Source: Pedosphaera sp. (lineage in GTDB: Bacteria; Verrucomicrobiota; Verrucomicrobiia; Limisphaerales; Pedosphaeraceae). From it: DNA of 64,000 bases. The stretch lies in contig JAQGPC010000101.1 in NCBI GenBank assembly GCA_028293285.1, positions 1-64,000 on the forward strand, in the 5' to 3' direction. Each line of letters begins with the position of its first letter. Within the stretch, counting starts at the first letter, position 1. Made by a program: the position numbers and the translations under genes. Shown piece after piece: positions 1 through 64,000 of the stretch. Below the pieces are notes generated by a model that searched no databases, was not told the origin of the DNA, and saw only the letters and a list, made by a program, of their open reading frames with translations.

Positions 1-1
1 G

Positions 2-472
2 AACGGTTCGGGCGTCAATGACGCGGTTCAGGCCGGCGCGGGCATTGCCTACGGCGGCACCCTGAACCTGGCCAACATCAGCGGCGCCCCGCTGGCGGTG
101 GGCAACAGCTTCCAAATCTTCAGTGCGCCAAGCTATACCGGCTCATTTGCCAACATCACTCCCCCCACCCCCGGCGCGGGCCTCGTTTGGAACCTGACCC
201 AACTGGGCAGCGGCAAACTGAACGTCGCTGCCGCTCCTTTGCAGCCGAGGGTGAGCGGCGTCCTGGCACAGGGCGGCGATTTGATCCTGAACGGTTCCAA
301 CGGTGTGGCTGGTGCCGGATATTATGTTCTGGCTTCCACCAATCTGGAAATTCCCCTGGCCAGTTGGACCATGCTTGCCACCAACAACTTTGACATGAAT
401 GGAACCTTCCGCTTTACCAACCTTCTCGCTCCAGGCGGAGGACAACGGTTCTATCGCATTCAAGTGCGTTGA
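2..472 (+). CDS. Secreted beta-strand-repeat protein, C-terminal fragment
   Basis: The reading frame is open from the first bases of the window, so the gene starts outside it and the ATG at 98 is internal. The visible residues (GGTLNLANISGAPLAVGNSFQIF..., then LVWNLTQLGSGKLNVA) match the repeats at the end of the autotransporter-like beta-strand-repeat proteins common in Verrucomicrobia. A final domain of about 80 residues (VLASTNLEIPLASWTMLATNNF...GGGQRFYRIQVR) is the usual C-terminal domain of secreted proteins in this phylum. It is probably extracellular or on the outer surface. Its specific role cannot be told from this fragment. Confidence 0.7.
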   Translation, partial: NGSGVNDAVQAGAGIAYGGTLNLANISGAPLAVGNSFQIFSAPSYTGSFANITPPTPGAGLVWNLTQLGSGKLNVAAAPLQPRVSGVLAQGGDLILNGSNGVAGAGYYVLASTNLEIPLASWTMLATNNFDMNGTFRFTNLLAPGGGQRFYRIQVR

Positions 473-503
473 ACTTGAAGCCGCCAGCCAGTAAATAAAT
501 GAT

Positions 504-1193
504 ATGAACGCCACCCGATTAATTCTTCCGGCACTGCTGGGTTTCGCCTCGCTGGCCAGCGCGCAATCAGCCAGCCTTCCACCATTGGCGAGAGAATCCA
601 TCGAATGGTGCGACATCTGGATTTCTCATGCCAACGAGACGAATTTCCCGCGCGTACTCTTGATCGGCGATTCTATAACACGGGCGTACTATCCTGAGGT
701 GGAAAGACAACTGGCCGGCAAGGCTTATGTTGCGCGATTTTCCACTTCGCGTTTTATTTCCGACCCGGTTTTGCTTCAGGAAATTGCCCTGGTGTTGGAT
801 AATACAAAGTTCAACATCATCCATTTCAACAATGGCATGCACGGCTGGCAGCATAGTGAGGAAGAATATCGCAAGGCGTTCCCGGCATTTCTCGCGGCCA
901 TTAAAGGCCATGCGCCCGCCGCCAAATTGATCTGGGCGAACACGACCACGTTCAAAGAGTCCAAAGTTATGCACCCGGACAATCAACCGCGGTCGTCAGA
1001 TGAGCGCGTCAACGCCCGGAACGACATCGCGCTGGCACACATTAAAAAAGCGGGAATTCCCGTCGATGATCTCAATACGCTCGGCAAAGGGCATCCGGAA
1101 TATCACAGCGACAATGTGCATTTCAATAAACAGGGAATCGACTTGCAAGCTGCGCAAGTTACCGCGCACATCAAAAAAATGCTGCCGCCTTGA
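504..1193 (+). CDS. Secreted SGNH/GDSL-family hydrolase
   Basis: This 229-residue protein begins with a likely signal peptide (about residues 1-20, cleaved near ASAQS). It carries the SGNH blocks: block I LLIGDSIT with the nucleophile Ser57, an Asn-containing block FNNGMHGW near residue 109, and a C-terminal D-x-x-H (DNVH, Asp203/His206). This is the layout of small GDSL esterases that remove acyl groups from carbohydrates. Substrate is unknown. It lies just upstream of an AraC regulator and a GH95 enzyme, so a role in de-esterifying a plant or microbial glycan is reasonable but inferred. The ATG at 504 gives a sensible signal peptide. Confidence 0.8.
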   Translation: MNATRLILPALLGFASLASAQSASLPPLARESIEWCDIWISHANETNFPRVLLIGDSITRAYYPEVERQLAGKAYVARFSTSRFISDPVLLQEIALVLDNTKFNIIHFNNGMHGWQHSEEEYRKAFPAFLAAIKGHAPAAKLIWANTTTFKESKVMHPDNQPRSSDERVNARNDIALAHIKKAGIPVDDLNTLGKGHPEYHSDNVHFNKQGIDLQAAQVTAHIKKMLPP

Positions 1194-1749
1194 ACTAACC
1201 GGAGAACGAATGACCGCGCGAATTATTTTCCCCTGTTCCAGCGGCCATAAAGTACCGCCGTGACGGCGGGATTGATCGCGGATTATAATAATCTTCAAAA
1301 TAATGTCATAAAAGAGACCGCCAGAAGAGCCGGATCGTTTTCCTCTCCGTCCTGCATGCGGGAGTGAGGTGGTCCCCGATAAGCTCTGCCCACTACTGCC
1401 AGATAAACAACATTCTTTTTACAGTGCGTTATAATCGGCAGAAAACAAAATGACGCGAAGTTGCCAAAAGCCAGGCGGTATTTGTAACCTGCCTCGGTGA
1501 GGCTGACCAGATGAACAGTGGAAATGTTCGCCGCGAACATCGCCAACCCGATGACCGGCCATGCGAGTGCGTTGCCCGCGAGAAAATAATATCCGACCTC
1601 GCCGCTACGCCAAGTCCAACTGCTGCCAGCAAATAAACGGCAATGATTGTCTAATCCAGGCTACCCATCGGATTATCCATTTTCCCAGGAATTCGATTTC
1701 GCCGCAGATGGGAGCATCGTTTTTTAAAAGCCAATTTTAGTTTCGTTGG
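1194..1749. other. Intergenic, no gene seen
   Basis: About 555 bases between the SGNH hydrolase and the AraC regulator. The minus-strand ORFs here (1295-1546, 1429-1632) have no recognisable domain. A CTGCATGCGGGAG string near 1353 resembles the small palindromes seen in other gaps of this window. No clear promoter or terminator was identified. Confidence 0.4.
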
Positions 1750-2850
1750 ATGATATTTATGAGGTTTAAAAATGCGGACAGGGAAATCTTGCATTATTGT
1801 TCGGCGAAGAATATTGAACATAGTGTGACGACAAAACCGACTTATCAGACGCGCCGCATCCGCTACGAAATTGACCGTTGCGAACCGCAGAACCGCGCGA
1901 TTGAAACGGGCAAAATCAATTTTCATGCACTGACGAAGGGACATTATCCAGGTACCCGTGTTCCCGAAAATATTCTGCCGGGTTTGAACAGCATTGGTTT
2001 CTGGAATGCCGGCGGTGCACAGGATTGGGGGGAAGATCCGCATCGCAATGAGGGCGTGGAAATCACATTCCTTGAAACCGGCACGATGGTTTTTGTTGCC
2101 GACCAGAAAAAATACAACCTGCGCGCGGGACAGTTCACCATCACGCGCCCATGGCAGCTTCACAAACTCGGCGCGCCCAATATTGGGCCGGGACGATTGC
2201 ACTGGCTGATCCTCGATGTCGGCGTGCGGCGACCGCACCAGAACTGGCATTGGCCGCCGTGGATGGTGCTGACCAAAGATGATCTCGCCAAACTCACGCG
2301 CAAACTGCGCCACAATGAGAATCCCGTTTGGCATGCCCCGCCGGCCATCACGCAATGCTTTCGCGAACTCGCCCGCACCGTGGAAGCCTGGAACCAGCCG
2401 CATGCCATCTCACGGCTGGCCACCAATTTGAACCAGCTTTTTTTGAGCATCCTTGACGCCTTGTCTGAACAGCAGACACAGGAAACCCCCAACCTGACTT
2501 CGCGCCAGCGCACGGTGGAATTGTTCCTGCACGAAGTCGAAAATAATCCGGCAACCAGCGGCAAATTGTGGACCATCAAGAGCATGGCCGAACATTGTGG
2601 CATGGGCGTAACGGCTTTTTCAAAGTATTGCCGCGAACTGGTGAATGCCGGGCCCATGGAATTTCTGAACGGTTGCCGCCTCGATCGCGCTGCACACCTG
2701 TTGCGGGAAAAGTCCGGCCTTTCCATCACGGAAATCGCGCTGGATTGCGGCTTCAATTCCAGTCAGTATTTCGCCACCCGTTTCCGCCAACGTTTTCAGA
2801 TTTCTCCGAGAGGGTTTGTTTCAACACCTAATTCCGTCGTCAAAAAATAA
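1750..2850 (+). CDS. AraC-family transcriptional regulator with N-terminal cupin-type sensor
   Basis: The 366-residue product has a two-part layout. An N-terminal region (about residues 50-200; EITFLETGTMVFVADQKKYNLRAGQFTITRPWQLHKLG) has the pattern of the cupin-like sugar-sensing fold of AraC regulators. The C-terminal 100 residues hold two helix-turn-helix motifs (IKSMAEHCGMGVTAFSKYCRELV and ITEIALDCGFNSSQYFATRFRQRFQISPRGFV). Its closest downstream neighbour on the same strand is the GH95 glycosidase, 131 bases away, so local control of that gene is likely but inferred. The first 40 residues are not typical of the family, and an internal start such as 1759 is possible. Confidence 0.85.
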   Translation: MIFMRFKNADREILHYCSAKNIEHSVTTKPTYQTRRIRYEIDRCEPQNRAIETGKINFHALTKGHYPGTRVPENILPGLNSIGFWNAGGAQDWGEDPHRNEGVEITFLETGTMVFVADQKKYNLRAGQFTITRPWQLHKLGAPNIGPGRLHWLILDVGVRRPHQNWHWPPWMVLTKDDLAKLTRKLRHNENPVWHAPPAITQCFRELARTVEAWNQPHAISRLATNLNQLFLSILDALSEQQTQETPNLTSRQRTVELFLHEVENNPATSGKLWTIKSMAEHCGMGVTAFSKYCRELVNAGPMEFLNGCRLDRAAHLLREKSGLSITEIALDCGFNSSQYFATRFRQRFQISPRGFVSTPNSVVKK

Positions 2851-2981
2851 ATGAACGGGTGGTTGCATTGGCGCTGGCCGCGAATTGATTCAAATCATGC
2901 TGAGACACGGAACTGCTGTCCTGTTCGAACGGTGGCGGACACGTGGACTACGGTGCGATTAATAAATGATCAACACCACCT

Positions 2982-5381
2982 ATGATAAAAAAAGCAAGCA
3001 TCCTGCTTTGGATTTTACTTTTCGTTCGGATACTTGCGCTACCCCTGTTCGCGGCTGCAAATAAATCCATATCGCCGGAAACGACAATCTGGTTCGACGC
3101 GCCAGCAAACGATTTTACGGAATCATCGCCGATGGGCAACGGACGATTGGGAGCGATGATGTTTGGCGGCGTGGACGGCGAGCGGATTGTGCTGAACGAA
3201 AGTTCCGTTTGGTCCGGCTCACGTCAAGATGCCGACCGCCCGAACGCCTACAAAGAACTGCCCGAAATCCGACGCTTACTGCTCGAAGGAAAAAATCCCG
3301 AGGCCGAGGCCCTGGTAAACGCCAATTTCACCTGCAAAGGACCGGGGTCGGGTGGCGGCCAATATGGATGTTATCAGGTGCTCGGCAATCTGCATTTGAA
3401 TTTTTTGCCAGATCGCACTAATGCGCCTGCGACCGATTATCACCGCGAACTAAATCTCGATGACGCGGTGACCCGTATCTCGTTCAACCGCGGCGGAGTT
3501 GAATTCAGCAGGGAAATGTTTGTCAGTATGCCGGATGAGGTGATGGTGTTGCGCCTGAACGCAAATCAATCCGGCCGGATTTCCTTTGAAGTGAAGCTCG
3601 ACCGCCCGGAGCGTTTTCAAACGGTCGCCGAAGGGCATAATGGATTGCTGATGACCGGACAGCTCGACAACGGGGTGAACGGCAAGGGAGTGCGTTACGC
3701 GGCGCGCGTGCGCTTGTTGAACCGCGGCGGAAAAGTGTCCATCCACGAAAATGTCCTGAGCGTGCGGCAGGCGGATCAGGTCATTTTGCTGATCACCGCC
3801 GCGACGGATTATCAAGGATTCGCGGGACGCCAGGCAAAGGATCCCGAAGCCGTTTCGTTTGAGGATATGAAACGCGCATCGAATAAGTCGTATGCTTCAT
3901 TGCGCAGGGCGCACATCGCGGATTACCGGAAATTTTTTCGACGCGTCGCGCTTCACCTCGGTCCGGACGATTTGCCAGCTTCTCGCAAGTCCACACCCGA
4001 ACGCGTCAAGGCCTTTAAGTCTGGGCTGCCGGATCCCGCGCTGGCCGCGCTGTATTTTAACTTTGGCCGCTACCTTTTGATATCTTCCTCCCGGCCGGGC
4101 GGTTTCCCCGCGAATCTTCAGGGCATTTGGGCCGAGGAGACCAGCACTCCCTGGACCGGAGACTGGCATTTGGATGTCAATGTGGAGATGAATTATTGGC
4201 CTGCCGAAGTCGGCAATCTTTCAGAGCTGACCCAGCCGCTGTTTGCCTTGGTTGATTCGCTACAGGAGCCGGGAACAAAAACTGCGCGCGAGTATTACTC
4301 CGCCCGAGGCTGGGTGGCCCACGTCATCACCAATCCATGGGGTTTCACCTCGCCCGGCGAATCGGCTTCCTGGGGCGCAACTACAGGTGGCTCCGCCTGG
4401 TTATGCCAGCACCTCTATGACCATTATCTATTTACGCTTGATCGCAAATTTCTTCAGTGGGCCTACCCGATTATCAAAGGTTCGGCGCAGTTCCATGCGG
4501 ATATGCTTATTGAAGACCCCAAACATCATTGGCTCGTGGTTGCTCCCGCCTATTCTCCGGAAAATCATTTCCGCATGGCGGATGGCAGAGAGGCCGCAAT
4601 CTCACTCGGAACCACCGTCCACGCTCAAATGCTGCGCTACCTCTTTGGCGCCTGCATTGAAGCGTCCAAAATTCTGGGCGCGGACGAAGAATTTCGGAAG
4701 GAATTGACAGAAAAGCGCACGCGCTTAATGCCCACGCCCATTGGTTCCGACGGGCGAATCATGGAATGGCCGGAGGAATATACGGAACCCGACCCGCATC
4801 ACCGTCATATCTCGCACCTATGGGGGTTGTATCCGGGTGATGAAATCTCGCCGGACACCACTCCCGAGCTGGCCAAAGCCGCCCGCAAGACTTTGGAAGC
4901 CCGGGGCGACGACGGCGTGGGGTGGTCACTGGCGTACAAGGCGGTTCTATGGGCCCGGCTTGGCGACGGCAATCATGCGTGGGCAATTGTGCGTCACGAG
5001 TTAAATCCAGTCGTGACCCACGAAATGAATTACGACACCGGTGGCGGGATTTATCCCAATCTCTTTGACGCCTCCCCGCCATTTCAGATCGATGGAAACT
5101 TCGGCGCGACTGCCGCGATCGGCGAAATGCTGGTTCAAAGCCAGAACGGTGTCATCCGATTGCTGCCTGCGCTCCCGGATGATTGGCGCGAAGGACAGGT
5201 ATCCGGCTTGCGCGCGCGGGGAGGATTTGAAGTGAGCATGCGATGGAATAACGGCCGGTTGACGACGGCCACGATCCGCTCAGAATCTGGCGGAACCTGC
5301 CGCATCAGCTACGGCGGCAAAACCGCGGAATTAAAAATCAAAAAAGGAAGATCGATCACCCTGAACGGCCTTCTAAAGTAA
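2982..5381 (+). CDS. Glycoside hydrolase family 95, probable alpha-L-fucosidase/galactosidase
   Basis: This 799-residue protein is full length for GH95 and has an N-terminal signal peptide (about 1-22, ending FAAANK), so it is exported. It opens with the family N-terminal signature WFDAPANDFTESSPMGNGRLGAMMFGG. The catalytic (alpha/alpha)6 domain contains HLDVNVEMNYWPAE (residues 396-408), APAYSPENHF with probable general-acid Glu527, HRHISHLWGLYPGDEI, and QIDGNFGATAAIGEM with probable catalytic Asp704. In characterised fucosidases of this family two Asn act with the Asp; here the corresponding pair reads D-V-N, a change also compatible with other subgroups, so fucose versus L-galactose specificity is open. 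It belongs with the SGNH hydrolase and AraC gene upstream. Confidence 0.88.
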   Translation: MIKKASILLWILLFVRILALPLFAAANKSISPETTIWFDAPANDFTESSPMGNGRLGAMMFGGVDGERIVLNESSVWSGSRQDADRPNAYKELPEIRRLLLEGKNPEAEALVNANFTCKGPGSGGGQYGCYQVLGNLHLNFLPDRTNAPATDYHRELNLDDAVTRISFNRGGVEFSREMFVSMPDEVMVLRLNANQSGRISFEVKLDRPERFQTVAEGHNGLLMTGQLDNGVNGKGVRYAARVRLLNRGGKVSIHENVLSVRQADQVILLITAATDYQGFAGRQAKDPEAVSFEDMKRASNKSYASLRRAHIADYRKFFRRVALHLGPDDLPASRKSTPERVKAFKSGLPDPALAALYFNFGRYLLISSSRPGGFPANLQGIWAEETSTPWTGDWHLDVNVEMNYWPAEVGNLSELTQPLFALVDSLQEPGTKTAREYYSARGWVAHVITNPWGFTSPGESASWGATTGGSAWLCQHLYDHYLFTLDRKFLQWAYPIIKGSAQFHADMLIEDPKHHWLVVAPAYSPENHFRMADGREAAISLGTTVHAQMLRYLFGACIEASKILGADEEFRKELTEKRTRLMPTPIGSDGRIMEWPEEYTEPDPHHRHISHLWGLYPGDEISPDTTPELAKAARKTLEARGDDGVGWSLAYKAVLWARLGDGNHAWAIVRHELNPVVTHEMNYDTGGGIYPNLFDASPPFQIDGNFGATAAIGEMLVQSQNGVIRLLPALPDDWREGQVSGLRARGGFEVSMRWNNGRLTTATIRSESGGTCRISYGGKTAELKIKKGRSITLNGLLK

Positions 5382-5431
5382 TACCACTATATGGGCGTCC
5401 AAGACCGGAGTTGTTTATCATTCGCCAGCCC

Positions 5432-5460
5432 TTGACACGGATCCATCAGGCATGTATGGT
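5432..5460 (+). promoter_or_regulatory. Sigma-70-type promoter for marR
   Basis: TTGACA (5432-5437), a 17-base spacer, then TATGGT (5455-5460). The -35 is perfect and the spacing optimal. The -10 falls inside codons 2-3 of the longest marR reading frame, which bears on the true start of that gene. Confidence 0.6.
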
Positions 5461-5871
5461 TCATATGTGAATGAAAAGATCGCTTACTCTTTGATATATG
5501 CCGCCCACAGTATTGAGGGCCACTTTGAGAAGGCGTTGGCGAGCGTTAACTTGTCTGGCCCGAAGTTTGCCGCCTTGTCCGTCCTGGTAGCAGAAGAACA
5601 GCCCCTCAGCCTGAGCGAGTTGGCTGAAAAGCTCACCTGTGTGCGCTCCAATGTCACCCAATTGGTGGATCGCCTGGAGGCAGATGATTTGGTGAAACGA
5701 ACCGACGATCCGTCTGATCGCCGGGGAGTGCGGGCTGAAGTGACGAAGCTCGGCCGAGAGCGTCACGCTGCCGGGTTAAAGGTAGTCAACAAGGTTCACG
5801 AGGAAGTTGCAAAACAGCTCTCGGCGGTTGATCAAAGCGTCTTGAAACGCGTCTTGGACACCATCCAGTAA
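5452..5871 (+). CDS. MarR-family transcriptional regulator
   Basis: A 139-residue winged-helix regulator of normal MarR size. The DNA-binding part reads LSLSELAEKLTCVRSNVTQLVDRLEADDLVKRTDDPSDRRGVRAEVTKLGRE (about residues 60-110), with the typical DPSDRRG wing. A cysteine sits in the recognition region (KLTCVRS), which could allow redox sensing, though that is inference. It leads a cluster with an azoreductase, a DoxX protein and a pirin, a common arrangement for quinone or electrophile response. Start choice is uncertain: ATG 5452 overlaps the predicted -10, while GTG 5467 would coincide with the expected transcription start and give a nearly leaderless mRNA. Confidence 0.88.
   Translation: MYGSYVNEKIAYSLIYAAHSIEGHFEKALASVNLSGPKFAALSVLVAEEQPLSLSELAEKLTCVRSNVTQLVDRLEADDLVKRTDDPSDRRGVRAEVTKLGRERHAAGLKVVNKVHEEVAKQLSAVDQSVLKRVLDTIQ
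5456..5472 (+). promoter_or_regulatory. Putative MarR operator, copy 1 (marR)
   Basis: The string ATGGTTCATATGTGAAT overlaps the -10 region of the marR promoter and contains the near-palindrome TTCATATGTGAA. A 15/17 match (ATGGTTTATATATGAAT) lies at 5886-5902 in front of azoR. Two copies, each upstream of a gene in a MarR cluster and one over a promoter, fit autorepression plus control of the next gene. Confidence 0.5.
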
Positions 5872-5885
5872 ATTTTTTTAGAACA

Positions 5886-5902
5886 ATGGTTTATATATGA
5901 AT
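5886..5902 (+). promoter_or_regulatory. Putative MarR operator, copy 2 (azoR)
   Basis: ATGGTTTATATATGAAT matches the motif over the marR promoter at 15 of 17 positions and sits in the 82-base gap before the preferred azoR start at 5954. No other copy was noticed upstream of the DoxX or pirin genes. Confidence 0.5.
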
Positions 5903-5953
5903 TATACAACGCTGAATGATGCAACACTGAAACAAAAAGAAATGAGAACAAAA

Positions 5954-6574
5954 ATGAAAAACATCCTGTTCATCCAAAGCAGTCCGAGGGGATCGGAATC
6001 CTACTCTCAAAAGGTCGCCCGATCCATCGTCAGCGACCTTGAAGAACGTTACCCCGGCGCGAAGGTTGTCGTTCGCGACCTGGCTCAGAATCCGCCGCCG
6101 CATGTCGGCGAAGCGTTTGTCGGTGGGCTTTCGACCGGATCGGAGCAACGCACGCCGGAGCAAACCAAGGCATTGGCTTTATCCGATGTGTTGATTGATG
6201 AGCTATTGGCGGCCGACGTTATTGTGCTGGCAGTCCCCATGCACAACTTCGGCCCTCCCTCAACGCTCAAAGCTTGGATTGATCACGTGGTGCGCATCGG
6301 ACGCACGGTTTCCTACTCGCAAAAGGGGCCTGAGGGAATGCTCAAGGGCAAGCGCGCCATCCTCGTCCTTGCGCGTGGCGGGGTCTATTCGGACGGCCCG
6401 GCCAAGCCGATGGACTTCCAGGAACCGTATCTCCGAACCGTTCTCGGATTCATCGGCATCACTGACATTGATGTCGTGCCTGTGGAAGGACTCGCCAGGA
6501 GCGCAATCGGTCCCGAAAAAGCTGTGGCCTCCGCGATGGCACGGTCGAGGGAGATTTTATCGCAGGCCGTCTGA
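5954..6574 (+). CDS. azoR: FMN-dependent NADH-azoreductase / NAD(P)H-quinone oxidoreductase
   Basis: Flavodoxin-like fold protein. The canonical N-terminus of this family is MKNILFIQSSPRGSESYSQKVARSI, which begins at 5954; the longer frame from 5897 starts inside the putative operator, so 5954 (or 5942) is preferred. The phosphate-binding loop is SSPRGSESYS, and the flavin-side motif VPMHNFGPPSTLKAWIDHVVRIGRTVSY and the RGGVY region are clear. Such enzymes reduce quinones and azo compounds by two electrons using NAD(P)H, avoiding semiquinone radicals. It is 15 bases upstream of the DoxX gene and probably cotranscribed with it. Confidence 0.88.
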   Translation: MKNILFIQSSPRGSESYSQKVARSIVSDLEERYPGAKVVVRDLAQNPPPHVGEAFVGGLSTGSEQRTPEQTKALALSDVLIDELLAADVIVLAVPMHNFGPPSTLKAWIDHVVRIGRTVSYSQKGPEGMLKGKRAILVLARGGVYSDGPAKPMDFQEPYLRTVLGFIGITDIDVVPVEGLARSAIGPEKAVASAMARSREILSQAV

Positions 6575-6589
6575 AACCGCTCTCATTTT

Positions 6590-6970
6590 ATGAAAATCAC
6601 CGCTCCGATTACCCGGATTATCCTGGGTTGCGTGTTCGTCTTTTTCGGACTGAACTTTTTCCTGCAATTCCTTCACATGCCGCCGCCACCAAGCGGCCCA
6701 GCCGGCGACTTTGTCAAGGCACTGTTCGTCAGTCACTACCTTTACGCGGTGGGAGCGTTGCAATTAGTCGGGGGCGTGCTCTGCCTGGCTGGACGATTCG
6801 TTCCGCTCGGATTGACGTTGCTTGGCCCCGTCATCGTCAACATTCTGTTGTTCCACATCCTGCTCAATCCCGCCGGGCTGCCGCTGGCCATTGTCGTTTC
6901 TGTGCTTGCACTGATTGTCTTGTGGCATCATCGCGCCGCTTTCGCGGGATTGGTGAAAAGCGGTGCCTGA
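6590..6970 (+). CDS. DoxX-family membrane protein
   Basis: A 126-residue, almost entirely hydrophobic protein with four predicted membrane helices (about 7-27, 47-68, 72-93, 97-116). It shows the DoxX layout: an early arginine-containing helix (ITRIILGCVFVFFGLNFF), a glycine-rich second helix (YAVGALQLVGGVLCLAGRFVPLGLTLLGPVIVNILLFH) and a short basic tail. DoxX-like proteins often sit beside redox-stress and thiol-homeostasis enzymes; biochemical function is not settled. Its position between azoR and the pirin gene supports membership of the MarR-controlled cluster. Confidence 0.75.
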   Translation: MKITAPITRIILGCVFVFFGLNFFLQFLHMPPPPSGPAGDFVKALFVSHYLYAVGALQLVGGVLCLAGRFVPLGLTLLGPVIVNILLFHILLNPAGLPLAIVVSVLALIVLWHHRAAFAGLVKSGA

Positions 6971-7179
6971 TCATGCGGGATGGCTTCAAGCCCACAATTT
7001 TTCGAACCAAAATCACATGGTGCACTTTCTAAAAACACATCAATCACAGGTCGGCTTCTTCAGGTTGTCGCCTTCGGTGCCGGCAGCTTCAGCATCGATA
7101 GTCGCCTCGCCGGTTCACGTCGCGCGCCGCGTGCGGCCGCATAATTCAAACAATAATCATACAAATTAAAGGATACAAA

Positions 7180-8025
7180 ATGACACTCTCTCATAAACAA
7201 ACCCCTGCTGCACAAACGACCATACGCCGGATTGCGCAGCGCACCCGAGGCCGGAAGCATGGCCCAGCCACACGCTTGATGAGCCCGTCCGATTTCGGCG
7301 AATTGCTGAAGCCGTTCGTGTTTCTCGATCTGTTCGAGTACGAGGGGCCTCCCTTCGAAGCGGGGCTTCATCCCCATTCAGGCATCGCCACTCTGAGCTA
7401 CGTAACGGAAGGCTCGGTCAACTATGTCGACCCGGATAACGGCAAGGGCGTCCTGCCTGCCGGCGGCGTCGAATGGATGCGGGCTGGACGCGGCATGTGG
7501 CATGGTGGCGGAATCGGCGAAGGCCGGACGCGTGGCTTCCAACTCTGGATAGCCTTGCCGCCGGAACTTGAATTGGAACGGGCCATAAGCCTCTATCAAC
7601 CTCCCGAAGAAGTGCAGATCGACGGCCCGGCACGAGTCCTCCTCGGCAGTTACGGCTCGGCATCGAGCGTGATCGAATCCCCGTCACCGATCAATTATCT
7701 TGCTGTGCGCCTGAAAGCTGGAGAGCGGTGGCGCTACGAACCACCGGCAGGTCACACGGTACTATGGGCCGCCATCTCATCAGGCATTATGTCAGTTCCG
7801 GACGTGCTGCGGCAAGGCGATTTGGCGGCTTTCGAGGCATCGAACGAAGCGGTCGAATTTGAGGCGGTGTCCGATACTGAATTCATGCTCGGCTCGGCCG
7901 TTCCGCACGACCATGAACTCGTGCTCGGCAGCCACTCGGTACACACAAGCCCTAACGCATTGCGCGAGGGCGAGGCCCAAATCTCGGCGATCCGCAGGCG
8001 GCTGGTTCAAGAACGCCGACTTTGA
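7180..8025 (+). CDS. Pirin-family protein
   Basis: A 281-residue bicupin. The N-terminal cupin carries the pirin metal-site signature: FEAGLHPHSGIATLSYVTEGSVNYVD (HPHSG) and GGVEWMRAGRGMWHGGG. In quercetinase-type pirins the fourth ligand is the Glu of the HSE motif; here that segment reads WHGGGIGEGRTRGFQLW, so His is kept but the adjacent Glu is not obvious. A C-terminal cupin follows. Pirins act as quercetin dioxygenases or redox-sensing regulators, and this one's activity is unknown. A purine-rich AAAGGATACAAA precedes the ATG. The 209-base gap after the DoxX gene leaves room for its own promoter. Confidence 0.85.
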   Translation: MTLSHKQTPAAQTTIRRIAQRTRGRKHGPATRLMSPSDFGELLKPFVFLDLFEYEGPPFEAGLHPHSGIATLSYVTEGSVNYVDPDNGKGVLPAGGVEWMRAGRGMWHGGGIGEGRTRGFQLWIALPPELELERAISLYQPPEEVQIDGPARVLLGSYGSASSVIESPSPINYLAVRLKAGERWRYEPPAGHTVLWAAISSGIMSVPDVLRQGDLAAFEASNEAVEFEAVSDTEFMLGSAVPHDHELVLGSHSVHTSPNALREGEAQISAIRRRLVQERRL

Positions 8026-8161
8026 GCATTCGTTATTTCTCCGTTCGTTCGGGATTGAAGACCATGCCTTCGACGCCAACGTGGTTCATCGCTCCGCAAC
8101 CCCGGTAGCTGATCGCTCCATTAATGGGGATAAATATCTTCGGTTGTTCCAAGCAGCAAAA

Positions 8162-10618
8162 TCACTGACTCGTTACCCGATAAATGCATTGCGCACCCGT
8201 CAAATTATCGACAATCCGCTTGCGTGTGCCATCGCCTGATACAGTCATAAGCGTTTGCCAATTTGCGAGATCGTTGGTCTTGAACTGAATCACATGCGTG
8301 ACGGCTGCTTGTGAATCGAATTCAAACTGCAGCTGTCCATTGGTGATCGCCACGCTTACAAGCTTTACCGGCTCCGGCTTGCTGGCGTGAACCGCGAATT
8401 CAAACACGCCTAGAAAACCAACACTGGCAGTTCCACCTTCACTTCCAACGACTCTCACGCCATTTATTCCCGGTTGAGGATCGCTCAACTGAAAATGGGT
8501 AGTAACATGCGTTGGCGGGCCAGAAACAACTGCTGGCAACTGGTGCCCATTGAGCATCTGCAAATAATCCGAAGTGCGTGCCACTGTTAACCATGAGCTT
8601 CCACCATTAGTCGTGACCTGCACCATCGGTTCGATCAAATGCAATGCAGCCGAGAGCACGCCTCCCGCCCCTGGCCCGGCATTGTTCACTCCAAACCAAC
8701 CACCATCGGAGAAAATGGCGAGGCTCAATTCCAAACGGACTATTGGATTCGTAATCGGTTGGCTCCATATTACTCCCACAAAACTGGCGGTGTCCGTTCC
8801 AGTCCCATTAAAAGTATCCACGCGCGTGGACGAATCACCATCATTAATGCTCCCAACCACACCCGCATGAATCAACGAAGTTTCTGTGCCGCTGTTAAGC
8901 GCCGCTTTAGTCCCAAGAATTCCCGTCCCCTGCGGTGCGATGTCTGGCGAAACAAATAAATTCGTCTGCTCCAACAGTCCAAAAATCGACAGGCTGTATT
9001 GCCCGCCAATATAAACTTTTCCGTTGGCGATCGTAGGCACGGCAAATTTAGTGCCAGTTGGAAGCTGATCCCGATTTCCCGGCGCGTTTGTGCTGTTATA
9101 AAGTTCCGTCGTCAAATTCACCGGGTCATAAGCTGCCAATATCGCCGGAGTCCCCATCTGCACCGTCCAGATAATTCCGCCATTGGTTCCGTTCGCCGTC
9201 ACGCTCGGCGTTGAGCCTGGAAACCCGAAGGTGCGCGGTCCCACAGAGACTGGAGTGGTGACAAGCAATCCGTTATTGAGTGCAAAGGCCTTGAGTTTGT
9301 CCCCCGTAGCCGCGTAGTAAACTCTTCCGTTGAAATAAGCAGGAGTATCAAAGGACCCTTTTATCTGGCCAGTAATCGTCTGCAGGACATAGTCCACCGT
9401 TCCTGTGGAGTTGTAATGATGATTGCCCGCAGTCATCTGGTCGCGATTGATCAGATAAATTTTGCCTTCCTTTCCCGCCCCAACCAACAAATGCGGAACA
9501 GCCCCTGGCTGATCAGGAAGTATCAACACCCCGCCAGAACCAAGATCTCTATCAGCATCCTGCAAGGCCTGTTGATTGTAAGGAGCAAAGTAATCCGTCA
9601 CTGCCAGCCCGTTCACAGTTGAAAGCCGGATGAAACTATCACCATACTCCGTGCCTCCCGAATTATTTGTCGCGTTGAAAATTCCGTTGCCAACCTCGAA
9701 ATACAGGTTGGTATTGGCATCGACTGCCAATCCTCCCCCTGCCATCCAAATTCCGCCCTCGCCGGCATTCGCTCCATAAGCCGCTGTCGTGCTGTTGGGT
9801 GTCGTATTGAAAACATAATTGGCAAGCTGTTGGAGTGTGCCCGGATCATATCCAATGACCCAGCCATGATACGGATCGGTATCACCATACCCGCAATACG
9901 CGAGATAAAGAATTCCACCAGCAAGCGTCAAAGCACATCGTTGAAGCTGCTGCTTTGCTTGAAATATTTGTCTTCCGCCGACGCTTCCCGCTCCCACTCC
10001 CGGTATGGACACACCAACTACCACAGGACTGTTCGTTCGCTCTGTTCCGTTGGTGATATTGAGCGCATGCAAGCGATGAAAATAGTTTGCCCCCTCGTGC
10101 GTAAACGCATCGACAAAGAGAGTTCCTGAAGCCAGATCAATCACCGGCGTCCCGGTAATTCCCACCTCCGGCTGAATGTCGGGAAATGGTTGATAACGGT
10201 TGCCGAAATCATTATTAGGCGTGATCGCGGATGGTCCAAGATTTGTCTGCCAGATCAATCCCCGCGTCGGGCCGGCATTGCTGTCCGCATCAAACGCATA
10301 AACCGTATTGTGCTGGGTGGCAACAAACACAACGTTATGCACGCCCTTGCCGGGAATCGGCAGATTGGAAACATAAAGCGGCTGGGCATAAACTTGTCCA
10401 TCCACACTATAGGAGCCGAGCTTGCCAAACGTTGTTTGATTGGCATTCGTCGGCGTCAGGATGGTCTCATTCAGATTTTGCCCGGTCCGACCGTTATCAT
10501 TGTGATAGGTGAGAACATTGACTTGGGCGAAGGCACTGGTGACGGCGAGAAGAGAAGCAACCATCCCGCATGCAATCCATTCACGACGATCCATCATAGA
10601 ATAATTGGAGTTTTGCAA
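8162..10618 (-). CDS. Secreted PQQ-type beta-propeller protein with C-terminal unknown domain
   Basis: An 818-residue exported protein (signal segment about 14-31, MVASLLAVTSAFAQ). Residues 35-560 form a repeat of propeller blades in the style of PQQ/outer-membrane propellers: VNVLTYHNDNGRTGQNLNETILTPTNANQTTFGKLGSYSVDGQVYAQPLYV, NTVYAFDAD, GKIYLINRDQ, GRVYYAATGDKLKAFAL, GKVYIGGQYSLSIFGL. No obvious quinone ligands were confirmed, so enzymatic activity is unproven. Residues about 600-730 hold a domain with the pattern RVDTFNGTG...FVGVIWSQPITNP...FSDGGWFGVN that is also found twice in the next gene. The C-terminus is the common secreted-protein tail. The ATG at 10597 is an alternative start. 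Confidence 0.75.
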   Translation of the reverse strand: MQNSNYSMMDRREWIACGMVASLLAVTSAFAQVNVLTYHNDNGRTGQNLNETILTPTNANQTTFGKLGSYSVDGQVYAQPLYVSNLPIPGKGVHNVVFVATQHNTVYAFDADSNAGPTRGLIWQTNLGPSAITPNNDFGNRYQPFPDIQPEVGITGTPVIDLASGTLFVDAFTHEGANYFHRLHALNITNGTERTNSPVVVGVSIPGVGAGSVGGRQIFQAKQQLQRCALTLAGGILYLAYCGYGDTDPYHGWVIGYDPGTLQQLANYVFNTTPNSTTAAYGANAGEGGIWMAGGGLAVDANTNLYFEVGNGIFNATNNSGGTEYGDSFIRLSTVNGLAVTDYFAPYNQQALQDADRDLGSGGVLILPDQPGAVPHLLVGAGKEGKIYLINRDQMTAGNHHYNSTGTVDYVLQTITGQIKGSFDTPAYFNGRVYYAATGDKLKAFALNNGLLVTTPVSVGPRTFGFPGSTPSVTANGTNGGIIWTVQMGTPAILAAYDPVNLTTELYNSTNAPGNRDQLPTGTKFAVPTIANGKVYIGGQYSLSIFGLLEQTNLFVSPDIAPQGTGILGTKAALNSGTETSLIHAGVVGSINDGDSSTRVDTFNGTGTDTASFVGVIWSQPITNPIVRLELSLAIFSDGGWFGVNNAGPGAGGVLSAALHLIEPMVQVTTNGGSSWLTVARTSDYLQMLNGHQLPAVVSGPPTHVTTHFQLSDPQPGINGVRVVGSEGGTASVGFLGVFEFAVHASKPEPVKLVSVAITNGQLQFEFDSQAAVTHVIQFKTNDLANWQTLMTVSGDGTRKRIVDNLTGAQCIYRVTSQ

Positions 10619-10768
10619 AGCGTGTTCAGATTCGTCTCATCGATCCCATGCGTGAATAACATTTCGGGTCGTAATGGTAAAGTGGCGGGAGCGTTTAAGC
10701 ACTCCCGCCAGCTCAATCCCAAGCCAGCCATTCGAACCCAGATGGCCGCCTAACTCTTGAAACAAAAC

Positions 10769-13700
10769 TTACGGCAGACTGAGCCGATAAAACCGGTTGC
10801 CGCCGGTTATAGGAACCACCACCTGATTCTGGCCATCAATCAGCGTAACCGGACTGGTCACCTTTACCCAACTCGCCGTGTCCACGGCCGTGTTTTGTTG
10901 GAGCACAAAGCCTCCAGCAGAAGCAAGCCATGAGAACACGAACGTATTGGTGCCTGTGGTTTGCACGGACAATCGCGGCAGGCTTACAAACGAGAAGTTG
11001 CTGATTATCTGGGTGGAGGCCACGCCTCCACTGGCGCCGGTGATGCCAACATAAGCCGTATTGGTCCCGACGATGGATGGCAGATTAGCGATGTAATTAG
11101 TGCTGAACGACAGACCAGTCACCGCATCCGTCAATGTCAACGACAGGGTTGCCCCATCATAATTGAGGTTCACCCCAATCGGATCGCCACTGGCAATGTT
11201 GACGGGAGTTGTCGGGGAGTAGGGTGCCCCGGTAGCACCATTGCTGCGCAAGGCAATCCCTGGTGTGTTCGGACCGTAGATGTTGAATTCAAGCGCAGCG
11301 CTCGGTGTAATTCCGCCGTAACCCAAACCACCACCGCCGGCGCCGAGTGCCGATGGACCTGCTGCTGAATTCTGCAGCACAAACGTCGCACCATCAGCCC
11401 CGCCACCGCCCACATCCTGATACGTGAACGAAGCTCTAAACGCTCCAATGTATTGTGGATAATTCAGGAAGCTGCTCCGCGCTTCATTGCCCTGACCATC
11501 AATCAATGTCAGCACATTATTGCTGATCACGGCGCCGCCATTTTGCGTCCAGCCGCCACCGTTGTTGAGGACGATCCTGGAGACTGCCAGGGTGGCGACC
11601 GCACCGGCATTGTTCCCCGCACTATTGGTCATGAATAGTTGGTAGGTTCCCGCGTCACTGGCAAATACCTGGGCAATAGTTAAAACGTTGGAGTGAGCCC
11701 CGCTGATGTGACCGTTATCCGTGAGATTGGTTCCATTAAACTTCCACTGATAGGTTATGGGCTGGGTTCCCGTGACATACACGGAGTACGTAAGCGGTAA
11801 TCCACTCGGATACGTCTGCGAGAGGGGCGCAACATCCAGCAAAATCTGTGGCGCACCAGCAACATTGGTATACGCATTCGCGGGAACTCCGAACGAACTC
11901 AGTTCTGAGATGGAAAGGAACTCAGCCGCCGGAGCAATGCCGGTCTTGGCCGATGCCAAAGCGTTAGCAGGCACGCCACCCACCGCCCAACCATAACCGG
12001 TGCGTTGGCTGGCAGGCAGGTGCGACAGGTCGAATGCTATCGGGCTGTTGACCGGAGCACTGCCATTTGGCGCATCGATTTCCCAGGAGAAGATGTTTCC
12101 ACTCACGAGTGTGGCTGGAACTGCCACCCAGCCTCCACCGCTTTCCGGAGGTGTTTGGCTCGGATCCTGGGGGCTCTTCAGCAGATAAAGGGTTGGCTGC
12201 GCCGACCAGTCCCCACCATCGCCGAACTGGTGGCCGAGATCAACTTTGACCACTCCAAATACTTGAGGCTGATTATAGATCAATCCCACGAAATCACTCA
12301 GTCCCAAGTTGCCGCCAAACGTATCCACATTATCCGTGTTGGCATTACTGATATATTGAGCCACTCCATTGGTCAGCGCAGATAACATTGCCGCCCGTCC
12401 TTGATGATACTGATTTGCGACCAGATTCAGTGCTGGCCAGCTCTTAGAAAAAACCGGCACTGTTTGCGTCCCAAGGGTGTTGCCAAACGTATCCATCACG
12501 CCCGAAACTGTCACGGTAAGATTCGAAACACTGGGAGTCCCTGAAACCGGCAGGTTCACTCGCAATTGATATGCGTCCTGGCTGATACCAACAATCGCCA
12601 AGCCGGGATCATTAAGAACGTAATTAGCGCTATTTTGCGCAGTACCCGGATCAACCGGCTCATCGAACCACACGTCCACATTGCCAACCAAGTCAATCGT
12701 GGCAGCAGCCACGATCGGCGGCGTGGTTCGAGGCGTTATCGTGAGCGTCGCCACCTGGCTGGTGATCGAAAGCAAGGCGTTGCTCGCAATCAAACTGAAG
12801 TGCGCCCCGTTATCGCCGGTCGTTGTCTGCGTCGTGGTATAGATCGCATTGGTGGCGCCATCGATGGCGATACCATCCCGCAGCCACTGATAATTGATGG
12901 CGAGAAAATTTGTATTGATGATCCCCGAGAATATCGCCCGCTGTCCAGCCACCACGGTGATATTCGTCGGCTGCTGCACGAACACTACAGAATTGCTCGC
13001 TGGGAAACCGTAGGCGCGCATTTCACTGAATGACAGGAACCCATTGGCCCCCGCTCCTCTGACACCTCCCACCGCCCAGCCATAACCAGTTCTTTGATTG
13101 ACGGGCAGGCTGGACAGATCAAATACAATCGGCGTGTTCGGCGATGGATTGGGATCGACACCGGTCGCTGGAAATTGACTGCCGCTGATAAGATTGGCTG
13201 GCACTTTTATCCAGTCATTCGTATCCGCCTCTGGCCGGGTCGTATTGGAATCAACCGGATTTTTCAGAATATAAACATTGGGCTGCGCCTTCCAATTCCC
13301 ACCGTCGCTGAATTGCTGGCCGAGATCCACCTTGATTTCACGCATGTCCACGGCCGAGGGATAAAGCATCCCGCCGAACTGTGTCAGCAGGGCGTTCGCC
13401 GCCCCGTCAAAGGTGTCAAATCCCGCTCCGTTGCCATTGGCCGTGGTATTCACGAGGCCGTTATTCATCGCGGTAAAATCCACGCTGCGAGTTGGAGAAA
13501 CATGATAAATATTGGCCAGCACGTTCACGGCGGGAAGCCGGACTCGAACCGGAATGTTCGTGGCGGTGCTGTTTCCGCCGGGATCCTGGACTCCACTGAC
13601 AGACAAGGTCGCATTGGTCGGCACCAATCCTCCGGAAATCCCCAGAACGACGCGCAGACCGCGATTGCCGAGGGTCGCATTGGTTATGCTAAGGCCGGGT

Positions 13701-16141
13701 GCATTGTTCAATATATAATTGGCCAGATTGGTTGCGGTTGGTGTGGTCACGGCCGCGTTGAACCAGACATCAATGGTCGTCAGTGCGCTCGCGGATGGCG
13801 CATTATCGGCCATCGCGATGGAGGCACCGGGACTGACATCGTTGTTAAAAATGGTAACGGTATCGTTGTCCGCATCACCAATGGTGTAGTTCGTATTGCC
13901 GATGAGCATGAGATTGACCGTCTCCGAGGATTGCTGGAACGCGAAGTCAATCGGCTTCACAAACACCTGCGCGTTGCTCGCTCCCGCAGGAATGATCACC
14001 GAACCGGAGAGATTGGTGTAGGCCACGCCATTCGTGGCCGTTCCTCCCAAGGCGTATAATACAGTCAGGGGACTGTTCGTGCTGCCTGAGCGGGTAACGG
14101 TAAATACGCCTGGTGGAGTGGCCTTCTCAGCCGTGGTAGGCACCGTTGCCACCACGTTAACTGGCGGAATCGAAGGGCTGGAATCGTCCGATCCACCCCC
14201 GGAAGCCAGAGCCAAAATCGCATCCGGACTCAGGGCTCGATTGTAAATCCGCACATCATCCATCTTTCCCTGAAAATAACCGTCTTGTGGGAAATCGCTT
14301 CGCCCTACATAGCAATTGGTTCGTGTCACCACATTCGGCACACCGGAAAGCGTGCCGCTGGCCGCCACCGTGCCGTTCTTATAGATGACGACATTTCCAG
14401 AGGCATCCATGGTAACTGCAAAATGCTGCCATTGGTTCAGAAGCAAGGCTCCAGGCGCAGTGACTTGTCCTGCGGTAGGGAAGCCCAGGCGCACCTCAAA
14501 GGTCAGGTCGGCGCTGTTCCCGTTGCGGGAAAAAATAATGTTGTTATTATCAGGACCGTTGCCCAGGTCAATGAAGCGCGCCCAACTTGTCAGGCTCGTG
14601 GTGGGATTAGCCCACAACGCCACGGTCATTCCCTGTGAAAAGTTGCTATATCCATTTTGCAGAGCAATGTGACCGGCCTGCCCGTCAAACTTTACCGCCC
14701 GCAGAACCTTTCCGGTATAACCCGGCAACGCACCATTCACCAAAGTGCCATTCCTTCCATTGCCGGAGAAATCGCCGATTATCGTTCCAGTTGTTTCATC
14801 CAGTCGGAACCAGGTATTCAGGTTTTGCTCGACACTCACCGAGCTGCTTGGCGCAATGGGATTCAAGGCGAGATCTTTTACATTGTTCACTGTCACGGTA
14901 TAAGCAACTCCTGGAGTTACCCCGGAAACCCGCAGCAATACCGTGGCCGGGTCAGGACCAATTTGGGCGCTGGTAATCGTCACACCATTATTAATGGCAT
15001 AGTTGCTGATATTAGTGCCACTCGCCGGATCAACTCCTTCGCTGAACACCACCGAGATGTCGCTCGCGAGATTTCCCAGAATGAGCGCATCAACCAGAGT
15101 AGGAGGCGTAAAGTCAGGTTGAACAGAAATGGTTGTCGAAGCGCTGGCCGTGCCAAGGTTGTTGGTGACGGTAACACTGTAAACCGTTCCATCCTGCCCG
15201 GTGCCTACGCGTGGGATGTGATAGGTCAATAGATTGCCATTGGCTACTGCCACACCGTTGCTGAACCATTGAACAAACGCTGGCTGAGTCGCTTCGGCTG
15301 TGATGGTCAGGTCAAGCGGACGGCCATTCACAACCAGGGTGGGATTGGCCAGCGCCGTTACTGGCACTCCCAGATAATCCGTCAAAATCGCCGGCGCTTT
15401 GGCCAGTGGCGGATAGGAGGGATCATTCAAATCCACCGGGTACGGCCACAGATGGTTGCCTGAAATGATGTTTTCGTAACTCCCATCCGGCAAAGTCCAG
15501 GTCACTTCGCAATGGTCTCCTCCCACCCCCTCCTTGTGAAACATTTCAAAATAATACTTTTGGCCAGCCACCAGGGAAATCGGTGCTGATTTTTGCCCCG
15601 CATTTTGCGAAAACGTTAAGAACCCAACCGCCGTAGCATTTTCACAGATTTGAACCCGGTTGGCTGGATTTTCATTAGTGCTCAACCAGAATTGCCCCTC
15701 ATCATCACTGGCAAGTGCGAAAGTGTATTGCCCCGTTTGTGGTGCTTCAATGAACCCGCGCGTCCAGGCACCGTAATTATCAGCAAAACCTTGCGATTCT
15801 TGAAGCCCATTGGCCAGCACCTCATAAATAGTTGGCGCGCTGGGGAAACTCGGATCGCTCGTCAGATTGCTTACTGTATTTCCCGGAATGGGATCGTAAA
15901 AGAGTTTCAAGGCCACGCCAGCGCGAGCTGGCAAAGCTGCCACCGCCAACAACGACACAAGCGCCACGAAACCAGTCAAATATCTGATTGGATTACTCGC
16001 GATTTTTAGACATCCCGCTGGGGTCACGCCCTGAGGAGGCAATGCAGATGAATTTTTGCAGGTTCTTTTCATATTAGTAGAGTTGGGGGATTTTTTAAAT
16101 ACGTGGCTTGATGTTCCAAAGTAGCGGAATGTTGCTGCCAT
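10769..16141 (-). CDS. Giant secreted PA14/LamG/Calx-beta/Ig-like/lectin protein
   Basis: 1790 residues with a long export signal (hydrophobic stretch about 53-72, ending LPARA). Domains in order: PA14-like (FYDPIPGNTV...GFIEAPQTGQYTFALASDDEGQFWLST, about 80-240); Ig-like; Big/SwmB-like block (VDALILGNLASDISVVFSEGVDPAS); LamG (NTWFRLDETTGTIIGDFSGNGRNGTLVNG..., about 450-640); Calx-beta (VNVVATVPTTAEKATPPGVFTVTRSG..., about 660-770); two copies of a DTF-G/FSDGG-W module of about 170 residues separated by Ig and SwmB-like blocks; an Ig domain; and a C-terminal L-type-lectin-like fold (LNNGGGWTQNGGAVISNNVLTLIDGQGNEARSSFLN...). It is likely a surface carbohydrate-binding or adhesion protein. It starts 6 bases after the prepilin-like gene's stop, so both are probably one transcript. 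ATG 16072 (MKRTCK) is an alternative start. Confidence 0.8.
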   Translation of the reverse strand: MAATFRYFGTSSHVFKKSPNSTNMKRTCKNSSALPPQGVTPAGCLKIASNPIRYLTGFVALVSLLAVAALPARAGVALKLFYDPIPGNTVSNLTSDPSFPSAPTIYEVLANGLQESQGFADNYGAWTRGFIEAPQTGQYTFALASDDEGQFWLSTNENPANRVQICENATAVGFLTFSQNAGQKSAPISLVAGQKYYFEMFHKEGVGGDHCEVTWTLPDGSYENIISGNHLWPYPVDLNDPSYPPLAKAPAILTDYLGVPVTALANPTLVVNGRPLDLTITAEATQPAFVQWFSNGVAVANGNLLTYHIPRVGTGQDGTVYSVTVTNNLGTASASTTISVQPDFTPPTLVDALILGNLASDISVVFSEGVDPASGTNISNYAINNGVTITSAQIGPDPATVLLRVSGVTPGVAYTVTVNNVKDLALNPIAPSSSVSVEQNLNTWFRLDETTGTIIGDFSGNGRNGTLVNGALPGYTGKVLRAVKFDGQAGHIALQNGYSNFSQGMTVALWANPTTSLTSWARFIDLGNGPDNNNIIFSRNGNSADLTFEVRLGFPTAGQVTAPGALLLNQWQHFAVTMDASGNVVIYKNGTVAASGTLSGVPNVVTRTNCYVGRSDFPQDGYFQGKMDDVRIYNRALSPDAILALASGGGSDDSSPSIPPVNVVATVPTTAEKATPPGVFTVTRSGSTNSPLTVLYALGGTATNGVAYTNLSGSVIIPAGASNAQVFVKPIDFAFQQSSETVNLMLIGNTNYTIGDADNDTVTIFNNDVSPGASIAMADNAPSASALTTIDVWFNAAVTTPTATNLANYILNNAPGLSITNATLGNRGLRVVLGISGGLVPTNATLSVSGVQDPGGNSTATNIPVRVRLPAVNVLANIYHVSPTRSVDFTAMNNGLVNTTANGNGAGFDTFDGAANALLTQFGGMLYPSAVDMREIKVDLGQQFSDGGNWKAQPNVYILKNPVDSNTTRPEADTNDWIKVPANLISGSQFPATGVDPNPSPNTPIVFDLSSLPVNQRTGYGWAVGGVRGAGANGFLSFSEMRAYGFPASNSVVFVQQPTNITVVAGQRAIFSGIINTNFLAINYQWLRDGIAIDGATNAIYTTTQTTTGDNGAHFSLIASNALLSITSQVATLTITPRTTPPIVAAATIDLVGNVDVWFDEPVDPGTAQNSANYVLNDPGLAIVGISQDAYQLRVNLPVSGTPSVSNLTVTVSGVMDTFGNTLGTQTVPVFSKSWPALNLVANQYHQGRAAMLSALTNGVAQYISNANTDNVDTFGGNLGLSDFVGLIYNQPQVFGVVKVDLGHQFGDGGDWSAQPTLYLLKSPQDPSQTPPESGGGWVAVPATLVSGNIFSWEIDAPNGSAPVNSPIAFDLSHLPASQRTGYGWAVGGVPANALASAKTGIAPAAEFLSISELSSFGVPANAYTNVAGAPQILLDVAPLSQTYPSGLPLTYSVYVTGTQPITYQWKFNGTNLTDNGHISGAHSNVLTIAQVFASDAGTYQLFMTNSAGNNAGAVATLAVSRIVLNNGGGWTQNGGAVISNNVLTLIDGQGNEARSSFLNYPQYIGAFRASFTYQDVGGGGADGATFVLQNSAAGPSALGAGGGGLGYGGITPSAALEFNIYGPNTPGIALRSNGATGAPYSPTTPVNIASGDPIGVNLNYDGATLSLTLTDAVTGLSFSTNYIANLPSIVGTNTAYVGITGASGGVASTQIISNFSFVSLPRLSVQTTGTNTFVFSWLASAGGFVLQQNTAVDTASWVKVTSPVTLIDGQNQVVVPITGGNRFYRLSLP

Positions 16142-16147
16142 GAATGT

Positions 16148-16999
16148 TTATTTGGGAGATCGTTGCAATGGATCCCAAAAGTGAGAATTAACCAGGCTAA
16201 GGGAGGAGCCGCCAGCGGGATCGGCTGGCGGGTTGATGGATTGATCCTTGCGCGGTTCCGAATGGCCGTCGTTGAAGACGACTACACCAGTGCCTAAATG
16301 CCGTATGGGATCAATGCCTTCATGTTGCCCGCTGGTGCTTTTGCCCGGATCTGGGTCCATGCAGGCATTAGGCCACCAAAGACTGGAAGACCACTCATCA
16401 TATTGCACCGGGTTTTTATCCCCGATCAGCAGATTTTCACTCGGGCGCACAATGGAAGTGCGCTTGAATTGGGTTTCAAAAGTGAAATTGATCCCAACCA
16501 CCGAAATACTGCCGGAAGTATAAGGATAATGCCCTAAAAAGAATCCGTTATATCCATAACCGACATGGTCGCAATCAAAGTTCCACGCCCAAGTCACTCC
16601 ATAGGTCACATTCTTGGGCTTGAGGGCAGGACACCGAAAGAGATTGGACTGGCTTTGTGAATAACCAATGATGCAACTACCCCACCAATTCGTAAGCGCC
16701 GTCGCATGGTTGTCTGCTTCGTTCTGATTGCGATGCGCCGGAAAGAATTCACGATTATCGTCGGTATAAAGCTGCATGAATATTGAAACCTGCCGAAGGT
16801 TGTTTAGACAGGAGATACGGTTCGCCTTCGATTTGGCTCTGGCAAGCGCAGGCAAAAGCAAACCGGCTAAAATCGCTATGATCGCAATGACCACGAGCAG
16901 CTCGATCAAGGTGAATCCCCCTCGCTGGCGTTTAACCTGTAATGGTGCCTGCGGTGAACTGCACTCCTCCTTGCTCAACTTCAAACGATAGGTTTTCAT
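16148..16999 (-). CDS. Prepilin-type N-terminal cleavage/methylation domain protein (H-X9-DG type)
   Basis: About 283 residues from ATG 16999; the longer frame from 17029 adds a poor N-terminus. A type IV prepilin leader is obvious: [46 protein letters not shown], with the G/FTLIE cleavage site and methylated Phe. The rest resembles the pseudopilin-like family abundant in Planctomycetes and Verrucomicrobia, including a C-terminal H-(X)n-DGH pattern ([18 protein letters not shown]). These are processed by prepilin peptidase and anchored in the inner membrane; most have no assigned role, and a cell may hold dozens. Directly followed by the giant PA14/LamG gene. Confidence 0.88.
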
Positions 17000-17433
17000 T
17001 TGCCTAAGCTTTATTCCAATTACGATCATGCGGTACGGCCAGCGATACGCTTTCAGCCATTGACTCTCGTCAGCACATTATTTAATGGGGTCGATCCAAT
17101 TAAACCTTCTTCAGCGGATTTTGGGAATGAGCTTTCGCGCAAATCATTTAAGATTTTTAACCGGTCACCAGTATTTACCCTCGGGTTCCATTAAGACACG
17201 CTTTGCCTTTTGCAAAGCCCTCGATGGCTTTGCACCTTTGCACACCCCTGTAGCCGGCTGCGACAAAGCCATTGACTGGCGCGGTCTTCTCCTGCTATTC
17301 CATGATGACTAAATACCCTCACCTTCTGTGCCGGATGATTCAGAGTGCGAGTGGACAAGATGAAGTGTTCGGAAAACGTGGCGTGACCCAGCCTCAAGAG
17401 CACGCGGTTGGTCACCGTTCCGCAGATCGTTAC
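17000..17433. other. Divergent intergenic region between prepilin-like and XylR-type genes
   Basis: 434 bases between two divergently read genes. It contains the 9-bp inverted repeat at 17211-17234 listed separately. The XylR-type ORF is open back to 17272, but that extension has no family resemblance. Confidence 0.4.
17211..17234. promoter_or_regulatory. Inverted repeat TGCAAAGCC-N6-GGCTTTGCA, possible operator
   Basis: A perfect 9-bp inverted repeat with a 6-base spacer lies 200 bases upstream of the XylR-type start, in the divergent region. Perfect dyads of this size fit LacI/XylR-type operators, but a transcript hairpin is equally possible. Confidence 0.35.
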
Positions 17434-18594
17434 ATGAGCAAACGCAGGGAAGTTGCGCTACTGATCGAAACCTCGAATGCGTATGCGCGGGGCATCCTCC
17501 AAGGTGTGGTCAGATATATTCGAGAAAATTCCCGATGGTCATTTTACATTCCTGAACAGGGCCGGGGCGACATCCCTCCCGGCTGGCTGGCTAACTGGCA
17601 GGGCGATGGCATCATTGCCCGCATCGAGAATCAGGAAATTGCCCGCTCAGTCGCGGCATCGGGTCTGCCCGCTGTGGATGTCAGTGCGGCCCGCTTGTTG
17701 CCTTCCCTGCCATGGGTTGAAACCGACGATCAGGCCATCGCCCAACTGGCCGCCGAACACTTGCTGGACCGCGGCTTCAAACATTTCGGCTTCTGTGGTG
17801 ATTCCCGTTTCAACTGGTCAAACTGGCGTTCGGACCACTTTGAGCAAGCCGTCCAGAAGGCCGGGCGCGGATGCCATCTTTACCGGTCAAGCATTTCACC
17901 AACGGCCCCCCTGGAAAATCAAGTTGCTGAAATCGCCCAGTGGCTCATCAACTTGCCGAAACCGGTGGCTATCATGGCTTGCTACGACATTCGCGGCCAG
18001 CAGGTGTTAGATGCCTGCCGCAATGCTGGTTTGGCAGTCCCCGATGAAGTCGCGGTAATTGGCGTCGATAATGACGCCCTTCTCTGCGATCTTTCCTCTC
18101 CCCCCCTCTCCAGTGTCGTACCTAACGCACAACGCACCGGCTACGAAGCAGCCGCCCTGCTCGACCAGATGATGTCAGGCGTGAAGGTGCCATCCGAAGC
18201 ACATTTGATCACTCCGCTTGGAGTCGCCACCCGCCAGTCCACCGATGTCCTGGCCATCGACGACCGGCATATTGCTCGCGCCACGCGATTCATCCGGGAG
18301 CACGCGCATGAACAAATCAATATCGAGGATGTATTAAAGGTTGTGCCACTGTCACGCCGCATCTTTGAAAGTCGCTTCAAAAAGATTTTGGGGCACACGC
18401 CTCATGAAGAAATCATTCGGGTCCGCATGAACCGGGTCAAAGAGTTGCTGACGGAAACAGAACTAAATCTCGCCGTCATCGCCGAACGAACCGGATTTGA
18501 ACATGTCGAATATCTCAGCACTGCCTTCAAAAAGAAAGTCGGCCTCTCTCCTAATCAATATCGCGCACAAAACCGTAAATTGCTGCACCACTGA
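17434..18594 (+). CDS. XylR-type regulator: LacI-like sensor fused to AraC DNA-binding domain
   Basis: 386 residues from ATG 17434 (MSKRREVALLIETSNAYARGILQGVVRYIRE), the standard start of this family; the track's longer frame adds about 54 unrelated residues. Residues 6-270 are a periplasmic-binding-protein-like sugar sensor (VDVSAARLLPSLPWVETDDQAIAQLAAEHLLDRGFKHFGFCGDSRFNWS; AVIGVDNDALLCDLSSPPLSSV). The C-terminal 100 residues form the AraC double helix-turn-helix (INIEDVLKVVPLSRRIFESRFKKILGHTPHEEI; LAVIAERTGFEHVEYLSTAFKKKVGLSPNQYR). The domain order matches Escherichia coli XylR. It is followed by a broken alpha-mannosidase gene on the opposite strand, so its regulated sugar genes may be partly lost. 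Confidence 0.88.
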   Translation: MSKRREVALLIETSNAYARGILQGVVRYIRENSRWSFYIPEQGRGDIPPGWLANWQGDGIIARIENQEIARSVAASGLPAVDVSAARLLPSLPWVETDDQAIAQLAAEHLLDRGFKHFGFCGDSRFNWSNWRSDHFEQAVQKAGRGCHLYRSSISPTAPLENQVAEIAQWLINLPKPVAIMACYDIRGQQVLDACRNAGLAVPDEVAVIGVDNDALLCDLSSPPLSSVVPNAQRTGYEAAALLDQMMSGVKVPSEAHLITPLGVATRQSTDVLAIDDRHIARATRFIREHAHEQINIEDVLKVVPLSRRIFESRFKKILGHTPHEEIIRVRMNRVKELLTETELNLAVIAERTGFEHVEYLSTAFKKKVGLSPNQYRAQNRKLLHH

Positions 18595-18957
18595 AACAGC
18601 CTGTGTGAATGGCTTCCTCAACGAAGTTAACTGCGTCTGCATGCGGTAGAATTTTTTGCGGCAGAACCGGGGTGCTCACAACAGATGCCACGGAGCTATT
18701 GGTGCTCCAAGGGCCAGCGATATTGGTGGCTTCCAGCAGTTTGCCGTCTCATGTTCATTCAAATCTACACGCTCTGTTCCGCGCCCACGGCCAGCATCAG
18801 CACTGCCATAGTTTTCTCGCGACTGGAAAACTCCCGAAACCAATTTGGGCTGATTCGTGCAGCGGCAACGGTTGGTTGGATGGGAGGTTGCTGGTTGCAT
18901 GCTCACTGCAATTTTTACAACTTCAATTTGCCATTTTCCCATGGTGCATTTTCGCTG
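18595..18957. other. Gap holding a remnant coding fragment
   Basis: About 360 bases with no intact gene. Its minus strand contains the degraded secreted-protein tail listed at 18615-18750; nothing else was recognised. Confidence 0.4.
18615..18750 (-). pseudogene. Remnant of a secreted-protein C-terminal domain
   Basis: Read on the minus strand this stretch gives DGKLLEATNIAGPWSTNSSVASVVSTPVLPQK and then, after a one-base slip in an A6 run, FYRMQTQ. This is the standard end of secreted Verrucomicrobia proteins (compare TLQQADNVTGTYSDVAGATSPYT...QKFYRIRF at the end of the LamG gene nearby). A stop precedes it and the frame is broken, so it is a leftover of a deleted gene. Confidence 0.45.
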
Positions 18958-20787
18958 TTAATGACTTGAATGCAGGACCAATGGCAATCGGTGGCTGAAG
19001 TCGTCGTAGAGCAGGACTGCCGGCTGGGTCATCACATTCTCATCTCGTGCTGCCGTTACCGCCAGCACGCAGATGCGGGGATTGACCGGGAGGGTCATTG
19101 CTTTGGTGCCGGGCGACACGTCAATGCGGTACTTAAACAGGTAGCAGTAAGTGTAAGCCTGATCGCTCCCATCGCGCTGATGGCGATGGGAACAGAACCA
19201 TGCCAACGGGTCGCGTTTGGTGAAGCCAGCGTCGATGCGTTCCAGCGGATTCTTAATGGAATAAGTTAGCTGTTCCACATTGCCTTGAAATACCGGGGTG
19301 TCCCAGCCACCAATAAAGCCACTCCAATCCTGGATACGCAGGGTGACGGTGCGCTCATCCAAAGTGAAAGTACCATCAGTGTCGCCGTAAACAGCCATCG
19401 CCAGCAGGTAAACCTGATTGAAGTCGCCGTCGGGCAACGTGAGCTTCTGTCCATCGCAGGAAACCGCATTTTGTTTCCCGTTCTCACGCGGCCCGATCTT
19501 GAAATTGATTCCTTCCGATACCACCGTGTCGCTGATCATCTCCGCCGGAATGGTCGCGCCCTGCTCATCGCAGGCACCGTCGGACTTTGCCTCATTGAAA
19601 CTGAAAACATCGAGGTTGTAAGGCAATTCCACCGACATGGAGGCGGATGGGCTTAGCGTCAAAGGTGGTTTGAGGTCACAAGCGAGTGAGCGGATTTGAT
19701 ACGGCTTGAAATCCAGCATCATCTTTTTACCGGAACTTGCCACTGGCTGGAGGACTTGTTCAACCCCGTTGATTTCGGTTACGCCTGCCAGGCCCTTGGA
19801 AGTCTGAAGCTCGACCGCCGACACGGCGAAACCATGCAATTCCTGTAGTCGCACCACGACTTTATCGCTCTCTTCCGCCAGCTTCATGGTTCGCATCGCG
19901 ATCTGGTCAGAACTGGTTCGTAATAGGCTGAAGGTTCGGCCGAGTTTGCCGGAATGCGGCACCGTGCGAAAAGCCTGCAACGGCTGGCTCAGGCGGGCAG
20001 CTTCCCAATCCGCTTTGCCGGAGCGCCAATCACCACGATGGCCCTGAAGCGCATAAGTAAATTCGTGACGTCCCCAGTCCTGGTAGCGCTGTTCGTAATA
20101 GTCACTGTTCTCACGAACACCGGGCGTATAAAGGAGAGTCAGGCGCAAGGTGTGGTCGTTCGGTTTATCGCTGCCGTATTTGCTGTCAGTCAAGACGGAG
20201 ACGCCATAATCCTTTTTGGCATCGGTCAGATCGAACCAACCATGACTCGGCACCTCGTATTTTTTCGGGTCATTATTGCCACGCTGAATTTTCCCAATCT
20301 CCCAGTTATAAGTCGCCAACGGATTGGTGACGCTCAACGGAAACTCCGCTTTCAGCGAACACGCCCTGCCCTGCCATGCCACGTGATTGGCCACTTCCAC
20401 CCGGTCACCGGCCGCCCCAGCCGCCAGGCGTATGGTTTGAATGAACACAGAATTTTCCGCCTGACGCTCCACCTCAATGGCCACCCGCACGGGGCCATGC
20501 TCGACAATACGAATTTTGGCCACTCCTCCCACGTAACTGCGCGGGGGATTGGCGCGGTCATTCCAGTCCATGTTCCACGCCGGAAAATTAGTGAGGTTCT
20601 CAGAAAGAATGGCCAGACGCGCCGGTGAGTCCAGTAATTCCCGATGAGCCGACTTGTCGAAAATGCCGGCGATGTCGCCGGCGTCATTCAGGGTAACTCG
20701 ATAACGAAGGTTCTCTAGCAAGCGGTCGTTAACCTTGAGCTCTGATGAGCGAGCTAAGCGGGTAGCCAAAATTAATGTCACATCCAA
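18958..20787 (-). pseudogene. GH38 alpha-mannosidase, C-terminal part
   Basis: The 609-residue frame carries the central and C-terminal beta-rich domains of a family 38 alpha-mannosidase: SSELKVNDRLLENLRYRVTLNDAGDIAGIFDKSAHRELL, VEVANHVAWQGRACSLKAEFPLS, SKYGSDKPNDHTLRLTLLYTPGV, DWGRHEFTYALQGHRGDW. The homologous text begins only at SSELKV; the first dozen residues and the ATG derive from an inverted-repeat element. The active-site half is in the separate frame 20838-22085. The catalytic site is not encoded here, so this piece alone cannot be active. It is best read as one gene broken in two. Confidence 0.8.
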
Positions 20788-20858
20788 TCACTAAAGGACG
20801 CGTAAACATTGATGTTATTCCGCCCCACATTTGACATTTAAAATGGCAACCTGCTTAG
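20754..20858. mobile_element. 105-bp inverted-repeat (MITE-like) element inside GH38
   Basis: Left arm CTAAGCGGGTAGCCAAAATTAATGTCA (20754-20780) and the reverse complement of the right arm (20832-20858) agree at 21 of 27 positions, around a 51-base centre. The pairing seems to continue weakly outward (gaTGAGCG / ggTGAGGCG). The element supplies the stop codon ending the GH38 N-terminal frame and the false ATG of the C-terminal frame. It encodes nothing. No clear target-site duplication was found, so the MITE label is an inference from structure and position. Confidence 0.55.
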
Positions 20859-22085
20859 CGCCTCACCGCTGCTGGCTTCATAAACCGTAAAGCCTATCGA
20901 AGGAGCCTTTGCGAGAAATAAAAGGTGTCGCTTGGCGCCTTCAGTCGAAAGCACCTGTGTTGGCACCGGGTTGCCATTCCCATCGTGAACCGTCGCACCG
21001 GTTGATCCGGCGGGCAATTCCGCTTCCACCACATCTTCACGATCAATGGAAAGTGGGTTAAAGACAATCAGCGGAATACCTTTGGTTTGGGTATTCATTG
21101 CTCGGGCCACGCCCCCCACTGCATTCTCCAGGACGGACGCAAAGCAATTCATTGCGATGATTTCGTCATTCCAGGAATATTCGTAGCACTTGGGCAAAGA
21201 AGTGCCGGCGAGGATATCGTGAAATTGCGCACCGAGGACAAGTTTCCAAGCTTGGCTGAGTTTCTCACGTGGATACGGAGTCGCCCCCAACAGATGAGCC
21301 GCCACTGACGCCTTCTCCGCCGCATCAGCGAGGTTTTCATTCATATGATTCCAACGCTTCAGGTAAGCTTGGGAGGTAAGCGTTCCTGCCAAATGTTCGG
21401 TCAGGAGCAAGTCGCCCTGGTATTTTGGCAGGCGCGCTTTTTGTGCGTCGGTGAGGTCGCAAAATAATTGGTCAGCCTTGGCTGAGACAACGCGCACCGC
21501 ACCGGTGGAGGTCGCACTTTTTTCCACCCATTGCACCGATTCCTCGGGTGGCGCTCCTCCCCGATCACCCACACCATAATATTGATAGTCAGCAAAGACG
21601 CCGCTCATGGAGCCGTTGGTGTTCAAGCGTTCACGCCATAGGGCGCTCACGCTTAAGTCCTCCTTCACCTGCGTATTGTAATCGTTCGCGTTCAGCGCGG
21701 CGATGACCGACCCGCCGTCCAGCCCGGCCCATACGCCGAGATTAAAAGGTATCCCGCTGGCGGAGCCCCAGGTGAGTTTCTGCGTGGAAAATCCGCGAAT
21801 ACCGCAATGCGCCAGCACGGAGGGGAGCGACGCCGGAAAGCCGAATGAATCAGGCAGCATGTATTCGTGGCTCTCGGTATTAAACTCCTTTTTAAAAAAC
21901 TGCCGACCATAAAGAATTTGCCGGATAAGTGATTCGGTTGAAGGAATGTCAACATCATTCTCTTCCCACGATGACCCGGCGGGAAACCAACGACCCCGGG
22001 CAACCCATTTGCGCACCTTCGCAAAATCGGCCGGGTAATATTCCTGCATCATCCGGTAACGATTGGCCCCGGTGAAATTAAAGAC
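20838..22085 (-). pseudogene. GH38 alpha-mannosidase, N-terminally truncated catalytic half
   Basis: The frame shows GH38 catalytic-domain text: MMQEYYPADFAKVRKWVARGRWFPAGSSWEENDVDIPSTESLIRQILYGRQFF, then HEYMLPDSFGFPASLPSVLAHCGIRGFSTQKL with the nucleophile-region Asp (LPDSFGF), and later ILAGTSLPKCYEYSWNDE. Homology continues upstream of the ATG at 22052 (FNFTGANRYR before MMQEYY) up to about 22085 and then stops. The first 80-100 residues of a normal GH38, with the zinc-binding H-x-D, are missing. The frame also ends early inside the inverted-repeat element. No signal peptide, start region or promoter remains. Confidence 0.8.
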
Positions 22086-22091
22086 GGCTCG

Positions 22092-23903
22092 CCAATAAAT
22101 GGTGCGACTACCTCGACGTTAACCTTGCCGGGTCTCACTGCAACGGATGCCGCTAATTACACCTGCACTGTCAGCAACGCCGGTGGGCCGACAACCAGTT
22201 CAAGTGCTGCGCTCACCGTATTGCCCTTGCCGGCCGGAGTTGCCGGTGCGGTAATCACTGATCTGCCGTTGGCTTATTACCGGCTCAATGAACCGGGCCC
22301 GGTAGTGCCGGATGTGGCCACTAATAGCGGCAGTTTGGGAACCGCAGGCGACGGCACGTATTTTCCCGGCGGATTGCATCAAGTGCCCGGTGCCTTGGCG
22401 GGTGATCCCGATACGGCTGCAGGTTATACTGGAATCGATGTCAATTCCGAGGATGGCACCGTTCCCACCATTGTTCCTTACAATGCCGCATTAAATCCCA
22501 ATGGTTCCTTTACTATTGAAACCTGGCTTAAACCGACGCTGCAGGGAAATCTCGGAAACGCGCAGGCACCACTTAACAACCAGTACGATGACGGCAGCGG
22601 CAACCGTTTTGGTTGGGACTTCTTCCAACGCGCTGCCGCCACGCAAACGCCAGATGGCAATGGCCCTGGCTACAGCTTCCGAATGTTCAACGGAACTGCC
22701 GGTTCCGGCGCGAAATTGTTCAACATCACCGGCGGCTTGTATCAGGTCGGAGCCTGGAGTCATTTGGTTGCGGTTTACGACGCCTCGGTTCCATCGGCAA
22801 CCCTCTACCTCAACGGCGTGCAAGTTGCCCAGTCCACCACACATAACGGAAGTTACGCCTCGAACCCATCGTCGCCGTTATCCATTGGCGGTTATCCCGA
22901 TGGCACCCAGAATCCGTTCATTGGATCAATGGATGAAGTTGCCTTATACACGAACGCGTTGACCGCCGCGCAGGTTCTGGACCATTACCAGAATGGCACC
23001 AACGCCGCGCGCGGCACGCCCTATCCCTCGCTGATAATTGCGGATGGCGCAGCCGAGTATCTGCGACTGGATGATCCAGCCCATAATACAGCGGTCAACA
23101 ACGGCAGCCTTGGCTCACTTGCCGATGGCACTTATTCCCACACTATCAACGGTGTGGCAGGACCACAGCCACCCACGTTCACCGGCTTTGAATCCACCAA
23201 TCTCGCAGTATCGTTTAATGGCACCAATAGTTATGTTGAATTGGAAAATCCAGCCGGGCTGAACTTCACCGGTCAAGTCACCCTCGAGGCTTGGATTCAA
23301 CCGGGCGCAGCTCAAGGCTTTGAATCCTATATCATCGCCCATGGCGGCAACGATGATTTCAGTGGCGAAACTTCGCTCCGCATCGAAAATGGCGTATATC
23401 AAATCGGATCGAATCATGGGCATGCGGCTCTCCCGGTTCCGGCGGGCGACTTGGGCGGCGGTCAATGGGTGCATTTGGTCGGCACGTATGATGGCGTCAA
23501 TTGGAATCTCTACCGCAACGGTGTGCTGAGCGCCTCCAGCGCGGACAACATTGGGCCATTCCTGGTCAATAATGCCAACTGGGCCATTGGAGCGCGTGGC
23601 AAATGGAGATACGCGTTTGGTTATCCGGATGCCGGTTTGGATCGTCAATTCAACGGCCTTATTGATGAAGTGGCTTTTTACAATTATGCATTAACGCCCA
23701 GCCGCATTCAGGCCCACTTCGCCGCGAGCGCCCAACCGCTAAAGATCAGCCGCTCGGGCGGACAGATAACTCTCACCTGGCCCGCAGGCACGCTTCAACA
23801 AGCGGACAATGTAACCGGGACATACAGCGATGTGGCTGGCGCCACTTCGCCTTATACGATATCTGCCAGCGTGGCACAAAAGTTCTACCGGATTAGATTC
23901 TAA
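22092..23903 (+). pseudogene. LamG/Ig secreted protein, N-terminally truncated
   Basis: The track starts this frame at a TTG (22125), but Ig-like text continues upstream (INGATTSTLTLPGLTATDAANYTCTVSNAGG) to about 22092, where it meets the truncated GH38 read in the opposite direction. Two LamG/concanavalin-like domains follow (about residues 50-290, DLPLAYYRLNEPGPVVPDVATNSGSLG...; and 300-540, DGAAEYLRLDDPAHNTAVNNGSLGSLADG...), then the secreted-protein tail ending QKFYRIRF. The signal peptide and first domains are lost, so no export of a functional product is expected unless an upstream fusion exists. Confidence 0.75.
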
Positions 23904-24344
23904 GAATCAGCCATCCAACACACAGCAGAAGGCTTACGTGCATAATGCCTTTGCGGCATAACCGCAAAGGCATTATGCGCTGCTCGGTTGAAGCAGAAGC
24001 ATTAGGGAATGATGCAACAGAATCTTCTTTTGGTGCAGCAGGCAAGATGGCAGCTTGTCCACCATGATTCCGCCGGGGCCCACGATTAAATTGCCCGCAT
24101 CGTATCGCTGGACTGGATTGCGGGTATCTGGCCTGGCTGCTGGGCCAGGGCCGGAAGGGCCTGAACCTGCCTGATAAACATAACGGCACTCTCAGTGACC
24201 GGCCCCCTTACGACCCCCCTTACGTACACTGCGAAATTCATGTAATTGCCCTATGGCGCGATGACGCACAAAGGGGCGACTTTCTCATCGCAGGTAGGAG
24301 GGCATCACCTCTTGGAAAACAAGGACGATTCGAGGATAAAATCT
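23904..24344. other. Intergenic between LamG fragment and fkbM
   Basis: About 440 bases with a perfect 17-bp hairpin (23940-23978, separate entry) and no recognisable gene. A C-rich stretch (CGGCCCCCTTACGACCCCCCTTACG) sits near 24200. Confidence 0.4.
23940..23978. terminator. Perfect 17-bp hairpin downstream of the LamG frame
   Basis: Arms GCATAATGCCTTTGCGG (23940-23956) and its exact complement (23962-23978) enclose a 5-base loop. It lies 37 bases after the LamG stop codon. There is no T-run on either side, so it may be a factor-assisted terminator, an mRNA-stabilising hairpin or a repeat-element palindrome. Confidence 0.4.
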
Positions 24345-25331
24345 ATGGGTGAAACGTTGCCTCACAAAATTGATCACGGTCTCTTTTCTGAATGCCCGGT
24401 TCCAAGCAAGCCCGGGCAGGATCATGCCATCAAAAAATTCATGCAATGCCTGCGCCGACGCTTGGTTGCCTCCATCACGCGTCTTTATCCTTTTTACAGC
24501 GGGTGCGGCACCATGGCCAATTGCCGCGTCGTCCGCGCCCTCGCCGGCCGCAGCACCGGCCCCGATTGGGTTCGTCTCCGACAAGGTCCTTACCTTCGCG
24601 TCATGCTTGGCGACTACCTTTCCAATGCGGTTTACTTTTCTCGCGACTGGGACCGTAAGATTTCCTGGGTTTGTGAGCGTCTGCTTCGTCCTGGCGACAC
24701 GGCCTTGGATATCGGCGCCAACCTCGGCCTCGTCACCTGCCAGATGGCGGCTCTGGTCGGATCCACTGGCCAGGTTCACGCTTTCGAACCCAACCCGTCC
24801 ATGAGTGACCTGCTCCGGCAGTCCCTCGCCCATAACGGCTACACGCACGTCACGTCCCACTGCATGGGCCTCGGTGACAGGGAACAAGAGCTCGAACTGA
24901 CCATTCCCCACAACCTTCAATGCCTCGCGACGCTCGCCCGCGATGCCGAAGGCATGAGAATTCGGATACCGGTCAAGACCCTCTCAGGATGGTTCAACCA
25001 GTCGAACGTTACCCAAATCCGCCTCATGAAGATCGACGTTGAAGGCTTCGAAGCCCAAGTCTTCCAAGGCTCGGAACACCTCTTCAAAGCCTTGCGGCCT
25101 GACGCCATTCTCTTCGAGCTCAACCATTATGACGGCCCTTTTGACGCGCATCCCGTCGTCCGGTTTTTGAAACTCAAAGACTACAATTTCCTCACGCTCC
25201 CTAAAAAACTCTTACGCATGAGTGCCAAACGGTTGCCATCCGCTGCAATTGCCGGTTCGCCTTCCAACGACCTTATCGCCGTCCCCCGGGGCAAGATTTA
25301 CGACGAAATAGCCCTCCGCTTGCGGGCGTGA
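24345..25331 (+). CDS. FkbM-family SAM-dependent methyltransferase
   Basis: About 328 residues from ATG 24345, which has a CGAGG site 9 bases upstream; the TTG at 24246 in the track is less likely. The Rossmann-type SAM domain is clear: DTALDIGANLGLVTCQMAALVGSTGQVHAFEPNPSMSDLLRQSL (motif I D-I-G-A-N-x-G and acidic E of VHAFEPN), then LMKIDVEGFEAQVFQGSEHLF, the FkbM signature. These enzymes O-methylate sugars, polyketides or lipids. There is no biosynthetic cluster around it, so the substrate is unknown. The stop codon directly abuts a 192-bp element with inverted-repeat ends, so the original C-terminus may differ. Confidence 0.85.
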   Translation: MGETLPHKIDHGLFSECPVPSKPGQDHAIKKFMQCLRRRLVASITRLYPFYSGCGTMANCRVVRALAGRSTGPDWVRLRQGPYLRVMLGDYLSNAVYFSRDWDRKISWVCERLLRPGDTALDIGANLGLVTCQMAALVGSTGQVHAFEPNPSMSDLLRQSLAHNGYTHVTSHCMGLGDREQELELTIPHNLQCLATLARDAEGMRIRIPVKTLSGWFNQSNVTQIRLMKIDVEGFEAQVFQGSEHLFKALRPDAILFELNHYDGPFDAHPVVRFLKLKDYNFLTLPKKLLRMSAKRLPSAAIAGSPSNDLIAVPRGKIYDEIALRLRA

Positions 25332-25523
25332 CACTGCTGTCCAAGATAGCCGATTCTGGGCCCGCAAACCGTCGGTTTTATTGGGCTTGTTGAGGCGACA
25401 TTTCGCAACGTCAAAAGAGGTTGGCTTGGACAGCGGGCGTTTCATCAAAACGGGAAAACCCCCGCGAATCGCGACGAAACCACGTTTTGTGGTGGGATCG
25501 CGATTCCTATTTGGACAGTAGTG
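25332..25523. mobile_element. 192-bp element with imperfect terminal inverted repeats
   Basis: The left end CACTGCTGTCCAAGATAG (25332-25349) and the reverse complement of the right end (25506-25523, CACTACTGTCCAAATAGG) share CACT-R-CTGTCCAA. The interior has no convincing gene. This is the form of a non-autonomous element or a deleted IS. No target duplication was established and no transposase of that family is in the window. Confidence 0.45.
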
Positions 25524-25783
25524 AGGCCAAGTTTTTCTGCCAGAGCAGCGGAGAAACCAACAAATGGGCTTCCGAACTTTTGGGCGAACGCTGGATGGGC
25601 ATCACCAGCACAAACGTAGGCAACGCTTGTTTTATAACGCCAACTCTCCCCCAACCAAGCGAAGCAAAAAGAACGTGGGTGAATACCCATGATGGCCTCC
25701 AAATCGTGGAGGCACTATTTTTGTGATGAGGAAAGGAGCTGGGTCAAATGCTTTTGGAGTGGTTTGGCCAAAAAAGCTGAAGT
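25524..25783. other. Intergenic before DUF4239 gene
   Basis: The plus ORF 25421-25726 and minus ORF 25445-25702 run across the element boundary, have no family resemblance and are not called. A terminator closes the stretch. Confidence 0.35.
25695..25722 (+). terminator. Rho-independent terminator
   Basis: GCCTCCA - AATCG - TGGAGGC (7-bp perfect stem) followed by ACTATTTTT. It would stop transcription from the fkbM side before the DUF4239 gene. Confidence 0.6.
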
Positions 25784-26884
25784 ATGAACCGAACATTTCT
25801 TCTGACCATGCCGGCGACAAGTACGCTCGGGAGTGGAAGGGACGCCTTGTACATCCGTGAACCGCTCGTTGCGCTGTCCCTTTGGGGTATATGCATGGCC
25901 ACAGTTGCGGTTCTCCTGCTGTCTGCCGCGGCAGGTTTCTGGCTGGGAAGGTATCAAGGCCGGCACTCAGAAATAATGCAGAAGGTGCCCATGGCTGAGA
26001 TTGTTGGAGCGATGTTTGGATTGCTTGCGTTCATGCTGGGTTTCACGTTCAGTCTGGCAGCCACCCGCTTCGATGCCAGAAGGGCCTTGGTCGTGGATGA
26101 GGCCAACGCCATTGGTACGACCTACCTGCGCGCCGGACTGCTCCCGGAACCTTACCGTGCGGAGATTCGCAAACTGCTGCGCGAATATGTGAAGCAACGC
26201 CTTATGTTCGCACAATCGGGCGAAATCGCACAGGGGATTGCGCAGGCCGAGGAGATGCAGGGACGGCTCTGGGCTGAGGCGGTGACGGCAGGTGAGAAGA
26301 ATCCGGGCTCGATTGTCACCGGCTTGTTCATCTCCTCGCTGAACGAGGTGATTGACCTTCACGCGAAACGAATAGCGTTCGGTCTTAGAAACCACATTCC
26401 AACCAGCATCTGGGCTGCGTTGTATTTCCTTGCGATCTGCACCATGGGCATGATGGGCTGCCACATGGGGCTGGCTGGTGCTCGCAGGCTCCTGGCAATT
26501 ATTCCACTGGTGCTCACCTTTTCCGTGGTTATGTTCTTGATCGCGGATCTCGACCGTCCCCAGAAGGGATTGCTCAGAGTAAGCCAGCAAGCCCTGACTG
26601 ATCTTCTGGACAAGTTGAATGCCGAGGGCGCCGAATCAAGGTTGCCTCGCGTTTGCAACGTCCTAGTCCAAAACGATGATACGGAAACGTATCAACGAAA
26701 TAACCAATACCAATTCACCAGCAGGGCGAATGGAGATCAGAATAAATGTGCCGAGAAAATCGCCGCGAGGCATCTGTCTCGGTCGTTTCGGGCAAATACC
26801 CGGCACTGCTTCTGCGGAGGAAGTCGCACCAATTATAACCTCTACGAAAGCAGGCCATGGAAGCAGCGACCTTGGAAATTCTAA
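25784..26884 (+). CDS. DUF4239 (bestrophin-like) membrane protein with extended tail
   Basis: 366 residues. About residues 30-290 match the bestrophin-like DUF4239 family: a first membrane helix (ICMATVAVLLLSAAAGFWLG), KVPMAEIVGAMFGLLAFMLGFTFSLAATRFDARRALVVDEANAIGTTYLRAGLLPEPYRAEIRKLLREYV, then two helices (TSIWAALYFLAICTMGMMGCHMG; LLAIIPLVLTFSVVMFLIADLDRPQKGLLRVSQQALTDL). The family normally ends near LTDLLDKL. The last 75-80 residues here are compositionally unlike the rest and overlap the next gene by 28 bases, which suggests loss of the original stop by a point change or frameshift. Function of the family is unknown; channel-like activity is only a hypothesis. Confidence 0.72.
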   Translation: MNRTFLLTMPATSTLGSGRDALYIREPLVALSLWGICMATVAVLLLSAAAGFWLGRYQGRHSEIMQKVPMAEIVGAMFGLLAFMLGFTFSLAATRFDARRALVVDEANAIGTTYLRAGLLPEPYRAEIRKLLREYVKQRLMFAQSGEIAQGIAQAEEMQGRLWAEAVTAGEKNPGSIVTGLFISSLNEVIDLHAKRIAFGLRNHIPTSIWAALYFLAICTMGMMGCHMGLAGARRLLAIIPLVLTFSVVMFLIADLDRPQKGLLRVSQQALTDLLDKLNAEGAESRLPRVCNVLVQNDDTETYQRNNQYQFTSRANGDQNKCAEKIAARHLSRSFRANTRHCFCGGSRTNYNLYESRPWKQRPWKF

Positions 26885-27249
26885 AACATGTGGAGCATCT
26901 GTTTGAACGACTCAACGGACCTTTCTCGTTTCGACTCATCATCCAACCGCTGGTTGCTGTCGTTCTCGCGGTCCGCGCCGGGTTGAAAGACGCACAAGAA
27001 GGACGCCCCGCCCACGGTTGGGCCATCATCACCGATTCAGCCAATAGAATCAAGCTGCTGCAGGAAAGCTGGAAAGATGTTGCCAAGGTTTTCATCGCTG
27101 CGGTCACCATTGACATCATCTACGAAATCATCGTCTTGCGGCACATTTACCCAGGCCAATCGCTGATCGTTGCGACTACCCTAGCTCTAATCCCCTACTT
27201 GATAATCCGCGGACCGGTGAACCGGATAGCCCGGCACTGGCAACATTGA
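26857..27249 (+). CDS. Small membrane protein of unknown function
   Basis: 130 residues with two likely membrane segments (about 75-95, KVFIAAVTIDIIYEIIVL, and 100-118, SLIVATTLALIPYLIIRG) and a conserved-looking soluble N-terminus (LNGPFSFRLIIQPLVAVVLAVRAGLKDAQEGRPAHGWAII). I do not recognise a named family. It overlaps the tail of the DUF4239 frame by 28 bases, and its stop overlaps the track start of the next gene, so translation of the three is probably linked. Confidence 0.65.
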   Translation: MEAATLEILKHVEHLFERLNGPFSFRLIIQPLVAVVLAVRAGLKDAQEGRPAHGWAIITDSANRIKLLQESWKDVAKVFIAAVTIDIIYEIIVLRHIYPGQSLIVATTLALIPYLIIRGPVNRIARHWQH

Positions 27250-27263
27250 AAGGAGTTACGACC

Positions 27264-27833
27264 ATGAACGAAGCGAACATTAAAAAAGCGGGCTTGAAGC
27301 AGAAATTCGTCCGCGAGCTGATGGAGTATTGGATCACCTTTTTGTACCTAGCCTTTTTTTTCGGCGCGTTTGCCTGGTATCGAAGACTGGTACTGGCCGA
27401 GTATCAAATCAGCTACTTGCATTATGGGGTGGCCGTGGTGGAAGCGTTGGTTTTGGCCAAAGTCATCCTGGTGGGAGACGCATTGCACCTTGGTCGCAGG
27501 CTCGAAGAAAGGCCTTTGATTATTCCAACCTTATACAAGACGGTTGTGTTTTGCGTGTTTGTAGGGCTGTTTGGTGTGCTTGAGCATACCATCGGCGGAC
27601 TGGTGTATGGGAAGGGCCTGGCGGGAGGCTTTGATGAACTGCGGAGTGAAGGCATTTATGAATTGCTCGCCCAGTGTTTGGTGACCTTTTTCGCTTTCAT
27701 GCCCTTCTTCGCCTTCAAGGAATTAGGACGGGTGCTGGGCGAGGGCAGGATACGCAAACTGTTTTTCCGAAATAGAGCGGCCACAGAATCCGGGTTCTCT
27801 ACAGGATCGAGTCCGGAACAGGCGGCAGGTTGA
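27264..27833 (+). CDS. Four-helix membrane protein of unknown function
   Basis: About 189 residues from ATG 27264, which has a strong AAAGGAG site upstream; the track's TTG at 27246 lies on that site. Four hydrophobic segments (WITFLYLAFFFGAFAWY, HYGVAVVEALVLAKVILV, LYKTVVFCVFVGLFGVLEHTIGGLVYG, ELLAQCLVTFFAFMPFFAFKEL) with a charged linker (GDALHLGRRLEERPL) are visible. No named domain is recognised. It is part of the 25.8-28.9 kb run of small membrane or envelope genes. Confidence 0.65.
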   Translation: MNEANIKKAGLKQKFVRELMEYWITFLYLAFFFGAFAWYRRLVLAEYQISYLHYGVAVVEALVLAKVILVGDALHLGRRLEERPLIIPTLYKTVVFCVFVGLFGVLEHTIGGLVYGKGLAGGFDELRSEGIYELLAQCLVTFFAFMPFFAFKELGRVLGEGRIRKLFFRNRAATESGFSTGSSPEQAAG

Positions 27834-27886
27834 CAGGGCACTCGGTGGCATTGAGGTTTAATTGTCGGAAACAAGGAGATCAGCTT

Positions 27887-28147
27887 ATGAAATTCTTCAG
27901 CAAATTCCAAAAAACACTCGGAGCGTTCAACGTCCACTTACGCCCAAACGCTTCCTCAACCTGCCTCGGCGGCTGTGTCAGACAGAGACGCGCAGGTATG
28001 GCTCAACAACAAGCGATGACACAACAACAGGCCGCCCAGCAACAAACGCTTTCGCAACAACAGGCAGTGGATCAGCAGAAGCTTGATGCTTATAAACGCG
28101 CCTTTGAGGCATCCATGGAAGGTAAAGGTTACTCCGTCAAATGGTGA
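27887..28147 (+). CDS. Small glutamine-rich protein of unknown function
   Basis: 86 residues from ATG 27887 with an AAGGAG site 9 bases upstream; the longer frame from 27830 has no site. The C-terminal half is a low-complexity Q repeat (MAQQQAMTQQQAAQQQTLSQQQAVDQQKLDAYKRAF) ending in EGKGYSVKW. A CLGGC pair sits at the junction. The N-terminus is basic and not a good signal peptide in any frame, so localisation is unclear. Its good ribosome site and position in a tight same-strand run support it as real. Confidence 0.5.
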   Translation: MKFFSKFQKTLGAFNVHLRPNASSTCLGGCVRQRRAGMAQQQAMTQQQAAQQQTLSQQQAVDQQKLDAYKRAFEASMEGKGYSVKW

Positions 28148-28332
28148 ACGAAAGAAAGCTCCCATCCGGCAGCGCGGGCTCTTGGAATCGACGCTGAGGC
28201 GTAGCGAATCGCGACAATCAATTCTTGAAGATAAAAATTAAAAATTCGTACAACCGCTCGTCTTATGATGGGCGCGGTTTTGAAACACATCATCGAACCA
28301 ACAAATAATAAACAGAAAGTAGTAAAGGAATT

Positions 28333-28866
28333 ATGAAACAAAAACTCGGTAACGTGGCATTGGCCGCTTTTCTTGTGATAGCGGTGACTCTCACCGCCCG
28401 TGCGGCGGACGATTTGAAGACCGAAGCGGAGCGGGCTATTAATAGATTCAAGGAGGTGGATCCTGGGTTGCAGACATTCTTCGACAAGTCGGCGGGCTAT
28501 GCGGTCTTTCCCAGCGTGGGCAAAGGCGGATTGATCATCGGCGGCGAGCGCGGCAAAGGCCTGGTGTATGAGAAAGGCAAACCCGCCGGGGAGGCCATAT
28601 TGACGGAGGCCAGCATTGGCGCGCAGGTCGGGGGGGAAGTCTTCTCTGAAATTATTTTTTTCGAGACTCCGGACATGCTCCAGGAATTCAAACGGGGCAA
28701 GTTCATGGTGGACGCGCAATTGAACGGTGTGGTCGCGGCTGAAGGAGCGGAACAGCATGCCAGATTCGAACACGGGGTAGCGGTGTTTGTTCTGCCCAAG
28801 AAAGGGCTGATGGGGCAAGCTTCCGTGGGGGGGCAGAAATTCCAATTCATACCGTTGTCGCAATGA
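28333..28866 (+). CDS. SYLF-domain (YSC84-type) lipid-binding protein
   Basis: 177 residues with a signal peptide (about 1-23, ending ARAAD) and a SYLF domain covering the rest: AINRFKEVDPGLQTFFDKSAGYAVFPSVGKGGLIIGGERGKGLVYEKGKPAGEAILTEASIGAQVGGEVFSEIIFFE. The family binds phosphoinositides in eukaryotes; bacterial members are exported envelope proteins of unknown task. An AAAGGA precedes the ATG. A weak stem AGGGGC/GCCCCT lies shortly after the stop (28880-28898). Confidence 0.85.
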   Translation: MKQKLGNVALAAFLVIAVTLTARAADDLKTEAERAINRFKEVDPGLQTFFDKSAGYAVFPSVGKGGLIIGGERGKGLVYEKGKPAGEAILTEASIGAQVGGEVFSEIIFFETPDMLQEFKRGKFMVDAQLNGVVAAEGAEQHARFEHGVAVFVLPKKGLMGQASVGGQKFQFIPLSQ

Positions 28867-29362
28867 TGGACTATCCGCCAGGGGCTGGCCTTGCCCCTCC
28901 CATAATTTAAATCCACAGCGCCCGTAACCGGCAGCAATGGTGATCCATAGCGAAGAAGCTTGATCCCGATTTCCTCCACCTTGTCAAAGTCCGTGCTCCA
29001 TTGTTGATAATGACACAACTTTCCAACTCATCTATGCGGGACGCGGCCATTTTGGATCGTGGGAATGCTGTTCTCAACTCCAGTGGCGAACATAAAGTTA
29101 TTTTCCGATCTCTTTTTCATAAACAATTTCACTCCTTATACTGCTAACGTTCTTTCAATCCCGGTGCTGCCAAACAGCTTTCTCCTTAACCAAGCCTCTT
29201 CGCCCTGCCTGCCAACGCGCCAACGTAAATTGCATGGGACATGGCTTCAAGGGAGCGTAACAATGGTTGGCGCAGCATTTCGGGTTTCTCCCCATCGTGC
29301 GATGGGTTTTTATCGATTAGCGCTATATGTAAGGGGTTAAGGGGTTGGCAATAGTTAACATA
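28867..29362. other. Intergenic, no gene seen
   Basis: About 495 bases before the transporter. The 93-residue frame at 29059-29340 lacks a recognisable domain and ribosome site. Apart from the weak stem after the SYLF gene nothing was recognised. Confidence 0.4.
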
Positions 29363-32113
29363 ATGTCGTTCTCCAATTCCATTCTGGCGCGAACGCTACG
29401 CAGATTGGCAGAGGTGGTTTCCAAGCACCCCAAGTGGTTCATCTATCCGCAAATTGTTCTCTCGGTCCTGTGTGTAGTCTACACGATTCACGGGTTAAAA
29501 CTGGATATGAACCGTGACAATCTGATTGGGCCCGGAGTGAAGTCCCACGAGATCTACATGAATTTCCGGAAAGAATTTCCAAACGAGGATCAATTGGTGC
29601 TGGTGGAAGGTGATCGGTGGGAACGCAACCGCCAATTCATGGAGCGATTGGCGACACGGATCAAATCGGAAACCAACCTCTTCGCCGGAGTTTTCTACAA
29701 GGGTGACCTGGCCACACTCGGTCCCAAAGCATTGCTGTTGGCGCCAACCGCCGATCTGGAACAAATGCGCAAGTCTGTTGGCGAGTACCGGCCTTTTCTC
29801 CAGGACTTTGCGCAGGCGACCAATCTCGATTCGCTTTTCGGCATGGTGAATCAGCGATTTCTTAATGCGCGGGGCGAGACGGCAGGTCAACGCGAAGCTC
29901 TGCTGAAAGCCCTCCCGTTTTTCGAAAGCATCCTGGTGGATGCAAATCAAAGTATGTCCGCACCGGGCCAACCACCACCACCGCCGGGGATTGAGTCTCT
30001 CTTTGGGGGAGGAACGAGAGGCGAGCAGCAGCTTTATCTGACTTTTGATAAAGGCCGAATCTTTATGCTGACATTCCGGCCCAAGAGCGAAGCACTTGCC
30101 CCGCAGGCGATTGATCGTTTACGGCATTTGATGTGGGAGACGCAAAATGAAGTGCCTGGCGTAAATGCCGGGCTGACTGGCGGGGTGGTGCTGGATTACG
30201 ATGAAATGCGCCAGTCTGAACGTGATTCGATCATCGCGGGCCTGGCCGCGCTCATTATTTGCTCGCTCATTTTCATAATTGCATATCATGAAGTGAGCCG
30301 TCCACTGATGGCCGCTTTTTGCCTGCTTATCGGTTTCGGCTACACGCTGGGTTTTACGACTCTGACGGTTGGCCACCTGAATATTTTGAGCATCACGTTC
30401 GCGCCGATGCTCATTGGATTGGGCATCGATTTCGGCGTTCAATTCATCACCCGTTATGAAGAGGAGATGCGTAATCGCCGCACGGTGGTTGAGGCGATCT
30501 CCAAAGCGATCATCTTTACAGGACAGGGAATCATCATCGGCGGCGTGACCACCGCAGTTGCCTTTCTCGCAATGGGATTGACCAATTTCAAAGGGATTCG
30601 GGAGATGGGCATCATTTGCGGAGGCGGGCTGCTGCTCTGCTTGATTCCAATGATGACAACACTGCCTGCTTTACTGGTCCAAGGCCAACAAAATGTGGGC
30701 CATCAAGAAATTGGCATCACTGGCCAGGTTCGCCGACAAATTGAAAAATCCTGGTTGCAGCATTCGGCGGTCATAGTTCTGGCCGCGCTCCTGCTTTGTG
30801 CAATTGCCGCGCTGCAATTTCGACATGTGTATTTTGATTATAATTTGCTCCGAATGCAGAGCAGGAATCTGGCTTCGGTGGCGTACGAACGCAAACTACT
30901 CCATTCGGCTGGCCGGTCCGTGATGTTTGCCGCCGTTATTGCTGATTCTCCGCAGCAGGCCCGGCAGTATGAAGAGAAGATCAAGACGTTGCCTTCGGTC
31001 TCGGGCGTGGACTCAGCGGCCGGGTATTTTACAGAAGATCAGGGCAGGAAGTTGGAGTTAATCCGCTCGCTCAAAAGCGATTTGGCGGACATCAATTTTG
31101 CTCCAATAGACAAGCAAGCCGTGCAAATTGAAAAACTGAGTGCGACATTGTGGTATTTGACGGGTTATCTTGGATTGGCGGCGGAAAATGTGCAGAAAGA
31201 TAACCCGGACTTGGCCAGACAATTGCGCTCTTTCCGGGAGCGCATTCAAGAATTCCGGAAAACGATACTCAGCGGCCAGCCCCAAATTCCAGAACGGCTC
31301 CACCAGTATCAGGAGACCTTCTTCAAAGAGTTCCGCAACACGGTCGAAGCACTTAAGACTCAGGATGCCAGCAGTCCCTTAAGTCCTTCAGACTTGCCAT
31401 CAGTTTTGCGCGACCGCTTCATCGGGATGACGGGTAAATATCTGCTGCAGGTCTATCCCAAAAAAGACATATGGCAGCATGAAAACCAGCACGAGTTCAT
31501 CAAGGAGTTGGAATCGGTTGTTCCACCGGAGAAAGTAACTGGCCAGCCCACTCAGATTTACCAATACACCAGCCTCCTCAAAGTTAGCTACCAGCAAGCC
31601 GCCTGGTATTCGCTGGGTGCCATCACTATCATGCTTTTCCTTCATTTCCGTTCGCCAGTCCCTGTGATTCTTGCCTTGCTCCCGGTGGGAATTGGTTCCG
31701 TTTGGCTGCTGGGCTTTATGGGCGCAGCCGGCATTCCTTTTAATCCGGCTAACATTATGACTCTGCCTTTGGTGGTTGGGATTGGAGTTACTAACGGCAT
31801 CCAGATATTAAACCGCGTCGCCGAAGAACATGAACCGGGCGTCTTTGCCAAAAGTACCGGTAAAGCGGTGCTGGTTTCCGGACTAACGGCCATCACCGGT
31901 TTCGGCACTCTGCTTCTGGCCAAACATCAGGGAATCAAAAGCCTTGGCGAGGTCATGCCTCTTGGCATCGCCGCCTGCATGATCGTCGGCCTGACTTGTT
32001 TACCTGCGATGCTAAGCATCCTTGCCCGGTTGGGATGGACGATGAAATCCGACCGAGAGCGGCAGGCGGAAGATCATGTAGGATGGCACTGGCTGAGGTG
32101 GCACCGCCATTGA
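29363..32113 (+). CDS. RND/MMPL superfamily transporter, HpnN-like
   Basis: About 916 residues from ATG 29363 (the TTG at 29345 is less likely). Two halves each hold one N-terminal helix, a large periplasmic domain and a five-helix bundle: FIYPQIVLSVLCVVYTIHGLKLDMNRDNLIGPG at the start, SIIAGLAALIICSLIFIIAYHEVSRPLMAAFCLLIGFGYTLGFTTLTVG and APMLIGLGIDFGVQFITRYEEEM in half one, and MLFLHFRSPVPVILALLPVGIGSVWLLGFMGAAGIPFNPANIMTLPLVVGIGVTNGIQILNRVAEE in half two. The intramembrane GLGIDFGVQ / GIGVTNGIQ motifs are the SSD/MMPL relay region. The size and motifs resemble HpnN, which moves hopanoids to the outer membrane, but no hopanoid genes are nearby, so lipid cargo is inferred. Confidence 0.8.
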   Translation: MSFSNSILARTLRRLAEVVSKHPKWFIYPQIVLSVLCVVYTIHGLKLDMNRDNLIGPGVKSHEIYMNFRKEFPNEDQLVLVEGDRWERNRQFMERLATRIKSETNLFAGVFYKGDLATLGPKALLLAPTADLEQMRKSVGEYRPFLQDFAQATNLDSLFGMVNQRFLNARGETAGQREALLKALPFFESILVDANQSMSAPGQPPPPPGIESLFGGGTRGEQQLYLTFDKGRIFMLTFRPKSEALAPQAIDRLRHLMWETQNEVPGVNAGLTGGVVLDYDEMRQSERDSIIAGLAALIICSLIFIIAYHEVSRPLMAAFCLLIGFGYTLGFTTLTVGHLNILSITFAPMLIGLGIDFGVQFITRYEEEMRNRRTVVEAISKAIIFTGQGIIIGGVTTAVAFLAMGLTNFKGIREMGIICGGGLLLCLIPMMTTLPALLVQGQQNVGHQEIGITGQVRRQIEKSWLQHSAVIVLAALLLCAIAALQFRHVYFDYNLLRMQSRNLASVAYERKLLHSAGRSVMFAAVIADSPQQARQYEEKIKTLPSVSGVDSAAGYFTEDQGRKLELIRSLKSDLADINFAPIDKQAVQIEKLSATLWYLTGYLGLAAENVQKDNPDLARQLRSFRERIQEFRKTILSGQPQIPERLHQYQETFFKEFRNTVEALKTQDASSPLSPSDLPSVLRDRFIGMTGKYLLQVYPKKDIWQHENQHEFIKELESVVPPEKVTGQPTQIYQYTSLLKVSYQQAAWYSLGAITIMLFLHFRSPVPVILALLPVGIGSVWLLGFMGAAGIPFNPANIMTLPLVVGIGVTNGIQILNRVAEEHEPGVFAKSTGKAVLVSGLTAITGFGTLLLAKHQGIKSLGEVMPLGIAACMIVGLTCLPAMLSILARLGWTMKSDRERQAEDHVGWHWLRWHRH

Positions 32114-32205
32114 TCTGATGCCACTTGTGCGGGATTTCACTGGCAGTCAGCCGATTGACACCAACTTTTGGAGAACCCGTCGTTGAGGATCAACGACTGC
32201 CAAGG

Positions 32206-32280
32206 TGGCTCCAAAGGTAGGACTCGAACCTACAACCGATCGGTTAACAGCCGATTGCTCTACCATTGAGCTACTTTGGA
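32206..32280 (-). tRNA. tRNA-Asn (GTT)
   Basis: On the minus strand TCCAAAGTAGCTCAATGGTAGAGCA... folds as a full tRNA: acceptor TCCAAAG/CTTTGGA, D-arm AGCTCAATGGTAGAGC, anticodon loop CTGTTAA with anticodon GTT, T-arm GTAGGTTCGAGTCCTAC. The body is 32209-32280 (72 nt) and CCA is encoded (32206-32208). Confidence 0.95.
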
Positions 32281-32344
32281 TACCAAACGGACGCGCAATT
32301 TACAAAGCGTTTGCCTACGCGTCAACTGATTTTACCCCTATTCC

Positions 32345-33196
32345 TCAACGCTGGCAACGGGGACAGTAAAAGGTGCTTCGAGCCGCCTGGACGAATCGTT
32401 TGATGCCGGTACTGCATCTGGCGCAGGGCTTTCCGTGGCGATCATAAACCAAAAGACGCTCCTGATAAAACTCGGAGGCGTTCCCGGCATTGCCATAATA
32501 AAAAAGTCCATCGCGGCTCCCGCTACCCTCAAAATCCAAGGGCAAGGTGCTGCCACATTTGATGGCTTTATTGAGGACGTCGCGAATGGCCTGCCGGAGG
32601 AGTTTGATTTGCGGGGGTTTTAATTTATTGGCGGCGAGGCGCGGAGAAATACCGGCGCGATACAGGGCTTCGCTGGCGTAAATGTTGCCAACGCCGGCGA
32701 CCAGGCTTTGGTCGAGGAGTTTGATTTTGATGGGCTGGCTCGAACGCTTGAGGGCTGTGGCAAAATAGGCGGCGGTGAATTCCGGGCCGAGTGGTTCGGG
32801 ACCCAAGGCGGCGATGGAAGATGTATCGAGGGTGAGTCGTCCGAAGTAGCGGGTGTCTTCGTAGATGAATTGGACTTGGCCGAGATCCATGGTGACGGCG
32901 GCATGTTTGGGCAAGGGAGCTTTTTTGGACAGGAGATACATGCGGCCGGTCATGCCGAGATGACCGAGCAGTGAGAGCGGAGTGCGTTGGTCGGCTTTGC
33001 GCAGGGTGAAGAGGAGATATTTGCCGCGACGGGTGACATCGATGAATTTTGCGCCGGAGAGAGTTTGTTTTAATTCGCGCTCGGAGGTGGGAGCGATGAC
33101 TTTGGCACGGCGGACTTCGACGTTGCGAATGGTCCGACCTTTTATTAATGGCGAAAGGTGGCGAATTAAAATTTCAACTTCGGGTAATTCGGGCAT
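32345..33196 (-). CDS. mutM: Formamidopyrimidine-DNA glycosylase
   Basis: 283 residues, slightly longer than the usual 270. It begins MPELPEVEILIRHLSPLIKGRTI with the catalytic N-terminal Pro (after Met removal) and Glu. The middle has LLDQSLVAGVGNIYASEALYRAGISPRLAA, the helix-two-turn-helix. The C-terminal zinc finger is complete (VYDRHGKPCARCSTGIKRFVQAARSTFYCPRCQR, four Cys). It excises oxidised purines such as 8-oxoguanine. It lies just upstream of tRNA-Asn and on the same strand as the phosphoribosyltransferase and pyrH. Confidence 0.95.
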   Translation of the reverse strand: MPELPEVEILIRHLSPLIKGRTIRNVEVRRAKVIAPTSERELKQTLSGAKFIDVTRRGKYLLFTLRKADQRTPLSLLGHLGMTGRMYLLSKKAPLPKHAAVTMDLGQVQFIYEDTRYFGRLTLDTSSIAALGPEPLGPEFTAAYFATALKRSSQPIKIKLLDQSLVAGVGNIYASEALYRAGISPRLAANKLKPPQIKLLRQAIRDVLNKAIKCGSTLPLDFEGSGSRDGLFYYGNAGNASEFYQERLLVYDRHGKPCARCSTGIKRFVQAARSTFYCPRCQR

Positions 33197-33269
33197 GAGA
33201 ATTTTTTCAGAAGCTTCGAGCGGGTTTGAGGGAACTGCAAGTAAAAGTCACGAGGATTACCAAAGTGGA

Positions 33270-33300
33270 GAGACACGAATTGCACGAATTTACACAAATA
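33270..33300. repeat. Dispersed ACGAATTGCACGAAT repeat, copy 1
   Basis: GAGACACGAATTGCACGAATTTACACAAAT here and GAGATACGAATTGCACGAATGAACACGAAT at 47262-47292 share a 15-base core and similar flanks, both in gene-free DNA. Confidence 0.5.
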
Positions 33301-33395
33301 AATCATTTCATCGGAACTAAAAACACTCCGGGCCTGTTGTTATAACGTTCTTCAAAATGAATGTCTAAACGAAGCGAGCGATTGCCCCCCCATCC

Positions 33396-33436
33396 CGGCC
33401 TTCTTCCTCCCGCATGCGGGAGATGGGGAGAAGGAG
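33396..33436. repeat. Imperfect palindrome around CTCCCGCATGCGGGAG
   Basis: A perfect 8+8 palindromic core with outer arms CCTTCT / AGAAGG gives a long hairpin. Related CGCATGCGG cores occur in gaps near 1353 and 46965. It resembles a REP-type intergenic palindrome. Confidence 0.4.
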
Positions 33437-33557
33437 AAGAAAGCAAGGCCGTGAGTATTTTTCCATGGGCTCGATAAATGACATTTATTTTGATGATTGT
33501 TATAAATCCGAATTATTTTTTGCCGAGTTGAGACAACGCCTTTAACCCATTGTCACA

Positions 33558-34190
33558 TTAAATTGCCGGAGCTTGGAGAAGGGCAAGAACTTCTTCGTCG
33601 GAGGTTTGCGAAAATGAGGAATAGTATTGGCCGACGGCGGCAAAATCGGGATCGGATTCGAGCACGATTACCTCGCGGGCAATTCGAGCCAGCCGATCCG
33701 TAGCGGTCACGGAGGCAACCGGGGCAGCGACTATAACGCGGGCAGACCCTTGCTCCCGGGCGGACGTCACTGCCGCCTCGGTGGTAGCGCCAGTTGCCAA
33801 GCCGTCATCCACGATAAGAACATTTTTTCCGGAAAGTGATGGGGCAGCGGCGTGATGGAATTTAGCGCGGTAGTTTTTTAAACGTTCAGTTTCCTCGGCG
33901 ATGACATCCTCCAATTCGGAACGGGAAACTCGCGTTTCCTCCATCGCGACCCGATCCAACAGGACGACGCCGTGTTCAGCCAGCGCGCCGACGGCAAATT
34001 CGCGGAACTGTGGATGGCCAATTTTCCGAACCACGAGGACATCCAAGGGAAGTTTCAAAATATGCGCCACCTCGGCTGCGACCACAACACCGCCACGCGG
34101 CAATCCTAAAACAATATCTGCCTCTACGCCCCGTTTCAAGAGGTGCTGGCCGAGTTGGACGCCTGCTGCTTCTCGTGATGAGAAGATCAT
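33558..34190 (-). CDS. Phosphoribosyltransferase-family protein
   Basis: 210 residues of the type I phosphoribosyltransferase fold. The PRPP-binding loop is plain (NVLIVDDGLATGATTEAAV, residues about 123-141), and an upstream lid or flexible region follows GLPRGGVVVAAEVAHILKLPLDVLVVRKIGHPQFREFAVGALAEHG. This subgroup (with PRGG and RKIG motifs) is widespread and poorly characterised; it is not one of the standard purine or pyrimidine salvage enzymes. It is downstream of pyrH on the same strand with a tandem repeat between. Substrate unknown. Confidence 0.8.
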   Translation of the reverse strand: MIFSSREAAGVQLGQHLLKRGVEADIVLGLPRGGVVVAAEVAHILKLPLDVLVVRKIGHPQFREFAVGALAEHGVVLLDRVAMEETRVSRSELEDVIAEETERLKNYRAKFHHAAAPSLSGKNVLIVDDGLATGATTEAAVTSAREQGSARVIVAAPVASVTATDRLARIAREVIVLESDPDFAAVGQYYSSFSQTSDEEVLALLQAPAI

Positions 34191-34236
34191 ATAAAAAAAT
34201 CGCCTCGCTTCGGCGAAAAATCAATAGCTGCAAGAA

Positions 34237-34307
34237 TGGAGTGTTGGAGTGTTGGAGTGTTGGAGTGTTGGAGTGTTGGAGTGTTGGAGTGTTGGAGTGT
34301 TGGAGTG
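34237..34307. repeat. 8-bp tandem repeat (TGGAGTGT, about 8.9 copies)
   Basis: Eight exact copies of TGGAGTGT followed by TGGAGTG span 71 bases between the phosphoribosyltransferase start (34190) and the pyrH stop (34360). All copies are identical, which points to recent slippage expansion. An 8-bp unit would shift frame if read, but no gene spans it. Confidence 0.9.
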
Positions 34308-34359
34308 GAAATGAATGTTCCAGCTCCAAAACTCCGCTAAACGCTTACTGCGTCTTTTG

Positions 34360-35148
<789 letters not shown>

Positions 35149-35320
35149 TCAAAGCCCTCGCGCGTCCCATTTTCGTATAAAGAAATGGAAAAGCAAACGT
35201 TGAATCCGTATTTCGCGCGGGGTTGACGAAGTGAAGACCGGGAAATCGGCTGGCTTACTTTTCCTTGTCAGTTTCAAGGGTAGTTATCTACGATGGAGGG
35301 GATGGCCACCCAACTTTTCA

Positions 35321-37693
35321 ATGAGCAAATCTAGCGATTCCCGTCGGGATTTGTTGATTTACTTGCTGCTGGCGCTGGTCACTGTGGTTTTGTACTTACC
35401 CCTGGCAAGCTTTGAGTTTAACAACTACGACGATGCCCAGTATATAACCGACAATACGCGCCTTCAATCCGGGCTCACAGCCGAAAATCTGGCATGGGCG
35501 TTCACGAGTGGATATGCGAGCAATTGGCATCCCTTAACCTGGATCTCGCACATGCTGGATTGCCAGATTTACGGTCTCAAACCGGGCGGCCACCACCTGA
35601 CAAACTTACTGTTCCATGTGGCCAACAGCTTGCTGCTTTTTGGATTATTGCGTCGTTTGACGGGGGCTTTTTGGCGGAGCGCGATGGTGGCCGCACTTTT
35701 TGCATGGCATCCGGTGCATGTGGAATCGGTGGCGTGGGTGGCCGAGCGCAAGGATGTATTAAGCACATTTTTTGCGCTGCTGACCGTGTGGGCTTACGTG
35801 GCTTATACGAAAACACCGACGCGGGCGCGCTACTGCCTGGTGATAATCTATTTTGCCCTTGGCCTTATGGCCAAACCGATGCTCGTTACCCTGCCCCTCG
35901 TTTTGTTATTATTGGATTATTGGCCGTTGCACCGCCTGCGAGTATTTCCGGTTCAGCCGTTCCGTTCGTACATGCCGCTGGTGCGGGAAAAATTGCCGTT
36001 GTTTGTTTTAACAGCAGTTTTGTGTTGCGTGACGTTTTTAGTCCAGAAGGCTGGCGGCTCGGTGGCGCTCAGCGGGCTGCCTTTCCCTTACCGCGCGGAG
36101 AATGCGTTGGTTTCCTGTGTGCGGTACATCGGGAAGATATTTTGGCCGACGCATCTGTCGATATTTTATCCCTATCCGCCCAGCCTGCCACTATGGGAGG
36201 TGTTGGGAGCGGGTTTATTGTTGGTTGGGATTTGTGCATGGGCAGGACGTTGCGCACGAAACCATCCCTATGTGGCCGCAGGCTGGTTTTGGTTTTTGAT
36301 CACGCTGATTCCGGTGATTGGCCTGGTGCAGGTGGGTGATCAAGCCATGGCTGACCGTTATACGTATATTCCAGCCATTGGCTTATTCCTGATCGTGACG
36401 TGGGGAGCAAATGAATTGGCGATGCGTTGGTCTCGTACAAAATGGCTAATGGGCATGGCGGCCGTGCTGGTCCTGGCAGGTTGCCTGGTTGGCACGACAT
36501 TGCAGGTGCGTTATTGGCGGAATAGTTTCACCTTGTTCAACCATGCCCTGGAAGTGACTACAGACAATGCGGTCGCACATTCCAAACTGGCAGAAGCTTT
36601 CGCAACGAAAGGAGATTTCAAGGAGTCGCTGGCGCATTATAACGAAGTTTTGCGGATTAAACCGGGCGATGCAGAGGCGGAAAACAGCATTGGCACGCTA
36701 TTCTATCAGCAAAATAAGTTTGAGGAGGCATCGGCGCATTTTAACGCGGCACTAAAGGTTCGTCCCAATTATGACATGGCTTATTACAATTTGGGTTTGT
36801 TGCTGCTGCAGGAGGGTAAACCCGGTGAGGCCATCGAAAAGTTTCAGAGCGCTTTGAAATTTAATGCGCGTCATGACAAGGCCCGTACCAGCCTGGGGCA
36901 GGCGCTGACCCAACAAGGAAAGCTTGATGAAGCCATCGAGCAGTACCGGGAAGCGCTCAAATATGCGCCGCAGAACCCTTATGCGCAAAACAGCCTGGCC
37001 GATGCGCTTGATCGAAAGGGCAAATTGGAAGAAGCAATTCCGCATTATCTCGCAGCGCTGCAAAGCAAGCCCGACCTCGTGGAAGCACATTACAATCTTG
37101 GCAATGCCTTGATAAGCCAAGGGAAGATAAACGAGGCGGCGGGACATTACTCCGAAGCGGTCCGCTTCCGCCCCGATTATATGGAGGCGCATTTCAACCT
37201 CGGCAATATTTTGATCCAACAGAAACAATGGGACGCGGCCGTGGGTCATTATGCAGAGGTCCTGCGACTAAAACCGGATTTTGTGGATGCTCATGCTAAT
37301 ATGGGCATCGCATTGACCCGCCAAGGCAAAACCAGCGAGGCCGTTGCTCATTATCGCGCAGCATTGCAATTAGATCCGCGATCTGTCACGGCACTTAAAA
37401 AATTGGCGTGGATTCTGGCGACGAATCCGAATGCCAAACTTCGGGATGGCGCGGAAGCGGTCCGGTTATCCGCGCTGGCACTAGAGGTTAACGGAGCGGC
37501 TGATGCGAATGCGTGGGACATTCGCGGAGCAGCTTGCGCAGAAGCCGGGCAATTCGCGGAAGCGGCAAGTGCGGCGAAAAAAGCCATTGACTTGGCCACG
37601 GCTTCGCAACATAAGGAAGTAATCACCGAAATGCAAAATCGCCTGCGTTTATATGAAGCCGGGCAGGCTTTTCACGAAAGCGCCACACCGTGA
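35321..37693 (+). CDS. TMTC-like membrane protein with TPR repeats (paralog 1)
   Basis: About 790 residues from ATG 35321 (a GTG at 35231 is possible). The first 400 residues have around ten membrane helices in a GT-C-like layout, with an acidic first loop (FEFNNYDDAQYITDN), a conserved block GYASNWHPLTWISHMLDCQIYGLKPGGHHLTNLLFHVANSLLLFGLLRRLTG and WHPVHVESVAWVAERKDVLSTFF. Residues about 430-770 are about nine TPR repeats (AEAHYNLGNALISQGKINEAAGHYSEAVRFRPDY). This is the architecture of TMTC protein O-mannosyltransferases, but catalysis is unproven for bacterial members. It is close in sequence and layout to 56083-58329. Confidence 0.8.
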   Translation: MSKSSDSRRDLLIYLLLALVTVVLYLPLASFEFNNYDDAQYITDNTRLQSGLTAENLAWAFTSGYASNWHPLTWISHMLDCQIYGLKPGGHHLTNLLFHVANSLLLFGLLRRLTGAFWRSAMVAALFAWHPVHVESVAWVAERKDVLSTFFALLTVWAYVAYTKTPTRARYCLVIIYFALGLMAKPMLVTLPLVLLLLDYWPLHRLRVFPVQPFRSYMPLVREKLPLFVLTAVLCCVTFLVQKAGGSVALSGLPFPYRAENALVSCVRYIGKIFWPTHLSIFYPYPPSLPLWEVLGAGLLLVGICAWAGRCARNHPYVAAGWFWFLITLIPVIGLVQVGDQAMADRYTYIPAIGLFLIVTWGANELAMRWSRTKWLMGMAAVLVLAGCLVGTTLQVRYWRNSFTLFNHALEVTTDNAVAHSKLAEAFATKGDFKESLAHYNEVLRIKPGDAEAENSIGTLFYQQNKFEEASAHFNAALKVRPNYDMAYYNLGLLLLQEGKPGEAIEKFQSALKFNARHDKARTSLGQALTQQGKLDEAIEQYREALKYAPQNPYAQNSLADALDRKGKLEEAIPHYLAALQSKPDLVEAHYNLGNALISQGKINEAAGHYSEAVRFRPDYMEAHFNLGNILIQQKQWDAAVGHYAEVLRLKPDFVDAHANMGIALTRQGKTSEAVAHYRAALQLDPRSVTALKKLAWILATNPNAKLRDGAEAVRLSALALEVNGAADANAWDIRGAACAEAGQFAEAASAAKKAIDLATASQHKEVITEMQNRLRLYEAGQAFHESATP

Positions 37694-37735
37694 AGACCGA
37701 TCATTTCAATCATCGCGCCGTGCTAATCATCCGTC

Positions 37736-38989
37736 ATGGGATTGCCAGTTAAAGTAGCCGTTTTGCAGAAAGCCGATCGCTGGTGCTTCGGGCCGTTTTG
37801 CTTTTTGTTGACGGTGGTGCGGAAGTTGGGCGGACTTTTTGGAGCACGAACGGAGTCGCGACCGCGCAATATTTTATTCGTTAAATTGGCGGAACAGGGT
37901 TCCACGGTTTTAGCGGCACCGACACTTCGGCGGGCAGTGGAGATGGTTGGGCGGGAGAATGTTTACTTTCTTTGCTTCGAAGAGAATCGGTTCGTCCTGG
38001 ATATGATGGAAATTATTCCACCGGAGAATGTGCTGACGGTTTCGACGGAAAGTCTCTTTACGATGGCGAGCGGGACATTGCGAGTGATTGGACGGATGCA
38101 GCGCATGGGGTTGGATGCGGCGATTGATCTGGAATTTCTGGCAAGGTTCTCAGCGGCGTTGACGTATTTGAGCGGAGCGAGATTGCGAGTTGGAATGCAT
38201 GCGTTTCATGGCGAAGGGCCGTATCGCGGCGATTTGATGACGCATCGGATTCCCTATAATCCGCATCTGCACACCACGCAGATGTTTCAAGTGATGGTGG
38301 AGGCTTTGAATGCGCCAAGTGAGTTATTTCCGACTTTTAATTACACGGTTCCGCCGCTGGAATTTTACGAGCCGTCGTTTCGCGCAAGTGCGGAGGAATT
38401 GCGGCGGATGGAGGAACTGATTCGCAAGGAGACTGGCAAGGTATCGTTACCGCGCGTCATTTTGCTGAACCCGAATGCGAGTGATTTGTTGCCGCTGCGA
38501 CGCTGGCCGACGAATCGTTATGTGGAATTGGCGAAGCGGTTGCTGGCGAAATTTCCGGAGGTTTATATCGCGTTTACGGGAGCGAAAGAGGAGACGGTGG
38601 CGAATGAACAACTGGTGCGTGAGGTGGGGTCGGAGCGGTGTTTTTCGGCGGCGGGCAAGACTACGCTGCGGGAATTGCTGGCGCTCTATACACTTTGTGA
38701 TGTGCTCGTGACGAATGACAGCGGACCGGCGCATTTTGCATCGCTGACGCCGATTCACGTGGTGACGTTGTTCGGACCGGAAACCCCTGCCCTATTCGCG
38801 GCGCATACGTCGCGGCATGTGGCGTTATGGGCGGGGATTGCGTGCAGTCCTTGTGTGAGTGCATTGAATAACCGGCAATCGGCATGCAAAAATAATTTGT
38901 GCATGCAGGCGATTTCGGTGGATCAGGTGTTTGCGCAGGTGTGTCGGGGGTTTGTGGGGAGAGAGACGGATTGTGCGAATTTGCGGTGA
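37736..38989 (+). CDS. Glycosyltransferase family 9 (heptosyltransferase-like)
   Basis: 417 residues of the GT-B fold. N-terminal domain: RNILFVKLAEQGSTVLAAPTLRRAVEMVGRENVYFLCFEENRFVLDMM, resembling ADP-heptose:LPS heptosyltransferases. C-terminal nucleotide-sugar domain: VILLNPNASDLLPLRRWPTNRYVELAKRLL, then LLALYTLCDVLVTNDSGPAHFASLTPIHVVTLFGPETPALF, the family hallmark. The N-terminus has a 40-residue extension with a possible membrane segment (CFGPFCFLLTVVRKLGGLFGA). It likely adds a sugar to lipopolysaccharide or another surface glycan. It follows the TMTC-like gene by 42 bases, so the two may form a surface-glycosylation pair. Confidence 0.82.
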   Translation: MGLPVKVAVLQKADRWCFGPFCFLLTVVRKLGGLFGARTESRPRNILFVKLAEQGSTVLAAPTLRRAVEMVGRENVYFLCFEENRFVLDMMEIIPPENVLTVSTESLFTMASGTLRVIGRMQRMGLDAAIDLEFLARFSAALTYLSGARLRVGMHAFHGEGPYRGDLMTHRIPYNPHLHTTQMFQVMVEALNAPSELFPTFNYTVPPLEFYEPSFRASAEELRRMEELIRKETGKVSLPRVILLNPNASDLLPLRRWPTNRYVELAKRLLAKFPEVYIAFTGAKEETVANEQLVREVGSERCFSAAGKTTLRELLALYTLCDVLVTNDSGPAHFASLTPIHVVTLFGPETPALFAAHTSRHVALWAGIACSPCVSALNNRQSACKNNLCMQAISVDQVFAQVCRGFVGRETDCANLR

Positions 38990-39083
38990 AGGATTGGGTG
39001 GAGGTTGGCTCGATGATTGGATTGAGCGCTTGTTTCGTTTTGACGTTCGGCGCGGTGAGGACACTGCGGCCCTACCTCCTGAA

Positions 39084-39114
39084 AACAAAAAAGGGCGTCC
39101 CGAAGGACGCCCTT
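39084..39114 (-). terminator. Terminator of rpsB-tsf operon
   Basis: AAGGGCGTCC-CGAA-GGACGCCCTT (10-bp perfect stem) with a run of seven A on the plus side, i.e. a T-run for minus-strand transcription. It ends the tsf transcript and confirms that pyrH is not in the same transcript. Confidence 0.85.
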
Positions 39115-39135
39115 GTGAAAGATTACGCGAATTAA

Positions 39136-39984
39136 TTAAGCGGCTGGGCTTTCGCCGATTTGGAACCGGACGAAGTTGCGGATGGTGATTTCATCGCCCA
39201 ATTGCTTGGCGACGGAACCGACATGTTCCTTGACGGTGACTTCGGAATTTTTCTTCACGAAGCCCTGGTCCACGAGGCAGTAGGTCTGGTAAAACTTGTC
39301 GAGCACGCCTTGGAGAATTTTTTCCAATGCGGCGGCCGGCTTGCCTTTCAGGCGGTCGGACTGGGAGGCGATTTCACGTTCCTTGGCGATGACGTCGGCA
39401 GGGACGTTTTCGCGGGAGACAACGTAAGGATGACCAGCAGCGATCTGCAGGGTGATGTCGCGGACGAGTTGCTTGAAATCTTCGCTGGCGACGGTGGCTT
39501 CTTTGCCCGCGCCGACTTCGACCAGCACGCCAACCTTGGCGCCGGTGTGAATGTAGGCGGCAATGAGACCATTACCCGTGACTTCCATGCGATGGAAGCG
39601 GGGAATCTGGATATTCTCGCCGATCTTGGCAACTTGCGCGGTGCGCACGGCTTCCAAGTCAGCCTTGGGGTTCGCGAGCAGAGTGCGGGCGATTTCATCG
39701 CAGAAAGCCTGGAAGCTTTCATTACGGGCGACGAAGTCGGTTTCGCAATTGATTTCGACGAGGATGCCGGACTTGGCACCGGAAGCGATGGCTTGGGCGA
39801 TGACGCCTTCATTGGCGGCGCGGGAAGATTTCTTGGCGGCAGAGGCAGCGCCTTTTTTGCGGAGAACGTCCACGGCGGCATCGATATCGCCATTCGACTC
39901 GGTGAGGGCTTTTTTGCAATCCATGAGACCGGCACCGGTCATTTCCCTTAATTTACCAACTGCACCAGCAGTAATTTCAGCCAT
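39136..39984 (-). CDS. tsf: Translation elongation factor Ts
   Basis: 282 residues. The N-terminal UBA-like module is typical: AEITAGAVGKLREMTGAGLMDCKKALTESNGDIDAAVDVLRKKGAASAAKKSSRAANEGV. It contains the EF-Tu-contact signature CETDFVARNESFQAFCDEIA, and the C-terminal dimerisation part YCLVDQGFVKKNSEVTVKEHVGS. It exchanges GDP for GTP on EF-Tu. It is downstream of rpsB by 91 bases on the same strand and ends at a strong terminator. Confidence 0.96.
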   Translation of the reverse strand: MAEITAGAVGKLREMTGAGLMDCKKALTESNGDIDAAVDVLRKKGAASAAKKSSRAANEGVIAQAIASGAKSGILVEINCETDFVARNESFQAFCDEIARTLLANPKADLEAVRTAQVAKIGENIQIPRFHRMEVTGNGLIAAYIHTGAKVGVLVEVGAGKEATVASEDFKQLVRDITLQIAAGHPYVVSRENVPADVIAKEREIASQSDRLKGKPAAALEKILQGVLDKFYQTYCLVDQGFVKKNSEVTVKEHVGSVAKQLGDEITIRNFVRFQIGESPAA

Positions 39985-40075
39985 AAAATTGTGTGATTAA
40001 AAGTTAAACGTTGAGAGTTGAAAATGATGGAACGCGGTGAGACCGCTTGGGCCTGAACCGCGTTCCATCGAGAAA

Positions 40076-40882
40076 CTATGCCTGGAGACTTGCTACTTGC
40101 TCGGGAGTCGCGGGAGCTTCCGCGGCGGGCGCAGGAGCCGGAGCGGGTGCAGCAGCGGCTTCAGCTTCCGCAGTCTTGCGGCGGGCATACTTCGCTTCGT
40201 ATTCAGCCTGGGCCTGAATGATGGTCTGGCCAACGGTGGTCAGGACCATGCGGACGGAACGAATCGCGTCGTCGTTGCCGGCGATAGGATAATCCACGAG
40301 ATCGGGATCGCAGTTCGTGTCCACGAGGGCCACGACAGGGATTTTCAAGCGGCGCGCTTCAGCGACGGCGTTGTGTTCGCGCTTGACGTCCACGACGAAC
40401 ATCGCAGCAGGATACTTGTCCATGGCGCGGATACCATCAAAATACTTGAATTGGCGGGCATGTTCGCGACGAATCGCTGATTGCTCCTGCTTCACGTATT
40501 TATTGATGCTGCCGTCGGTTTCCATCTTCTCGATACCCTTCATGCGGGCGATGGATTTCTTGACGGTCTGGAAATTGGTGAGGGTGCCGCCGAGCCAACG
40601 TTCGGTGACATAAAATTGACTGCAATCCTTGGCCGTTTCCTTGACGGCTTGTTGGGCTTGCTTCTTGGTGCCCACGAACAGGATGCGACCGCCCTTGCTG
40701 ACGGTGGTGGTCAGGAAATCACAAGCAGACTGGAGGCCGGCGAGTGTTTTGCTGAGGTCGATGATATGAATGCCGTTGCGAGCATCGAAGATGAACGGTT
40801 TCATCTTGGGGTTCCAACGCTTCGTCTGATGTCCGAAATGGACGCCTGCTTCTAATAATTCTTTTACGCCGATACTAATCAC
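40076..40882 (-). CDS. rpsB: 30S ribosomal protein S2
   Basis: 268 residues. Core S2 text is unmistakable: ISIGVKELLEAGVHFGHQTKRWNPKMKPFIFDARNGIHIIDLSKTLAGLQSACDFL, RWLGGTLTNFQTVKKSI, PAAMFVVDVKREHNAVAEARRLKIPVVALVDTNCDPDLVDYPIAGNDDAIRSVRMV. A low-complexity Ala/Pro/Glu tail (AAAPAPAPAPAAEAPATPEQ) extends the normal end. The start codon is GTG with an AAAGGAAAATT site upstream. First gene of rpsB-tsf. Confidence 0.96.
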   Translation of the reverse strand: MISIGVKELLEAGVHFGHQTKRWNPKMKPFIFDARNGIHIIDLSKTLAGLQSACDFLTTTVSKGGRILFVGTKKQAQQAVKETAKDCSQFYVTERWLGGTLTNFQTVKKSIARMKGIEKMETDGSINKYVKQEQSAIRREHARQFKYFDGIRAMDKYPAAMFVVDVKREHNAVAEARRLKIPVVALVDTNCDPDLVDYPIAGNDDAIRSVRMVLTTVGQTIIQAQAEYEAKYARRKTAEAEAAAAPAPAPAPAAEAPATPEQVASLQA

Positions 40883-41227
40883 AATTTTCCTTTGTTAAGA
40901 GCCCGCTTTTTTAGCGAACCATTCCGCGGAAGACGGAATTTATTTCAGTGTTATTGTGGTCACCCGCACTCGCATGAGCATGGGCATATTTAAGACCGTT
41001 TTCCCTCCTCACGTTCCGGTGACCGGTTCCCGCGAAAGGGCCGAACAAAATAGCAAAAGCACTCTAAGTAGCAACTCCTATTTTAAACCATGATTAGGAT
41101 TGTGCCAGAGACAAGTTCGACTGAAGGGGAATGCCCAAATGCTTCAGAATTGCACCGGTTAGGGCTTTAAGTTAATAAAGCGCATGTTGCGGCGGCCATT
41201 TATCAGCCCTAAAGGGCATTGTTTCCG
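40883..41227. other. Divergent rpsB / mobA intergenic region with possible rpsB leader
   Basis: About 345 bases. On the rpsB side a hairpin ATTCCG/CGGAAT (around 40921-40940) lies in the expected leader, where ribosomal-protein regulation often acts. No known S2 leader motif was confirmed. A short palindrome (AGCCCTAAAGGGC) sits just before mobA. Confidence 0.35.
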
Positions 41228-41797
41228 ATGAAAAGTGCTAAGCTACATAACTTTAACGTTGAAGTTTTCATCTTAGCGGGTGGTTTGAGTAGCCGGATGG
41301 GACGAGATAAGGCGAAGTTGCGGTTGGGGCGGCGGACAATGCTGGGCCATATACGTCGGCCTGCCAAGGAGTTGGGTCTGCCGGTTCGTATACTGAGAAA
41401 GGATGTGATTTCGCGTTGTGGGCCTTTGGGCGGGATTTATACGGGATTAATCAAGAGTCGGGCGGATGCGGTGCTTTTTCTGGCTTGTGATATGCCGTTT
41501 GTGTCGGCGGGGCTTTTGGAGGAGATCATTGAATCGTTGGGAGCTTCGCGGAAGGCGGTTTTTTCCCGGTATGGAGATTTGGCGGGGTTTCCCCTGCTCT
41601 TGCGACGTGAGGCGTGTTTGCCGGTGGTTGAGGAGCAGATTGAGAAAAAGGAATTTTCGCTGCAATCGCTGGCGAGGGTTCTTAAAGCCAAGGTGCTGCG
41701 ACCAGAGCGGACGCGCGCCGAAGAATTGGAGAATATCAATACGCCTGAGGAATTGGAAAAGGCGAGGGAGCGATTGCGGTATGCGGATTCCAAGTAA
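41228..41797 (+). CDS. mobA: Molybdenum cofactor guanylyltransferase-like protein
   Basis: About 189 residues from ATG 41228. The nucleotidyltransferase signature is present: VFILAGGLSSRMGRDKAKLRLGRRTMLGHI (LAGG-x-SxRMGxDK), then GPLGGIYTGLIKSRADAVLFLACDMPFVSAGLLEEI with the metal-binding D of ACDMP, and FPLLLRREACLPVVEEQI. A C-terminal AEELENINTPEELE matches the N-T-P-E-x motif of the family. It transfers GMP to molybdopterin. No other molybdenum genes are nearby, so a related nucleotidyltransferase role cannot be excluded. Confidence 0.82.
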   Translation: MKSAKLHNFNVEVFILAGGLSSRMGRDKAKLRLGRRTMLGHIRRPAKELGLPVRILRKDVISRCGPLGGIYTGLIKSRADAVLFLACDMPFVSAGLLEEIIESLGASRKAVFSRYGDLAGFPLLLRREACLPVVEEQIEKKEFSLQSLARVLKAKVLRPERTRAEELENINTPEELEKARERLRYADSK

Positions 41798-41901
41798 TTC
41801 GGTCGGATAGATTATGCGAGGATTAATGTGTTTGCTTGGATTAGAAAGCTGCAGAATTGGTTCATCGTCTGGAAAAGCCTGAGAATCTTGTCTGTTTAAC
41901 A

Positions 41902-41930
41902 TTGCTGCGCCCGGGACGGTCGCTCTCCGG
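41902..41930. repeat. GC-rich palindromic intergenic repeat, copy A
   Basis: TTGCTGCGCCCGGGACGGTCGCTCTCCGG matches the core of copies B (44453-44507) and C (46769-46824). Confidence 0.55.
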
Positions 41931-42042
41931 AAATTGGGCTGCTACAGGCGAGATTTGTTAAGCTAGTGTAAAATATGGCCCCGCCCGGTTAAGCAAATGT
42001 AAAAGAGCTTTCACTGGTATCTATTCGCGCAATGATGCGGAC

Positions 42043-43422
42043 ATGGAAACCAAGAACTCCCGCAAAATAGCCGCCGTCGTGGCGGCGTTTGCGTTTGGTG
42101 TAACAGTCGCACAGGGGCAATTGCCCGCTGGTTCGTCAATCAACATCGCTCGAGGCATGGGTCAGACGCTCGGGAGCATCACTGTGAACGATCCGGGCAA
42201 TCATGTATGGGTGCTGCAGACGTCCACAAATTTCATCACCTGGGCGGGAGTGGACTCATGGAAGATTCATAACGGAAATTATCATGTCAGCCTGAGCCGA
42301 GCGGGAGCCGGGCCGAATCTTTATTATCGCGCCATCTATGACGGGGCGCAGCAGAGTATTTTAAGCACCACAACGAATGCGCTGCTGCTGCCGGGAACGA
42401 ATTTCAATTATGCCGCGCCGACACTGCCGCCCAACTTTTTGGTGCCACCCATCAGTAACCAGGACAACACTCCGTCAACGAATGTGGTGACCGACCCGGC
42501 AGCAACTTTGGGGCGGGTGTTGTTTTATGACAAGCGACTTTCGACGAACCAGACGGTGGCATGTTCGTCGTGTCATGTGGCGAAGTATGGATTCTCGGAC
42601 CCGAACCGGTTCAGCACCGGTTTCAACGGGAGCAAAGGGACGCGCAACGCGATGGGGCTGTCGAATGCGCGGTATTATCAGCGTGGACATTTTTTCTGGG
42701 ATGAGCGGGCGGCGACGCTGGAGGATCAGGTGTTGCTTCCCATCCAGAACCCGATTGAAATGGGAATGACCCTTCCGGCGCTGCTGCCGCGATTGGCGGC
42801 GGAACCGTTCTACACGAATCTGTTTACGAAAGCGTTTGGCACGCCGGACGTGACTTCCGGCCGGGTTTCCCGCGCGCTGGCGCAGTTTGTGCGGTCGATT
42901 ATTTCAACCAAGTCCAAGTATGACCAGGGTTTGCCAGTTAATTTCGCGAATTTCACAGCACAGGAGAAGCTGGGGCGGCAGATTTTTCTGGGGCAAGTGG
43001 GAAATGCGACCTGCGCGGCTTGTCATGGCACGGATAATTTTGTGCCGGGAGCGGTGGCGAATAACAATGGCCTGGAGTTTCCGTATGTGGATAAAGGAAT
43101 CGGCGGCATAACGGGACGCGCGCAGGACATGGGATTGTTCAAGGTGCCTTCGTTGCGGAACATTGAACTGACGGCGCCGTATATGCATGACGGACGGTTT
43201 GCGACGCTGGAAGAGGTGGTGGAGTTCTATAACTCCGGCATTGTGAATGGCACGAATCTGTCCCCGCCGCTGAGAACGCCTCCGGGTCAGCCGCCAGGGG
43301 TGTTGCGCTTGAATTTGACGGTCACACAAAAGGCTGCGTTGGTGGCGTTCCTGAAGACATTGACGGATACGAGTGTTATGACAGATGAGAAGTTTTTGGA
43401 TCCGTTTAATTACGGGAATTAA
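42043..43422 (+). CDS. Diheme cytochrome c peroxidase-family protein
   Basis: 459 residues with a signal peptide (about 1-26, ending VAQGQL). After an N-terminal secreted-protein domain (VWVLQTSTNFITWAGVDSWK...NLYYRAIYDG), the CCP/MauG domain has two heme sites: CSSCH (QTVACSSCHVAKYGFSDPNRFSTGF) and CAACH (ATCAACHGTDNFVPG), plus FWDERAATLEDQVLLPIQNPIEMGM and PSLRNIELTAPYMHDGRFATLEEVVEFYN, which provides distal heme ligands. It is periplasmic, reducing peroxide or acting as a MauG-like oxidase. The fused N-terminal domain is unusual and resembles the tail of the phylum's secreted proteins. Confidence 0.85.
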   Translation: METKNSRKIAAVVAAFAFGVTVAQGQLPAGSSINIARGMGQTLGSITVNDPGNHVWVLQTSTNFITWAGVDSWKIHNGNYHVSLSRAGAGPNLYYRAIYDGAQQSILSTTTNALLLPGTNFNYAAPTLPPNFLVPPISNQDNTPSTNVVTDPAATLGRVLFYDKRLSTNQTVACSSCHVAKYGFSDPNRFSTGFNGSKGTRNAMGLSNARYYQRGHFFWDERAATLEDQVLLPIQNPIEMGMTLPALLPRLAAEPFYTNLFTKAFGTPDVTSGRVSRALAQFVRSIISTKSKYDQGLPVNFANFTAQEKLGRQIFLGQVGNATCAACHGTDNFVPGAVANNNGLEFPYVDKGIGGITGRAQDMGLFKVPSLRNIELTAPYMHDGRFATLEEVVEFYNSGIVNGTNLSPPLRTPPGQPPGVLRLNLTVTQKAALVAFLKTLTDTSVMTDEKFLDPFNYGN

Positions 43423-43667
43423 GTGGGGTGAAGAAAAGTTTGAAACCAACTTCAATTCCTTCAGCACAAACCCTCTCCCTTGATTGGGCGAGGGTTTCGC
43501 AATTATGGGACAGCATTCAATCGTCCCGCTGGGACTCGGGGCCATGCCGGATTGCTCCCGGCAATGAATTGCCGGGCTATTTCAAATGCCCCGCCGGGGC
43601 AAAGACCGGAGCTTGCGCCATTGCCGGATTAAAATTTTAAACCGTAAATCGCCGTAAGCAGAGCAGC

Positions 43668-44042
43668 CTAATCGAAATGCCACCACTCGGTCTTTGCTGC
43701 AGATCGCTTGTTTTTGGCGAGGCGGCTGCGGAGGACCTTGATCTCGGCTTTGATGGTTTCGATTATTTCGGGAGACTCTTCGTAAATGTCCAATTTGGTT
43801 AACTCCTCCAATTTCGATGCGGCCAGTTCCAAGTGTTCGTCGAGTTTATCGACCGGCCAAACGAAGTTATGGCCCAGCAAGAGGATTACGGCAGCGGCGG
43901 CGCGAATTTCTTCGTAGCCATCCTCGGCATCGAGTTGCAACGCTTCTTCCACATGATCAGCCAATTCCGTCTTGTCGAAAAGCTCTCCGAACCAGTCGGC
44001 GGCGCCATCATTGCCCCAAGGTAAATTGCCCCATGTTCCCAT
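43668..44042 (-). CDS. DUF4259-family protein
   Basis: 124 residues. The N-terminus MGTWGNLPWGNDGAADWFGEL matches the MGxWG...NDxAxDW pattern of DUF4259 proteins, small cytoplasmic proteins of unknown role often found in tandem or near contact-dependent or immunity-like loci. The rest is helical and acidic (DHVEEALQLDAEDGYEEIRAAAAVILLLGHN). Thirty bases downstream of the 90-residue gene, so likely cotranscribed with it. Confidence 0.7.
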   Translation of the reverse strand: MGTWGNLPWGNDGAADWFGELFDKTELADHVEEALQLDAEDGYEEIRAAAAVILLLGHNFVWPVDKLDEHLELAASKLEELTKLDIYEESPEIIETIKAEIKVLRSRLAKNKRSAAKTEWWHFD

Positions 44043-44072
44043 ATAATTATTTTAGGTTTTGGATTCTTCTTT

Positions 44073-44345
44073 TTATTCTGCGAGTCGTCCCGCAGCCCGT
44101 CGCTTTTTATAGTCAGCCACGGCAAACGCGTCAATTTTTTCGATCAAAGCTTCATCGTGCTCCGGCAGCTTTGCTTCAAAGGTTACATAGTAAAGCTTGG
44201 AAAGCTCACGCAGGAATTGCGCTGAATCCATCCGTTTTGTGCCGGACAGGGAAAGATGCTTGAGGTGTAGTTCCCGCAGGCCATCTTTTTCCCAAATGTT
44301 GCATTGGTCATCGGAGAACAAATCTTTGAACGCGGTTTTTTCCAT
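44073..44345 (-). CDS. Hypothetical small protein
   Basis: 90 residues, MEKTAFKDLFSDDQCNIWEKDGLRELHLKHLSLSGTKRMDSAQFLRELSKLYYVTFEAKLPEHDEALIEKIDAFAVADYKKRRAAG. No recognised domain. It is soluble and charged, and sits just upstream of the DUF4259 gene on the same strand. A GGCCATGGAA context gives a plausible ATG. Called on position and protein-like composition only. Confidence 0.5.
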   Translation of the reverse strand: MEKTAFKDLFSDDQCNIWEKDGLRELHLKHLSLSGTKRMDSAQFLRELSKLYYVTFEAKLPEHDEALIEKIDAFAVADYKKRRAAGRLAE

Positions 44346-44452
44346 GGCCTCACCGGGTTAGTTATCAAAGGAGGCGGGCTTTTCAAACACATTTTACCAG
44401 GGACGAAAAGAAAACACCAATTGGCGTGGAAGTTATGCAAGGTTTTGGAGAA

Positions 44453-44507
44453 TAACGCGCCGGGCCTATTCAAATCGCTGCGCCCGGGACGGGCGCTCTC
44501 CGTTTGA
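44453..44507. repeat. GC-rich palindromic intergenic repeat, copy B
   Basis: TAACGCGCCGGGCC... then CTGCGCCCGGGACGGGCGCTCTCCGTTTGA. The centre GCGCCC/GGGCGC forms a hairpin. It shares both ends and the centre with copy C, and the centre with copy A. Confidence 0.65.
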
Positions 44508-44577
44508 AAAATGTCGCGCTCGGTTTTCGTCGGTAGTTTGTTTTGTTAAGCGGCTGCGCAGATATCAAATTTATTAG

Positions 44578-45498
44578 TTACTGGCCGGTGATGAGCTTGT
44601 TTAAGAAGACTTGCTGCCGGAGCAAGAGCCGATGATCAATGGACTGAGCGGCTTCCTGGGGATGGGCTTTGTAAGGCACGAGGCTAAATGCATTGCAGGT
44701 ATCGCTGCCCACGGAACCATTATATTCGTATCCTTCCAGCTTCTTAAGCTGATCTTTCAACTTGGCGGAATCAGAATCTTTACAAATGACGCCCACGAGA
44801 AATGGATATTCTGAATCGTCAATCACAACTTTTTTGGTGGTGATACCGGCGTTCCGGGCGGCAAGTTGGATGGCATCCAGCAACCCCTTTTTGGTGTACT
44901 TGGCATCCATGTTTGCCGGTGGCTGGACAGGTTCTCCCAGATATGCGAGGAGCGCCTGATTAGGGCCGGACCCTGACTCCGGTTTTTCCGAGGAACTGCC
45001 GGTGGCGGTATGATCAGGGTGGCTGAACCCTTTATGATGAAGAACCCGGTTTCCCTGGCCGAAATACAGCCCTCCGAATGCGCTGCCTGAAGGAACGGGA
45101 TAGAAACTGACGTGAAGATAGCCATCTTCCTGAAGCGTCTTAACTAAGTGGAAAGAACCTGTGCCTTTTTTGATGTGAACGTGTTGTTTCGAGTCGATCG
45201 CGGTGCGCATGGCCGAATTGACAGTGGCGTGCAAGGCGAGGTCAGCTTCATCCTGTGAAACCAAGGTATAAGTGCCATCCACACTATACGTTCCACCAAC
45301 TGCGATGGTATCGCTGGTTCCGCTCACCTGCTGGATGGTGATGCTGTCGCCAGGAGCGAATTGCACGTCGCCCAATTCAAACCTGACTGCGTGGAGCGAG
45401 CTCACATCAGTTCCGTCTGCGACCGCAAATCCACAGGTCATGGTAAGGGTCAATAGAGCCGTGAAGAATCGAAACCGAAGTGCAGATGATATTTTCAT
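44578..45498 (-). CDS. Secreted protein of unknown function in ECF sigma operon
   Basis: About 306 residues from ATG 45498 (AAGGATAATACC ribosome site); the track's start overlaps the anti-sigma gene. A signal peptide (about 1-28, ending FAVAD) is followed by SSLHAVRFELGDVQFAPGDSITIQQVSGTSDTIAVGGTYSVDGTYTLVSQDEADLALHATVNSAMR and a C-terminal part with an ELKKLEGYEYNG-like segment. No named domain is recognised. It is the third gene after an ECF sigma factor and its anti-sigma, 22 bases after the latter, so it is probably the main product of that envelope-response operon or a partner of its sensor. Confidence 0.6.
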   Translation of the reverse strand: MKISSALRFRFFTALLTLTMTCGFAVADGTDVSSLHAVRFELGDVQFAPGDSITIQQVSGTSDTIAVGGTYSVDGTYTLVSQDEADLALHATVNSAMRTAIDSKQHVHIKKGTGSFHLVKTLQEDGYLHVSFYPVPSGSAFGGLYFGQGNRVLHHKGFSHPDHTATGSSSEKPESGSGPNQALLAYLGEPVQPPANMDAKYTKKGLLDAIQLAARNAGITTKKVVIDDSEYPFLVGVICKDSDSAKLKDQLKKLEGYEYNGSVGSDTCNAFSLVPYKAHPQEAAQSIDHRLLLRQQVFLNKLITGQ

Positions 45499-45520
45499 AA
45501 TGGTATTATCCTTAATTTGT

Positions 45521-46063
45521 TTACTGAATAATTTCCTGGTCAGGGATGCGATGCGTTGCACTAGCGACAACGGTTTCGAATGACAGGGTATCCACCACGA
45601 AGTTGCCTTCCTGGCGGGACTCGCAAACTGGCAGGCGATACGAAACCTCTATGGAAAGGGCGGAACGGTCATTAGAGCGCACCATTTTGATTTCGTGGAC
45701 TCTTGCGCCGGAGAAATAGTTGAACAACAGAAGGGCTCCGAGTAGCAACAGGGAGGCCGAAATCGCTACAGGCAATCGAAAACGGCGCCATAGACCAATA
45801 ATGGATTCCCAAGTCGTGGGCGACGCGGATTTATGCTCAAGGCCGCTCATGATGCGAAGCTGGACATGCGGGGGGAGCGTTAAAGTTTCAGTGGCTTGCT
45901 GGAGGCGGCCGGACAGGAATTGCGCCATTTGTTGTTCCTGACGCACGGCTTGTCGGCAGGTGCTGCACTGTGCCAGATGCCTGTCAGCTGCGGCCTGCAT
46001 GCCGAGGGAGAGGCTTCCCTCAACATATTCGAACAATTGCTTCTGGAAACGTGAGCAGTTCAT
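45521..46063 (-). CDS. Anti-sigma factor with zinc-finger (zf-HC2) domain
   Basis: 180 residues. The N-terminal ZAS domain is MNCSRFQKQLFEYVEGSLSLGMQAAADRHLAQCSTCRQAVRQEQ, with the H-x3-C-x2-C zinc ligands. One membrane helix follows (about 95-115, LPVAISASLLLLGALLLFNYF), then a periplasmic part of about 65 residues. It should bind the sigma factor at the inner membrane and release it on an envelope signal. Its start overlaps the sigma stop as ATGA, so they are translationally coupled. Confidence 0.85.
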   Translation of the reverse strand: MNCSRFQKQLFEYVEGSLSLGMQAAADRHLAQCSTCRQAVRQEQQMAQFLSGRLQQATETLTLPPHVQLRIMSGLEHKSASPTTWESIIGLWRRFRLPVAISASLLLLGALLLFNYFSGARVHEIKMVRSNDRSALSIEVSYRLPVCESRQEGNFVVDTLSFETVVASATHRIPDQEIIQ

Positions 46064-46635
46064 CTCTTCTGTATCTCCTCTGTGCCGCAGACGCCAAAAA
46101 GGTTCAATTCATCGGGCAGGAGCTTCCGCATCTCCCCGATAGCGTAGTGGAGCCGGGATTTGACGGTTCCCTTGGAAATCTTCAAGTGCCGGGCAATTTC
46201 GTGAATCTTCATATTTTCGTAGTAGCGCAGAACAATCACTTCGCGATGAGTGTCGGAAAGCCGGTCCAAGGCTTCCCAGAGCGCCGAAGAGGCTGTACCG
46301 GCATCCAGTTGGGCCGGATTTTCGTCCGGCGCAGGAATCTCGCGGTTGGCCAACTCCTCGTCATAGACAATCCGTTTACGGTCGCGATGATAGTGTCGGG
46401 TCAGGTTGAGAAGGATGGCATGAAGCCAGATGTAAACGGTGGAACGGCCCTGAAACCGGTGAATTGAGCGAATGGCCTGGAGGAAAGTGTCCTGCACAAT
46501 GTCTTGGGCTTCGGTTTCATTACGACAGTGTGAGAAGGCGGAACGAAGCAAGCGATCCCCGTAAGAGTTGACCAAGGCCTTGACGGCGGCAGGGTCCTGA
46601 CCTTTAAGGGCGGCAACGAGTTGTTCCTCATCCAT
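46060..46635 (-). CDS. ECF sigma factor (sigma-70 family)
   Basis: 191 residues with both ECF regions. Region 2: VKALVNSYGDRLLRSAFSHCRNETEAQDIVQDTFLQAIRSIHRFQGRSTVYIWLHAILLNLTRHYHR (-10 recognition). Region 4: ALWEALDRLSDTHREVIVLRYYENMKIHEIARHLKISKGTVKSRLHYAIGEMRKLLPDE (-35 helix-turn-helix). It heads the operon with the zinc-finger anti-sigma and a secreted protein. Its own promoter region is the repeat-rich gap upstream. Confidence 0.9.
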   Translation of the reverse strand: MDEEQLVAALKGQDPAAVKALVNSYGDRLLRSAFSHCRNETEAQDIVQDTFLQAIRSIHRFQGRSTVYIWLHAILLNLTRHYHRDRKRIVYDEELANREIPAPDENPAQLDAGTASSALWEALDRLSDTHREVIVLRYYENMKIHEIARHLKISKGTVKSRLHYAIGEMRKLLPDELNLFGVCGTEEIQKR

Positions 46636-46768
46636 GTCGCTTTTGTGCCACTAGAAGGAAAAAGGTTCAAGAGAACAGCGAAAATCTGCACATGAGGTGA
46701 AACGGGACGGTTGGTTGGGAAAGAGTGAGCATCGCAGCGTTAGATGGGATGAAGGGTATTTAAGGACT

Positions 46769-46824
46769 TAACGCGCCGGGATGTTTGGGGATTGCTGCGC
46801 CCGGGGACGCATGTCCTCCGTTTG
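46769..46824. repeat. GC-rich palindromic intergenic repeat, copy C
   Basis: TAACGCGCCGGGATG... then CTGCGCCCGGGGACGCATGTCCTCCGTTTGA, sharing both ends with copy B. Sits upstream of the sigma operon. Confidence 0.6.
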
Positions 46825-47173
46825 AATAAAGTTGACGAGCCGTGTAACGGGTGTTATTTATATGGCGTTATTGCAGTTCTTTGACAATTTATTGGCAGGA
46901 ATGGCCCGCAGCCCGTTGTTTGGCCAACCGACGGATGCGAGGATTACGGTGAAGCAGTCCCGCATGCGGACCGCGCTCCTAAATCGAACAGTTGTGAGCT
47001 AGTACGACCCGGTACGAGTAGCAACGAGTTAAACCACGAATGGAAAAGATGCCAAATAGCCGCGAAAGGGCGCAGAGAGCGCAAAAGGAAAAGGATGAAG
47101 AACAAAGCTCAGAATGGAGAGGATGGAAGATTGAGGATAGAAGATGGCGATGGCTCGAACATCGAAGCGGGAC

Positions 47174-47240
47174 GGAAATTAATACGTATACCTGTGTATC
47201 GAGTGAAAAGGAGAGTTAAAGAGACTTAAGTAGGGTTAAG
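47174..47240. repeat. GGAAATTAATACGT repeat, copy 1
   Basis: GGAAATTAATACGTATACCTGTGTATCGAGT followed by GAGTTAAAGAGACTTAAG. Copy 2 at 47480-47545 shares the first 14 bases exactly and the later GAGT...GACTTAA pattern. Confidence 0.45.
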
Positions 47241-47261
47241 GAGAGATAAAAATTTAAAGTT

Positions 47262-47292
47262 GAGATACGAATTGCACGAATGAACACGAATT
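47262..47292. repeat. Dispersed ACGAATTGCACGAAT repeat, copy 2
   Basis: GAGATACGAATTGCACGAATGAACACGAATT, matching 33270-33300. Confidence 0.5.
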
Positions 47293-47479
47293 AGGAGTTG
47301 CTGATGAAAACCAGACGCGAAGGCGCGAAGACTAATGGCCACGAAAAGGCACAAGGGGGCACAAAAGGAGGAAAGCCGGAAGAGAGTAAGATTAGGATTA
47401 TGAGTAACCACCGCAATCGCGGGGCAGGGATTAAGAATGGAAAGGAACTCGCCGACAGGCTGTCGGCGCTCCGGGAGAA

Positions 47480-47545
47480 GGAAATTAATACGTGTATGGT
47501 ACTATCTCGAGTTAACTCGACTTAACTTGAGTTAACTCGAGTAAA
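47480..47545. repeat. GGAAATTAATACGT repeat, copy 2, with GAGTTAACTCGA array
   Basis: After GGAAATTAATACGTGTATGG comes CTCGAGTTAACTCGACTTAA and CTTGAGTTAACTCGAG (47506-47541), two TTAA-centred palindromes in tandem that also form a larger inverted repeat. Confidence 0.5.
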
Positions 47546-47851
47546 AAAATTTATGAATGAATCGGGATTATTGATTCTCACACCCCTCCGGGGTGTCGAG
47601 GTTTGTTTGTCTGGTCCGGTGGCTGCAGCCGTCCCGCAGACGGAACGACTTTGCCAGCGGCTAATTTCCTGCGCGCCTCCGGAGCGGAGATCCGAATAAT
47701 CAAGGAGATTAGGATTAACAAATCGAAGCCAATTGAGATGTTTAATTTGGCGCAATTCTTGCGAGAAACAGCGTAGCAGAATCATAAATTATATGAAAAC
47801 TTTGTGTAAGCGCCGCTTGTCAAAGGTGCGCAACGCCAGTAAGGTCAGGAC

Positions 47852-48859
47852 ATGTTAAAACAGACTGTTGTATCATTAGTTCTGCTTTCTTTTGGCTGGC
47901 AGGTGGCGGTCGCGGATGTGGTCCAGCTCAAGGACAAGTCGGCGGTCACAGGCAAGATTTTGGCCGAGAAGCGCGACGCGGTGGTCGTGGACATTGGCTA
48001 CACGGTATTGGTCATTCCCAAGAACCAGGTGGCGAAAGTTTCCAAGGCAAATGACAAGGAAACAGCGGTGACGACTGCGGTGGCAGTGGCACCGGTTGCA
48101 CCGACGCCCGCTCCGGTCGCGATTACTCCGGCCGACATAAAAGCGGGCGGTTACCAAAGTGGCAATGCGCAAATGCCGCTTAAAGATGTGCGTGAATTGG
48201 TGAATTTGCTGGGTGAATCGGTGGTGCAAGTGCGCACGCCGGGCGGATTGGGCTCAGGATTCATCATCAATGAAGACGGCTTCCTGATCACGAATTTTCA
48301 CGTGATTGAAGGGGAAACCCAGATTTCCGTGGAGGTCTATCATCAAAAGGCGGGGCAGCTTGAGCGGAAGGTTTATAAGGATGTAAAAATCATCGCCATG
48401 AACAAGTTCGAGGACATGACGTTGCTCAAGATTGACGACAAGGATGCGCCGAAATTTGCGAAGGTGTTGCTAGGCGATTCCGATGCCTTGGCCGTGGGTG
48501 AAAGCGTGTTTGCCATCGGCAGTCCATTGGGGCTCGAACGCACAGTGACCGAAGGCATCGTGAGCACGAAGACGCGGCAATTGCAGGGCGAGCTTTATCT
48601 GCAAACGACGGCGCAGATCAATCCAGGCAACAGTGGCGGCCCCCTGTTCAACATGCGCGGCGAGGTGATCGGCGTCACGAACATGAAAATCACTTTTGGC
48701 GAAGGCCTGGGCTTTGCGATTCCCATCGGGTCGGTGAAATTTTTCCTGGATCATCGGGATGCATATGCCTATTCCAATGATAATCCCAGCAATCCGTATC
48801 GCTATCTCGAACCGCCGAGCCGCACCAAACAACAAGCGACAGTCGCGGCCAAAAAGTAG
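47852..48859 (+). CDS. Secreted trypsin-like serine protease (S1C/Deg-like, no PDZ)
   Basis: 335 residues, signal peptide about 1-21 (ending VAVADV). An N-terminal part (VVQLKDKSAVTGKILAEKRDAVVVDIGYTVLVIPKNQVAKV) is a small beta-barrel-like module. The protease domain has the catalytic triad: His in LITNFHVIEG, Asp in KFEDMTLLKID, Ser in INPGNSGGPLFNMRGEVIGV. Unlike DegP or DegS there is no PDZ domain; the chain ends with a short basic tail. It probably degrades or processes envelope proteins. Confidence 0.85.
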   Translation: MLKQTVVSLVLLSFGWQVAVADVVQLKDKSAVTGKILAEKRDAVVVDIGYTVLVIPKNQVAKVSKANDKETAVTTAVAVAPVAPTPAPVAITPADIKAGGYQSGNAQMPLKDVRELVNLLGESVVQVRTPGGLGSGFIINEDGFLITNFHVIEGETQISVEVYHQKAGQLERKVYKDVKIIAMNKFEDMTLLKIDDKDAPKFAKVLLGDSDALAVGESVFAIGSPLGLERTVTEGIVSTKTRQLQGELYLQTTAQINPGNSGGPLFNMRGEVIGVTNMKITFGEGLGFAIPIGSVKFFLDHRDAYAYSNDNPSNPYRYLEPPSRTKQQATVAAKK

Positions 48860-48957
48860 GCCAGTCTTTTAAAAACGGGATGCGTGGAATGAAACTATTC
48901 GTAATCACCGATGTTAACCCAAGGAGTGTGTCCAAGACCTGCAATTATTTATAGCCC

Positions 48958-50889
48958 ATGAAAAAAATCCTAACTGTTCTTACCACATTGGTTTGCCTGG
49001 CCTTAAGCGCCACGGCGGCCATCCTACCCGCAGAAAAAGTGTTGCCGGACGATACGCTGTTCATGTTCACCATTCCGGACTTCATGAAGGCGAAGGATAT
49101 TTACAGCAACTCGCCGCAAGGCCAGTTGTGGAGCGATCCTTCCTTGAAGGCGTTTAAAGATAAATTTCTAGGCAAGCTTAAGTCGGAATACCTGACTCCG
49201 ATGGAGCGCGATTTGGGAATTCACTTTGAGGATTATACTGGATTATTGAAGGGACAATTTACTTTTGCCGTGACGCAAAACGGATGGGATGGCAAGGACA
49301 AGACCCAGGAACCGGCGTTGTTGTTGCTGATTGATACGAAGGACAAAAGCTCGCAATTGAAAACCAACCTGGCCGACTTGAAGAAGAAATGGGTGGATTC
49401 CGGCAAGTCGGTCAAGACGGAGAAGATTCGCGATATTGAATTCTCTGTTGCGGTGTTATCGAGCAACGACCTGCCCAAGTCTTTGAGAAAGAGTTTGTCG
49501 GGCGGTTCGGCGGAGGCGGAGAAGGACAAGGCAGAAGAATCGGATGCGAAGAAACCAGCTACGAAGAAGCAAATTTATATCGGACAGGCAGAGTCCATGT
49601 TGATCATGGGCAATTCTCCCAAGGCGATTGAAAAGATTTTGGCGCGCATGTCAGGCGGTTCGGTGAAGAGCCTGAGCGAGGTGCCGATTTATGAGGCCAA
49701 TCATAATGCGATGTTCCGGGAGGCACCGTTATTCGGCTGGATAAATGCCAAGGCTTTCATCGATGTTTTGAGTCGAGAAGATGCGAGCGCGTCGGATGAT
49801 TCGGCGTCGAATCCATTTGCGTTTAAACCCAGCAAGGTCATGGCGGCAGCGGGCTTGAATGGCCTGAAAACAATTGCTTTCAATTATCTTTATTCCAATG
49901 ACGGCGCGCAGTTCAACCTGTTCCTTGGAGCGCCGGAAACGACGCGGTCGGGCCTTTTCACCATTCTGGCGGGAGAGCCGAAGGAATACATTCCGCCGAC
50001 GTTTGTGCCGGCGGATGCGGTGAAGTTTCAACGCTGGCGCATTGATGGGCAGAAAGCGTGGGCGACGCTGCAGAAAATGTTGAATGACATTTCTCCGCAA
50101 ACTCTGAACAGCCTTAATTTCGTCCTAAGCACGGCTGAAGCCGGAGCCAAGGAGAAGGACTCAAGCTTCGATATCAAAAAGAACCTATTTGGAAATCTAG
50201 GCAATGACATCATCAGTTATTCCAAGTTGCCAAAAGGAAGTTCTATGGCGGATCTGGATTCGGCACCGTCCATTTTCCTGGTTGGTTCTTCCAATCCGGA
50301 CCAACTCGCGAGCGCTTTGAAAAACACTTTCAGCTTCCTCCTCCAACAAGGGGGAGCGCCTACTGAGCGTGAATTTTTGGGCCGCAAAGTTTACTCGCTT
50401 CCTTTGCCGGGTTCAGCGACAGCAAAGGGCGAAAAAGCTCCGGCACGCAGCATGAGCTTTGCGGGAAGCGGCGGATATGTCGTCATCAGCACCGATACGG
50501 GCATGCTGGAGGAATATTTGCGGAGCAATGAGAAGCAGGGAAAATCATTGCGCGAAGCGCCGGGATTGAGCGAGGCGATGCAGAAGGTTGCCGGCAGCAC
50601 GACCACGTCATTCGGTTTTTCCAATGACAGTGAATCGATGCGGGTGACGCTGGAAGCCTTTAAGAAAGATTTCGGCTCACCTGAGTCCATGGGCACGCTG
50701 GGGCCATTGGCCGCAATCATGGGCATGAGCGACCCAGCCAAGGTCAAGGATTGGGTGGATGTTTCACTGCTGCCCACCTTCGACAAGGTTTCGAAATATT
50801 TTTACTTCACGGTCTATAGCGGCAGTGCGACGAGCGAAGGTTTAAGTTGGAAAGTGTTTGCGCCCACGCCTCCGCAGATGAAGAAATAA
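48958..50889 (+). CDS. Large secreted protein of unknown function (DUF3352-like)
   Basis: 643 residues with a signal peptide (about 1-20, ending SATAA). The start AILPAEKVLPDDTLFMFTIPDFMKAKDIYSNSPQGQLWSDPSLKAFKDKFLGKL recalls DUF3352-type proteins, in which 'LPADT...V.D' repeats occur; a second half repeats similar beta-alpha patterns (LADLDSAPSIFLVGSSNPDQLASALKNTFSFLLQQGG). A charged, lysine-rich insert lies near 185-205. It follows the protease by 98 bases on the same strand and ends at a bidirectional terminator. Function unknown. Confidence 0.65.
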   Translation: MKKILTVLTTLVCLALSATAAILPAEKVLPDDTLFMFTIPDFMKAKDIYSNSPQGQLWSDPSLKAFKDKFLGKLKSEYLTPMERDLGIHFEDYTGLLKGQFTFAVTQNGWDGKDKTQEPALLLLIDTKDKSSQLKTNLADLKKKWVDSGKSVKTEKIRDIEFSVAVLSSNDLPKSLRKSLSGGSAEAEKDKAEESDAKKPATKKQIYIGQAESMLIMGNSPKAIEKILARMSGGSVKSLSEVPIYEANHNAMFREAPLFGWINAKAFIDVLSREDASASDDSASNPFAFKPSKVMAAAGLNGLKTIAFNYLYSNDGAQFNLFLGAPETTRSGLFTILAGEPKEYIPPTFVPADAVKFQRWRIDGQKAWATLQKMLNDISPQTLNSLNFVLSTAEAGAKEKDSSFDIKKNLFGNLGNDIISYSKLPKGSSMADLDSAPSIFLVGSSNPDQLASALKNTFSFLLQQGGAPTEREFLGRKVYSLPLPGSATAKGEKAPARSMSFAGSGGYVVISTDTGMLEEYLRSNEKQGKSLREAPGLSEAMQKVAGSTTTSFGFSNDSESMRVTLEAFKKDFGSPESMGTLGPLAAIMGMSDPAKVKDWVDVSLLPTFDKVSKYFYFTVYSGSATSEGLSWKVFAPTPPQMKK

Positions 50890-50913
50890 TTAATTGTTCA
50901 ACGCATCAAAGAA

Positions 50914-50943
50914 AAAGGCGGGCAAAGTTGCCCGCCTTTTTTA
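50914..50943. terminator. Bidirectional terminator
   Basis: AAAGGCGGGCAA / TTGCCCGCCTTT (12-bp stem) flanked by A-run on the left and T-run on the right, between the convergent genes ending at 50889 and 50971. Confidence 0.85.
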
Positions 50944-50970
50944 CATCGTTGAAGAGCAAACCGCCCTGCT

Positions 50971-53307
50971 CTATTGCTGCGGATAAACTAGAATGCGATC
51001 GTGCACGAGAATGACCAGATCGTTCTTTTTATCGCCCGTCACGTCGGTGACCAGTGCTTCGCGAGGTTCGGGCATATCGCCACGGCGACCACGGAAGGTG
51101 CGCTCTTCAAAGACCTGCCAGCGATTGGCTGGGACGAGCTTGCGGTTGGCGTCGAACGTCACGATATCGAGATAGTTTTTCCCGGTTTCCAGGAAGACCA
51201 GATCTTTGCGACCATCGTTGTCCAGATCGCCGGAGACCACATCATTCAGGTGACCGTCCTTGATAGGGGTTTCATAGCTATCGAGTTCAGTGAATTCCCA
51301 CACCTTGCCTTGAAGCGGCATCCAACCAACCGCATCCTTGCCCAAAAAGGCGATGCTGTTCAGATTAGTATTGCTCAGAGCAATTGATTGCACGCTATTG
51401 AAGGCCGTATATGGCAGGGAAATGTTGCGGACAACCTGCCAGACGCCGGCTTTATCACGCTCGCAAAGAGTCAAAGCCTTGCGCTCGGCATCGAGCAGGA
51501 ACAGAGAGTTAACGGCATTGGTGCCATTCGGAACGGTGGCAGCTCCCACGAGGCGGGAATTGCTGCCCGCGCCGTTGATTTGCTCTTTCACGCTGAACAC
51601 CCATCCGCCGCGGTTGGTGGAATTTTGCGCGGAAGCTTCCTGCTTCAGCACCACGGCACGAAGGAAATTCTTTTGAGCCAGCAACAACTCCGGCTTGCCG
51701 TCGCCATCGACATCCGCCGCACTCATCCAAGGCTCTTCCACACTGCCGCCGGGAGGAGCGATGTCCTGTTCGTCAAAATCCTTGTCCTTCACCTGGAGCA
51801 TCACTTTGATTTTCTCGTACGGAATCAAGACTACCAAATCTGTCAGGCCATCCTGATTCACATCCTGGAAAGCGATAGACGTAGGATTCGATTTGAAATT
51901 TTCATTCAGCTTTTGGGTTTTACTTTTGCCATCAGGAGTGCGAGTCACCAATGAGCGTTTTCCATCCTGGTCCACAATCACGGCCAGCACGGGCTTGCCA
52001 TTGGGCTGAAGCCGTCCGACTGCCATGGACAAAGGTTTGCCCTCGAGAGGAATCAGCGTGGGGAAAGGAAGCCTCCCCTTTTCATCCAACTGGGCCACGC
52101 CAATCTGTCGTTCGTCGCCGCTCAGCAGAAAAATCTCAGGCTTGCCATCCCCGTTCCAATCGGCAACCGCCAAATCGCTCACACCGGTGAGTGTGGAAAA
52201 AGTCTTGGGGGCTTCGAGCGTGCCATCCTGTTTTTGCAAATAGATGTTGATTTGCCCGCTTTCCGGCTCTGCAACCAGCAGGTCAGGCAACTTGTCACCA
52301 TTCACGTCAGCCCAGAGCAAGCCGCGTCGAGACTTGTCACTCTTGTTCAGAGGCATGACCTGGAACTGTCCTTTCTTGAAGGTGCCGGAAAGATCTTCCG
52401 CTGCTTTGCGAGTAAACTCTGCAACTTGCGACCGTCCGGAATTTTGAGCAATGGTAATAATTTGAGTTTTGTCATTCGCCTCCAAATTATCAGTCCAGTA
52501 GGAACGCAACGGAGGAAGGGTGAAGTAAACTTCAGGCCCGAGTTGGCCGGAATCGTTTTGCAGACGGAAACGAAATGGAGTCGGGCTTTCCCAATTCACA
52601 AGCAGTAGATCACTGCGACCATCGCCATCAATATCGAGCACCTGCACGGCCTTGACAGTCCCCGAATAGGGAATCTTCTCCGGTTCGCCGAGAGTATGAT
52701 CTTTCTTCTGGCTAAGGACATAGATTTGGGTATCACCCAACAGCACCAAATCCGTGAGGTGATCGCCATTCACATCGCCTGTGACCAGGGCATTGCCGGT
52801 CACTTGCCCGTCATCAATGGGCCAGCGTTTGGGCGCGCTCCAGCCATTTGTGCCCTGATTATACTGCACGACCAATTCCTTCGGCTCACCGTAATAGGCA
52901 ATATCAGGCTTTCCATCGCCATTAAGATCCGCCACTACGAGCGCGGAAATGCGCTTTTCCGAAGCGATGGATTCGAGACGGAAACGCGCGTCCATGGGCA
53001 ATTCATTCAATTCCTGTTTGCCTTGGAATTTGACCGCTTTAATGGCATTGGTATTGCCAGTTTGATTGTAAAGCAGGTTAATTTTTGAGCGGGCATTATT
53101 GACCACGATAAGGTCATTATACCCGTCGCAATCCAAGTCAGCGGAACGCAGGAGGGAAATCTGGTTATCAATCGGAAAAATCTCCGGACCGGTAAAACCA
53201 AAGCGGTTGGTAGTGATATCTTCGGCGTGCGAAATCAGGGCAAAGAGAACTGCGCTGAGCACTGTCCCGGCACGAACGAAAGATGGGATTAGATTGGATT
53301 TTTGCAT
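50971..53307 (-). CDS. Secreted FG-GAP/VCBS-repeat protein
   Basis: About 778 residues from ATG 53307 (MQKSNLIPSFVRAGTVLSAVLFALISHAED), a clean signal peptide; the track's longer frame overlaps yjbQ. The chain is built of many propeller blades with Ca-binding DxDxDG-type loops: LRSADLDCDGYNDLIVV, VADLNGDGKPDIAYYG, GDVNGDHLTDLVLLG, LDIDGDGRSDLLLV, ADWNGDGKPEIFLL, SAADVDGDGKPELLLA, SGDLDNDGRKDLVFLE. These proteins form beta-propellers of unknown ligand, often surface or periplasmic. Confidence 0.8.
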   Translation of the reverse strand: MQKSNLIPSFVRAGTVLSAVLFALISHAEDITTNRFGFTGPEIFPIDNQISLLRSADLDCDGYNDLIVVNNARSKINLLYNQTGNTNAIKAVKFQGKQELNELPMDARFRLESIASEKRISALVVADLNGDGKPDIAYYGEPKELVVQYNQGTNGWSAPKRWPIDDGQVTGNALVTGDVNGDHLTDLVLLGDTQIYVLSQKKDHTLGEPEKIPYSGTVKAVQVLDIDGDGRSDLLLVNWESPTPFRFRLQNDSGQLGPEVYFTLPPLRSYWTDNLEANDKTQIITIAQNSGRSQVAEFTRKAAEDLSGTFKKGQFQVMPLNKSDKSRRGLLWADVNGDKLPDLLVAEPESGQINIYLQKQDGTLEAPKTFSTLTGVSDLAVADWNGDGKPEIFLLSGDERQIGVAQLDEKGRLPFPTLIPLEGKPLSMAVGRLQPNGKPVLAVIVDQDGKRSLVTRTPDGKSKTQKLNENFKSNPTSIAFQDVNQDGLTDLVVLIPYEKIKVMLQVKDKDFDEQDIAPPGGSVEEPWMSAADVDGDGKPELLLAQKNFLRAVVLKQEASAQNSTNRGGWVFSVKEQINGAGSNSRLVGAATVPNGTNAVNSLFLLDAERKALTLCERDKAGVWQVVRNISLPYTAFNSVQSIALSNTNLNSIAFLGKDAVGWMPLQGKVWEFTELDSYETPIKDGHLNDVVSGDLDNDGRKDLVFLETGKNYLDIVTFDANRKLVPANRWQVFEERTFRGRRGDMPEPREALVTDVTGDKKNDLVILVHDRILVYPQQ

Positions 53308-53374
53308 TTTAAATTCAAATTCATTATCATTAAGACTAACGGGAAAGTGCCACTGGTTGCACATCTTGGCTAGC

Positions 53375-53797
53375 TTATTCCCCGATAAAATGGGCTGCAA
53401 CACGTCGTGAATGAGGCTGTCGGCGATGCTCCCAAACATAAATGCCCTGCCATGTGCCCAGCGCCAGACGTCCATTTTGGATCGGGATGCTGAGATTTAC
53501 CGTAGTCAAAGCCGTGCGCACGTGCGCTGGCATGTCGTCCTCCCCTTCTTCGGTGTGCTGAAACAATGGATCACCATCAGGTACCAGGCGGGAGAAGAAT
53601 CGTTCAAAATCACGCCGCACTTCTGGATCAGCATTTTCCTGGATCAATAGGGACGCGGAAGTATGGCGCAAATGCAGCGTGAGTAATCCATTTAGGATAC
53701 CGCTTTCATGAACCCAAGCTGATACCTGTTGGGTAATTTCATAAAAACCGCGCCCACGCGTAGCCACAACGAATTCGTGCAGTCCTTGACTTAACAT
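53375..53797 (-). CDS. YjbQ-family protein (secondary thiamine-phosphate synthase-type)
   Basis: 140 residues, the normal length for UPF0047/YjbQ. Signature residues: LTLHLRHTSASLLIQENADPEVRRDFERFFSRLVPDG...FQHTEEGEDDMPAHVRTALTTVNLSIPIQNGRLALGTWQGIYVWEHRRQPHSRRV, including the conserved HTSA, EGxDDMPAH and GTWQGI(Y/F) motifs. It has weak thiamine-phosphate synthase activity in E. coli; physiological role is unclear. It is 67 bases upstream of the FG-GAP start on the same strand. Confidence 0.92.
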   Translation of the reverse strand: MLSQGLHEFVVATRGRGFYEITQQVSAWVHESGILNGLLTLHLRHTSASLLIQENADPEVRRDFERFFSRLVPDGDPLFQHTEEGEDDMPAHVRTALTTVNLSIPIQNGRLALGTWQGIYVWEHRRQPHSRRVAAHFIGE

Positions 53798-53845
53798 TTC
53801 TACTTAACGGACAGTCGCTTTTTATTGCCGGACCACACCGACCCT

Positions 53846-55768
53846 TCACTGAGAGGTCGCGGAAGCCGTCTTGGTGGAGTCCAGCAGTTTTTCCAATTCA
53901 AGATTATGAGGGTGACCGGCGGCCAAAGCCTTTTGATAGTGCCAACGGGCCAGTTCAACCAAGGGTGGCCTCTGGGTGACATAAACTACAGCGAGATTGT
54001 TATGTGCGCTGCCATAACTGGGCTCAATTTGAATGGCTTTGCGCAGGGCAGTTTCCGCCGGCCCGCGCAGGCCTTTATGACTAAGCGTAATGCCCAAATA
54101 ATTTTGGATTTCAGCGCTTTGGGGGTCGAGTTGAGCCGCGTGACTTAAGGTATCCAATGCTTCATCATAATTTGCCTGCTGGAATTGAATGCGCCCCAGG
54201 AGAGAAAGAGTATAAGCATCATTAGGCTCCAAGGCGATAGCCTGCTTGGCATTTTTTTCAGCATCGGGCAACTGGTTCCGCTCGATTTGAATGGCAGCGA
54301 GATTAGCCAGCGTAAACACGTTCTTACTGTCCTGCTTCAACACCTCGAGATACTTCTCTTCGGCCTTATCAAATTGCCGGGCGGCAAAATAACGTTGAGC
54401 TTCCACCACCATTTTTCCAGCAGTGGGCGATAATTCCTTATGAGTTTTTTTGCCGGTATTAGCATCTGTTGCTGTCAGGTTGCTTCCCGGTTTATTAAAC
54501 AAGGCCAGCTCTTCTGTCGTATACGGAACCTTTTTGGCTTCCAACACATCGATTCGCGCACGCAATGTGGCCAATTGCCTGGTCATATCATCGATCCGGG
54601 TAGCGGTTTCCTTCCCCTTCTTGCGTCCACGTAATTCCTTGGTCGCTGCATCGAGGCTTTTTTGTAATTCATCGCGTTGCAGTTCCAAAACCCTGATTTT
54701 TTCGAGGCTCGCCGTATCAATGGCAGCGGGTGCATTGGTTGCGGCCATGGCGGTAACGTGCCGCAACCGATTTTCCAACGCGATTTTCTCGAGGCGCAAA
54801 ATGTCCTTGTCAGATTGCAAAGTTGCAATCTGTGCCTGGGCTTGAAGCAGCTTACGATTTGCATCTTCATCTTTCGCCATAGCGCCGGGCTTGCTCTTTA
54901 ACCCGGCCAATTCCTTCTTCAGGATTTCATTTTCCGCACGCAAGGCGATAGCAGCTTCATCAGAGGACGAACTCAGAGTTTTCAACCGCGCCTGCATGGC
55001 TTGTTTTTCCATCGCCAAATTAGCGTTTGCCTCAGAGAGCTGGGTCAACTTGCGATTGGCTTCCGCCAGTGCTTGACGAGCCTGTCCCAATGCAGCTGGA
55101 TCAACTTGGGGGACAGCGTTTGTTTTGGTGTTTTCCAACCCAACCTTGAGCAAATCATTTTCCTTTTGTAACTCCCGGATTTTCTGTTCCGCCTTGGCTA
55201 GTTCACGAGGATCAACGGAGGCAGGTTGCGCGCTTAGGGCTTCTTTCAACTTCGCTTCGAGTAATACCTTGTCAGCTTCCAGGCGGTGTACTTGTTCCTG
55301 CAAGGCTTTCATCGGCCCTTCCATGTCGCGCAAGGCCGCAGGAGGAGCAGCATTAGTTGGCGGAGGTGGAACAGATTCCAGCGGTTCAGTTGCGCGTGGT
55401 GGAGTGGGCGCAGATGCAGGGACTGGAACCGGAGCCGGCGCGTTTGTTTGGGGATTGACTGTTTTTTTAACGGGAGCGGGTGCGGACTGGTTTGTCGAAA
55501 GCTGAGCTATTTTACCTTCCAAATAATTCAGCCGGAATTTTACCACCTTTGCATTCCAATCTGGATTTACGGTTTGGAACTTTTTTAAGGTGGATTGCGC
55601 CTCAAGATACTTGGCCATGGCCGGTCCGGACTGGCCCCTTTCGCTCAGCGCGTCAGCTTGCTGGATCAGATTATAAATATTAATATACTGATCGTCCGGT
55701 CCTTGCGCCCGAGCCATGGGTGACATGGCAAGGAGAAGTAAAATCATCAACGTGAACAAACGTTTCAT
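53846..55768 (-). CDS. Secreted coiled-coil protein with C-terminal TPR repeats
   Basis: 640 residues with a signal peptide (about 1-21, ending MARAQG). A proline/alanine-rich linker (PVPVPASAPTPPRATEPLESVPPPPTNAAPP, about 110-140) is followed by a long coiled coil (about 150-410; ALQEQVHRLEADKVLLEAKLKEAL, LQAQAQIATLQSDKDILRLEKIALENRL). The end (about 455-620) holds four or five TPR repeats (AQRYFAARQFDKAEEKYLEVLKQDSKNVFTLANLAAIQIERNQLPDAEKNAKQAI). A periplasmic scaffold is likely. Partner unknown. Confidence 0.8.
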   Translation of the reverse strand: MKRLFTLMILLLLAMSPMARAQGPDDQYINIYNLIQQADALSERGQSGPAMAKYLEAQSTLKKFQTVNPDWNAKVVKFRLNYLEGKIAQLSTNQSAPAPVKKTVNPQTNAPAPVPVPASAPTPPRATEPLESVPPPPTNAAPPAALRDMEGPMKALQEQVHRLEADKVLLEAKLKEALSAQPASVDPRELAKAEQKIRELQKENDLLKVGLENTKTNAVPQVDPAALGQARQALAEANRKLTQLSEANANLAMEKQAMQARLKTLSSSSDEAAIALRAENEILKKELAGLKSKPGAMAKDEDANRKLLQAQAQIATLQSDKDILRLEKIALENRLRHVTAMAATNAPAAIDTASLEKIRVLELQRDELQKSLDAATKELRGRKKGKETATRIDDMTRQLATLRARIDVLEAKKVPYTTEELALFNKPGSNLTATDANTGKKTHKELSPTAGKMVVEAQRYFAARQFDKAEEKYLEVLKQDSKNVFTLANLAAIQIERNQLPDAEKNAKQAIALEPNDAYTLSLLGRIQFQQANYDEALDTLSHAAQLDPQSAEIQNYLGITLSHKGLRGPAETALRKAIQIEPSYGSAHNNLAVVYVTQRPPLVELARWHYQKALAAGHPHNLELEKLLDSTKTASATSQ

Positions 55769-56082
55769 CGCCTCATATTATCCACTTTATAGAACTTTTG
55801 GCAATCCTTACATCGGTTGGAATTCCCTGACTGGGACGGAGGAGTATTCTATTGTTTGCACTAGTTAAGAGGATTTGCAACCCTGTTTTTATGGATTAAA
55901 GTGTCAACTCCCCAGGTTGATGGCGGCCGATGTTGCTGATTTAAAGAATTTTTCTTTTTTCCGGGATTAAATATGGGCAAACTTAGCTGTTTGATGAGCA
56001 ATTTGAAAAAGTTATCGAGGATTCGACTTATTTGCGGAAGTTTCGCTATTTCCTGCCGGAGCGCTTTTAATACAGTTCAACT
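55769..56082. other. Divergent intergenic region
   Basis: 314 bases between the coiled-coil/TPR gene and the second TMTC-like gene, read in opposite directions. It must hold both promoters. No strong -35/-10 pair or repeat was recognised. Confidence 0.4.
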
Positions 56083-58329
56083 ATGACCGTGCTCAACGTC
56101 AGACCAGAAATTAATCAAGGCATGGAAACCAAGCCGCATACGGCATGGCATGGATGGATAATTTACATCCTTTTGGCCCTGATCACCTTTTTTATTTTTT
56201 TACCCGCAGTCCGGTTTGATTTTGTTAAGTTGGACGATGCGGATTATGTCACTGAAAACGCCCGAGTGATTAGCGGAGTCAGTTGGGCAAACGTGAAGTG
56301 GGCATTCACGACTGGTTACGCCAGCAATTGGCATCCGCTGACCTGGCTTTCGCATATGGTTGATTGCCAGTTTTATGGATTAAAGCCCGCCGGACATCAC
56401 CTGACTAACCTCTTATTCCATGTTGCCAATACACTTTTGCTTTTTGGCCTCTTACGGCAATTAACCGGGGCAACCTGGCGCAGTGCCATGGTTGCAGCGC
56501 TCTTTGCCTGGCATCCTTTGCACGTCGAATCAGTGGCTTGGATATCTGAGCGCAAGGACATGCTAAGCACATTTTTTTGGTTATTAACCACGCTGGCTTA
56601 CGTCTGGTATGTCCGGCGTCCACATGCTTTTCGTTATGGATTGATGCTTCTTCTTTTTACGCTGGGCCTCTTATCCAAGCCAATGCTCGTTACCCTGCCC
56701 TTTGTTTTGCTGCTGCTGGATTACTGGCCACTAAAACGCATTGCAAATCAGGCGTTGCGAATCCCTGATTCCGGAACTATGAATGCAACTTCCACTAAAA
56801 TGTTAACTTTGGGAGCTTTGGTGATGGAAAAGCTTCCTATGTTTGTTCTGGTGATAATTTCATGCGTAGTAACTTTTATCGTGCAACAGCACAGCGATGC
56901 GGTCATTTCATTCAATGATCTCCCGCTTTTTGCGCGTGTGACCAACGCACTGGTTTCGTATTCGCGTTATATCGGCAAACTATTCTGGCCGCAACATCTG
57001 GGTATTTGCTATGTACATCCCGGCCACTGGTCTCTTTGGATTGTGGCTGGCGCATCTGCGTTTTTACTTGTCGTCTCTGAACTCTGCATTTCACGTGCGC
57101 GCCGCAGACCATACCTCCTTGTTGGCTGGCTGTGGTTTGGAGGCACGCTGGTGCCGGTCATCGGTTTAGCCCAAGTGGGATTGCAAGCCATGGCAGACCG
57201 CTATACTTATGTACCTTTAATTGGGATCTTCATTATTATTGCCTGGGGAGGTTTTGAGCTTTTAAAGAATTGGTCTTATCACAAATGGATTTTAGGCTTG
57301 TGTAGTGCAGGCGCGCTTATGGGTTGCCTTATATTGACTTCAATCCAACTGCAATATTGGAGAAATACTGAAATTCTTTGCAGACACGCCTTAGAAATCA
57401 CTTCTAGTAATCCGGTCGTGCAGGCACTGCTTGCCATGTCCCTGGATGACCAGAACAAAACCGAGGAGGCGATACTTCACTACAAGCTGGCCTTACGGAA
57501 CCAACCCGCGTTTTATGAAGTACATTACAATCTCGGACGAAATTTGGCACAACAAGGGAAATTGGAGGAAGCAGCAACGCACTATTTAGTGGTGTGCCAA
57601 GCACGTCCAGACTATTGGCTGGCACATCGCGACCTGGGTTTTGTGCTCACGAGACAAGGGAAATTGGAAGAGGCGATTGAACACTACCTGGCTGCTCTCA
57701 AGACCAAAACGAATTCTGCAGATACCTACAACGGCCTCGGGGTTGCTCTGAAATTGCAGGGCAAAATTGAAGAGTCCGTCGATCAATTTTCTGCAGCTTT
57801 GAAAATAGATCCTCATTTCGCGGAAGCACATTTCAATTTGGGCGATGCCCAGGCAGCACAAGGAAAACTGGATGACGCGATTGCTCATTACTCCGAAGCC
57901 CTCCGTCTTAAACCTAGTTATGCTGAAGCCCATGGCGGTTTGGGGTTGGCGCTGATGGGTCAAGGCAAAGTCAAAGAGGCGATTGCGCACTATCGCCAGG
58001 CATTGAAACTGGCACCCGACCTCGCCGAAGTTCTCAATAATCTGGCCTGGATACTGGCAACCAACTCTGATCCCGCTATTCGCAACGGGCCCGAAGCTGT
58101 GCAACTGGCGCAACGCGCCTGTAAATTGACTGACAATCAACAACCCTTACTGCTCGGAACTCTCGCTGCAGCACTGGCTGAAGGCGGGCGCTATTCAGAA
58201 GCCGTTGCAACCGCAACTAAAGCCCGCGAATTGGCAGTTGCCGCCAATCAAAATGAGATAGTCCAAAAGAATGAGCAATTAATTGAAATTTACCGCTCAG
58301 GAAAAGCCTATCATGAAGAATCTCGATAG
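56083..58329 (+). CDS. TMTC-like membrane protein with TPR repeats (paralog 2)
   Basis: 748 residues with the same plan as 35321-37693: an N-terminal GT-C-like membrane region of about ten helices (VRFDFVKLDDADYVTENARVISGVSWANVKWAFTTGYASNWHPLTWLSHMVDCQFYGLKPAGHHLTNLLFHVANTLLLFGLLRQLTGATWRSAMVAALFAWHPLHVESVAWISERKDMLSTFF), a loop insert, then about eight TPR repeats (AEAHFNLGDAQAAQGKLDDAIAHYSEALRLKPSY). Shared blocks are near identical with paralog 1, while the loop and TPR numbers differ. Protein O-glycosylation is suggested by architecture only. Confidence 0.8.
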   Translation: MTVLNVRPEINQGMETKPHTAWHGWIIYILLALITFFIFLPAVRFDFVKLDDADYVTENARVISGVSWANVKWAFTTGYASNWHPLTWLSHMVDCQFYGLKPAGHHLTNLLFHVANTLLLFGLLRQLTGATWRSAMVAALFAWHPLHVESVAWISERKDMLSTFFWLLTTLAYVWYVRRPHAFRYGLMLLLFTLGLLSKPMLVTLPFVLLLLDYWPLKRIANQALRIPDSGTMNATSTKMLTLGALVMEKLPMFVLVIISCVVTFIVQQHSDAVISFNDLPLFARVTNALVSYSRYIGKLFWPQHLGICYVHPGHWSLWIVAGASAFLLVVSELCISRARRRPYLLVGWLWFGGTLVPVIGLAQVGLQAMADRYTYVPLIGIFIIIAWGGFELLKNWSYHKWILGLCSAGALMGCLILTSIQLQYWRNTEILCRHALEITSSNPVVQALLAMSLDDQNKTEEAILHYKLALRNQPAFYEVHYNLGRNLAQQGKLEEAATHYLVVCQARPDYWLAHRDLGFVLTRQGKLEEAIEHYLAALKTKTNSADTYNGLGVALKLQGKIEESVDQFSAALKIDPHFAEAHFNLGDAQAAQGKLDDAIAHYSEALRLKPSYAEAHGGLGLALMGQGKVKEAIAHYRQALKLAPDLAEVLNNLAWILATNSDPAIRNGPEAVQLAQRACKLTDNQQPLLLGTLAAALAEGGRYSEAVATATKARELAVAANQNEIVQKNEQLIEIYRSGKAYHEESR

Positions 58330-58405
58330 TTAATTTACCAAGTTTTCTTTGAGCTTAGGAGACTCGCATTTCTCCTCGAATTCATGGCATGGAGCAAGAG
58401 TTGTT

Positions 58406-59230
58406 TCAGGGGACCTTCTTCTCGACTCGTCGCGCGAACCATAAGTCTGGGGCAGCAGCTGGATTCTGCGCCTGTCCCATAGGATCGGGATTATTGCCCC
58501 AGAATATATCTGGTGCCTTCAGTGGGATTAGTTCCCAATCATGGCGCAATCCTTCGCGATTATATGCCGGCCAATAGACAAAGGACACCTCCCGCCGTAA
58601 TACCGCAAAACGCGGCAGTGTTTTTGCATCATCTTCCACTCGGAAAGCAGTCATCCCGCCCCTAATCGGATTAGGCAGATAAAACATTAGTGGAATATCT
58701 TCATAGTTGATGAGGATTTCATCGGTTGAAGCGGCATTCTCCTTGAGCCAGTCGATGACCAGCCGGTTAGGATCGGGTTGATGGCCAAACACGGAGATAC
58801 ACAGCGTTTTCAACTCAGGCCGAATCAATATTCCGACTCTGGCCCATGCTGGCAGCTTGATCAGTATAAGTGGTGGGAGGCTCAGCAAGGGAGTAAAAAT
58901 GAGCACTAATGCGCCTGCCAACGCACTCATCCCTGCATTTGGGACGGATAACAGATTCGCGCCTCGCACAAAGACCCACGCAGCCAACATACAACCGACC
59001 GGCGTTGCCAGCACTACGTAGCGTAGGAATGATATTGGGGCCACAGTAGGCACCCAAAATAATAATCCGATAATAATACTACAGCCAATCAGAGTAAGCC
59101 GCCGCTCAACCACCTGAAGTTTATTCCAACGCCATATGAGCAAGCCTGTTGCAGCAATAATAACCAGCACGGGAACAACGTATTGATTGATATTAAAGAG
59201 ATTATTTGAAAAACGTTGCCCCCATGTTCC
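58406..59230 (-). pseudogene. Truncated multi-pass membrane glycosyltransferase
   Basis: The track starts at a GTG (59170), but the same frame is coding further upstream (GTWGQRFSNNLFNINQYVVPVLVIIAATG) exactly to the edge of the insertion sequence. What remains is the last four membrane helices (LTLIGCSIIIGLLFWVPTVAPI, FLRYVVLATPVGCMLAAWVFV, ALAGALVLIFTPLLSLPPLILI) and a C-terminal soluble domain (DWLKENAASTDEILINYEDIPLMFYLPN). The layout fits a PMT/ArnT-like GT-C enzyme. The catalytic N-terminus is gone, and the DNA right of the IS does not continue it. Confidence 0.65.
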
Positions 59231-60522
59231 CAGGGCAGACGCATTTAAATCTTTGTGAAGAACTGCGGCGTAAGTGCGACAATTTGGCGCTGTACTTTTG
59301 TGGACCTGTGATTAAATAAGAAGGGATGCAAAAGCATCCTGAAGGACAAACAAACCAGCTGGCAACAAGTAGTCTGGTGGCGCATCTTGCCCGGGTGCCG
59401 GACCCGCGGATCAACCGCAATAAAGACCATGACTTGGTGGACATCCTCGTGATTGCCGTCTGCACGTTGTTGTGCGCGGGAGAGACGTTCAACGACATGG
59501 ATGATTTTGGCCAAGCCAAGCACGCTTGGTTTAAGACCTTCCTCAAACTGCGCAATGGCATTCCCTCGCATGACACTTTCAACCGCGTCTTCGCGGCTTT
59601 GGACCCCGCGCATTTTCTGGATTGTTTTCTGGGTTGGACGCAGAGCGTGCGCGAGGCGGTGGCGCAGGAAGTTGTCGCGCTGGACGGCAAAGCATTGCGG
59701 CGGGCATTGAACCGGGATCAGAGCGTTAAAATACGTGGTCAGCGCCTGGGCGGAAAGCAACGGGCTGGTGCTGGGCCAGTTGAAGGTGGCGGACAAGAGC
59801 AACGAAATCACCGCCGTGCCCGAACTGCTGCGCGTGCTGGAGTTGAGCGGTTGCATTGTGACCCTCGACACGGATGGGCTGCCAGAAGCAGATCGCCAAA
59901 GAGATTGTGGAGGCCGATGCCGACTATGTGCTGGCGCTCAAAGGCAATCAGGAACGGGTGCATGAGGAAATGAAAACCTTTTTGGATCAAACGGTCGCGG
60001 AAATCCAAATCCGCGCCCGCCGGGAGCCAAACTGTCCGGAGCAGCGGCCAGGCTGGCCTGCCTGGAGACGGTGGACAAGGACCACGGACGCTTTGAAATC
60101 CGCCGCTATTATCAGAGCACCGAACTGGCTTGGTTTGCCGACCAGGCAAAATGGGAGGGGCTCCAGTCCGTGGGCCTGGTCGAATCGGTCCGCACAGTGG
60201 CGGGCAAGACCACGGTCGAACGCCGCTACTATCTGTCGAGCCTGCCCCTGGGAGTGGCGACCTTTGCCCGCGCCGTGCGCGGCCGCCATTGGGGTGTTGA
60301 AAACAAACTCCACTGGGTCATGGAGGTTTGCTTCCGCGAGGACCAAAGCCGCGCCCGCACGGGCTACGCAGCGGAAAACCTCGCCACCTTGCGCCGTCTC
60401 GCGCTCAACATGCTTAAACGGGAGAAAACCAAAAAGCGCGGCATCCGAGGCAAACAACTCAACGCCAGCTGGGACCATCCCTATTTGCTCCGCTTACTAG
60501 GAATTTAAATGCGTCTGCCCTG
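59231..60522 (+). mobile_element. ISAs1-like insertion sequence, degraded
   Basis: 1292 bases with perfect 20-bp terminal inverted repeats: CAGGGCAGACGCATTTAAAT at 59231-59250 and its exact reverse complement at 60503-60522. It holds one transposase gene with several frameshifts. Flanks (CCCATGTTCC left, AAAAAGGACC right) show no target-site duplication, and the left flank is a gene interior with no continuation on the right, so flanking DNA was lost or rearranged after insertion. Confidence 0.85.
59326..60508 (+). pseudogene. ISAs1-family transposase, frameshifted
   Basis: The DDE transposase is readable across three frames: QTNQLATSSLVAHLARVPDPRINRNKDHDLVDILVIAVCTLLCAGETFNDMDDFG (from 59326), VVSAWAESNGLVLGQLKVADKSNEITAVPELLRVLELSGCIVTLDT (frame 2, about 59735), GCQKQIAKEIVEADADYVLALKGNQERVHEEMKTFLDQ (frame 3, about 59874), then KDHGRFEIRRYYQSTELAWF...RGRHWGVENKLHWVMEVCFREDQSRAR (from about 60071). 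At least three frameshifts are needed, so it is inactive. The HWGVEN block with its Glu is the usual C-terminal catalytic part. Confidence 0.85.
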
Positions 60523-60541
60523 AAAAAGGACCGGCCAGACA

Positions 60542-60570
60542 TTGACATACCTTTCAACAGTATGTTAGCT
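60542..60570 (+). promoter_or_regulatory. Possible promoter of HNH gene
   Basis: TTGACA (60542-60547), 17 bases, then TTAGCT. The -35 is perfect, the -10 weak. It lies 20 bases outside the IS end. Confidence 0.35.
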
Positions 60571-60590
60571 TGCGCCCCAACACGCTGGTT

Positions 60591-61214
60591 ATGAATTCAT
60601 TTCTAAACCAACATGTGCTGGTGCTCAACCGATTGTGGCAAGCGGTGAACATCTGCACTGCCCGGCGAGCCCTCACCTTGCTATTTGAAGGGCATGCCCA
60701 GGTTGTCCTTGATGCGGAAGATGGTTCATTCCAAACCTTTAGCTTCAGTCAATGGCAGGATTTTTCAGAGCAACAACCACATCCGGAGAGCATTCACACC
60801 ATTTCCTTCAAGATTCGCGTTCCAAGGGTTATTTTGCTGGTAATGTTTGACAGGTTGCCGAAGAAGGAAGTTAAGTTCACCCGCCACAACATTTTCGAAC
60901 GAGACAACAATACTTGTCAGTTTTGCGGCAAGGTATTTGATCGCAAGGATCTTAATCTCGACCATGTCATTCCCCGGGATCGTGGCGGCCCCACCACATG
61001 GGAAAATATTGTCTGCTCTTGCATTCCTTGTAATACACGCAAGGCAAATCATACTCCGCAGGAAGCGGGAATGCATCTCATTCGCAAGCCCAAACGCCCC
61101 AAATGGCGGCCGTTTGTACAAATCAATTTGGGACTGCATCATCACGACAGTTGGAAACATTTTCTGGATCTTGCTTATTGGAATGTCGAGCTTGGTGAAG
61201 ATGTCCAGAAGTGA
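60591..61214 (+). CDS. HNH endonuclease-family protein
   Basis: 207 residues from ATG 60591 (MNSFLNQHVLVLNRLWQAVNICTARRALTLLFEGHAQVVL); the TTG at 60570 is unlikely. The HNH nuclease fold follows: RHNIFERDNNTCQFCGKVFDRKDLNLDHVIPRDRGGPTTWENIVCSCIPCNTRKANHTPQEAGM, with two CxxC zinc pairs, DH, N and C-x-x-C-N. This family, present across cyanobacteria, planctomycetes and Verrucomicrobia as a single conserved gene, has no known cellular role. It is not linked to a modification enzyme here. Confidence 0.88.
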   Translation: MNSFLNQHVLVLNRLWQAVNICTARRALTLLFEGHAQVVLDAEDGSFQTFSFSQWQDFSEQQPHPESIHTISFKIRVPRVILLVMFDRLPKKEVKFTRHNIFERDNNTCQFCGKVFDRKDLNLDHVIPRDRGGPTTWENIVCSCIPCNTRKANHTPQEAGMHLIRKPKRPKWRPFVQINLGLHHHDSWKHFLDLAYWNVELGEDVQK

Positions 61215-61264
61215 TAACGAGCAGAAAGCTGTCCGGTTCAGAATTGTTCACGGAAGAAAGGAGC

Positions 61265-61645
61265 CTACGAGTTTACGCCCTTATTTGTCGCACTACGGGC
61301 TGCTTCGATTAATTCCCAAAATTTGGGATTTTTCTGGAGCGCCTCATCTTCCTGGAGCTTCAACCCGGACCGGAAATAAAAATCCTTCAGTGTGTGCCGG
61401 CTGAGAATCCGGTGCACAACCAAACCAAGGTCATGGCGTTCAAAATAGACCCGGTAGTCCCCCACCCGGAACCGGTGCAAGATCCGGCCTGCACGCTCCA
61501 GCTTGCCAAATTCGTCCAGCTCAGTATTCATAACCTGTTGTGGCAGGCCCCTGAATTCTCCCAGGATATTAAGTTGTAACTCCTTGGGCATATGGGCGAG
61601 TTCCGCCGCACTAGTTGGATTAAAAATAATTTGGAACGGGCGCAT
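61265..61645 (-). CDS. RelE/ParE-like toxin, orphan
   Basis: 126 residues from ATG 61645 (MRPFQIIFNPTSAAELAHMPKELQLNILGEF); the longer frame from 61681 enters the tRNA gene. The body has the RelE/ParE pattern ELDEFGKLERAGRILHRFRVGDYRVYFERHDLGLVVHRILSRHTLKDFYFRSG, the two-strand core with Arg/Tyr and a late Arg-x-x-Tyr-x-x. No antitoxin gene is adjacent on either side. It starts 12 bases after the tRNA-Glu CCA and is on the same strand, so it may be transcribed from the tRNA promoter. Confidence 0.7.
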   Translation of the reverse strand: MRPFQIIFNPTSAAELAHMPKELQLNILGEFRGLPQQVMNTELDEFGKLERAGRILHRFRVGDYRVYFERHDLGLVVHRILSRHTLKDFYFRSGLKLQEDEALQKNPKFWELIEAARSATNKGVNS

Positions 61646-61657
61646 GCTGCTTAAAAT

Positions 61658-61732
61658 TGGTAGCGCGTACGGGAATCGCACCCGTCTTTCAGCCTTGAGA
61701 GGGCCGTGTCCTAACTGATAGACGAACGCGCC
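61658..61732 (-). tRNA. tRNA-Glu (CTC)
   Basis: On the minus strand GGCGCGTTCGTCTATCAGTTAGGACA... folds completely: acceptor GGCGCGT/ACGCGCT (first pair G-U), D-arm like other tRNA-Glu, anticodon stem CGGCC/GGCTG with loop CTCTCAA (anticodon CTC), T-arm ACGGGTGCGATTCCCGT. Body 61661-61732, CCA encoded at 61658-61660. Confidence 0.93.
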
Positions 61733-61786
61733 ACACCGATTACACCAAGATGATTAGCAGTAAAGTCTGGCATGTCAATCCTGGTA

Positions 61787-61813
61787 CAAAAAAAAGCCGC
61801 CCTTTCGGGCGGC
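61787..61813 (-). terminator. Terminator of PEP-CTERM gene
   Basis: GCCGCCC-TTTC-GGGCGGC with nine A on the plus-strand left side, i.e. T9 in the minus-strand RNA, 19 bases after the PEP-CTERM stop. Confidence 0.85.
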
Positions 61814-61832
61814 CTGAATAAAATACACTAGC

Positions 61833-62453
61833 TTACTTGCGACGGCGGAAGAGCAGCAATGCTGCAGCACCGAGGCCGCCCAGAGCAATCGTAGAAGGCT
61901 CAGGAACTGGCGAGATGGTCAGACCGGTGAAGGCTGTGCCCAAAGTGCTGGCCGGCGTTTCAGGAGGTGAACCAGCGCCGCCAGTATGGGCGCTGAACAT
62001 GGTTGACACTCCAATGTAGCCAGTACCAGCGGCATAGGCAGCTTCATAGCTCGCGAAGTTACCCGACCAACCTCTTACCTGGAATACTGCATCTCCACTG
62101 GGAGGAGTGCCGTTGCCCGTAACCCAGAGTGCAGTGCCGCCACTAAACCGTCCAGGCAAAGCTGGGCTTAAGCCGCCTACAGAAGTTGTGCCAGTACCGG
62201 TAGCCGCAATCACAACCAGCTGGGCTTCGGTTGAGCCAGTTATGCCCCAATAAAGAGCGACATGAAAGAATGTTGACGCCGCAAGTCCCGTATGACCCTG
62301 GAGATCATTCGTTCTTACGAGGTCGGTGTTATAAGGTGTCGCAGGCGTCGTGTTAGTATTCTGAACGCCGTTGGCGAACTTAATTGTTCCTTGAGCAAAA
62401 ACACTGGCGCTTAAGCCAACTGTCAAGGCTGCTAATAGTATTGCTTTTTTCAT
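61833..62453 (-). CDS. PEP-CTERM sorting-domain protein
   Basis: 206 residues: signal peptide (about 1-20, ending SVFAQ), a 155-residue secreted domain without recognised family, and a C-terminal PEP-CTERM signal VPEPSTIALGGLGAAALLLFRRRK (motif, helix, basic tail). Such proteins are processed by exosortase and linked to extracellular polysaccharide. It starts 23 bases after the stop of the 221-residue secreted gene and ends at a strong terminator, so the two form an operon. Confidence 0.85.
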   Translation of the reverse strand: MKKAILLAALTVGLSASVFAQGTIKFANGVQNTNTTPATPYNTDLVRTNDLQGHTGLAASTFFHVALYWGITGSTEAQLVVIAATGTGTTSVGGLSPALPGRFSGGTALWVTGNGTPPSGDAVFQVRGWSGNFASYEAAYAAGTGYIGVSTMFSAHTGGAGSPPETPASTLGTAFTGLTISPVPEPSTIALGGLGAAALLLFRRRK

Positions 62454-62476
62454 ATTTTGTAGGTTTGAGATTTATA

Positions 62477-63142
62477 TTACTGGACGTTGAAAGTACGAGT
62501 CCATTTATAGCTGGACGATGTCAGGATGAAGAATGATTCACCAACTGCCAAGACCGGTTCAGTTCCACCATCCCAGAACTCAGCACCAGCAGGAACCGTC
62601 GGCGAAGCGTAGTAGGTGTTAAGGGAGTATTGCCCGTTAGCGAAGGTGTAAACAGTATCCTGATCCTTCACCTGCATACCCAAGGAACTAATCAAGCCAC
62701 CACCCTGAGGCACTTGCGAAGCCTTGATTGAGAAACCATTGGGAATACTGTTGGTCAAATTACCCTGAAGAACTTCACCCGTGAAGGTCAAGGTTTGCGC
62801 GCCAGGACTGTAAATAAAGAAGCCTTCGCCAGGATTAAGAGTCACTGGACCATCCCAAATATTTGCGCCCTGAGCAATGAAAGTAGCGACGGCGCTGTAA
62901 CTATGAGACGCGTTATCGTATTGGTAGACCGTGGTACCATCCAGACAATTGGTCCCGATTGTCGATTCAAGGCTATTACCACTTGCGACATTCAAAGGAT
63001 TTTGAATCAGGCTAAACCCGTTTGCGACTGGAACGTTAACATAACCAACTACGTTCAGTGAGTAAACGTTCGATTGCGCCATGGAGGTGGCGACACCTGC
63101 TGCGGCTAAGGCAGCTGTTACGAGCAATGTTTTTGTTCTCAT
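62477..63142 (-). CDS. Small secreted protein of a Verrucomicrobia-type family
   Basis: 221 residues with a signal peptide (about 1-22, ending TSMAQS). The mature start SNVYSLNVVGYVNVPVANGFSLIQNPLNVASGNSLESTI is typical of a family common in Verrucomicrobia with repeats of VVGYVNV...G...NPL, and later GFSIKASQVPQGGGLISSLGM...FWDGG..PVLAVGESFFILTSSSYKWTRTF mirrors it, so the chain is two related halves (WDGPVTLNPGEGFFIYSP / WDGGTEPVLAVGESFFILT). Function unknown. It has a good promoter upstream. Confidence 0.75.
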   Translation of the reverse strand: MRTKTLLVTAALAAAGVATSMAQSNVYSLNVVGYVNVPVANGFSLIQNPLNVASGNSLESTIGTNCLDGTTVYQYDNASHSYSAVATFIAQGANIWDGPVTLNPGEGFFIYSPGAQTLTFTGEVLQGNLTNSIPNGFSIKASQVPQGGGLISSLGMQVKDQDTVYTFANGQYSLNTYYASPTVPAGAEFWDGGTEPVLAVGESFFILTSSSYKWTRTFNVQ

Positions 63143-63172
63143 TTTGTTTGTTGTTGTTCCGTGTGTGGACGC

Positions 63173-63201
63173 AATATCCCAAAATCGATACTTTATGTCA
63201 A
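63173..63201 (-). promoter_or_regulatory. Promoter of the secreted-protein operon
   Basis: On the minus strand: TTGACA (63196-63201), 17-base spacer, GATATT (63173-63178), 31 bases before the ATG at 63142. Confidence 0.6.
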
Positions 63202-63354
63202 CAGTTTTCTAAGTTTTTTTTGAACGTCTAAAACCAAACTGTTTCTACAACACATTTCACTCATTTCAGGTACGCATTTGGCCATAACTTGAGCAATCTG
63301 GCTGCCAACTTATTAACAAAAGCTCTAAGCTTAATACAACTTTTTTCTCGATTA

Positions 63355-64000
63355 CTACTGAGTAATAACGATTTTTAATGAATCAGGGCGCGGTTTTGCT
63401 GCCAATTCGACTGCTTTAGCAGTATGCTCCAAGTGGAATTGATGAGTAACCAGCCTTCTTACATCAAGCTTTCGAGAAAAAACAAGGCTGGCGACTTGTT
63501 TCTGAAGCGTAAAATCCGATGAATAGCTGCCCATGATGTCCTTTTCATCGACACATATAGTGGAAGGATCTATTTCCAGCCGATCACCACGCTTAGTGTG
63601 GGCAAAAAGCAACACTTGGCCTCCTCCTCTTAATAATTGTTGAGCCTGAATTACTGCAGTATTTGAAGGAACAGCAATGATTGCGGCATCCAGCCCCCTG
63701 TTTGACGTTATTTTAAGCACTTTTTCAGCAAAATCAGGTTCGTCCGCCTTAACTACCCATTTTGCACCCCATTTAAGGGCCAATTTCAATCGTGGCACTA
63801 ATAAATCACTGGCGACTACGTTCGCCCCCTGTAAAGCCAATATTCGAGTAAACATGAGGCCAATTGGCCCCTGGCCAGCTACTAAAACCGTATCTCCTCG
63901 TAATAATGGAAGTTTTTTCACTGCTTTAAGCACGGTATTTACTGGTTCCTGCATGGCACCTTCGACAAAAGTGTTCCGCTTGGGGATTTTAACCACCCCG
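63355..64000 (-). CDS. Zinc-type alcohol dehydrogenase (threonine/sorbitol dehydrogenase-like), C-terminal part
   Basis: The frame is open to the edge of the window; the 'M' at 63996 is a GTG in the interior (KIPKRNTFVEGAMQEPVNTVLKAVKKL), so the start lies outside. The Rossmann coenzyme-binding domain is clear: GDTVLVAGQGPIGLMFTRILALQGANVVASDLLVPRLKLALKWGA (GxGxxG and the acidic residue of SD for NAD), then VSSNTAVIQAQQLLRGGGQVLLFAHTKRG-like text. The catalytic zinc site is in the missing part. It resembles medium-chain dehydrogenases acting on polyols or L-threonine; exact substrate unclear. Confidence 0.85.
   Translation of the reverse strand, partial: GVVKIPKRNTFVEGAMQEPVNTVLKAVKKLPLLRGDTVLVAGQGPIGLMFTRILALQGANVVASDLLVPRLKLALKWGAKWVVKADEPDFAEKVLKITSNRGLDAAIIAVPSNTAVIQAQQLLRGGGQVLLFAHTKRGDRLEIDPSTICVDEKDIMGSYSSDFTLQKQVASLVFSRKLDVRRLVTHQFHLEHTAKAVELAAKPRPDSLKIVITQ

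Follow-up and report, generated by a model that had tools for sequence, protein, structure and literature searches.

The window analysed here, a 64,000-nucleotide stretch of a Pedosphaera sp. draft genome, carries on its reverse strand a GH38 alpha-mannosidase gene that is split into two open reading frames. The N-terminal part (20838..22052, − strand) matches PF01074 over profile positions 55-269 and also PF09261, and the C-terminal part (18958..20787, − strand) matches PF07748 and PF17677. An initial annotation of this DNA had located the frame break at a short inverted-repeat element, and this is what we find: the N-terminal half stops at 20838, and the first start codon available to the C-terminal half is a TTG at 20787, both positions lying within the element.

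The element is a 99-bp imperfect palindrome at 20757-20855, flanked by TA dinucleotides at 20755-20756 and 20856-20857; with its surroundings it reads ...GAGC-TA-AGCGGGTAGCC ... GGCAACCTGCT-TA-GCGCC.... These boundaries derive from the inverted-repeat arms, from the restoration of the GH38 reading frame, and from a full-length relative in another genome (both described below). The inverted repeat had previously been placed at 20754-20858; it is indeed present, and the 21/27 arm match reported for it is reproduced from those boundaries, but the 105-bp span comprises the 99-bp element, both TA copies, and the outer C and G of a CTAG. Measured from the element tips (20757 and 20855), the 27-nt terminal inverted repeats (left, 20757..20783, + strand; right, 20829..20855, − strand) match at 20 of 27 positions, while a longer pair of 31-nt arms (20753-20783 and 20829-20859) is 77% complementary around a 45-nt centre. 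When 5.8 million combinations of start and length (60-150 bp) were scanned, no second place in the window reached 20/27, all seven hits at this level being nested frames of the same palindrome. The element also has a folding z-score of −3.9 sd relative to dinucleotide shuffles (0 of 200 shuffles were equally good) and a GC content of 41%, compared to 55% in the surrounding 1 kb. In being short and devoid of a protein-coding gene, with stop codons in all six frames, and in being bounded by terminal inverted repeats that are unique in the window, it has the structure expected of a MITE.

The reading frames of the two GH38 halves are offset by 2, as calculated from the ORF coordinates, and the element together with one TA measures 101 bp, which is 2 modulo 3. 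When the flanks were joined in a script with a single TA retained, the GH38 frame became continuous and met the downstream frame exactly. Over 499 residues, the protein stretch encoded across the join (...YEASSGEALARSSELKVNDRLLENLRYRV...) is 64% identical to one homologous mannosidase (L055) and 66% identical to another (L056); the L055 alignment is ungapped at the junction, and L056 has a 2-residue gap approximately 10 residues away. A GH38 search at E 1e-60 among 30 relatives found none, and the two homologues used here came from a wider search across the order; both lie outside the host's family and within its order, and serve as stand-ins for the empty site rather than as empty alleles from a sister strain. 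Because the joined flanks align with both homologues at the junction, these genes are without the segment, and the prospect that homologous GH38 genes might carry it in frame, which had been named as the finding that would speak against an insertion, is not borne out. The duplicated target that had been proposed as a further check is likewise there, as C-TA on the left (20755..20756) and TA-G on the right (20856..20857). The restoration of the frame with one TA, together with a gapless junction against a 64% identical homologue, identifies the segment as an insertion into CTAG that duplicated the TA; such a target-site duplication, coupled to an empty site defined by homologues, is a further hallmark of a MITE.

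The element does break the mannosidase gene, as had been claimed, but the gene is also broken at its 5′ end, which the initial annotation missed. The Pfam GH38N match begins only at profile position 55, homology to L055 begins at VFNFTGANRY (window position ~22088), and the 5′ part of GH38 with its HxDxxW motif is absent at this point. A search for the missing part, with its HLDTxW motif, elsewhere in the draft genome did not find it. The Pfam profile and the homologue alignment place this second lesion, where GH38 homology ends, at 22086..22110, abutting head-to-head a LamG/Ig-type gene (22125-23903, + strand) that is divergent from the mannosidase and likewise lacks an obvious 5′ end. The junction at 22086-22110 is possibly a rearrangement or an assembly joint.

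The left arm of the element matches sequence near two contig ends in the same genome by BLAST (C135, 97% over 30 bp; C95, 91% over 32 bp). Both look like ends of a single insertion sequence, IS-A: they share 123 identical bases, and joining the two contigs of the draft at this overlap reconstructs an IS of 1,140 bp, with both TAs counted. Two overlapping frames of IS-A hit neighbouring segments of NF033545, the IS630 transposase model, and the second also matches PF13358 (DDE_3). An A7 run occurs near the frame change in the IS-A transposase (L002:1526-2558), a feature of ISs that rely on programmed frameshifting, and suggests that this transposase is produced in the same manner. The left arm of the element matches the right end of IS-A at 25 of 27 positions and its left end at 24 of 27; the right arm matches the left end at 21 of 27 and the right end at 18 of 27. 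An IS with matching ends, which the initial annotation had suggested looking for, is thus present in the same draft genome, and ends resembling those of a resident IS630-family IS are one mark of an IS630-derived MITE. A plasmid match for the IS was sought, and none was found. Because a tyrosine recombinase gene adjoins the C135 end, we also considered an integron attC site and rejected it: that end belongs to an IS630 IS, and the attC core boxes misfit by eye.

A second IS630-like IS, IS-B, with ends TAAGTAGGTAGCCAAAAGTTTTTTGACA, is represented in the genome by 11 ends (L019-L022, L025 and L027-L032), all within ~200 bases of contig ends. These fall into two internal versions, which are probably the left and right ends of IS-B, and the IS is probably present as several collapsed copies; its ends and target point to the IS630 family, to which we assign it provisionally. 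Besides those of the element, 13 ends of IS630 type were located in this genome, and C precedes TA at all of them, as is predicted by the preference of IS630 for CTAG (Tenzen & Ohtsubo 1991, from its title as cited in PMC2170065). TA is duplicated on insertion of ISY100, an IS630-family element (PMC2170065), and both full-length copies of the element described here have the arrangement C-TA-element-TA-G.

The second of these copies lies in Pedosphaera sp. RYN_627 (G005; JAQGPA010000173.1), which belongs to the same family and another genus. This relative (G005:C66:24776-24875) is 71% identical (E 6e-6), with the similarity extending into part of the core, and sits between two genes with flanks CTA...TAG; it is 100 bp long, compared to 99 bp, aligns end to end at ~70%, and has a related core, TAAAnATTGATGnTnTT. 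The host genome itself holds only one full copy, so recent multiplication is not supported. The proposal of a MITE family therefore gains a full-length relative in another genus but no second full copy in the genome for which it was made, and the family would comprise two full copies in two genera and relatives that share the ends alone. BLAST against 293 genomes of the order returned two more partial matches (L052 and L053), which we judged to be chance since a matching second arm is absent, and a GTDB-wide exact scan with 20 bases of the element end recovered the G005 record only.

Other candidate elements were seen in these two genomes. A search model built from both copies found a palindrome of ~140 bp in G005 (C11:39275-39415; L081:1496-1646), with 35-nt arms matching at 83% and CTA/TAG flanks, which is a candidate for a related IS630-type MITE with a different core. 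A pattern search of the host genome found a 369-bp segment on C13 (L089, ~15,990-16,362) that is bordered by CTA and TAG and has IS630-like ends, no transposase, and a nested palindrome inside; it is less certain because its ends match at only 18/27. A dispersed palindrome of ~157 bp, with arms containing GAGCCTGTGTGAAA, occurs twice in the host genome and once in G005 (L089:1241-1398, L100:1277-1433 and L099:1447-1603) and likely represents a separate MITE-like family.

We conclude that the element is almost certainly a 99-bp non-coding, IS630-derived, RUP-like MITE that used the TA within a CTAG of the GH38 gene as its target and was probably mobilised by an IS630-type transposase. The TA duplication, the matching IS, the segment-free GH38 homologues, and the full-length relative all support the MITE interpretation first put forward in the initial annotation. 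Under the mechanism that we propose, an IS630-type transposase acting in trans would bind the ends of the element and excise it from a donor site by cut and paste; the excised element would then be joined to the TA of CTAG, with host repair duplicating the TA. The 101 bp added to the GH38 gene shift its frame and bring in stop codons. Since the right arm agrees with the IS-A ends at no more than 18-21 of 27 positions, the transposase that moved the element may have been that of IS-A or of a close relative. With a right arm diverged to this degree and a core that matches nothing in IS-A, the element is more than an internally deleted form of the present IS-A copy.

A single copy with two IS-end-like arms could also be a decayed remnant of one IS630-type IS, generated by internal deletion, rather than one copy of a 99-bp mobile unit. 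We regard this as highly improbable: removing the element and one TA restores the frame exactly, the core contains no transposase remnant, and the G005 copy is of near-equal length with a related core, which independent deletions would not yield. Derivation from IS-A by deletion is rejected on account of the unrelated core and of that relative. The sharing of the core by two genera might further indicate that it is a selected site and that this MITE family, long-lived and low in copy number, does more than transpose, which we consider very unlikely.

Explanations that dispense with transposition fare worse still. The stable predicted fold would suit a regulatory palindrome, a terminator or a gene for a small RNA; however, the coding frame resumes exactly past the element, its ends match an IS630 IS, and an Rfam search with the element matched no family, so that we give this reading almost no credence. 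An assembly artefact with no real insertion might be suspected in a draft of 314 contigs in which IS ends cluster at contig ends, but this short element is complete and lies in the middle of a contig, its TA duplication is exact, and its removal restores the frame; such an origin is barely conceivable.

The IS630-derived, RUP-like MITE favoured here is of a kind that is already well known. As described in two papers (PMC2229807; PMC3049150), RUP of Streptococcus pneumoniae is 107 bp long, with TA ends, termini like those of IS630-Spn1, and stops in six frames; the former describes ~108 copies in its genome, in intergenic positions. Compared by anatomy from these papers, our element resembles RUP in its length of ~100 bp, its TA ends, its inverted termini like those of a resident IS630, and its six-frame stops, and differs in being single copy, intragenic, and from another phylum; we therefore describe it as RUP-like without claiming membership in RUP itself. 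The Correia/NEMIS elements of Neisseria (~107 and 155 bp), likened here by description rather than by sequence, are similar in size, TA termini, long imperfect inverted repeats, and gene interruption, whereas they have a high copy number, and the excerpts describing them name no matching resident IS. Insertion sequences of the IS630 family (IS630, ISY100) resemble the element in having terminal repeats, in duplicating TA, and in targeting CTAG, but the element lacks their transposase gene. A search of the literature on MITEs and Verrucomicrobia found no MITE from this group reported in titles or abstract openings.

For annotation, the GH38 locus is best treated as a pseudogene with two lesions, and not as two genes. 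What is new is a low-copy member of a familiar kind of element, and the case is an unusually clean one, in that an exact empty site (by homology), a TA duplication, and a partner IS occur together within one genome.
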